Source: a bacterium (GTDB taxonomy: Bacteria; Planctomycetota; UBA1135; GCA-002686595). Taken from it: 35,550 bases of DNA. Location of the stretch: contig JAUIEE010000004.1 of assembly GCA_030428965.1 (NCBI GenBank), forward strand, positions 1 to 35,550. Reading direction: 5' to 3'. The notes under the pieces were generated by a model that saw nothing but the letters and a program-made list of their open reading frames with translations, was not told the DNA's origin and searched no databases. Positions 1 to 35,550 of this stretch are shown here, in pieces. Each line of letters opens with the position of its first letter. The first letter of the stretch is position 1. The position numbers and the translations under genes are program-made.

Positions 1-1131
1 AAGGAGCGCTGCACCTCGAGCTTGGAGGTCTACGAGGAGTTCCCCGAGTCGTTCGAAGTCGCCGCGCGCAGTGCGTACGGGGTCTCGGCTACGCCCCGTC
101 CCGAAGATCCGACCGGGGGCCCCGACCGCGCCAAGCTCGATGCAGGCAGCGAGGTGGTCTTGACCAGGAGCTACCGTCCTTCCCTGCGTGGACTCTTCTC
201 GTTCGGTCGTCTCCGGGTGCGAGTGCGCAGCTCCTGGAACCTCATGCTGCGTCAATCGGTCTGGGAGAGCGAGCCGACCGTGGCCGTGGAGCCCGCCCTG
301 GCCAACCTGCACCGCACCCTGCGCCTGGCGGCCAGCGACCGCTGGCGGGATCTCGGGGTGCGGCTCTTGCGCCAAAGGGGCGGCGAGACGGAGTTCGAGT
401 CCCTGCGCGAGTACGTTCAAGGAGACGACATTCGCCGCGTGGACTGGAAGGCCTTCGCCCGTCGCGCCAAACCCATGGTGCGCCAGTACCAGGTCGAGCG
501 CGGACAGGAGCTGTTCCTTCTGGTCGATTGCGGGCGTCGCATGCGGGCGACCGCCGAGGAGGGCGAGCGGCGCGGCTGGAGCAAGCTGGATTGGGCCCTC
601 GACGCGGCCTTCGAGCTGGCCGCCGTTGCGCTGTCCAAGGGGGATCGGGTCGGTGCGGCCTGTTTCGATGCGCGCCTGAGCCCCTTCGTCGGAGCGGCCA
701 AGGGGGAGCGCCAGTTCACGCGTCTTTCCCAGGTTTTGTTTCCCGTGCAGCCCTCCGAGCGGGAGTCCGACCTGGCCCGTGCGCTGCGCGAGCTGGCCGC
801 CCGCCATCGTAGGAGGGCCACGGTCATCGTGATCTCCGACGTGGCGGATCCGCTGTCGGTCGCGCCCCAGAAGCAAGCGCTCCAGGCGGCCTCGCGCCGA
901 CATCGGATCGTGTTCGCCGCGCTGGATGATCCCCTCGTGCGCGAGGTTGCCGGCGGCGAGGCCGCCGCGCGCCCGGCCGTGCGTGCCGCGGCCCTGGAGC
1001 TGGTGGAGGACCGCCGGCGTTCCCTGGCGACCCTGGCGTCCAGTGGAGCACGCGTCCTGGACGCGTTGCCGGCGGACGCGGCTGCTCCTCTGCTCAGCGC
1101 GTGGCTGTCCGAGCGTCGTCGGGCGCGCTAG
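1..1131 (+). CDS. DUF58 domain-containing protein, 5' end truncated by window edge
   Basis: Frame open from base 1; motif GGETEFESLREYVQGDDIRRVDWKAFARRAKPMVRQYQVERGQELFLLVDCGRRM is typical of DUF58/vWA-like proteins. Confidence 0.9.
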   Translation, partial: KERCTSSLEVYEEFPESFEVAARSAYGVSATPRPEDPTGGPDRAKLDAGSEVVLTRSYRPSLRGLFSFGRLRVRVRSSWNLMLRQSVWESEPTVAVEPALANLHRTLRLAASDRWRDLGVRLLRQRGGETEFESLREYVQGDDIRRVDWKAFARRAKPMVRQYQVERGQELFLLVDCGRRMRATAEEGERRGWSKLDWALDAAFELAAVALSKGDRVGAACFDARLSPFVGAAKGERQFTRLSQVLFPVQPSERESDLARALRELAARHRRRATVIVISDVADPLSVAPQKQALQAASRRHRIVFAALDDPLVREVAGGEAAARPAVRAAALELVEDRRRSLATLASSGARVLDALPADAAAPLLSAWLSERRRAR

Positions 1132-2095
1132 CCCTGCGTCCCGCGAACAGGGCCCAGGCCAGGAGGAGGAGCCCCGTGCCCACGGCGACCGCGATGCGCA
1201 CGCCGAAGGGGGCGTGGGGACTGACGAAGCCTTCGATCAAGCCAGCCAGGAACAGCATGGGAAAGACCGGGGCCAACACCTCCAGCGCGTGTCGGCTCTC
1301 GAGCTGGAGGGCGTGGGAGCGGGTCCACGGGCCGGGCCGGATCCAGGCGCGGACCATGCACAGCCCGGCGGCCCCCGCGAGCAGGATGGCCTGGATCTCC
1401 AGCACCCCATGGCACCACAGGATCGAGGAGATCGCTCCCGCCTGGCCCCAGTGTCCGGCAACCGCCGTGTAGGTGCCCAGCATGAGCGAGTTGGTCGCCA
1501 GCAAGAGGACGTAGAGCGGCGGGACCAGGGCCGAGGCGAAGAACAGGATCCCCACGCCCATGTTGTGGACCATGATCCAGCCGGCCGTCTCGGGGGACTT
1601 GCCCAGGCCGAAGGTGAAGTTGCCCTGGAACGGTTCTCCGTCCGGCGTCTCCTGGAGCTGGCGAATCTCGGTCTCGACCATCTCCTGGCTCAAGAGGGAA
1701 GGTGCCAGGTCCAGGTCCCGCGATACTCCGAACCAGGCCAGGAGCGCCAGGCCGTAGAGGAGAGCTCCGGTCGTGGCCAGGAGGCGCCACTCGGAGCGCA
1801 GCGCCCTGGGGCTGCGCACGAAGAAGAGCGTGGTGAACCCATGCAGCCAGGACCTGGAGGTCGGCTCGTGTCGGCGGTAGAGGAGAGCGTGGGCGCGGGA
1901 GACGAGCCCCCGTGCCTGGGCCGCCCCGTGGGGATCGGTGCCCCGGGCTTCGAGTCGGGCCGTGATGGAGCAAGCCTGGCGGAAGAGGCGCGGCAACTGG
2001 GCCAGGTCCTCTTCGGAGAGCGAGCGGAGCCCGTGGCGCGCCCTGCCGAGCGCCGCACGCAGACGCCCCAAGCCTTCCTGGTCCGCCTTCTCCAT
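1094..2095 (-). CDS. Stage II sporulation protein M-like (SpoIIM/DUF95) integral membrane protein
   Basis: ORF 1094..2104; multi-TM protein with NFTFGLGKSPETAGWIMVHNMGVGILFFASALVPPLYVLLLATNSLMLGTYTAVA...HGVLEIQAILLAGAAG, typical of the SpoIIM family. Start at 2095 (MEKADQ) preferred because a TAGGAT box overlaps the upstream ATG at 2104. Confidence 0.85.
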   Translation of the reverse strand: MEKADQEGLGRLRAALGRARHGLRSLSEEDLAQLPRLFRQACSITARLEARGTDPHGAAQARGLVSRAHALLYRRHEPTSRSWLHGFTTLFFVRSPRALRSEWRLLATTGALLYGLALLAWFGVSRDLDLAPSLLSQEMVETEIRQLQETPDGEPFQGNFTFGLGKSPETAGWIMVHNMGVGILFFASALVPPLYVLLLATNSLMLGTYTAVAGHWGQAGAISSILWCHGVLEIQAILLAGAAGLCMVRAWIRPGPWTRSHALQLESRHALEVLAPVFPMLFLAGLIEGFVSPHAPFGVRIAVAVGTGLLLLAWALFAGRRASAPDDARTATR

Positions 2096-2190
2096 GGGGA
2101 GCATCCTACCTCACCCATGGCGCCGCGATCTTCGCACCTTCGCCGGAAGTCTGCGTGCCCGGGCTCCTCTGCGCTAGGATTCCCGGCGAG

Positions 2191-2982
2191 ATGCGCGAGC
2201 TGCACGTCGAGACCACCGAAGGGCTGATCCTGCGCTTCGAGCTGGCGGGGGCCGGATCCCGAACGGCGGCATCGCTCCTCGACTGCCTGCTCCTGTTCAT
2301 CGCCTTCTTCTTCCTCGGCATCTTCCTCGCCCTTCTCAGCTCGATCGACCCCACCGGGCTCTCGGGCTTCGGCGCCGGTCTCCTGGCCGGGGGGCTCCTG
2401 ATCGCTTCCTGTGCCTACCAGATCCTGTTCGGTGTCTTTCGCAACGGCCAGACGCCGGGCAAGAGCCTGTTGGGCCTGCGCGTCGCGGACGCCCAGGGGC
2501 ACTCGGCCTCCTGGGTGCAGCACGCCCTGCGCGGACTCTTCTGGCCCCTCGAGGTGTTGCTCCTGGTTCCGATCTCCCTCGGCATCCTCTTGATCGGAGC
2601 GACGGCCCGTCACCAGCGTCTGGGGGATCTGGTGGCCGGAACCCTGGTCCTGCGCACCCTCCGCAACCCGGAGAAGAGCGAGCCTTTCCCCGATCGTCGC
2701 TGGGAAGGGCTGATGGAGAAACGCCTCGAGCTGTCGCCGGCCCTGGCGACACGTTTCGATGAGCACGAGATCGGCTGGCTGCGGGGCTTCCACTCGCGCT
2801 CGGGAATCGGGAGCGAGGCGCGCGAGCGGATCCTGCTCAAGGCGGGTCCGGTGTTTCTCGAGCGGATCGGGGTGCAGCCTGGCCGGGATCCCCACCAGAT
2901 CGATCTCCTCCTGCGGGAACTCTACGTGTTCCTGCGGGAGTTCGGGCCGTCCTCGGGGGGCGGACGCAGCCTTCCGCGATAG
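2191..2982 (+). CDS. RDD family membrane protein
   Basis: LRFELAGAGSRTAASLLDCLLLF...FRNGQTPGKSLLGLRVADAQGHSASWVQHALRGLFWPLE...RHQRLGDLVAGTLVLR is characteristic of RDD proteins; internal ATG at 2191 preferred to 2155. Confidence 0.88.
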   Translation: MRELHVETTEGLILRFELAGAGSRTAASLLDCLLLFIAFFFLGIFLALLSSIDPTGLSGFGAGLLAGGLLIASCAYQILFGVFRNGQTPGKSLLGLRVADAQGHSASWVQHALRGLFWPLEVLLLVPISLGILLIGATARHQRLGDLVAGTLVLRTLRNPEKSEPFPDRRWEGLMEKRLELSPALATRFDEHEIGWLRGFHSRSGIGSEARERILLKAGPVFLERIGVQPGRDPHQIDLLLRELYVFLREFGPSSGGGRSLPR

Positions 2983-3818
2983 TTCTCCATGGCGCGGATG
3001 TCGTCCTCGTCGAAGCCTCGGCCCGGCTTGCCCATGTCCCACACCCGCGGACGACGCGCGCTGCCCGTCGCCTCGCGCTCCGGTTCGGCGGCAGGCTGGG
3101 AAGCCTCGGCCTGGGCGTAGCGCGAAGGATCGAATCCGGGACCTGGGCCGAAGGGCGTCTGTCCGTGGCGCACGCGAACGCTCATCAGCTCCCAGCCGCC
3201 CGAGATCCAGATGAAGGCGGTGAACACCAGCACCACGCACAGGGACTGGCGCGAGAAGAACATCAGAGAAACGGCCAGGATCGACAGCGAGAGGGCTACC
3301 CAGCGGCCGATGCGGACGGCCTTCTCGGTGGCGCTGACCCAGTCCGTCGAGCGCGCGAACCAGGCGCGCAGGAGACGGCCGCCGTCCATGGGGAACGCGG
3401 GCAACAGGTTCGAGACCCCCAGCAGCAGATTCACGAACACGGCCGCGATCAAGAGCACGCCGAGGGTCGGACCGGCCCAGGGTTTGAGGAGGACCGCCAC
3501 GGTGGCCGCTAGCGCGGCCAGGATCAGGTTGACCACCGGACCTGCGACCGCGACCAGGGCTTCCACTCTCGGGACCTCGGGCATGGCTTGCAGTCGTGCC
3601 ATGCCGCCCAGGGGCCAGAAGGTGATGTCCACCACTCGAATCCCGAAGCGCTTGGCCATGAGCCCGTGTCCCAGCTCGTGCAAGAGCACCGAGCCGAACA
3701 GGATCAGCAGCAGGCCGGGGGACTGCAGACTGCCGGAGAAGAGCAAGAGGAGCAGGCAGCTCCAGTGCAAGCGGATCGGGATGCCGAACGCGCTGCCGAT
3801 CCCGATCGATCCTTTCAC
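2922..3818 (-). CDS. Site-2 protease family (M50) membrane metalloprotease
   Basis: HELGH zinc motif and NLLPAFPMDGGRLLRAW second motif in a multi-TM protein; GTG start. Confidence 0.9.
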   Translation of the reverse strand: MKGSIGIGSAFGIPIRLHWSCLLLLLFSGSLQSPGLLLILFGSVLLHELGHGLMAKRFGIRVVDITFWPLGGMARLQAMPEVPRVEALVAVAGPVVNLILAALAATVAVLLKPWAGPTLGVLLIAAVFVNLLLGVSNLLPAFPMDGGRLLRAWFARSTDWVSATEKAVRIGRWVALSLSILAVSLMFFSRQSLCVVLVFTAFIWISGGWELMSVRVRHGQTPFGPGPGFDPSRYAQAEASQPAAEPEREATGSARRPRVWDMGKPGRGFDEDDIRAMENYRGRLRPPPEDGPNSRRNT

Positions 3819-3832
3819 AAGTAGGGGTCCTC

Positions 3833-3850
3833 GGGTCCTTGCAAGGGCCC
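3833..3850. promoter_or_regulatory. Near-palindrome gggtccttgcaagggccc in the M50/AOR divergent intergenic region, possible operator
   Basis: 18-bp inverted repeat with one mismatched pair, between divergent genes. Confidence 0.25.
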
Positions 3851-3969
3851 GTGCGCACCGGCGCGAGGGTGGACCCTAGGCCGCCACCCTCGCCACCACA
3901 AGCGGGGAAGTACGGGAAGGCTGGTCCGCTGCCTCTCGGTGCGGCTCGGGCTGTCCTAGAATGGTCTCC

Positions 3970-6090
3970 ATGCAGGCCCATGCCCACGGAAGCTCCCTGC
4001 GGGTGGTTCGTATCGCCCTCGACGACGAGGAGCGCCGCGGGCTGCGAACCCTTCCTTGGGAGTTCGAGTCGGACCCTTGCAGACGAATCGCCGCCTGGGG
4101 GGGGACGGCCCTCGGGCTCTCGGTTCTGCTCGAAGAGGCCGAGCGCGACCCCGGGTCTTCCGGGCCTTTTCTCGTGACCGTGGGACGCTGCGTGGCGCGG
4201 GGAGTTCCCACCGCGGCCCGCGCGAGTTTGCTGGGGCGCTCGCCCCTGTCCGGCCTGCTCTCGGAAGGACAGGTCGGAGGCTCCTTCGCCCTTCACCTGG
4301 CCGCCCACGCGGATGCCCTGTGGATCGAAGGGCGCACGGGCAGACTGGGGGCCGTGCTTTGGATCGACGCCGAAGGCGAGGTGACGCTGCGAAGCCTGCC
4401 CCAGCTGCTCGGTCTCGGGGCCCGGGCCACGGGCGAGAGCCTCGAGCGTGAGCTGGGTGCCTGCGCCTCCCTCGCCATCGGTCCCGCCGGCGAACGGGGA
4501 ATCGCCTTCGCGAACATCGGCACCGGGGAGGCGCAGCCGAGCTTCGTGGGTCGCGGAGGACTGGGGGCCCGGCTCGCAGCCTTCGGTCTCAAGGCCATCG
4601 CGGTGGCACGTCCCGCCGTGCCACCCTCCGGCCGAGGAGCGCGGGACCTGGTGGAACGGCTGGCAGCTTCGCCACGCCTGAAGCAACGCGCCCAGGGGGG
4701 GACCTTCGAGCTCTACCACGCCCACGCGGTACGCTCGGACCTGATGACGCCCGACGGACCTCTCGGCGCGGACGGGGCTCGCAAGCTGGTCCGCGAGAGC
4801 GAGGAGCAGCACGTGGGCCAGAAGGGCTGTCGCGGCTGTCCGACTCCGTGCGGCTGGATCTTCGAGCGCGACGAGGGGGAGCGTCAGGGGGCGCATTTCA
4901 GCGCTTCGTCGGCCCTCGGTACGGACCTCGGGTTCGATCGCTTCGGGCCCGCGCTCGAGCTCCTGGCGGCCTGCGACCGCTACGGACTCGACGCCAAGGA
5001 AAGCGGGGCGGTGTTGGCTCTGGCGGCGGGCGAGGCGGGGGGACCTACCTTCGGGGACGCTGCTTCCTTCCTGGAGGCGCTGCGGGCCATCGTGGAAGGG
5101 GATCCCCATGCGGAGCCCTGGCGCCAGGGTTCGGTGGGCCTGGCCCGCAGCCTCGGTCGTTTGGCCCAGCTGCCCCAAGCTCGCGGGCAGGCCGCGCGCT
5201 CGGGGTCTTCCCTGGCTGCGCTCCTGGGCCAGTGCGTGAGCTCGGCGGGGCCCGACCCGATGCGCAGCTTTCCCTTCCTGCTGGACGCGACCTCTCCGGA
5301 GTCCCTCGAACGCATCCTGGGCACGGCTTTCCCCCCGGGCACGGCCGAGCCCCGCAGTCCGGTGGGCAAGGGCGAGCTCGTCTTCTGGCACGAGAACCTC
5401 GTGACGGCCGTGGACATGACCGGCTTCTGTTCGTTCTCGATGGCCGGCCTGCTGGCGGACGAGGTCGCCGACGTCGACCAGCTGGCTGCCTGGATCCTGC
5501 CCGAGTCCTTGCTCGATCCTGCCGAGCCCGGTTGGAGCGCGACCGGGAAAGGGCGGCGGCTGTTCGCCGCAGGGGCCAACCTGGTTCTCTTGCGCCGGCG
5601 CATCAATCAGCTCTGGGGAGCGCCCGGGGATCAGGATCGGCCCGCCTGGGCCCGGGCCCGGTTGGAGCAACCCGGAATGCTGTCGGACTACCTCGAGCTG
5701 CGCGGCCTCGACGAAGAGGGCTATCCCGAGGCGTCCGCCCTCGATCGGTTGGGAAGCCCCGATCTCCTGCCCCCGGTGCGCAAGGCGCCGCGAGCGGAGG
5801 AGCGAGAGCCGCCGAGCGCTGCGCGCGCCCGCGGCACGGTCCACCTGCGTTCGGTCGGTGCCCTCGAGCGTGCGCTGGGTTCCGAGGCCAGCGTGTCCCT
5901 CGACCTTCCGGCCCCGGTCCTCGACGTGCTCGCGGCCAAAGCAGCGGAGAGTCCGGAGCTCGCGGGTCAACTCGTTCGCGACGGAAGGACGATCCCGTCG
6001 GTCTGGCGGGAGGGAAAGCGCTTGAATCCCGGCGACTGGGTCGAGGACGGCGACGTGCTCGAGCTGGTCGCGGCGATCAGCGGGGGCTAG
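3970..6090 (+). CDS. Aldehyde:ferredoxin oxidoreductase-family protein with C-terminal MoaD/ThiS-like ubiquitin-fold domain ending in GG
   Basis: GRGGLGARLAAFGLKAIAV (AOR N-domain), CRGCPTPC (CxxCxxxC cluster ligands), DMTGFCSFS (fourth Cys region). The tail GTVHLRSVGALERALG...SLDLPAPVLDVLAAKAAESPELAGQLVRDGRTIPSVWREGKRLNPGDWVEDGDVLELVAAISGG* resembles MoaD. ORF caller start is 3961; 3970 preferred. Confidence 0.85.
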   Translation: MQAHAHGSSLRVVRIALDDEERRGLRTLPWEFESDPCRRIAAWGGTALGLSVLLEEAERDPGSSGPFLVTVGRCVARGVPTAARASLLGRSPLSGLLSEGQVGGSFALHLAAHADALWIEGRTGRLGAVLWIDAEGEVTLRSLPQLLGLGARATGESLERELGACASLAIGPAGERGIAFANIGTGEAQPSFVGRGGLGARLAAFGLKAIAVARPAVPPSGRGARDLVERLAASPRLKQRAQGGTFELYHAHAVRSDLMTPDGPLGADGARKLVRESEEQHVGQKGCRGCPTPCGWIFERDEGERQGAHFSASSALGTDLGFDRFGPALELLAACDRYGLDAKESGAVLALAAGEAGGPTFGDAASFLEALRAIVEGDPHAEPWRQGSVGLARSLGRLAQLPQARGQAARSGSSLAALLGQCVSSAGPDPMRSFPFLLDATSPESLERILGTAFPPGTAEPRSPVGKGELVFWHENLVTAVDMTGFCSFSMAGLLADEVADVDQLAAWILPESLLDPAEPGWSATGKGRRLFAAGANLVLLRRRINQLWGAPGDQDRPAWARARLEQPGMLSDYLELRGLDEEGYPEASALDRLGSPDLLPPVRKAPRAEEREPPSAARARGTVHLRSVGALERALGSEASVSLDLPAPVLDVLAAKAAESPELAGQLVRDGRTIPSVWREGKRLNPGDWVEDGDVLELVAAISGG

Positions 6091-6539
6091 CCGAGGGCTT
6101 CCAGGGTCCAGCGCACGGCTTCGGCGGGGCTCGCGGCGACGCGCACCGCCGGATCGATCTCCCAGGAGCCCAGGCTGACCACGGGCTTGGCGCGCTTGAG
6201 GGCGTAGGCGATCTCGGACAGGGTTCCGTGCTCGCCGGCCACCGCGATGAAAGCCCGGGCCGTATTGGCGAGGATGGCGTTGCGCGCGTCGCCCATGCCG
6301 GTCGCGATGGCCAGCTCCACGTAGGGGTTGGCCTGCGCGGGATCCGGGCCCGGGAGGATGCCCACGACGTGACCGCCGGCCTCCCGCGCTCCGCGGGAAG
6401 CGGCCTCCATGACGCCGGTCAGCCCGCCGGTCACGACCGTATGGCCGGCTTCGGCCAGGAGGCGTCCCACCTCCCGGGCCCTGGCGGCCGCGGCTTCGTC
6501 GCAACGGGCCGCTCCGATGACGGCGATGGGGGTCTGCAT
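6087..6539 (-). CDS. TIGR00725/LOG-family (SLOG Rossmann) protein
   Basis: AVIGAARCDE...VVTGGLTGVMEAASRGAREAGGHVVGILPG...GMGDARNAILANTARAFIAVAGEHGTLSEIAYALKRAKPVVSLGSW. Confidence 0.88.
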   Translation of the reverse strand: MQTPIAVIGAARCDEAAAARAREVGRLLAEAGHTVVTGGLTGVMEAASRGAREAGGHVVGILPGPDPAQANPYVELAIATGMGDARNAILANTARAFIAVAGEHGTLSEIAYALKRAKPVVSLGSWEIDPAVRVAASPAEAVRWTLEALG

Positions 6540-6618
6540 GGAAAAAGCTTAGCGCCCGGGGCCGAAGTTCCAGGTGGGCTTTTGGAGCCGGGCCGTTCCG
6601 CCCGATAGCCTCGGGACG

Positions 6619-7674
6619 ATGAAGGTGCTGATCCTCAAGACGGGCGCCCTGGGCGATGTGCTGCGCACGACCTCGATCCTGCCCGGGCTCCACCGGCGCT
6701 ACGCGGGCTGCGAGGTGGTGTGGGTCACGGCCCGGGGAGCGGCCGACCTGGTCCAGCACCACCCTCGCGTCGCCAGGACCGAGCTCCTCGACCTGGGGGA
6801 CCCGGCGTCCTTCGAGGCCCTGGGCGAGAAGCTCGAGCGCGAGAGCTGGGGACGCATCCTGTCCTTCGACGACGAACAGCCCCTGTGCGACCTGGCCACG
6901 CGCCTGGCGGCCGTCTCTCCCGAGGGAGCCCTGTCCGGGGCCTACACCGATCCTGCCGGCCGTCGGGTCTACACCCACGACGTTTCGCCCTGGTTCGACA
7001 TGGGGCTGCTCTCGGTGCACGGCAAGGCCGAGGCCGATCGCCTCAAGGCCGCCAACGTCGAGACTCACCCGGCCATCTTCGCGCGCATGCTCGAGATCGA
7101 CATGGGGGAGCCCGAGCTGCCCCTGCCCGAGAAGGCCCACCGCTTCGCCAGGAACTTCGCGGCGCGCCACGAGCTCCATGCCGTGCGTCCCTTGATCGGA
7201 CTCAACACCGGGGCAGGCGGACGCTGGGACTCGAAGAAGCTGCCCGTCGAGCGGGTGGGCGAGCTGGTGGAGTCCCTCGACCAGGCGCTGGGTGGCAAGG
7301 TCACCTTCCTCCTGCTCGGTGGACCCGAGGAGCGCGAGCGCAACGACCGCATCCTGGCCCAGGCCCGGGGCGGCGCGCGCATCGTCGATGGGGGGACGGA
7401 CAACTCGCTGCTCGACTTCGCGGCCCTGGTCGACTCCCTCGACCTGCTCGTGACCAGCGACAGCCTGGCGCTCCACATGGCCGTGGCCCGCGAGGTGCCG
7501 GTGCTGGCCTTCTTCGCGCCGACCCCCGCCGAGGAGATCGAGCTGTACGGCCGTGGCAGCAAGGTGGCGAGCACGTCGCCGGACTACGCTTCTTACCGCT
7601 CCGACGCGGACACCTCGACCCTGACAACCGAGCGTCTGCTCGAAGCTGCCCTCGGCCTCCTGGCCGAGCGCTAG
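6619..7674 (+). CDS. Glycosyltransferase family 9 (heptosyltransferase-like) protein
   Basis: MKVLILKTGALGDVLRTTSILPGLHRRY N-terminus and ...LDLLVTSDSLALHMAVAREVPVLAFFAPTPAEEIELYGRGSKV C-terminal GT9 pattern. Confidence 0.88.
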   Translation: MKVLILKTGALGDVLRTTSILPGLHRRYAGCEVVWVTARGAADLVQHHPRVARTELLDLGDPASFEALGEKLERESWGRILSFDDEQPLCDLATRLAAVSPEGALSGAYTDPAGRRVYTHDVSPWFDMGLLSVHGKAEADRLKAANVETHPAIFARMLEIDMGEPELPLPEKAHRFARNFAARHELHAVRPLIGLNTGAGGRWDSKKLPVERVGELVESLDQALGGKVTFLLLGGPEERERNDRILAQARGGARIVDGGTDNSLLDFAALVDSLDLLVTSDSLALHMAVAREVPVLAFFAPTPAEEIELYGRGSKVASTSPDYASYRSDADTSTLTTERLLEAALGLLAER

Positions 7675-7752
7675 GCGCTCCGCGCACCCCGATTCCCATC
7701 GAGCGCCGCCGGGGGCTTGGTGCCGGACGCCGCTTGGACGTACCCTCTTGCG

Positions 7753-7959
7753 ATGGGGACGAAGTGGATCTGGTGGACGGCCAAGGCCCTCGAAGGCGGC
7801 GGCATGGTCGTCATCCTGGTCGGACTCTTGCTCTCGATTCAGCTCGGTTTCGAGGACGAGGGGCTGGAATCGATGCGCTACGAGGGCACCGCCCTGATGG
7901 TGGGCGGGGTGATGTTCTTCCTGGGCTGGCTCCTCGAGCGCAGCCTGGGGACGCGCTAG
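7753..7959 (+). CDS. Small membrane protein, two predicted TM segments
   Basis: MGTKWIWWTAKALEGGGMVVILVGLLLSIQLGF...GTALMVGGVMFFLGWLLERSLGTR; two hydrophobic stretches. Confidence 0.6.
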   Translation: MGTKWIWWTAKALEGGGMVVILVGLLLSIQLGFEDEGLESMRYEGTALMVGGVMFFLGWLLERSLGTR

Positions 7960-7983
7960 GGCGCCGAATCCTGAATCGCCCCG

Positions 7984-8769
7984 CTAGGGGAGCCGCGTGC
8001 GTCCGCTCCAGCGCTCTTCGTCTTCGCAGGCGATGGCCAGGCCCGGCCCGCTCTCCGGCAGCTGCGCCAGGAGTTCTCCGCTCTGCGACCAGATCGCGCT
8101 GTGCCCGGCCGAGGGGAGGCCTCCGGTGGGGCCGCCGTAGTTGGCGAGGACGACGGCCAGGGAGTGCTGAATGGCATAACCGCGCAGCCGCTCTTCTTCG
8201 GCTCGGAGCTCCCCCGGGGTGAAGAACATGCTGGCCAGGTAGCTCCGCGCTCCCCGTCGCGCGGCCCGGAGCGGATGCTCGGCGTCCCCCGTGTCGGCGC
8301 AGATCGCGATGGACGCGAAGTGTTCGTCGATCCGAACGAGCTCATCGCGCTCTCCGGGGCAAAAGACGGACGGCTCCGGGGGAGGCACGGCTCCGCCCGG
8401 ATTCACTTCCGGGGGGAAGGCGCCCAGGCGCCGTTTCGTGGTCAGGCCCAGGTGTCCATCGGGGCACAGGACGAAGGCGCCGATGTGCAGCTTCTCGCCT
8501 GAGCGGACCGGCGCTCCCACGACCAGGGTCACGCCGCCGGAGGCGGCGCGAGCGCGGAGCGGATCGAGCCGCGCATCGTCTTCGGTGAAGGCCAGGGCCG
8601 GGGCCAGGTCGAGCTCGTAGCCCGTGAGGGAGAGCTCGGGGAACACGAGCAGCTGCACGTCCTCGCCGGCCGCGGCGTCCACCAGGTCCAGGTGGCGGCG
8701 GGTGTTGGTCGCGACGTCTCCCCGCACGGGGACCGTCTGGGCTGCCGCGAGGGAACGCGAGGAGCTCAT
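7984..8769 (-). CDS. Carbon-nitrogen hydrolase (nitrilase superfamily)
   Basis: Candidate Glu-Lys-Cys triad contexts: VFPELSLTGYE, LTTKRRLG, IAICADTGD. Confidence 0.88.
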   Translation of the reverse strand: MSSSRSLAAAQTVPVRGDVATNTRRHLDLVDAAAGEDVQLLVFPELSLTGYELDLAPALAFTEDDARLDPLRARAASGGVTLVVGAPVRSGEKLHIGAFVLCPDGHLGLTTKRRLGAFPPEVNPGGAVPPPEPSVFCPGERDELVRIDEHFASIAICADTGDAEHPLRAARRGARSYLASMFFTPGELRAEEERLRGYAIQHSLAVVLANYGGPTGGLPSAGHSAIWSQSGELLAQLPESGPGLAIACEDEERWSGRTRLP

Positions 8770-8776
8770 CGCTCGG

Positions 8777-9628
8777 CTAGAGCTGGCGGTTCGGCGCCAC
8801 CCATTCGGCCACGAGCACCATCATCTCGTCCCAGATCTGGGGCCCGTCGATGACGTCCACGTCCGCATCGGGATTGTTGGGGTTCTCCCAGGAGTTGTCG
8901 AAGGTGGCCTTGACCTGAATGCGCGTACCGGCCTCCAGGTAACGCGGCTCGCGGAAGGTGTAGGTGAACTGCCAATCCGGATCCCACTCCTCGATCTCGA
9001 GCACGTGTTCCTCGGTGCCGTCGGAATGGGCCAACGTAACGTCGAAGGACTTGCCCCGCAGGTGCATGTGGGGCGTCAGGGAGCGCAGGTAGCTCGGGGC
9101 CACCATCGTGTAGCTCGTGTAGAAGGGCACGTCGGGCTCGCCCGCCGGCAGGAACACCGTGGGGTTGCGGATCATGCGCGTGCGGGCCGCGAAGCGCGGC
9201 GGCTCGTCCGCCAGCACCATCCCGATCGCCGTTCGATCCTGGGTGGCCACGCCGTTCGGCGTGTAGTGCATCTCGATGCGGATGACCGATCCCTTGGGGA
9301 TGAAGCGCGCGACTCCCTCGGCGAAGACCCGCGGGTCCTTGCCCGGGAGGTAGGCCAGGAGGAACTGCCAGCCCTCGCGGCTCTGGTTCCAGGGCACGAG
9401 GGTGTTCAGGATGCGTTCCTCGGTGGGGTACGCGTCGGCCGGAGGCTTGAACATCGCCGTGGCGTGGTGGACGACGGTCGGATCGCTGGGCAAGACCTGC
9501 ATGCGCTCGACCCAGAGATCCTCGGGGACGGTCTCCTCGATGAAGAACTTGGTCAGGTCCACGACCCCCTTGGCCGGAATGTCGAACGGCTCGGGAAGTC
9601 GAAAGACGAGGTCGGGCTCTCCGATCAG
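8777..9628 (-). CDS. C-terminal part of a frameshifted gene: copper type II ascorbate-dependent monooxygenase-like domain
   Basis: IGEPDLVFRLPEPFDIPAKGVVD...VHHATAMF...LTPHMHLRGKSFDVTL. Only bases below about 9628 of ORF 8777..9970 look genuine; the N-terminal part of that ORF is an out-of-frame read of the upstream gene. Confidence 0.7.
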   Translation of the reverse strand: MIGEPDLVFRLPEPFDIPAKGVVDLTKFFIEETVPEDLWVERMQVLPSDPTVVHHATAMFKPPADAYPTEERILNTLVPWNQSREGWQFLLAYLPGKDPRVFAEGVARFIPKGSVIRIEMHYTPNGVATQDRTAIGMVLADEPPRFAARTRMIRNPTVFLPAGEPDVPFYTSYTMVAPSYLRSLTPHMHLRGKSFDVTLAHSDGTEEHVLEIEEWDPDWQFTYTFREPRYLEAGTRIQVKATFDNSWENPNNPDADVDVIDGPQIWDEMMVLVAEWVAPNRQL

Positions 9629-10635
9629 CCCTCCGGCCAGTCCCGAGGCCGGGGAGCATCCTTCGCATCGCCCTCGGGGGCACCCTGGGCATACCAGTCG
9701 AGCAGGTCGCGCTTGTCGCGCTCGCTCAGTCGGCGGTCGTTCTCCCACGGGCCGCCGGTGTCGGTCGCGTACCAGGGGGGCATGATGCCCTCGGCGACCG
9801 TGAACTTGACCATGCCGCGCCGGCCCTTGACCTGCTCGTAGGTTTCCAGCGGGAAGGGGGCCGCACCGCCCGTGCGGTGGCAGGCGACGCAGTTCTGCTG
9901 CAGGATGCGGCTGATGCGGTTGTGGTAGGTCAGCGTGGGCTCCGACGCGCCGGTCCACTCGGTCTCCCACTCGAGGAAACAGCCCGGGGCGCTCGTCGCC
10001 GACGTGCGCACCGGTTCGCCTGCCAGGGTGGCGTCGATGGCGTTGGCCAGGTAGCGGTGCTGGGCCGCTTCCCGCACGACGCCGCGGCCGACGCGATCGT
10101 CGAGGGCGCCGCGGTAGACCAACGTGCGGGCGGCATCCAGGAGGAAGGTCTCGGTCGTGGTCTTGGCCCCCAGGGTCTGGGCGATCTTGCCCTCGGGGTC
10201 GTGGACGTAGCGCCCGCGGAAGCCGAACTGCTCGATCTCGCCGCGCATCTCCTCGGGCGTGTTGTGGGGCGAGACGTTGAGGTAGAGGAAGACGACCGGC
10301 TCGTCGGCGTAGGAGGCCTCGAGCTCGGCGGTGTCCGGGCCCATGCGCTTGGAGACGGGGCAGCCCACGTCACGCAGCAAGAGCACCAGGGGCTTCTTCC
10401 CGGCGATCTCGGAGAGCGTGCGCGTCTCGCCGTCCAGGCCGGTGGTCGAAAGGTCGGCCACCAGCTCGCCGATCCCCTCGCTGCGCGGATCGAGGATGGC
10501 CGCGCGCTCCTTGAGCAGGCTGTCGGGACCCTCGGTCTCCGACTGCGGGGAAGCGCTCTCCTGCGCACAACTGCCCAGGAGAAGGGCGCCGAGGGCGAAG
10601 GCGAGGAGGTGCTGGCTGCGACTCGATTTCGGCAT
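9625..10635 (-). CDS. N-terminal part of the same gene: lipoprotein-like signal, redoxin-like domain and cytochrome c heme site
   Basis: MPKSSRSQHLLAFALGALLLGSCAQ signal; LLLRDVGCPVSKRMGPDTAELEASYADEPVVFLYLNVSPHNT redoxin-like; QQNCVACHRTGGAAPFPLETYEQVKGR contains CxxCH. Ends at TGA 9627..9625, where the monooxygenase-like homology continues in another frame. Confidence 0.75.
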   Translation of the reverse strand: MPKSSRSQHLLAFALGALLLGSCAQESASPQSETEGPDSLLKERAAILDPRSEGIGELVADLSTTGLDGETRTLSEIAGKKPLVLLLRDVGCPVSKRMGPDTAELEASYADEPVVFLYLNVSPHNTPEEMRGEIEQFGFRGRYVHDPEGKIAQTLGAKTTTETFLLDAARTLVYRGALDDRVGRGVVREAAQHRYLANAIDATLAGEPVRTSATSAPGCFLEWETEWTGASEPTLTYHNRISRILQQNCVACHRTGGAAPFPLETYEQVKGRRGMVKFTVAEGIMPPWYATDTGGPWENDRRLSERDKRDLLDWYAQGAPEGDAKDAPRPRDWPEG

Positions 10636-10795
10636 GGGAGTTGGCTTCGGTCCAGGGTGCCCATCGACCGATGTCAGGGGCGGTCTTGATCCGTGCGCGG
10701 TGGGCTTTCCTGGGTCCTCCGATAGGGTACATTCCCGGTCAGGACCCGACCCCGCGAACTCGGTTCGAGATCCCCCGGTGAAGGAAGACCAGAAG

Positions 10796-11131
10796 ATGGC
10801 CAGCACGAACGACCCCTCGCTCGAAGCGCGCCTGCGGGCCTGGACGTGGCTCCTCTTGCCCCTGACCCTGGCCGCGGGCCACGGGCTGTTCCTCTTGTTC
10901 GCCACGACCCGCACGAACCTCTTACCGTCCCGCCGCGAGCTCGGGGGCGGAACGACGGCCTACCTCGTGCTCTATTTCCTGGCGGCCATCCCCCTGGCCC
11001 TGGGAGTCTTCTCCCTGCGGCGCCCGCTCCTGCGTCTTTCCCCGCGCGTCCTGGGGACCCTGGCCCTCGCGGCCTGCGTGGTCACCGCCCTGGTCTTCGG
11101 CCTCTACCTGAGCCGGATCTGGAGCGCGTAG
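10796..11131 (+). CDS. Small hypothetical membrane protein, three predicted TM segments
   Basis: MASTNDPSLEARLRAWTWLLLPLTLAAGHGLFLLFATT...TAYLVLYFLAAIPLALGVF...LGTLALAACVVTALVFGLYLSRIWSA; GGAAG upstream of the ATG. Confidence 0.65.
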   Translation: MASTNDPSLEARLRAWTWLLLPLTLAAGHGLFLLFATTRTNLLPSRRELGGGTTAYLVLYFLAAIPLALGVFSLRRPLLRLSPRVLGTLALAACVVTALVFGLYLSRIWSA

Positions 11132-11140
11132 GCCCGGCGC

Positions 11141-12886
11141 CTACTCTTCTTCGTCTTCGCCCGCGTAGCCCAGCTTGCGCAAGAGGTCGAGGTCGACGCC
11201 ACCGTCGTCGCCCCGGGCGGCCGGCATCTGCAGCACGTCCTCGGGGGGGCGGTACCAGTCCGCGTCGATCATCTCCTTGAACAGAGCCAGGGCGCGCTCC
11301 TCTTGCGAGGCATACAGGTTGTCCAGCTCGCCCCGATCCCGGTTCACGTCGAACAAGAGCCAGTAGGGACGCTCGCCCGTGTCCCAGGGGGCGATCGAGG
11401 GAACGGGCTTGCGGGTTTCCAGGTCGTTCTCCCTGCGGATGACCTTGTAGGTGCCGTCCGAGATCCCGCGCCACTGGAAGGCCGGCCGTTCGTCGCCGCC
11501 CGACTCCATGGGAGCCAGACGATGTCCTGTTTCCGAGCCGTCGAGAACCGGCAACAGGCTCGTTCCCTGGACGCCCGGCGGCACCAGCTGGTCCAGCCCG
11601 ACCGCGTCGAGCAGGGTCGGCATGACGTCCATGAGGCGCACCTGATGGGGGATGCGAGCCGGTGCGAGGTCGGGTCCCCAGAAGACCAGCGGGACGTGGG
11701 TCAGCTCGGAGTAGATCGAGTGGCTGTGCCCGAACTGGCCGTGCTCCAAAAACTCCTCGCCGTGGTCCCCCGACAGGACGATGAGCGTGTCGGGGTAACG
11801 CTGCATGACCTCTTCGAGGAACGGTCCGAGGTAGTGGTCGACGTAGCACAGCTCCTCGTCGTAGATGTCCACGATGCGCTGCAGCATCTCGGGGCTGACC
11901 TCGGACAGGTCCCGGTCCCCGCGCATGTACTCGTCGATCAGCGGCCCGGCCAGCTGGAAGTCGAGCCCCGAGCGGTCGTACTTCCCCTGGAAGGGGGGCG
12001 GCGCGACGTAGGGGTAGTGGGGGTCCATGATGTGGACGTAGGCGAAGAACGGTCGGTCCGCTTCGCGCTCGTCCGCGAGCCAGCGGCGCACGTCGGGCAG
12101 CATCCACTCGGCCCGGCCCGCGTCGCGCTCGGGCGTGCGCTTGGCGAAGTAGTCCACGAAGTGCCGCGCCCCTTGATCGAAGCCGCGGATGGGCAGGATG
12201 TTCGGGTTGTTCGACCACATGCCCGTGTCCCAGCCCTTGGCCCGCAGGATCTCGACCACGGTCGTGACCCCGGGCAGCAGGGAGATGCCGCGCACCGGCA
12301 TGCCGATCTGGGGCTGGCTCACGGCGCGGTGGCGCGACGGCAAGAGCCCCGTGAACAAGGTCGCCACCGAAGGCTTGGTCCAGCCGGACTGGGCGATGGC
12401 GTTCTCGAAGACGACGCCCCGCTCGACCAGGCGGTCGAGGTTGGGGGAGACGTCGCGCTCGTAGCCCAGGAAGCCCGCGTGGTCCGCGCGCCAGGTGTCC
12501 ACCAGGACGAACAGCACGTTGGGACTCTCGGCCGGCGGGCTGGGCTGGGTCCAGGCAGCCAGGCGAGCGGGGAGGAACAGCGCCAAGAGGAGCAGCGCGA
12601 GAGCCGGGATCGGGTGGCCCGCGAGGCGCGTCCACTTGCCCAGGCCGCGCAGGCTCTCCTTCCTGGCCAACAGCTCGAGGACCAAGGCGAGCACCAGGGC
12701 CACACCTGCGGCCATCGAGGCGTGCTTCCAGAAGGTGAGCCGGGACCACAGGTCCAGGGTCAGCCAGTCGAAGCCCAGCGCGTTCCAGCGGTTCGCGACC
12801 TGGGCCGACCAGGCGCGGTAGCCGCCGTAGGCCAAGAGGCCGAGGCCAAAGCCCGAGACGGCGGAAAAGAGGAGGCGAAGCAGCAT
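11141..12886 (-). CDS. Sulfatase/alkaline-phosphatase-superfamily protein with N-terminal TM segments
   Basis: NVLFVLVDTWRADHAGFLGYERDVSPNLDRL...SGWTKPSVATLFTGLLPSRH...LIVLSGDHGEEFLEHGQFGHSHSIYSELTHVPLVFWGPDL. Start at MLLRLLFSA. Confidence 0.85.
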   Translation of the reverse strand: MLLRLLFSAVSGFGLGLLAYGGYRAWSAQVANRWNALGFDWLTLDLWSRLTFWKHASMAAGVALVLALVLELLARKESLRGLGKWTRLAGHPIPALALLLLALFLPARLAAWTQPSPPAESPNVLFVLVDTWRADHAGFLGYERDVSPNLDRLVERGVVFENAIAQSGWTKPSVATLFTGLLPSRHRAVSQPQIGMPVRGISLLPGVTTVVEILRAKGWDTGMWSNNPNILPIRGFDQGARHFVDYFAKRTPERDAGRAEWMLPDVRRWLADEREADRPFFAYVHIMDPHYPYVAPPPFQGKYDRSGLDFQLAGPLIDEYMRGDRDLSEVSPEMLQRIVDIYDEELCYVDHYLGPFLEEVMQRYPDTLIVLSGDHGEEFLEHGQFGHSHSIYSELTHVPLVFWGPDLAPARIPHQVRLMDVMPTLLDAVGLDQLVPPGVQGTSLLPVLDGSETGHRLAPMESGGDERPAFQWRGISDGTYKVIRRENDLETRKPVPSIAPWDTGERPYWLLFDVNRDRGELDNLYASQEERALALFKEMIDADWYRPPEDVLQMPAARGDDGGVDLDLLRKLGYAGEDEEE

Positions 12887-12965
12887 GGCGGGCGATCCGA
12901 GGGCTCGCAGGTTCCCCCATCGTCCTCCCAGCGGCAAGAGGCTGAGGGAAAGTTGCCCGTGGAGA

Positions 12966-14810
12966 CTAGCTCGCCTCGGCCGCTCCGTCCCGGAACTGAA
13001 GGGCGTAGAGGCGCGCGTAGATTCCACCCTGGGCCAAGAGCTGTTCGTGATTGCCCGACTCCCTCAGCTCACCGTGGTGCAAGACGAGGATGCGGTCGGC
13101 GCGGCGGACGGTGGAGAGACGGTGGGCGACGACCAGGGCGCTGCGTCCGCGCAGGAGCTGGTTGGTGGCTTCCTCGATGCGGGCTTCGGTGGTCGAGTCG
13201 ACGCTGGAGGTGGCCTCGTCCAGGATCACCAGGGACGGGTTGCCGGCCAGGGCCCGGGCGATGGCCAGGAGCTCGCGCTCGCCGGTGGACAGGCTCGTGC
13301 CGCGCTCGGCCACCTCGGTGTCCAGCCCTTCCGGCAGCCGGGCCACGAGCTCGCCCGCGGTGCTCGTCTCCAGGGCGCGGGCGAGGGATTCGGGGGTGAC
13401 CCACGAGCGTCCCAGCTCGAGGTTGTGGCGCACGGTGCCGGTGAACAGGAAGTCCTCCTGGAGGACGATCCCCAGCCGCCGACGGTAGCCCTCGAGGTCG
13501 AGCTCGCGCAGGTCCGTTCCGTCCACCGTGATGCGACCTCGTGTCGGATCGAAGAAGCGCAGGGCCAGGCTGACCAGGGTCGACTTGCCGGAACCTGTGG
13601 CCCCGACCAGGGCCACCGTTTGGCCGGCCGGAATCTCGAAGCTCACGTCCTTGACGACGCGTTCGCCGTCGGGGCCGGCATAGGAGAACGAGACGTCCTC
13701 GAAGGCGATGTGCCCGCGGAAGGCCGGAGAGACCGGCGTCGCCTCGACGGGGCTGGCCACGGCAGGCCGGGTGTCGAGGATGTCGAAGATGCGCTCCGCG
13801 GAAGCGAAGGCGGCCTGCAGGACGTTGTAGCGCTCCCCGAGCTCGCGGATGGGACCCACCAGGTACTGCAGCAGGAACCAGAAGAGGATGAAGTCCCCCG
13901 GAGTGATCGAGCCGGCGGCGATGGCGCCCCCTCCGGCCCAGACGGTCGAGCCCTGGATGATCAGCGTGACGATGCCGATGATCGGGTAGAAGATCGCGAA
14001 CAGGAAGATGGTGCGAATGTTCGCCTGCAGGTAGTCGGCGAGCATGCCCTCGAAGCGCTCGGACACGCGCTTCTCACGACGGAAGACCTTCACGACGCGG
14101 ATGCCCGAGAGCACCTCCTGCAGGAACCCGTTCAAGCGGGCCAGGCGCGCGCGCACCTTGCGATGGGCCCGACGGGCGCCTCCGCGGAACACGAGGCTGA
14201 CTCCGATCAGGACGGGCGTGAGGCCGAGGACGAGCAGGGCCAGGGGCGTGCTGACGCTGAAGAGCAGGGCCAAGACGATCACGACCTTCAGGAGGTCGAA
14301 GATCAGGACGATCAGGCCCGAGGTGAACAGCTCGTTGAGGTTCTCGACGTCGTTGGTCACGCGCGTCACGAGCGCTCCGGTCGGACGGCGGTCGAACCAG
14401 CCGAGCTCCAGCTCCTGCATGTGTCCGAAGAGCTCGGTCCGCAGGTCGTGGATCACGGCCTGGCCCGTGCGCGTCAGCTGGCTGAGCTCCAGGTAGCGCA
14501 GGAAGGCACCCACGACGATGACCAGGACGTACAGCGCGGCGAGCAGGCCGATTTCCCGCAGGTAGGGAGCCGTGTCGAAGGCGTCCGTCCCCGCGGCGAG
14601 GCGGGCCTCTTCCGCTTCCAGGACGGGACCGTCGATGGCCGACTTGATGATCCAGGGGCCCGCCAGCTGCAGAGCGAAGACCCCGATCAGCACCAGGAAG
14701 CTGACGAAGAACATCCTGGAGTGGGGGCGCGCGTAGCGGGCCAGTCGCCGGATGACGGCCGTGTCCCAGGCCTTGGTGGCGACGATGTCGTCTTCGTGCG
14801 GCTCGCTCAC
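12966..14810 (-). CDS. ABC exporter half-transporter (TMD-NBD)
   Basis: Walker A GATGSGKST, signature LSTGERELLAIARAL, Walker B LVILDEATSSVD; GTG start overlaps the upstream stop (GTGA). The ORF caller's longer version (to 16316) is a shadow extension. Confidence 0.92.
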   Translation of the reverse strand: MSEPHEDDIVATKAWDTAVIRRLARYARPHSRMFFVSFLVLIGVFALQLAGPWIIKSAIDGPVLEAEEARLAAGTDAFDTAPYLREIGLLAALYVLVIVVGAFLRYLELSQLTRTGQAVIHDLRTELFGHMQELELGWFDRRPTGALVTRVTNDVENLNELFTSGLIVLIFDLLKVVIVLALLFSVSTPLALLVLGLTPVLIGVSLVFRGGARRAHRKVRARLARLNGFLQEVLSGIRVVKVFRREKRVSERFEGMLADYLQANIRTIFLFAIFYPIIGIVTLIIQGSTVWAGGGAIAAGSITPGDFILFWFLLQYLVGPIRELGERYNVLQAAFASAERIFDILDTRPAVASPVEATPVSPAFRGHIAFEDVSFSYAGPDGERVVKDVSFEIPAGQTVALVGATGSGKSTLVSLALRFFDPTRGRITVDGTDLRELDLEGYRRRLGIVLQEDFLFTGTVRHNLELGRSWVTPESLARALETSTAGELVARLPEGLDTEVAERGTSLSTGERELLAIARALAGNPSLVILDEATSSVDSTTEARIEEATNQLLRGRSALVVAHRLSTVRRADRILVLHHGELRESGNHEQLLAQGGIYARLYALQFRDGAAEAS

Positions 14811-16549
14811 AGCTCTTCCAGCTCCTCCTGCATGCGCTGGCGATCCCAGGTCTCCCGGTACCAGTCCGAGCGCTCCAGCAGCTCCTCGTGGGTCCCGGCG
14901 GCTTCGACCCGACCGTTGCGCAGGGCCAGGATCTTGTCGGCGCGACGCACGGTCGCGAGCCGGTGGGCCGAGACGATCACGGTGCGCCCCCGGCCGGCCT
15001 CGTGCAGGTTCTCGAACAGCCTGGCCTCGGTCTCGGTGTCCACCGCGCTGAGGGAATCGTCCAGGACGAGGATGCGCGGATCCTTGGCCAGGGCGCGGGC
15101 GATGCAGCTGCGCTGGCGCTGGCCGCCCGAGAGGGTCACGCCCCGCTCCCCGATCATCTGCTCCAGCCCGTCCGGGAACCTGGCGACCTCGTCCTGCATG
15201 CAGACCATCTCGATCAGGTCGCGCAGCTGGTCGTCCTCGAGCGTCTCGTCCGCCCCGAACAAGAGGTTCGAGCGGTAGGTGTCGGAGAACAGGAAGGAGT
15301 CCTGGGGAACGTAGGCGATCGCACCGCGCACGTCGGCCACGGTCATGTCCCGCAGGGGAACGCCGTCCATGCGAATCTCGCCCTGGGCTTCGAGCAGACG
15401 CCCGACCAGGTTGAGCAGCGTGCTCTTGCCCGATCCGGTGGGGCCGACGATGCCGAGGGTGGATCCGGCCGGGATCTCGACGCTGACGTCGGCCAGGGCA
15501 GGTTGGGGAGCGCCGTGGTAGGTGTAGCCGACCTGGCGCAGCGAGAGGCCGCCCTCGTACGGCGGGGCCGGCGTCGGATGCTCCGGGTCGCGGATCTCCG
15601 TCGTTTCGTCGAACAGTTCGTCGATCCGTTCTGCGCTGGCCAGGGCCCTGGGGTAGAGGCCGGTGATCCAGCCCAGGGCGATCACGGGCCAGAAGACCTT
15701 GAACCCGAGGTCGACGAACTTGAACAGGTCGCCGACGGCCAGGCTGCGGTCGATCAGGGCCAGACCTCCGATCAGGAGGATCGGCAGGAAGGCCAGGTCG
15801 TGGGACAGGTGGATGAGGGACTGGGTCAGCCCCCGGGCCTTGGCCAGGAGCACCTGCTCTTCGCGGTTCTTGCGCGAGACCTCGGCGAACTCCTGCCGCT
15901 CCAGGGGGGCGAGCCCGTAGCCCTTGATGACCCGCACGCCCGAGAAGCTCTCCTGGGCCCGGTGGCTGATCTCGGCCAGGGTCTCCTGAACGCCGGTGGA
16001 GTGTCGGTGAAGCCGGGGCGTCAAGACCTTCATGCTGACGGCCACGAGCACGAGGGGCACGGTCATCGCGAGGGTCAGGCGAGGCGAGATGCGGAACAGC
16101 ACGAACAGGCTGCCGGGAACCATGACCAGGGCTCCGCCGACGTACATGATCCCGGGCCCGAGCAACATGCGGATGTTCTCGACGTCCGAGGTGAGCCGGC
16201 TGACGATGTCGCCGGAGCGGCTCTTGTTGTGGAACGACAGGGACAGCCCGCACAGCTTGTCGAACAGGTCCTGTTTCAGGCCGACCTCGACCTTGCGGGA
16301 GACGCTGACGATCCACCAGCGCTGCAGGAAGCGGAAGAAGCCCTGGGCCAGGGCGTAGATCACGACCAGGGCGAAGAAGCCCGACAGGAACTGCGTGTCG
16401 CCGCCGTTGCGGAGACGCCCGAGCGCGTCTCCGATCAGGAGCGTGATCTTGATGTCGCAGGCGGCCACGAGCGGAATGCAGGCGACCCCGAGGAAGAGCT
16501 GCTTCCAGTGCCGCAGGAAACGCTGGTAGAACCTCCAGAGTCGTCTCAA
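14807..16549 (-). CDS. ABC exporter half-transporter (TMD-NBD), partner subunit
   Basis: Walker A GPTGSGKST, signature LSGGQRQRSCIARALA, Walker B ILVLDDSLSAVD. Confidence 0.93.
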   Translation of the reverse strand: MRRLWRFYQRFLRHWKQLFLGVACIPLVAACDIKITLLIGDALGRLRNGGDTQFLSGFFALVVIYALAQGFFRFLQRWWIVSVSRKVEVGLKQDLFDKLCGLSLSFHNKSRSGDIVSRLTSDVENIRMLLGPGIMYVGGALVMVPGSLFVLFRISPRLTLAMTVPLVLVAVSMKVLTPRLHRHSTGVQETLAEISHRAQESFSGVRVIKGYGLAPLERQEFAEVSRKNREEQVLLAKARGLTQSLIHLSHDLAFLPILLIGGLALIDRSLAVGDLFKFVDLGFKVFWPVIALGWITGLYPRALASAERIDELFDETTEIRDPEHPTPAPPYEGGLSLRQVGYTYHGAPQPALADVSVEIPAGSTLGIVGPTGSGKSTLLNLVGRLLEAQGEIRMDGVPLRDMTVADVRGAIAYVPQDSFLFSDTYRSNLLFGADETLEDDQLRDLIEMVCMQDEVARFPDGLEQMIGERGVTLSGGQRQRSCIARALAKDPRILVLDDSLSAVDTETEARLFENLHEAGRGRTVIVSAHRLATVRRADKILALRNGRVEAAGTHEELLERSDWYRETWDRQRMQEELEEL

Positions 16550-18447
16550 CGGCGGCCGTCCCCGGCGCCCCAGCGCTTCTGGAGGGCCTGGACCTTGGAC
16601 ACGAGCCGTTCGAACTCCGCGGCCTGCTCCTTGGCTTGCGTCCCGCGCAGGGTCGGCAAGGCCTGGGCGGCGTAGCCCGTCTCCAGACCCGGTGCCCAGA
16701 GCACGTTGCGATACCAGGGGCGCTTCGGGAGTCCCTGGGGGTCCAGGAGCTCGCGATAGAAGCCGTGTTCGAGGCGGGCGCGAGCGTCTTCTTCGACCGA
16801 GGTTTCCCGGGCGAGCTCGATGGCCTGCTCGAGTTCGCCGAAGACCTGCTTCCAGGCTTCGGCCTGCTCCTCTTCCAGGAAGTCCCGGGGCTGGCCGTCG
16901 CGCTCGAAGGCCAGCTGTCCCATGCCCCGGGCGGCTTCGCGGGCGTCGAAGGCCCGGTGGCCCTTCTCCGCGTACTCGCTCAGCAGGGCGGCCAAGAAGC
17001 GTCCGGCCAGCTCGTGCCCTTCCCAGGTCGGATCGAGGAAGCGATCCATGAACTCGAAGTCATCGAAGCTCGTGTGGTACTGACCCCCCGAGTTTCCCCC
17101 GAAGGAAACGTCCAGGACGGGGAGCCCGAGATGGTGCAGGAAGACGGTGAAGTCCGAGCCGGAGCCGGGCAGTCCTAGTCGCGGAGACTGTTCCCCGAAG
17201 CTTCCGGTCCATTGCTCCCACAGGGAGTTGCCCTGCGGCGTGGGGACAGCCTCCAGCACGGGACGCAGCCCTGCGAGCAGGCCGGGCGTGCCCGACATCC
17301 TGAGCTGCGTGCCGGACACGCAGGCATCGGCGTTGACGTAGGCGATCGCGTTGCGGGTGAGCTCGTCGGCGTTGGCCTCGGCCCACTCGGTGCTTCCGAT
17401 GAGGCCGAACTCCTCGGCGTCCCAGAAGGCCAAGGCGATGCCGTGGGGTGGCTTCCAACCGCCGCGTACCTCGGCACCCAGGTGCTGGGCCGCACGCAGC
17501 AGGGCGACGCTGCCGCTGCCCGCGTCGTGGGCGCCGCGGACCCAGGCGTCGCGGTGGTTGCCCGCCAGGACGTAGTCGGGGCCGGAGCCCAGGCGCGCGA
17601 TCACGTTCACGATCGTGCGCAGGGTGCGCGGGGCATCGATGGTGAGCTCCGCCCGCACGCTCTCTCCGCGTGCGAGGGCGTCCCGAATGGGGCCAGCGTC
17701 GCGCGTGCCGATCGGCGTGCACAGGATGCGGGGCAAGAAAGCGTCGAGCTCTTCGGCAGGCAGGCGAGCCACCTTCTCTCCCGGGTGCGGCGACGGCCAA
17801 CCCGGCGTCGACGGGTCACCGGGCACCTGCGCGATCGAGGAGATCGAGCCGCGCTGGCCGTCCCAGTCCGGTTTCCAGGGACCCTTCGGCCAAACCTCGC
17901 CGCGTTCGGAGCCATCCTCTTCGGCCGGGCTGTAGAGCAAGAGGGCCCGGGCTCCGTGCTCCTGGGCGAGCTCGGCCTTGACCCCGCGGTAGGCTCCCCC
18001 GTAGCTCGCGAGGACGATCTTGCCCGCCGCACGGCCTCCACTCTGGTGCAGCCGTTCGTAGTCGTCCCGCAGACCTCGACCGAGGTCGATCACTTCCCCC
18101 TCGACGTGACCGCTCGCCGACCACGCGCTGTAGAGGGGAACGTCGCCCTCGGGCTGATCGGGGTCGTAGCTGTGGTGACGCCTTTCCCAGCTCTCGGACG
18201 AACCGGTTCCGGCGGCGAACTCGATGGAACGGGGGTAGGTCAAGAGGACCTGCCGGGTGTCGAGCTCGACGTCCCACCCGGCCTCTGCGAGGACTGCGGC
18301 GACCCACTTGGCGCCGCGCATCGATCCCTCGGTGCCGGCCAGGCGCGGGGTTTCACTGAGATCCCGGGACAGAAGTCGGGAAGGAGGGGCGGCCTCCTGG
18401 GCACAGGGCCAGGGACTCAGGGCGAGGAGAAGGAGGCAGGCGTGCAT
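16546..18447 (-). CDS. M28 family metallopeptidase (glutamate carboxypeptidase II-like)
   Basis: Signal peptide MHACLLLLALSPWPCAQ; VLAGNHRDAWVRGAHDAGSGSVALLRAA...WDAEEFGLIGSTEWAE; later SGSDFTVFLHHLGLPVLDVSFGG...YHTSFDDFEF. Confidence 0.92.
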   Translation of the reverse strand: MHACLLLLALSPWPCAQEAAPPSRLLSRDLSETPRLAGTEGSMRGAKWVAAVLAEAGWDVELDTRQVLLTYPRSIEFAAGTGSSESWERRHHSYDPDQPEGDVPLYSAWSASGHVEGEVIDLGRGLRDDYERLHQSGGRAAGKIVLASYGGAYRGVKAELAQEHGARALLLYSPAEEDGSERGEVWPKGPWKPDWDGQRGSISSIAQVPGDPSTPGWPSPHPGEKVARLPAEELDAFLPRILCTPIGTRDAGPIRDALARGESVRAELTIDAPRTLRTIVNVIARLGSGPDYVLAGNHRDAWVRGAHDAGSGSVALLRAAQHLGAEVRGGWKPPHGIALAFWDAEEFGLIGSTEWAEANADELTRNAIAYVNADACVSGTQLRMSGTPGLLAGLRPVLEAVPTPQGNSLWEQWTGSFGEQSPRLGLPGSGSDFTVFLHHLGLPVLDVSFGGNSGGQYHTSFDDFEFMDRFLDPTWEGHELAGRFLAALLSEYAEKGHRAFDAREAARGMGQLAFERDGQPRDFLEEEQAEAWKQVFGELEQAIELARETSVEEDARARLEHGFYRELLDPQGLPKRPWYRNVLWAPGLETGYAAQALPTLRGTQAKEQAAEFERLVSKVQALQKRWGAGDGRR

Positions 18448-18779
18448 GGGGGCGAGGAGGATAGGCGATCGTGCCTGGAGCAGGGAAAGACGGCCTGGAG
18501 GCCTTACCGAGCCCGATCGTTGTATCTCTTTTGTAATCCAGAATGCGCTTTCCTAGCGATTCCCGCTGCCAGGACCGTGAGCTGATCCAACACGAGAAAT
18601 GGAAGAGGAGGAACACATCGGGGGGTTTGAGTCGTTAAGAAACTTACAGGAGGGACGCAGCTCGTTTCCGCGGCTCGATACGGGAACGCGTTCGATCCAA
18701 CCCTTCTTCGCTCTGACGATCGGGGAGAAACCTGGGGGGGCCAGGGTTCTAGTTCACCCCGAGAAGGCAAACGACTCCG

Positions 18780-19256
18780 ATGACCATGCGTGATTCCCGT
18801 GCTCAAGGCCTTGGATCCCAGCTGGGCAAGGGCCCCTGGGCAGAAGGCGCGTCCACGGCCGACGAGGTGGGCGGAACCGCCCCGATGTCCGCTATGGAGT
18901 CCGATGGGGAAGCCCCCATCGTCTGCCTGCTGACGACCCTGCACCCCGAACGCGCGCTCTCCCGAGCCCTGGTGCAGCATCTCGTTCAGGAAATGCCCGA
19001 CATCGTCTTCACCCTGCGTCCGATCGCGAACGTCGCGGTGATCTGGGTGTGCGGCTACGAGAAGGGAGCCGGCGCCGTCATCCGTCGCCTGCGCGCCGAG
19101 AACCCCGAGGCACAGATCGTGGCCACGGGCCGCGACCCGGTCACCTGGCAGCACGAGGTGCTCCAGGCCGGGGCGGACCATGCTTGCGGCTGGCCCATTC
19201 CCTACTCGCGCCTGAACCAGCTCTTCCACGAGCCTCGGCTGCGCACTCTGGGCTAG
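18780..19256 (+). CDS. Hypothetical protein with degenerate response-regulator-receiver-like region
   Basis: APIVCLLTTLHPERALSRALVQHLVQ...AVIWVCGYEKGAGAVIRRLRAENPEAQIVATGRDPVTWQHEVLQAGADHACGWPIPYSRLNQLF follows CheY-like alpha/beta order. Confidence 0.6.
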   Translation: MTMRDSRAQGLGSQLGKGPWAEGASTADEVGGTAPMSAMESDGEAPIVCLLTTLHPERALSRALVQHLVQEMPDIVFTLRPIANVAVIWVCGYEKGAGAVIRRLRAENPEAQIVATGRDPVTWQHEVLQAGADHACGWPIPYSRLNQLFHEPRLRTLG

Positions 19257-19379
19257 GGGCGTTCCCGCTCCGGCCGTCCCCTGACGGCGTTCGGCCAAAC
19301 TCATCGGACCTTTCCCGGTCCTCGCTGGGAGACGAGTTCGGCCTTTGGATGGAGCCATGGGCGACCTAACCTCCCCCGG

Positions 19380-20627
19380 GTGAGCGCCGCTCCTTTCCTG
19401 CTCGACGCGGTCCTGTTCGATCTCGACGGGACCCTGATCGCAACCGACCGCTTCTGGATCCAGGCGGCCCGGACCGGTGCCCGCCGGGCCTTCGAGGAGC
19501 TGGGCATCGAGCGCGCTCTGCCCACCCGCGACGAGTGGATGGGCGTGGTGGGCCATCCGCTCGAGGAAGGCTTCGGAGCCCTGTTTCGGGACCTCTCGAG
19601 CCGCGAGCGCAAGGTCGTGCTGGAGGCCTGCGTGGCGGAGGAAGAGCGCCTCCTGGCCGGAGGGGGAGCCGCCCTGATGCCGGGCACCGTGGAGCTCCTG
19701 GAGGATCTCGAGGCGGCCGGGATCCGGATCGGCGTCGCTTCGAACTGCGCCCAGGGCTACCTCGACCACATGCTCGAACAGCTGGGGCTGGGACGCTGGG
19801 TCGGCGAGGCTCGCTGCCTGGACTCGCCGGGGATCCGCAGCAAGACCGACATGCTGACCGACCTCTTGACCCTGTGGGAAACCCGCCGGGCCGTGATGGT
19901 CGGGGACCGGGCCGGCGATGCCCGGGCGGCGCACGACAACGGTCTGCCCCACGTGCACTGCGCCTTCGGTTTCGCCCAGGAAGAGGTGCAGGCCGAGGCC
20001 ACCATCGAGGATCTCGGGGCCCTGGTCGGTGTGCTCTCGCAGCGGCGCGCTCGCCTGGACCGGCTGCTCGATCGTCTCGGACGGAGCCGCCGTCGCGGAA
20101 CGCGGGTGGTGGGCGTGGCCGGTCCGCCCGCCGCCGGCAAGTCCATCCTGGCGCGGGACCTGCAAGAGATCCTGGAGCAGCGCGGAGCGAGCGTGTGGGT
20201 GGCGAGCACCGACGCCTGGGAGCTCGGCGGGGGGGAACCGTTTCCCTGGCAGGATCTGGAGCGCGAGCTGCTGGATCCCCTGGTCGAGGGACAACCGGTG
20301 CACGTCGAACGCAAGTGGCTGGACCGGCAGAGGGTGCCCCGCGTCCAGGAGCTCTCGGGACGGGGACCCGAGTGGCTTCTCCTCGAAGGAAGCCGCGTGC
20401 TCGAGGCGCGGCTCCAGAGCCGCCTGGAGACCACGGTGGTGCTCGAGGTCTCCGACGCATGCGTCCTGTCCCGGGTCGCCGCGCGCGAGGGGCGCCTCCT
20501 GGGGCCCGAGCCCCTCTCCCAGGTCCGTTCGCGCGAGCTGCCGGCCTACCGGGCCCTGGTCGAAGGTCTCGGACGGGCGGGCGACCGGGTCACGCTGCAC
20601 GGGGAAAACCCCCTGCGCCTGGTCTAG
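19380..20627 (+). CDS. HAD-superfamily phosphatase fused to uridine-kinase-like P-loop domain
   Basis: N-terminal DAVLFDLDGTLIATD, VMVGDRAGDARAAH (HAD motifs); C-terminal VVGVAGPPAAGKSILARDLQEILEQRGASVWVASTDAWELGGG (Walker A, kinase-like). GTG start. Confidence 0.8.
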   Translation: MSAAPFLLDAVLFDLDGTLIATDRFWIQAARTGARRAFEELGIERALPTRDEWMGVVGHPLEEGFGALFRDLSSRERKVVLEACVAEEERLLAGGGAALMPGTVELLEDLEAAGIRIGVASNCAQGYLDHMLEQLGLGRWVGEARCLDSPGIRSKTDMLTDLLTLWETRRAVMVGDRAGDARAAHDNGLPHVHCAFGFAQEEVQAEATIEDLGALVGVLSQRRARLDRLLDRLGRSRRRGTRVVGVAGPPAAGKSILARDLQEILEQRGASVWVASTDAWELGGGEPFPWQDLERELLDPLVEGQPVHVERKWLDRQRVPRVQELSGRGPEWLLLEGSRVLEARLQSRLETTVVLEVSDACVLSRVAAREGRLLGPEPLSQVRSRELPAYRALVEGLGRAGDRVTLHGENPLRLV

Positions 20628-20640
20628 AGGCGAGCCAGCG

Positions 20641-20670
20641 TTGCGTCCGGGCACGGTACCGGGCTAGACT
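20641..20670 (+). promoter_or_regulatory. Candidate sigma70-like promoter (TTGCGT-N18-TAGACT) upstream of rpoZ-like gene
   Basis: -35/-10-like hexamers with 18-bp spacing in the intergenic gap. Confidence 0.35.
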
Positions 20671-20751
20671 GCCGGGCTCGCCAGGCCCCCATGAGGTTGG
20701 GCCGGCTCGGGTCCCGGGTGGACCCCCACTGGCCCCAGCAGCGATCCTCGT

Positions 20752-20961
20752 ATGGACACCACTCTGCCCCAGCGCCTTCAGAAGTCGGTTTCCGGCTCCT
20801 TTCACAAGACCGCCCTCCTGCAAAAGCGGGTTCGGGAGTTGATGCGTGGCGCGGCGCCCCTCATCGAGACCCGCGAGCAGAATCCGATCAAGATCGCCTT
20901 CCTCGAGATGGAACGCGGTTTGATCGAGCTCATCCCGGAAGAAGAAAAGCCGCTCCTCTAA
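20752..20961 (+). CDS. rpoZ: Putative DNA-directed RNA polymerase omega subunit
   Basis: FHKTALLQKRVRELMRGAAPLIETREQNPIKIAFLEMERGLIELIPEE resembles omega subunits (compare IALREIEEGLI in E. coli omega). Confidence 0.65.
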   Translation: MDTTLPQRLQKSVSGSFHKTALLQKRVRELMRGAAPLIETREQNPIKIAFLEMERGLIELIPEEEKPLL

Positions 20962-21019
20962 GTCCACGCCGGCCCGGTGGCCGTGCGCGGGAGACTCTTG
21001 GCCCCTGGGGCGTTCCGCC

Positions 21020-22105
21020 ATGGCTGAACGAAACCGGTCCTTCGCGCGTCGGCCCGAGGCCGTGCTCGCCCGCAAGGGGGGCAAGGTCGAGCTCCTGCGC
21101 TTGCCCGCCCTCCTCTTCGGCTGGGTCGCCGGCGTGCGAGGAAGTCTCTACGACCGGGGCTGGCTGTGGAGCGGACGGCTGGACGTGCCGGTCGTTTCCG
21201 TGGGCAACCTGAGCGCCGGGGGTACCGGCAAGACTCCGATGGTCCTGTGGCTCGTGACCGAGCTCGAAAGGCGCGGCCTGCGGACGGGCATCCTGTCGCG
21301 GGGCTACAAGTCCCGCGGCGCCGAGGCCAACGACGAGGGAGCGATGATCGCCGAGCTGGCCGGTGACGTGCCCCACGTGCAGGACAAGGACCGGGTGCGA
21401 GGTGGACGCGAGCTCGTGCGCCAGGGCGTGGAGGTCATCGTGCTCGACGATGGTTTCCAGCACAGGCGGCTGCGCCGGGACCTGGATCTGGTCTTGATCG
21501 ATGCCACTCGGCCCTGGGGGCTTCCGTCCCCCGACGATGGGAGCTCGCCCGTAAGGGCCCTGATTCCCCGCGGCCTCTTGCGGGAAGCGCCCGAGCGCCT
21601 CTCCCGGGCCCACGCCATGATCCTGACCCGCACCGACCAGCTGGGGGAACAGGCGCTCGAAGCGTTGCGCGAGGAGCTTCGCTACCTGGCTCCGGGCATC
21701 CCCATCCTGGAGGCGGAGCACCGGCCGAGCCTGCTGATCGACGCCCAGGGAGAGCGGCGCATGCCGAGCGCCCTGCGCGGGGCAACGGTCGACCTGGTGA
21801 GCGGCATCGGCAATCCGGAGGCCTTCGAGAGTACGGTGCGCGGGCTGGGAGCCACGGTGCGCTCCCATCGCACGTTTCCCGATCACCACGACTTTCGGGC
21901 CGAGGACTTGGCCGGGCTCGGGAGCTTCCTCACCACCTCCAAGGACGCTCCCAAGCTGCGGGCGCTGGGCATCGACTGCGACGTGCTCGAGGTGCGCTTT
22001 CAGTTCGTGCGGGGAGCGGGAGTCCTGGAGGCCTTGCTGGACGCGCTGCCCCCGGGCAAGGCGCGTCGAGAACGCAGGAACCTGCACGAAGGACTCCATG
22101 GTTGA
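21020..22105 (+). CDS. lpxK: Tetraacyldisaccharide 4'-kinase
   Basis: VVSVGNLSAGGTGKTPMVLWLVTEL, GILSRGYKS, VIVLDDGFQHRRLRRDLDLVLIDATRPWG, FPDHHDF motifs. Confidence 0.95.
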   Translation: MAERNRSFARRPEAVLARKGGKVELLRLPALLFGWVAGVRGSLYDRGWLWSGRLDVPVVSVGNLSAGGTGKTPMVLWLVTELERRGLRTGILSRGYKSRGAEANDEGAMIAELAGDVPHVQDKDRVRGGRELVRQGVEVIVLDDGFQHRRLRRDLDLVLIDATRPWGLPSPDDGSSPVRALIPRGLLREAPERLSRAHAMILTRTDQLGEQALEALREELRYLAPGIPILEAEHRPSLLIDAQGERRMPSALRGATVDLVSGIGNPEAFESTVRGLGATVRSHRTFPDHHDFRAEDLAGLGSFLTTSKDAPKLRALGIDCDVLEVRFQFVRGAGVLEALLDALPPGKARRERRNLHEGLHG

Positions 22106-23150
22106 GACGGTTGAACCCTTGGAGCGTGAAGGGAAGGCGCCCGGCGGCGAACCGTGGCCGGTGCCCTGGCAGCCGGTCCTGGGCAAGGACAACGGGATCG
22201 CCAGCCACCTGCACTACTTCCTTCTGCGCGCTGTCCTGTTCGTCGGAGCCCGCATGCCCCATGGGGTCATGGACGCCTTCGGTTCCGCCCTGGCCCGGGT
22301 GGCCTACCGCCTGCTGCCGTCGCGGCGGAAGGTCGCCGTGGAGTTCCTCGAACAGGCGCTCGGTCCGCTCTCGAAAGAGGAGCGCAGCCGCCGCGTGCGC
22401 CAGGCCTGGCTGCACCTGTTCCGCGTCGTGATCGAGGCCGAACGCTTCTACCGCCGCGTGCCCCTGGACCGGGCCCGGGAGCACTTCGACGTCCACTTCA
22501 CCCCGGACGCCCGACGCGCCCTGGCCACCGAGGGCGGCTGCGTCCTGATCACGGGGCACCTCGGGAACTGGGAGTCCCTCAACGTCCTGGCCGTGGCTCT
22601 CGGGCTGCGCTCGGTCTACGTCGTGGGCAAGCCCCCGAAGAACCGTCCCCTGTCCAAGGCCGTACAGGATCGCCGCGAGCACTACCGCTCGCGCCTCCTG
22701 CCGCGCCGCGGCGCCATGCTCGCCGCCCCCACGATCATCAAGTCCGGCGGAACCCTGGGCCTGGTCGTGGATCAGCGTGCGCGTCTCAAGCCGGTCTACG
22801 CTCCGTTCTTCGGGCGCCGGGCGCGCTGCGACCGCTCCGTGGGCGTTCTGCTGCGGCGCTTCAAGGTGCCCGTCATCCCCATGGCCGCCTACCTGACCGA
22901 CCAGCCGCTGCGCTACCGGGTCGAGTTCGGGGACATCCTGTGGCCCGAGGATCTGGCCGGCAAGGACCCCGTGGATATCGCCGTCCTGATCAACCAGACT
23001 CTCGAGAAGATGATCCTGGCCGATCCCGACCAGTACTTCTGGCTCCACGACCGCTATCGGGGCGGCGAGGATCCCGAGGAGGGAGCCCGCGAAACTGCGG
23101 TCTCGGCTAAGGGAGAGGCGGCCCCAGGTTCGAAGGAAGAAACGCCATGA
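22098..23150 (+). CDS. Lysophospholipid/Kdo2-lipid A acyltransferase family protein (LpxL/HtrB-like)
   Basis: LITGHLGNWESLNVLAVALGL...GGTLGLVVDQRA; overlaps lpxK stop; AAGGA upstream. Confidence 0.88.
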   Translation: MVETVEPLEREGKAPGGEPWPVPWQPVLGKDNGIASHLHYFLLRAVLFVGARMPHGVMDAFGSALARVAYRLLPSRRKVAVEFLEQALGPLSKEERSRRVRQAWLHLFRVVIEAERFYRRVPLDRAREHFDVHFTPDARRALATEGGCVLITGHLGNWESLNVLAVALGLRSVYVVGKPPKNRPLSKAVQDRREHYRSRLLPRRGAMLAAPTIIKSGGTLGLVVDQRARLKPVYAPFFGRRARCDRSVGVLLRRFKVPVIPMAAYLTDQPLRYRVEFGDILWPEDLAGKDPVDIAVLINQTLEKMILADPDQYFWLHDRYRGGEDPEEGARETAVSAKGEAAPGSKEETP

Positions 23151-24100
23151 TCGTCGTAACCGGTGGTGCCGGCTTCATTGGGAGCAACCTGGTCCGTGGG
23201 CTCAACCGCCGCGGCGAGGACGACATTCTGGTCGTCGACGACCTGCAGAACGGAGAGAAGCACCTCGGGCTGAACAGCCTGCGCTTCGCGGACTTCGTCG
23301 ACTACCGCGACTACATCGAGGATCCCGCGCGCTTCGCCCCGGAGCCCCGCGCTGTCCTGCACCAGGGAGCGTGCTCGGACACCATGGAGGCGGACGGCCG
23401 CTACATGATGCGCGTGAACTACGAGTACTCGAAGACGCTGCTCGAGTTCTGCCAGGGCCGCTGCCCGTTCCTGTACGCCTCGTCCGCCTCGGTCTACGGC
23501 GACGGCAGCCGGGGCTTCCGCGAAGAGCCGGCCTGCGAGTACCCGCTCAACGTCTACGCCTTCTCGAAGTTCCTGTTCGACCGCTACGTGCGCACGCGTC
23601 TCGCGGGAAGCTCGACGCCGATCGTCGGACTGCGCTACTTCAACGTCTACGGTCCCCAGGAGAACCACAAGGGGCGCATGGCCTCGGTGGTCTTCAAGTT
23701 CCACGGGCAGATCGAGGGCGGAGAGGGCCTGCAGGTCTTCTCCGGCAGCGGAGACTTCCTGCGCGACTTCGTCCACGTCGACGACGCCGTGCGCATGAAC
23801 CTCTTCTTCCTTGACCACCCCGAGGTGAGCGGCATCTTCAACTGCGGCACCGGCGTGGCGGAGAGCTTCCTGGACCTGGCGCGCCACGTCGCGGCCCAGT
23901 ACGAGGGCGCCGAGATCGTCGAGATCCCCTTTCCCGATTCTCTGCGAGGCAAGTACCAGGCCTTCACCCAGGCCGACCTGACCCAGCTGCGCCAGGCCGG
24001 GTACGAAGAAGCGTTCACGAGCCTCGCCGACGGCGTGGCCCGGTACGTCCGGGTGTTGAAGGACAGCCACGGCTACTACAAGACGCCGGTGACCCCATGA
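23147..24100 (+). CDS. hldD: ADP-L-glycero-D-manno-heptose 6-epimerase
   Basis: MIVVTGGAGFIGSNLVRGLNRRGEDDILVVDDLQNGEKHLGL; LRYFNVYGPQENHKGRMASVVFKF; ATGA overlaps upstream gene. Confidence 0.93.
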   Translation: MIVVTGGAGFIGSNLVRGLNRRGEDDILVVDDLQNGEKHLGLNSLRFADFVDYRDYIEDPARFAPEPRAVLHQGACSDTMEADGRYMMRVNYEYSKTLLEFCQGRCPFLYASSASVYGDGSRGFREEPACEYPLNVYAFSKFLFDRYVRTRLAGSSTPIVGLRYFNVYGPQENHKGRMASVVFKFHGQIEGGEGLQVFSGSGDFLRDFVHVDDAVRMNLFFLDHPEVSGIFNCGTGVAESFLDLARHVAAQYEGAEIVEIPFPDSLRGKYQAFTQADLTQLRQAGYEEAFTSLADGVARYVRVLKDSHGYYKTPVTP

Positions 24101-25584
24101 GAGACCGCGAACTGCTGGCGCAGATCGATGGGCTGGGCCATCCTCGCATCCTGATCGTCGGAGACCTGATCCTCGATCGCTACGTGGCGGGGGACGTCGC
24201 GCGCATCTCGCCCGAGGCGCCCATTCCCGTTCTGGCCGCGCGCCACATCGAGGAGCGGCTGGGGGGCGCGGGGAACGTCGCCGCCAACCTGCGGGCGATG
24301 GAGGCCGAGGTGAGTCTCCTGGGCGTCGTCGGCAAGGACGCCCTCGGGGACCGGCTGCAAGGCCTCCTGGAAGGGATCGGGGTCGATGCCTCCGGACTCC
24401 TGCGCGACGAGCAGCGCCCGACGACGGGCAAGACGCGTTTCACGAGCGGGGGACAGCAGATCCTGCGGGTCGACTGGGAGGACGCCCAGCCGGTGACCCC
24501 CGAGCTGATGGGCGGTCTGGTCGACCACGCCCATTCGGTCATGGGGGAGATGGGGGCGGTGATCCTCTCGGACTACGGCAAGGGCGTGCTGGGCGAGCCC
24601 GTGCTGCAGGGCGTCATCGCCGCGGCCCGCGCGCACGGGGTTCCGGTGCTGGTCGATCCCAAGGGCACCGACTACGGCCGCTACCTCGGGGCGACCCTGG
24701 TCACGCCCAACCGCAAGGAAGCGGAAGAGGCCTTGGGACGCAAGCTGCGGCCCTTCGAGGAGCTGCCCCGGGGAGCGGACGAGTTGATCGAGACGGCCGA
24801 GCTCGACGCGGCCGTCATCACCCTGGGTGCCGACGGCATCTACTACCGCTCCAAGGGCGGAACGCTGGGGGAGAAGACCGGTCGCATCGCGCCCGTGGCC
24901 CGGGCCGTGTTCGACGTGACCGGCGCCGGCGACACGGTCATCTCCCACCTGGCCCTGGCCCTGGCCGCCGGCCTGGGCCTGGAGTCCGCCGTGCGCCTCG
25001 CCAACCAGGCGGCGGGCATCGTGGTCGGTCGCCGCGGAGCCGCGTCCGTGACCAGACGTGAGCTCAAGGCGGCCTTCGGTTCCCGGTCCGGAGGGGCCAG
25101 CCTGATCCTGGAGCGCTCGGAGCTGCCCGAGTTGCTCTCCGAGTGGCGCGCCGAGGGCAAGCGCATCGTCTTCACGAACGGCTGCTTCGACATCGTCCAC
25201 GCGGGGCACATCGACTACCTGCGCACGGCGCGCTCCCGCGGGGATGCCCTGATCGTGGCCCTCAACGACGACGAGAGCGTCCACCGACTGAAGGGGGAAG
25301 GTCGTCCGATCAACAAGATCGCCGACCGCATGCGTGTGCTGGCCGCCCTCGAGATGGTGGATGCGGTGGTGGCCTTCAGCGAGGACACGCCCCTTGCGAT
25401 CGTCGAGGAGATCACCCCCGACGTGCTCGTGAAGGGACAGGACTGGGAAGACAAGGGCGTCGTCGGACGGGAGTGGGTCGAGCAGCACGGGGGCGAGGTC
25501 TACCTGGCACCGCTCCTGCCGGGACGCTCGACCACCGCCATCGCCAATCGCCTGCGGGACGGCGAGGCTTCGAGCACGTCCTAG
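24097..25584 (+). CDS. hldE: Bifunctional heptose-7-phosphate kinase / heptose-1-phosphate adenylyltransferase
   Basis: N-terminal PfkB-like RILIVGDLILDRYVAGDVARISPEAPIPVL...VTGAGDTVISHLALALA; C-terminal VFTNGCFDIVHAGHIDYLRTARSRGDALIVALNDDESV. Confidence 0.95.
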   Translation: MRDRELLAQIDGLGHPRILIVGDLILDRYVAGDVARISPEAPIPVLAARHIEERLGGAGNVAANLRAMEAEVSLLGVVGKDALGDRLQGLLEGIGVDASGLLRDEQRPTTGKTRFTSGGQQILRVDWEDAQPVTPELMGGLVDHAHSVMGEMGAVILSDYGKGVLGEPVLQGVIAAARAHGVPVLVDPKGTDYGRYLGATLVTPNRKEAEEALGRKLRPFEELPRGADELIETAELDAAVITLGADGIYYRSKGGTLGEKTGRIAPVARAVFDVTGAGDTVISHLALALAAGLGLESAVRLANQAAGIVVGRRGAASVTRRELKAAFGSRSGGASLILERSELPELLSEWRAEGKRIVFTNGCFDIVHAGHIDYLRTARSRGDALIVALNDDESVHRLKGEGRPINKIADRMRVLAALEMVDAVVAFSEDTPLAIVEEITPDVLVKGQDWEDKGVVGREWVEQHGGEVYLAPLLPGRSTTAIANRLRDGEASSTS

Positions 25585-25703
25585 GATCTCCCTCCGTTTC
25601 CTCCCCGGCGCGGGCTCGTCGGCCTGCCCGAGCCTCTCGCCGCTGTGTTCTTCGACACCTGGGTCCCGGTGCGGGGATCGTCCCGGGAAAACCCGGCAAG
25701 GGC

Positions 25704-25730
25704 CGAAAAACCCGTCCTTACGGGCTTTTC
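25704..25730. terminator. Candidate bidirectional Rho-independent terminator
   Basis: gaaaaaCCCGTccttACGGGcttttc: GC stem flanked by A-run and T-run, after hldE. Confidence 0.5.
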
Positions 25731-25883
25731 CAGGACTGCGGTCTTCCCCCGCTTCGGAGCTCTTCGGCACCCGGAGCTTTTCACCAGAAAGCGCTGGGGC
25801 CTTGCGCGCAAAGAGTCGAGGAACGCCCCGTGTTCCTCTGCTCCCCGTTCCACCGGTCGACCTCGACCCAAGGCCTTGTGCCC

Positions 25884-26663
25884 ATGGTTTCCACCCGCTC
25901 GCTTCGTCTCGGCTTTCTCTGCCTGATCCTCTCGCCCCTGTTCGCGGCCTGCTCCAGCGCGCCGGTCCGCACGACCGGCCCCGAGGCTCCGCCTGCCCCC
26001 GCCCTGGCGCGCGGCGTCGAGGCCCATGCGAGTGAAGCCTCGGCCTCCCGCCAGGATCGTCGCTCCCGCCGACGCAGCGACGAGGGCATCGCGAACTCGA
26101 CCGGATACACGATCGGCGTGGCCGGTCAGCAGATCCGCGTGACCGGGGAGTTCGACGGAGACGAGGCTCTCGTCGGGCCCGATGACGTGATCGTGATTCC
26201 GGACCTCGATTCGGACACGGGCTACAAGGCCTCGGTGGGCTACCGCTGGCGCAGCAGCGCCTTCGAGCTCTCGGTGGAGGCCGTCGAGCACGACGGGGAC
26301 TTCGGCGGACTGCCGGCCGACACGACCTTCTATTCGATCAACGCCACCTGGCGCGAGTACTTCTGGGTCAAGAGCTTCCTGCAGCCTTACGGTCTGTTCG
26401 GAATCGGCGTGGTGCGCGGTGACATCGACGACGGTTCGAGCGACGGCATGACCACCGAAGACGCCACCCTCGACGGGATCCAGGTGCAGGTGGGCGCCGG
26501 CCTGGCGCTCTACGTCCTGCGCCACCTCTCCTTCGACGTCTACGGGCTCTACCGTTTCGTGCGCTTCATGGAAGCGGACGGCATCGGCGGGAACCTGCCG
26601 ATCGGCGAGAACCTCGAGGGGGACAGCTGGGTGCTAGGTGTCGGGGCGACGCTGATCTTCTAG
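25884..26663 (+). CDS. Lipoprotein / outer-membrane beta-barrel-like protein
   Basis: MVSTRSLRLGFLCLILSPLFAACSSAP lipoprotein signal; alternating beta-rich pattern (GYKASVGYRWRSSAFELSVEAVEHDG...) ending GVGATLIF with terminal Phe. Confidence 0.75.
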   Translation: MVSTRSLRLGFLCLILSPLFAACSSAPVRTTGPEAPPAPALARGVEAHASEASASRQDRRSRRRSDEGIANSTGYTIGVAGQQIRVTGEFDGDEALVGPDDVIVIPDLDSDTGYKASVGYRWRSSAFELSVEAVEHDGDFGGLPADTTFYSINATWREYFWVKSFLQPYGLFGIGVVRGDIDDGSSDGMTTEDATLDGIQVQVGAGLALYVLRHLSFDVYGLYRFVRFMEADGIGGNLPIGENLEGDSWVLGVGATLIF

Positions 26664-26672
26664 GCCGATCGG

Positions 26673-28115
26673 CTACGCGTCCTCTTCCTCTTCTCGCTGC
26701 TTCTTTCGCAGCTCTTCGATGCGTAACTGGGTGGGCAGGCCCGGGTTGACCTTGGCGGCCTCTTCGTAGGCGCGGATGGCGGCGTCCCAGCGACCCTGGA
26801 GGCCCAGGGAGTAGCCCAGGTTGAAGTGGGCCATGGCGAACTTGGGGTCGAGCACGGTCGCTGCCCGCAGGTGCTGGCTCGCTTCCTCCACGCGCTCGAG
26901 CTGCAGCAGGGAGACGCCCCAGGAATGGTGGCTCTGGGCGTTGAGCTCCTGCTCGGCGTAGGCGCGCTCGAAGATGCGCACGGCCTGGTCGGCCTGGCCC
27001 AGGCTCGAGAGCTCGTTGGCCATCATGAGCATGGCGACGAAGTTCGTGCCGTCCTTGCGCAGGACCTCGGAGAGCAGCCTCAGGGCCTCCTCGCTCTTCT
27101 TGCGCGGACGGTTGAGGTAGATCTGGGCGATGAGGACCTTGGCATCGAGCAGGTCGGGGTCTTCCTCGGAAATGCGCAGGCATTCCTGCAGCGCTTCGTC
27201 CACCTGGCCCGTGTGATAGAGGGCGTAGGCCAGGGAGTAGCGCACGTCGGTGCTGCCGGGGCGACCCCGGAGGTAGTCCTGGATGTCGGGGATCGCGTCG
27301 GCGAAGCGACCCTCCGCCATGGCGTGCTCGGCGCGGTGCATCGCATCGTGGGAGGAGGAGGCCTGGTTCAAGACCTCGTCGCGCACGCGGTCCTGGTCGT
27401 CGAGGCCGCGGGACTGGGCCTTGGTGCGCTCCGCGACCTTGCGGGCCAGCTCCGGTTTGCCGGTTTGCATGTAGGCCCGGGCCAGGGCCGTGTTGACCGC
27501 GCGCTCCTCGGGGGCCTTGGCGGCGGCCTTGAGCAGGTGGGTCAGGGCCTGTTCCGCCTCTCCCAGGTTGAGCAGCGCCTGCCCGAGTCCCAGCTCCGCG
27601 GCCGGGTAGTCGGCCTTGAGCGCGAGGGCCTTGGAGAAGGCTTGACGCGCTTCATCCAGCCTTCCGTAGCGACCGAAGCAGTTGCCGCGGTGCAGGTGGA
27701 GAGGAGGGTAGTAGGGATCGAGCTTCTCGGCCGTCGCGTAGAGGGCCAGCACCGCGTCGATCTCGCCGCCGACGATGTCGGCCACCCGGGCTCGCATGTA
27801 GGCGTAGTCGAAGCTCTTGGGGGCGATGCGCGCGGCCTCGGCGTAGCAGCGCTCGGCTTCCTCGAACAGCTGGCGCGCGTCGAACAGAGCCCCCAGGCGC
27901 GCCCAGTTTCCGGCCCGCGCGGGGTTGGCGCGCACGTCGTCCTGGGCGTGCCGCAGGGCGTCCAGGGACTCCTTCTTCATCCCCGTGGTGTCGACGTCGG
28001 GGATCTCGACCGGGGCCTTCTTGGCCTTGGCCTCGGACTCCTCCTGGGCCCAGGGCGACACTCCGTGGCCCAGGACGAGCGCGCAGGAGCCGACGAGGAC
28101 GAGCAGCCGCTTCAC
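26673..28115 (-). CDS. Tetratricopeptide repeat protein, exported
   Basis: GTG start MKRLLVLVGSCALVLGHGVSPWAQ; multiple TPR units such as YYPPLHLHRGNCFGRYGRLDEARQAFSKALALKADYPAA. Confidence 0.88.
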   Translation of the reverse strand: MKRLLVLVGSCALVLGHGVSPWAQEESEAKAKKAPVEIPDVDTTGMKKESLDALRHAQDDVRANPARAGNWARLGALFDARQLFEEAERCYAEAARIAPKSFDYAYMRARVADIVGGEIDAVLALYATAEKLDPYYPPLHLHRGNCFGRYGRLDEARQAFSKALALKADYPAAELGLGQALLNLGEAEQALTHLLKAAAKAPEERAVNTALARAYMQTGKPELARKVAERTKAQSRGLDDQDRVRDEVLNQASSSHDAMHRAEHAMAEGRFADAIPDIQDYLRGRPGSTDVRYSLAYALYHTGQVDEALQECLRISEEDPDLLDAKVLIAQIYLNRPRKKSEEALRLLSEVLRKDGTNFVAMLMMANELSSLGQADQAVRIFERAYAEQELNAQSHHSWGVSLLQLERVEEASQHLRAATVLDPKFAMAHFNLGYSLGLQGRWDAAIRAYEEAAKVNPGLPTQLRIEELRKKQREEEEDA

Positions 28116-29872
28116 CGGGCCTTGCCCTCGCCGCGCAGGACGGTGATCTCGCGATCGAAGCCGGGGACGTCGAAGGTCTCGACGAGGCCGTCCGGCCATT
28201 CGACCTCCAGGCTCGCCTTGCCCCCGGCCGCCTCGTCCGGGACGCCGAACAGAAGACGCGGGTCGTTGCTCGTCAGGTAGCTGTAGGCGCGCGAGACGGT
28301 TCGGATCCAGCTCCGCTCGCCGCAGGTGAGCTTGGTCTTGGCTCCGATGGCGTAGCGCTTGAGCCGGGGATCGCGCACGACGACCCGCAGCCACTTGCCC
28401 CTGCGGGGCGAGTCGTTGCGGTAGAGGCGAGCCCTGGAGTCGATGTTGCCCACCGCCACGTCCGTGTCCCCGTCGTTGTCCCAGTCGGCCACCGCCACGG
28501 CGCGGCTCACCTCACGCAGGCGTCCGAAGTCCGGCTCGCTGCGAGGTTCGAACTGAGCGCCGCCGGCGTTGACGAAGACCAGGTTGCGCTCCGCGTAGAA
28601 GCACCAGGGGTCGGGCATGTCGAAGGGCGGTTCGACTTCACCTCGGGTGACCCGCCCGTTGACGACGACCAGGTCCAGGTCGCCGTCGAGCTCGAGGTCG
28701 AGGGGCGCCGTGCCGAAGCCGGTGTAGGTCTTGCTGGGTGTGCCCAGGCCGCTCTGGCCGGTGGCGTCGGCGAAGCCCATGCCCGGACCGATGTTGCGGT
28801 AGAAGGTGTTCGTCTCGCGCGTCAGGTGGGTCATGAACAGGTCGTACAGCCCGTCGTTGTCGAAGTCCTCCGACAGGACGCCCATGCCCGCCTCGTGCTG
28901 GCCGTGCATGTTGAAGGCGACGCCCAGGACCACGGCGTCGTCGACGAACGTGCCGTCCTGCTGGTTGATCCACAGGTGGTTCTCGTAGGTGTCGTTGGCA
29001 ACGAACACGTCGGGCCAGCCGTCGTCGTTGAAGTCCCGCACGACGACCCCCAGGCCGGCGGCGGCGGCGCTGTTCAGTCCGGCTGCCTCGCTCACGTCCT
29101 CGAAGGTGCCGTCCCCGAGGTTGTGCAGCAGGATGTCCGACTCCGGGTCGAAGGTCGTGGGGCCGCAGAAGTCGAGGCGGTCGGCCTGGTCGAAGCAGCG
29201 CTGGGAAGGCTTGAAGTAGACGTACTGGATCACGTAGAGGTCCAGGTGCCCATCCCGATCGTAGTCGAGGAAGGCGGCGGAGGCGGAGAAGCGCCCGGGC
29301 AGGTCGCCCGAGTCGCGGCTGACGTCCTCGAAGCGCTCGCCCTTCCGGTTGGCGAAGAGCTGGTTGGGGCCGAAGTTGGTCAGGAAGACGTCCGGGTAGC
29401 CGTCGTTGTGGACGTCGCCCACGGCGGCGGCGATGCCGTAGCTCTTGCCGACCAGGCCCAGGGCCCCCGGCTGTTCGGTCAGCTGTCCGTTGCCCTCGTT
29501 GCGGTAGAGCGCGTTCTCGGCTCCCTCACGGTCGACCCCGCGGGTCGGGTCGGAGCCGGCGTGCATCAGGTACAGGTCCTGGTCGCCGTCGTTGTCGTAG
29601 TCCAGGAAGGCGATGCCGCTTCCGAGCATCTGGGTCGTGCAGCGCTGCTCCGTCGGGCCCGCGACATGACGAAAGGTCAGGCCGCTGGCGTCGGTGACCT
29701 CGGTCAGCCAGGTCCCTTCGGACGGTGCCGTCAGGGGGGCGGCAGGGGACTCGGCCGCAGGTGCCTGGGGGCTCGGCGCGGGCGCCTTGTCGCCGCAGGA
29801 TGCCGCCGAGCAGCCGAGCAGCGCGATCCAACCGATCTCGCGTGAAGTCAGGGACAGGTGCGGCAGTCTCAT
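28112..29872 (-). CDS. CRTAC1 family protein (FG-GAP/VCBS repeats plus ASPIC/UnbV C-terminus), lipoprotein
   Basis: Lipobox GCSAASC; GIAFLDYDNDGDQDLYLMHAGSD, VAVGDVHNDGYPDVFLTNFG, AAFLDYDRDGHLDLYVIQYV; C-terminal IGAKTKLTCGERSWIRTVSRAYSYLTSNDPRLLFGVP. Confidence 0.92.
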   Translation of the reverse strand: MRLPHLSLTSREIGWIALLGCSAASCGDKAPAPSPQAPAAESPAAPLTAPSEGTWLTEVTDASGLTFRHVAGPTEQRCTTQMLGSGIAFLDYDNDGDQDLYLMHAGSDPTRGVDREGAENALYRNEGNGQLTEQPGALGLVGKSYGIAAAVGDVHNDGYPDVFLTNFGPNQLFANRKGERFEDVSRDSGDLPGRFSASAAFLDYDRDGHLDLYVIQYVYFKPSQRCFDQADRLDFCGPTTFDPESDILLHNLGDGTFEDVSEAAGLNSAAAAGLGVVVRDFNDDGWPDVFVANDTYENHLWINQQDGTFVDDAVVLGVAFNMHGQHEAGMGVLSEDFDNDGLYDLFMTHLTRETNTFYRNIGPGMGFADATGQSGLGTPSKTYTGFGTAPLDLELDGDLDLVVVNGRVTRGEVEPPFDMPDPWCFYAERNLVFVNAGGAQFEPRSEPDFGRLREVSRAVAVADWDNDGDTDVAVGNIDSRARLYRNDSPRRGKWLRVVVRDPRLKRYAIGAKTKLTCGERSWIRTVSRAYSYLTSNDPRLLFGVPDEAAGGKASLEVEWPDGLVETFDVPGFDREITVLRGEGKAR

Positions 29873-29989
29873 GGAACGGCTGAGGGAATTGGGGACAGAC
29901 CCGTTGGCGGCCAGCCTTCCATTCTAGGACAAGGCCGAGGGCCTCGGAAACTCTCGAAGGCCCGTCCTCTGACGTTCCGTCCGCGATCC

Positions 29990-31216
29990 TCAGGAGTTCG
30001 TTGCCGCGAGGGCGTGCAGGAACCCGTCGGCGCTCTCCTGGTACAGGGTGCCGTCCGGTCCGATGGCCGGCGAGGCCCACAGGGTCGCGTCCGTCTCGTA
30101 GCTCCAGAGCAGTTTACCCTCGAGTGACACGGCGTAGAGCGTGCCCTCCGAGCTGCCGAAGTAGAGGGTGCCGTCGTTGCCGATCGTGGGGGAGGCGTAG
30201 ATGGCGCCGTTGGTCTTGAAGGACCACTTGACGACGCCGTGTCGGTCGAGGGCGTAGAGCCGGGCGTCGTCCGAGCCGACGTAGATGGTTCCGTCGTGAC
30301 CGATGGCCGGCGAGGAGCGAATGCGTCGGCCCGTGGTGTAGGTCCAGCGCATGGTTCCGTCCGGGTCGATGGCGTGCAGCTTGCCGTCGCCGCTCCCCAC
30401 GTAGATCGTGCCGTCGGACGAGATGGCCGGGGAGGAGTAGTCGATCGGGCCCTCGGTGTCGTAGGTCCACTTCAGGGTCCCGTCCGGGTTCAGGGCGAAG
30501 AGGGCCAGGTTGCGGCTGCCCACGTAGATCGTGCCGTCCTGGGCGATGGCCGGCGAGGACCAGTAGATCGAGCCGCCGGTGGGGAACTTCCAGAGCAGCT
30601 CCCCCTGGGAATCGACGGCGTACAGGTAACCGCGGTTCTGGGTCTTGTCCCCGCTACCGAAGTAGATGATCGTCTCGCCCTCTTCGTTCTTCCACAGGGC
30701 CGGGGAGGAGCCGATCGGGCTCTCCGCCTTGAACGTCCAGCGCCGGATCCCGTCCGCTCCCATGGCGTGGAAGAGCTCGTCGCCGCCTCCGACGTAGATG
30801 GTCCCGTCCTCGCCGATGGCGGGGGTGGACCAGATCTCGGCCCCCGTCAGGTAGAGCCACTTCTCCTTGCCGTCGGGGGCCAGGGCGCGCAGGACACCTT
30901 CGCCGCTGCCCGTGTAGAGCGTGCCGTCGCCCGCGATGGAGAGGGAGGAGACCCAGCTGCCGGTCTCGAGCTTCCACTTCGACGAGGCGGAGCGAGGGCC
31001 GCTGAACGGACTGCGACGGCAGTGGGTCGGGTCGCCACCGAACATCCACCAGGCTCCCTTCGGAGCTCCCCGAGTCACGATCAGGTCGGTCCCCGGCGGA
31101 TCCTGGGGTGTTCCGAAAGCCGTGGGCTGGGTCATACAAACCACGGCAGCGCCGAGCAGGATCGGTCCCAGAGGGCGCAGACGCATACCGGGAGCGCTAG
31201 GCAGAAATCGTTTCAT
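29990..31216 (-). CDS. PQQ-binding-like beta-propeller repeat protein, secreted
   Basis: Signal-like N-terminus MKRFLPSAPGMRLRPLGPILLGAAVVC; repeated SSPAIxxDGTIYVGSxDxxLxAxxxDG units. Confidence 0.9.
   Translation of the reverse strand: MKRFLPSAPGMRLRPLGPILLGAAVVCMTQPTAFGTPQDPPGTDLIVTRGAPKGAWWMFGGDPTHCRRSPFSGPRSASSKWKLETGSWVSSLSIAGDGTLYTGSGEGVLRALAPDGKEKWLYLTGAEIWSTPAIGEDGTIYVGGGDELFHAMGADGIRRWTFKAESPIGSSPALWKNEEGETIIYFGSGDKTQNRGYLYAVDSQGELLWKFPTGGSIYWSSPAIAQDGTIYVGSRNLALFALNPDGTLKWTYDTEGPIDYSSPAISSDGTIYVGSGDGKLHAIDPDGTMRWTYTTGRRIRSSPAIGHDGTIYVGSDDARLYALDRHGVVKWSFKTNGAIYASPTIGNDGTLYFGSSEGTLYAVSLEGKLLWSYETDATLWASPAIGPDGTLYQESADGFLHALAATNS
30030..30960. repeat. Intragenic tandem repeats (about 120 bp, about 40 aa) encoding beta-propeller blades
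   Basis: Recurring gt(g/t)ccgtc....gatggccggcgaggac-like segments near 30049, 30169, 30286, 30406, 30532, 30800 and 30928. Confidence 0.75.
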
Positions 31217-31289
31217 GGTCGAACGGGTCCCTTCCCCTGCGGGCCCGCTCGAGTCTCCCTCCGTTCGTGGAGCAACCCGCGGGGCCGCG

Positions 31290-31299
31290 TGGGTATAAT
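31290..31299 (+). promoter_or_regulatory. Candidate -10 element TATAAT
   Basis: Perfect TATAAT at 31294-31299 in a GC-rich gap, 36 nt before ATG 31336; no good -35. Confidence 0.4.
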
Positions 31300-31335
31300 C
31301 GGCTGCCCGCCCTAGGCCCTCTGAGAGCAACTGCC

Positions 31336-31668
31336 ATGGATGATTCGACTGCGAGTAAGTCTACCGTGAAGCCCGCCGCCGCCACGACGGAGAACCGCTC
31401 CTTCATCGACCTGCTGAAGAGTCTGATCGGGAAGCCCATCACCCTCGTGATCCCCGAGTCCTACGAGGACGCACCCGTCGGGCACCAGATCCGTGCCGGC
31501 TTCAACCGGGCCAAGCCGATCTCGGTCGGAAACGACTACCTCGTCTGCGTTACCGAGTACGTACACTCCGGCAAGGAGTCCGGCAAAGAGCCGGTCAAGC
31601 AGTACATCCCGGTCAACCAGATCAAGCGCATCAGCATCCTGAAGAGCGATCGCCTCGTGCACCTGTAG
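31336..31668 (+). CDS. Small hypothetical protein, possible Sm/Hfq-like fold
   Basis: MDDSTASKSTVKPAAATTENRSFIDLLKSLIGKPITLVIPES...NDYLVCVTEYVHSGKESGKEPVKQYIPVNQIKRISILKSDRLVHL; well-placed ORF behind TATAAT. Confidence 0.7.
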   Translation: MDDSTASKSTVKPAAATTENRSFIDLLKSLIGKPITLVIPESYEDAPVGHQIRAGFNRAKPISVGNDYLVCVTEYVHSGKESGKEPVKQYIPVNQIKRISILKSDRLVHL

Positions 31669-31734
31669 GCTGCACGGGCAGCCCTCGCCTACCGGGTGGG
31701 ATTGCTCGGTCCGGGCCCGTAGGCTCGCGCGCCG

Positions 31735-33753
31735 ATGAAAGGCGTTTCTCTGGCCGCCGTGCTCCTGGGCCTCGCGACCGCTCTTCTCTACTGGCAGAGC
31801 GTCGGCCACGACTTCGTCAACTACGACGACGACGTGTACGTGACCGCGAACCCCATGGTGCGCGCCGGCTTGGCCTCGGAGAGCGTTGCCTGGGCCTTCA
31901 CCACGTTCCACGCCGCCAACTGGCATCCGCTGACCTGGCTCTCCCACATGCTGGACGTGGAGCTCTTCGGGCTGGAGCCCGGGGGGCACCACCGAACGAA
32001 CGTGCTGTTGCACGTTGGAGTGGTGCTGCTCCTGCTCGCCTCCCTGGTGCGCATGACCCGCCGCCCCTGGCCCAGCTTCTGGGTGGCCGGGATCTTCGCC
32101 CTGCACCCCCTGCGGGTGGAGTCGGTCGCGTGGGTCTCCGAGCGCAAGGACCTCTTGTGCGCCGTGGCCTGGATGCTCGCCCTGTGGTTCTACGCGGGCT
32201 GGGCGCGGGAGAGGCGCAAGGGCGCCTACCTGGCCGTCCTCCTGTGCCTGGGCTTCGGGCTTCTCTCCAAGCCCATGATCGTGACCCTGCCCTGCGTGCT
32301 CCTGCTGCTCGATCTCTGGCCCCTAGAACGTTGGCGCGCGGAAGGGGCACGGACCCTCATCCTGGAGAAGCTGCCGCTGTTCGGTCTGGTCGGAGTCTCC
32401 AGCTGCATGACCCTGTGGGCCCAGGGGGAGGGGGGAGCGATCGCGGCCCTGCAGGGGCTGAGCGTACCGGAGCGCGCGGCCAACGCGGCCTTGGCCTACG
32501 GCCAGTACGTCTGGAAGAGCCTGGCACCGACGGGGTTGGCCGTCTTCTACCCCCATCCGGCGGTCCTGGCCGGTGAGGACTTCTCCTGGTTCGGCGGCAA
32601 GGCCGTGGGCGTCCTCGCGGGACTCCTCGCGCTGAGCGCGTTGGCCCTACGGTGGCGGGCCACGGCGCCCGCCTTCCTCGTGGGCTGGCTGTGGTTCCTG
32701 GGGACCTTGGTGCCCGTCATCGGTCTCGTCCAAGTCGGACATCAGGCCTGGGCGGATCGCTACAGCTACCTGCCTTGCATCGGGCTGGCGATCGCCATCG
32801 GGTTCAGCGTCGAGCGGGCCGTGGACCTCGGGCGCTTGCCCCGCCGGCCGGTGATCGGAGCGGGACTCACGAGCCTGGTTGCCGTCGCCTTCCTGACCTC
32901 GGCCCAGCTTCCTCACTGGGCCGACAGCGTTCGTCTCTGGGAGCGCGCCCTGGCCGTGACCGAGAACAACTACCTCGCGCACTACAACCTGGGGCTGGCC
33001 CTCGAGGAGCAGGGGGAGGCGGCCGGCGCCCGGGAGCACTACGCCCGGGCCGTGCGCATCCATCCGGGCTACGGCGACGCCCACTACGCCCTCGGGCTGC
33101 TGGAGCTGCGCTCCGGCCAGCTTGCCGCCGCCGAGCGCTCGCTGCGCGCCGCCGTGGAGGCGGACCCGGCTCTGGCCGCGGCCCACGGAAGCCTGGGACT
33201 GCTCGAGCGTCAGCGCAACGATCCTGCCGCGGCGATCGAGCACTACCGGCGGGCCCTGGAGCTGCAGCCCGATCTGGTCGAGACGCGCAACAACCTGGGC
33301 AGCGCCTTGATCGCCCAGCAGGACTTCGATGGGGCGGAGAAGGAGCTGCGCCTGGTTCTCGAGCGGGACCCGGACTTCGTCCAGGCCCGTTTGAACCTGG
33401 CCCTCCTGCACGAGCGCCGCGGGGATTTCGCCCGGGCGATCGAGGGCTATCGGCAGGCCTTCCGTCAGGGGACGCCCCATCCGCTGGCGGCGGACAAGCT
33501 CGCCCGCCTCCTGCTCGCGAAACCGGGGGCGACGGTGGCCGAGAAGGAAGAGGCCCTGGAGCTCGCCCGCTACGCCCTGCAGGAGACCGGCGGAGGAAGC
33601 GCCGGCCTGGAGCTCCTGGCCCGCTGTCACGCGGCTCTGGGACAGTTCGAACAGGCCGTCGAGTGGCAAGGGCGAGCCCTGGAGGCAGCACCTGCCGCCC
33701 GAAAGGAAGCGCTGGGAGCCCAGCTCGAACGCTATCGTTCCGGAGGGCTCTGA
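31735..33753 (+). CDS. TMTC-like GT-C glycosyltransferase with C-terminal TPRs
   Basis: Multi-TM N-terminus with GHDFVNYDDDVYVTANP, NWHPLTWLSHMLDVELFG, ALHPLRVESVAWVSERKDLL; C-terminal TPRs. Confidence 0.85.
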   Translation: MKGVSLAAVLLGLATALLYWQSVGHDFVNYDDDVYVTANPMVRAGLASESVAWAFTTFHAANWHPLTWLSHMLDVELFGLEPGGHHRTNVLLHVGVVLLLLASLVRMTRRPWPSFWVAGIFALHPLRVESVAWVSERKDLLCAVAWMLALWFYAGWARERRKGAYLAVLLCLGFGLLSKPMIVTLPCVLLLLDLWPLERWRAEGARTLILEKLPLFGLVGVSSCMTLWAQGEGGAIAALQGLSVPERAANAALAYGQYVWKSLAPTGLAVFYPHPAVLAGEDFSWFGGKAVGVLAGLLALSALALRWRATAPAFLVGWLWFLGTLVPVIGLVQVGHQAWADRYSYLPCIGLAIAIGFSVERAVDLGRLPRRPVIGAGLTSLVAVAFLTSAQLPHWADSVRLWERALAVTENNYLAHYNLGLALEEQGEAAGAREHYARAVRIHPGYGDAHYALGLLELRSGQLAAAERSLRAAVEADPALAAAHGSLGLLERQRNDPAAAIEHYRRALELQPDLVETRNNLGSALIAQQDFDGAEKELRLVLERDPDFVQARLNLALLHERRGDFARAIEGYRQAFRQGTPHPLAADKLARLLLAKPGATVAEKEEALELARYALQETGGGSAGLELLARCHAALGQFEQAVEWQGRALEAAPAARKEALGAQLERYRSGGL

Positions 33754-33773
33754 GAAGTCGGGGCCGGTCCGCC

Positions 33774-35525
33774 ATGACCCGAAACTCCGTGCTCGGCACG
33801 CTCCTGTTCCTCGGCGTCTTCGTCGTGTACGCGGCGGTCGCCGGTCACGAGTTCGTGCGCTACGACGATCCGGTCTACGTGCTCGAGAACGAGGTGGTGC
33901 GGCAGGGCTTGAGCGGTCGTGGATTCAGCTGGGCCTTTGGCCTGCACGGCTACGCCGCCAACTGGCACCCCTTGACCTGGCTCTCCCACATGCTCGACGT
34001 GGAGCTGTTCGGGCCGGACAACGCGGGGCCTCACCACCTCGTCAACGTCTTCTGGCACGCGTCGAGCGCCGTGGTCCTGTTCTGGGCACTCCTCCTGGCA
34101 ACGCGCTCACTGGCTCCGAGCTTCATCGTGGCCGCACTGTTCGCCTTCCACCCCCTGCGCGTCGAGTCCGTGGCCTGGATCGCCGAGCGCAAGGACGTTC
34201 TCTCGGGCTTCTTCTTCATGGCCACCCTCTGGGCCTACGTGCGCTACGCCCAGGCCCCGGGGAAGTTGCGCTATGCCCTCGTGCTCGGAGCCCTCGCCCT
34301 GGGTCTTCTCGCCAAGCCCGTGCTCGTGACCGTTCCGTGCGTCTTGCTCCTCTGCGACCTCTGGCCCCTGGGGCGCGTGGCTCCGGGAGCGCCGGCCGCG
34401 GGCATCGTGCCGAAGGGCTGGCGCTCCTGCCTCCTGGAGAAAGTTCCGCTGGTTCTCCTGGTCGGCCTGTCCAGCTGGTTGACGCTGACCGCCCAGCGCA
34501 GCGGGGGAGCGGTGCACCCGTTCTGGTCCCTCTCCATGACCGAGCGCGTGCAGAACGCGGTCGCCTCCTACGGGGCCTACCTTCACAAGACCCTGTGGCC
34601 CGCGAAGCTCGGGGTCTTCTACCCGCACCCCGCCATCATCGACAGCGAGGCCTTTCGCGCGAGCTGGCCCGTGGCGGTGGGGGTCGGCCTGCTGCTCCTC
34701 GCCGTGACGGCGATGGCCGTGGCGCGTCTTCGACGCTGGCCCTTCCTCTTCGTCGGCTGGTCGTGGTTCCTGGGGATGCTCGTCCCGATGATCGGCATCC
34801 TGCAGGTTGGCAACCAGGCCATGGCCGATCGCTACGCCTACCTGCCGCTGATCGGAATCTACCTGGCCGTGGTGTGGGGCGTGGCGGGCTTGTGCGAGGG
34901 GCAGCCGGGACGTTCTCGCCTCGCCCTCGCCGTGGCCGCGGTGGCGCTCCTGGGCTATGCCGGCGCGACCCGGCGGCTGGTGGGGACCTGGAAGAACACC
35001 GAGACCCTGTTCGAGCACGCCCTCGCCGCGAGCGAGGACAACTACGTGGCTCACCTCAACCTCGGCCAGGTCTACCGGGACCGGGGGGACTTCGAGGCCG
35101 CCGAGGATTCCTTTCGCGCCGCCCTCGCCATCAACCGCAACATTTCCGAGGCCCAGAACAACCTGGGGGTCGTCCTGCTCCTACAGCGCAGGGCAGGTGA
35201 GGCCCGCAGGCACCTGGCCGAAGCCCTGCGCATCAAGCCGAGCTACGCCGAGGCCCACTACAACCTGGCCCTGGCCCTCAACCAGCTCGGGGACGTCCAA
35301 GGCACCGCGCGCCATTACCGCCAGGCTCTGATCCACGACCCGAACCTGGCGGAAGCCCACAACAACCTCGGTGTTCTCCTGCGTGACCTGGGGCAACGGG
35401 AGGAGGCCCGGCGGCACTATGGCGAGGAGGACCTGGCCGCGCTGGTACTGACCATCGCCCAGATCAACGTCTGGAACCGGCTCAATGCGTCAGTCCGGGC
35501 GCTCGCCGGCGCCGCCTGGAACTGA
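33774..35525 (+). CDS. TMTC-like GT-C glycosyltransferase with C-terminal TPRs, tandem paralog
   Basis: GHEFVRYDDPVYVLENEVV, NWHPLTWLSHMLDVELFG, AFHPLRVESVAWIAERKDVLSG; C-terminal TPRs. True start 33774 (MTRNSVLG), not 32652. Confidence 0.85.
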   Translation: MTRNSVLGTLLFLGVFVVYAAVAGHEFVRYDDPVYVLENEVVRQGLSGRGFSWAFGLHGYAANWHPLTWLSHMLDVELFGPDNAGPHHLVNVFWHASSAVVLFWALLLATRSLAPSFIVAALFAFHPLRVESVAWIAERKDVLSGFFFMATLWAYVRYAQAPGKLRYALVLGALALGLLAKPVLVTVPCVLLLCDLWPLGRVAPGAPAAGIVPKGWRSCLLEKVPLVLLVGLSSWLTLTAQRSGGAVHPFWSLSMTERVQNAVASYGAYLHKTLWPAKLGVFYPHPAIIDSEAFRASWPVAVGVGLLLLAVTAMAVARLRRWPFLFVGWSWFLGMLVPMIGILQVGNQAMADRYAYLPLIGIYLAVVWGVAGLCEGQPGRSRLALAVAAVALLGYAGATRRLVGTWKNTETLFEHALAASEDNYVAHLNLGQVYRDRGDFEAAEDSFRAALAINRNISEAQNNLGVVLLLQRRAGEARRHLAEALRIKPSYAEAHYNLALALNQLGDVQGTARHYRQALIHDPNLAEAHNNLGVLLRDLGQREEARRHYGEEDLAALVLTIAQINVWNRLNASVRALAGAAWN

Positions 35526-35550
35526 GGGGGACTCGCCATGACCCCGAGCC

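What the first reader, a model, noticed from the sequence alone, without database searches (positions are those of the whole stretch)
3970..6090. AOR-family oxidoreductase fused to its own MoaD-like Gly-Gly tail
The protein has the AOR-type CxxCxxxC cluster motif and then a C-terminal stretch of about 85 aa that reads like MoaD/ThiS, ending exactly at ...AAISGG-stop. MoaD needs a free C-terminal Gly-Gly for adenylation and thiocarboxylation during pterin-cofactor synthesis. A covalently attached tail suggests an AOR that carries its own sulfur carrier for cofactor assembly, or uses the tail as a ubiquitin-like conjugation or docking element. No other cofactor-synthesis gene is visible here. 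I cannot tell whether the fusion is already catalogued.
Basis: partly seen in the sequence, partly recalled or inferred. Interest (0 to 1): 0.75.

Follow-up and report, generated by a model that had tools for sequence, protein, structure and literature searches.

The report
Tungsten oxidoreductase with fused sulfur-carrier tail
In one family of Planctomycetota, nearly every genome carries a single tungsten/molybdenum oxidoreductase permanently joined to a ubiquitin-like sulfur-carrier domain whose two end glycines never vary, while the residues other such enzymes use to oxidise aldehydes are all replaced, which makes the unknown job of that carrier directly testable.

Summary
One ORF (3961-6090, 709 aa) joins a complete AOR-type tungstopterin oxidoreductase (Pfam AFOR_N + AFOR_C) to a C-terminal beta-grasp domain of the ThiS/MoaD/SAMP1 kind, ending exactly at Gly-Gly. 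The tail is too divergent for a single-sequence Pfam call (E 0.04), but 24 of 30 orthologous tails match ThiS, the predicted fold matches SAMP1 and MoaD, and the terminal GG is invariant: 62 of 63 complete relatives end in GG; the exception has the domain as a separate overlapping ORF. The fusion has one origin (100/100 support) and is in nearly every genome of one Planctomycetota family, usually as the only AOR. Elsewhere in the phylum a free GG-ending domain often sits near the AOR gene ("WorX"), so this is best read as a WorL-WorX fusion. New here: all 66 fused proteins keep the cluster cysteines and pterin-site aspartates, but none keeps Glu313, Tyr427 or His448, typical of aldehyde-oxidising members. 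The genome also has ThiS, a MoaD-MoaE fusion, MoaA and other molybdopterin enzymes, so the tail is not its only sulfur carrier. The architecture was noted once before (Azoarcus, 2006). Best mechanism: E1-activated sulfur carrier acting in cis for cofactor assembly; not proven.

The parts
3961..6090 (+). Whole gene, 709 aa: AOR/WOR large subunit fused to a C-terminal ThiS/MoaD-like domain (alternative start at 3970)
4093..4608 (+). AFOR_N domain (residues 45-216), tungstopterin-binding N-terminal module
4645..5754 (+). AFOR_C domains 2 and 3 (residues 229-598)
4828..4851 (+). C290-x2-C293-x3-C297, three of four [4Fe-4S] ligands; invariant in 28/28, 66/66 in the larger set
5428..5430 (+). C490, fourth cluster ligand (PfAOR Cys494), in the motif D485xxGFC
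4900..4902 (+). S314, at the position of PfAOR Glu313 (Ser/Gly/Asn/Ala in all 66 fused proteins)
5257..5259 (+). P433, at the position of PfAOR His448 (Pro in 63, Ser in 3 of 66 fused proteins)
5755..5817 (+). Variable linker between AOR body and tail (residues 599-619)
5818..6087 (+). ThiS/MoaD/SAMP1-like beta-grasp domain (residues 620-709)
6082..6087 (+). Terminal Gly708-Gly709, directly followed by the stop codon; invariant in orthologs

Best explanation
This is a tungsten- (or molybdenum-) pterin oxidoreductase large subunit (WorL) fused to its WorX, the ThiS/MoaD-like sulfur carrier often encoded next to such enzymes. Shown computationally: the fusion, the beta-grasp fold, an invariant free Gly-Gly, retained cluster ligands and pterin-site aspartates, a single evolutionary origin, and unfused counterparts near other AOR genes. 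Inferred: an E1 enzyme (MoeB/ThiF type, present in most relatives) adenylates Gly709, a thiocarboxylate forms, and the tethered tail supplies sulfur, probably with MoaE acting in trans, for the dithiolene of the cofactor that this same polypeptide will hold. Also inferred: the replaced active-site residues mean the mature enzyme does something other than ordinary aldehyde oxidation.
For: Domain calls and structure. GG invariant in 30/30 tails aligned and in 62/63 complete ORFs although tail identity to the window is only 31-50%, which points to chemistry at the C-terminus. Fused clade monophyletic, 100/100 (68). In the sister lineage G039 the same domain is a separate ORF with a GTG overlapping the AOR stop. 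Other planctomycete AORs have a GG-ending Ubl adjacent or nearby on the same strand. Literature: WorX predicted to act in pterin biosynthesis (PMC13328260); a Ubl, TK2118, is needed for growth that depends on a tungsten enzyme in Thermococcus, and a deltaGG version was used in the complementation test (PMC11323500). E1 genes in 34 of 37 family genomes, MoaE in 36 of 37.
Against: The genome has other sulfur carriers (ThiS, MoaD-MoaE fusion, SAMP1-like) and several other molybdopterin enzymes, so a private carrier is not obviously needed. The tail profile matches TtuB, SAMP1 and ThiS at least as well as MoaD. No E1 was found in the incomplete window genome. One carrier covalently tied to one enzyme would have to be recharged to make two pterins, or act in trans. 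No conserved cofactor gene lies beside the gene; the conserved neighbours are an M50 protease and a GT9 glycosyltransferase. The metal was not determined.
Confidence: 0.52

Rival explanations
1. The tail is a tethered swinging arm for the enzyme's own catalysis: the GG thiocarboxylate or acyl-adenylate is the substrate or product of the oxidoreductase domain, so the enzyme works in a sulfur relay rather than on free aldehydes.
For: All 66 fused proteins have lost Glu313, Tyr427 and His448 while keeping cofactor ligands; Pro replaces His448 only in the fused clade, its nearest unfused sister keeps His (69). Precedent for a redox enzyme with such a tail: ThiS-type domain fused to sulfite reductase in some actinobacteria (Iyer 2006).
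Against: Unfused relatives (L160, L162, L163) had already lost Glu313 and Tyr427 (69), so the active-site change is not strictly tied to the fusion. No sulfur-metabolism neighbour. Tail placement relative to the active site could not be examined.
Confidence: 0.18
2. The tail is a ubiquitin-like modifier or docking element: it recruits E1, MoaE or a metal insertase, or is conjugated to other proteins, without donating sulfur.
For: Closest folds include SAMP1, which conjugates to proteins; JAB-type proteases occur in most family genomes.
Against: Pure docking would not require an invariant terminal GG with no residue after it. A 70-kDa modifier would be unusual. JAB genes are not beside this gene (51).
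Confidence: 0.15
3. The tail is a structural or vestigial remnant of a fusion with no present chemistry.
For: Tail sequence is variable (31-50% identity to the window) and the window copy is below Pfam threshold.
Against: Terminal GG invariant; purifying selection on the tail similar to the body in most pairs; retained across some 30 genera.
Confidence: 0.08
4. Artefact of assembly or mis-joined ORFs.
For: The window is from a draft genome of 84.5% completeness in 643 contigs.
Against: Same fusion in dozens of independent assemblies, including the complete chromosomes Pla86, Pla163 and Poly30.
Confidence: 0.01

Closest known systems
WorL + WorX of tungsten-containing oxidoreductases (Putumbaka et al. 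2026, PMC13328260)
   Same: AOR-type large subunit with a ThiS-like protein, predicted there to serve pterin biosynthesis
   Different: WorX is described as a separate nearby gene; searches of that paper's main text found no fusion with it and no mention of Planctomycetota. Glu313, Tyr427 and His448, conserved in most aldehyde-oxidising members, are absent here
AOR-MoaD fusion reported for Azoarcus (Iyer, Burroughs and Aravind 2006, PMC1779556)
   Same: MoaD fused carboxyl-terminally to AOR: the same architecture
   Different: A single case, worded 'might be fused' in the text; no phylogeny, GG survey or active-site analysis in the passages read. Sequence not available to me, so relatedness is untested. 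In Aromatoleum aromaticum EbN1 the MoaD-like aorD and aorE are separate genes (PMC6365974)
Pyrococcus furiosus AOR (1AOR)
   Same: Fold (Foldseek E 3.2e-28), four cluster cysteines, Asp338/Asp343 region, Thr243, Asp489
   Different: About 20% identity; Glu313, Tyr427 and His448 replaced; extra C-terminal domain
SAMP1, MoaD, TtuB, ThiS sulfur carriers
   Same: Beta-grasp fold and terminal Gly-Gly
   Different: Free small proteins; here the domain is tethered to an oxidoreductase of about 610 residues and the window copy lies below their curated score cut-offs
ThiS-type domain fused to sulfite reductase (actinobacteria; Iyer 2006)
   Same: Redox enzyme with a C-terminal Ubl sulfur carrier
   Different: Different enzyme family; siroheme/sulfite chemistry (my general knowledge)
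MoaD-MoaE fusions (in this same genome, L156)
   Same: A sulfur carrier fused to a functional partner
   Different: There MoaD is N-terminal and its GG is internal, so it would have to be freed; in the AOR fusion the GG is already free

Membership tests
AOR / WOR (AFOR) family large subunit | AFOR_N and AFOR_C domains above curated cut-off | tested here: met
   (99 and 90.7 bits against 29.8 and 27)
AOR / WOR (AFOR) family large subunit | Four cysteine ligands of the [4Fe-4S] cluster | tested here: met
   (66/66)
AOR / WOR (AFOR) family large subunit | Binds a tungsto-bispyranopterin | not testable with these tools
   D343 and D489 equivalents are invariant, consistent with pterin binding; metal unknown
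Canonical aldehyde-oxidising AOR | Thr243, Glu313, Tyr427, His448 (PfAOR numbering; listed in PMC13328260) | tested here: not met
   Only Thr243 kept; Glu313, Tyr427 and His448 absent in 66/66 fused proteins
ThiS/MoaD ubiquitin-like sulfur carrier | Beta-grasp fold | tested here: met
ThiS/MoaD ubiquitin-like sulfur carrier | C-terminal Gly-Gly immediately before the stop | tested here: met
ThiS/MoaD ubiquitin-like sulfur carrier | Pfam ThiS above gathering score | tested here: inconclusive
   Window tail 14.9 bits against 22.5, so not met for this sequence; AOR tails of orthologs in G004, G034 and G032 are over the cut-off
ThiS/MoaD ubiquitin-like sulfur carrier | Adenylation and thiocarboxylation by an E1 | not testable with these tools
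   E1 genes present in most relatives; chemistry needs experiment
MoaD in the strict sense (MPT synthase small subunit) | Best match to MoaD rather than ThiS/SAMP/TtuB | tested here: inconclusive
   TtuB, SAMP1, ThiS and MoaD all match weakly
WorX | ThiS-like protein encoded with a WOR large subunit | tested here: met
   fused rather than adjacent
WorX | Role in pterin biosynthesis | not testable with these tools
   Only a prediction in the literature as well

The most novel reading that the evidence does not exclude
A clade of tungsten-type oxidoreductases has given up aldehyde chemistry and works on, or through, the thiocarboxylate or adenylate of its own ubiquitin-like C-terminus, i.e. a redox enzyme with a tethered protein substrate arm.
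Probability: 0.14. Interest if true: 0.85.

Novelty: new variant of a known kind. Interest (0 to 1): 0.55.

Why it matters
The role of WorX-type sulfur carriers beside tungsten enzymes is still only a prediction. A natural, lineage-wide covalent version ties carrier and enzyme together, so mutating two glycines would test whether the carrier serves its own enzyme's cofactor. Three named planctomycete strains with complete genomes (Pla86, Pla163, Poly30) carry it. The clade also marks an unexplored active-site type in the family: nearly universal and usually single-copy in one bacterial family, with the residues typical of aldehyde-oxidising members missing, which suggests an unknown reaction.

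Tried and rejected
Single-sequence scan of genome contigs found nothing; an alignment query was needed. Plasmid tblastn: no match. Rfam on the window: no riboswitch or other RNA, so no Moco/Tuco motif upstream. Idea that the tail is the genome's only sulfur carrier: rejected, ThiS, MoaD-MoaE and a third Ubl are present. Idea that the domain is a misread of an adjacent gene: rejected, same fusion in many assemblies. Idea that the split copy in G039 proves an unfused ancestor: held back, because a run of eight G lies just before the junction and an indel error there could split a fused gene in the assembly. Operon link to cofactor genes: not found; conserved neighbours are an M50 protease (46 loci) and a GT9 glycosyltransferase (48 loci), and in the window a gene on the other strand separates AOR from GT9. 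Looking for fusions in other phyla from the Desulfobacterales relative failed because no genome handle was available. Tungstate-specific transporter: ModA-type binding proteins are found in 25 of 31 family genomes, but this model does not separate W from Mo, and PF12849 is too general.

Full report
OBSERVATION. The window holds one uninterrupted ORF at 3961-6090 (+), 709 aa. Pfam places AFOR_N at residues 45-216 and AFOR_C at 229-598, both far above cut-off; phmmer against PDB gives P. furiosus AOR (1AOR) at 7e-25. The remaining 90 residues end ...LELVAAISGG-stop. On this sequence alone the ThiS match is below threshold, and the SAMP1 model scores E 5.8e-4. The own genome has a single copy.

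ORTHOLOGS. 36 of 61 genomes searched (own genome and 60 relatives) match, nearly all in the same family, at 34-49% identity to the window for the aligned full-length copies. An alignment search of genome contigs gave 78 loci; the close ones are Planctomycetota where named, with the complete genomes Pla86, Pla163 and Poly30 among them. Of 63 loci L031-L097 with a closed AOR reading frame, 62 end in Gly-Gly. In tails aligned from 30 sequences only the two glycines are invariant. Pairwise dN/dS lies well below 1 for the body in all pairs and for the tail in all but one (L049/L052, near 0.8), so in general both parts are under purifying selection.

FOLD. AlphaFold2 on the 28-row alignment: mean pLDDT 90, pTM 0.92. 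The tail modelled alone: pLDDT 95. Foldseek: AORs at 1e-28 to 1e-22 for the whole chain, and in the same search HVO_2177, SAMP1 and mycobacterial MoaD for the tail; tail alone: HVO_2177 3.5e-6, SAMP1 3.6e-5, MoaD-type 3.9e-5 and 2.1e-4. The profile of tails matches TtuB (9e-5), a ThiS/MoaD protein, SAMP1, MoaD-related and ThiS chains in PDB. It is therefore a genuine Ubl sulfur-carrier-type domain, but which subfamily (ThiS, MoaD, SAMP/TtuB) is not resolved.

EVOLUTION. A maximum-likelihood tree of 65 AOR sequences puts all 26 sampled fused proteins on one side of a branch with 100/100 support; G039 (another family of the same order) is their nearest unfused neighbour. In G039 the Ubl is a separate ORF whose possible GTG start overlaps the AOR stop; a run of eight G nearby means an assembly frameshift cannot be excluded. 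In about 13 other planctomycete AOR loci a GG-ending Ubl of this type is encoded on the same strand close to the AOR gene, upstream or downstream, in some cases directly abutting it. This corresponds to what Putumbaka et al. (PMC13328260) call WorX. In the family, AFOR_N is detected in 32 of 37 genomes (in most others only AOR C-terminal fragments at contig ends were found), with two genomes having a second, different AOR; of the 24 other genomes of the order only G039 has one.

ACTIVE SITE. Aligned to PfAOR (sequence taken), the fused clade keeps the four cluster cysteines, Asp343 and Asp489 in 66/66 rows and Thr243 in most (56 Thr, 6 Ser). It has no Glu313 (Ser/Gly/Asn/Ala), no Tyr427 and no His448 (Pro 63, Ser 3); residue 311 is Arg or His instead of Glu. 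Among 49 rows not ending in GG, 41 keep Glu313, 39 Tyr427 and 44 His448 (two of these 'plain' rows are truncated fused genes, and a few rows on either side are duplicate contigs fetched twice). PMC13328260 names Thr243, Glu313, Tyr427 and His448 as conserved especially in most aldehyde-oxidising members. The loss was stepwise: L160, L162, L163 and G039 lack Glu313 and Tyr427 but keep His448. So the protein should not be filed as an aldehyde oxidoreductase, although it belongs to the AOR/WOR family.

COFACTOR SUPPLY. The genome has MoaA, a 241-aa MoaD-MoaE fusion whose MoaD part ends in an internal ...PPVSGG, a ThiS-like gene followed by a ThiG-like ORF (ThiG recognised by eye, not by HMM), a third SAMP1-like Ubl, a ModA-type binding protein and six PF00384 molybdopterin-enzyme matches. 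In the family, MoaE is in 36/37 and a ThiF/MoeB-type E1 in 34/37, though not in the window's own incomplete genome. Thus pterin synthesis exists independently of the AOR tail. In most family genomes MoaD shares one frame with MoaE, so the AOR tail is one of the Ubls with a GG that is free without processing.

NEIGHBOURHOOD. Across the loci compared the recurrent neighbours are a divergent M50 protease (46 loci) and a GT9 glycosyltransferase downstream (48 loci). In the window these are 2922-3818 (-) and 6574-7674 (+), with a TIGR00725-family gene (6087-6539, -) between AOR and GT9, its end overlapping the AOR stop codon tail to tail. No cofactor gene was recognised in the window among the ORFs scanned.

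MECHANISM. Invariant free GG in an otherwise variable domain argues for chemistry at the C-terminus. By analogy with MoaD, WorX and the Thermococcus Ubl TK2118 (PMC11323500), I judge E1 activation and sulfur delivery for the enzyme's own pterin the most likely role (0.52). The altered active site leaves room for a tethered-substrate role (0.18; the most novel form 0.14).

NOVELTY. Iyer et al. 2006 reported MoaD fused C-terminally to AOR in Azoarcus, so the architecture is not new. A lineage-wide, single-origin fused clade with invariant GG and a replaced active site was not found in the papers I could search; that library is partial.

Noticed in passing
L156 (G000:C335), 1162-1887 (-); family-wide: MoaD is fused to the N-terminus of MoaE in most genomes of this family, with the MoaD Gly-Gly internal (PPVSGG-ATDSDG), so it would need cleavage to be charged.
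   Followed up: partly
window 2922-3818 (-) and 6574-7674 (+): M50 protease and GT9 heptosyltransferase-like gene flank the AOR gene in most of the family; the reason for this deep synteny is unknown.
   Followed up: partly
L033:5516-6829 and equivalents in about 17-25 loci: Patatin-like phospholipase carrying 4Fe-4S ferredoxin motifs encoded upstream of the AOR gene in many relatives.
   Followed up: no
L036:13742-14848 and equivalents in 11-18 loci: Radical SAM gene about 4 kb downstream of the AOR gene in many relatives.
   Followed up: no
window 21020-25584 (+): LpxK, lipid A acyltransferase, epimerase and PfkB-cytidylyltransferase (HldE-like) genes in a row: a lipid A / heptose cluster in a planctomycete.
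   Followed up: no
G000:C74:3746-5014 (-): Molybdopterin oxidoreductase with one in-frame TGA, as in most family members, suggesting a selenocysteine formate dehydrogenase.
   Followed up: no
L159 (G039:C78), reverse-strand positions 8230-8290: AOR and Ubl ORFs overlap by GTGA just after a run of eight G; either true stop-start coupling or an assembly frameshift.
   Followed up: partly
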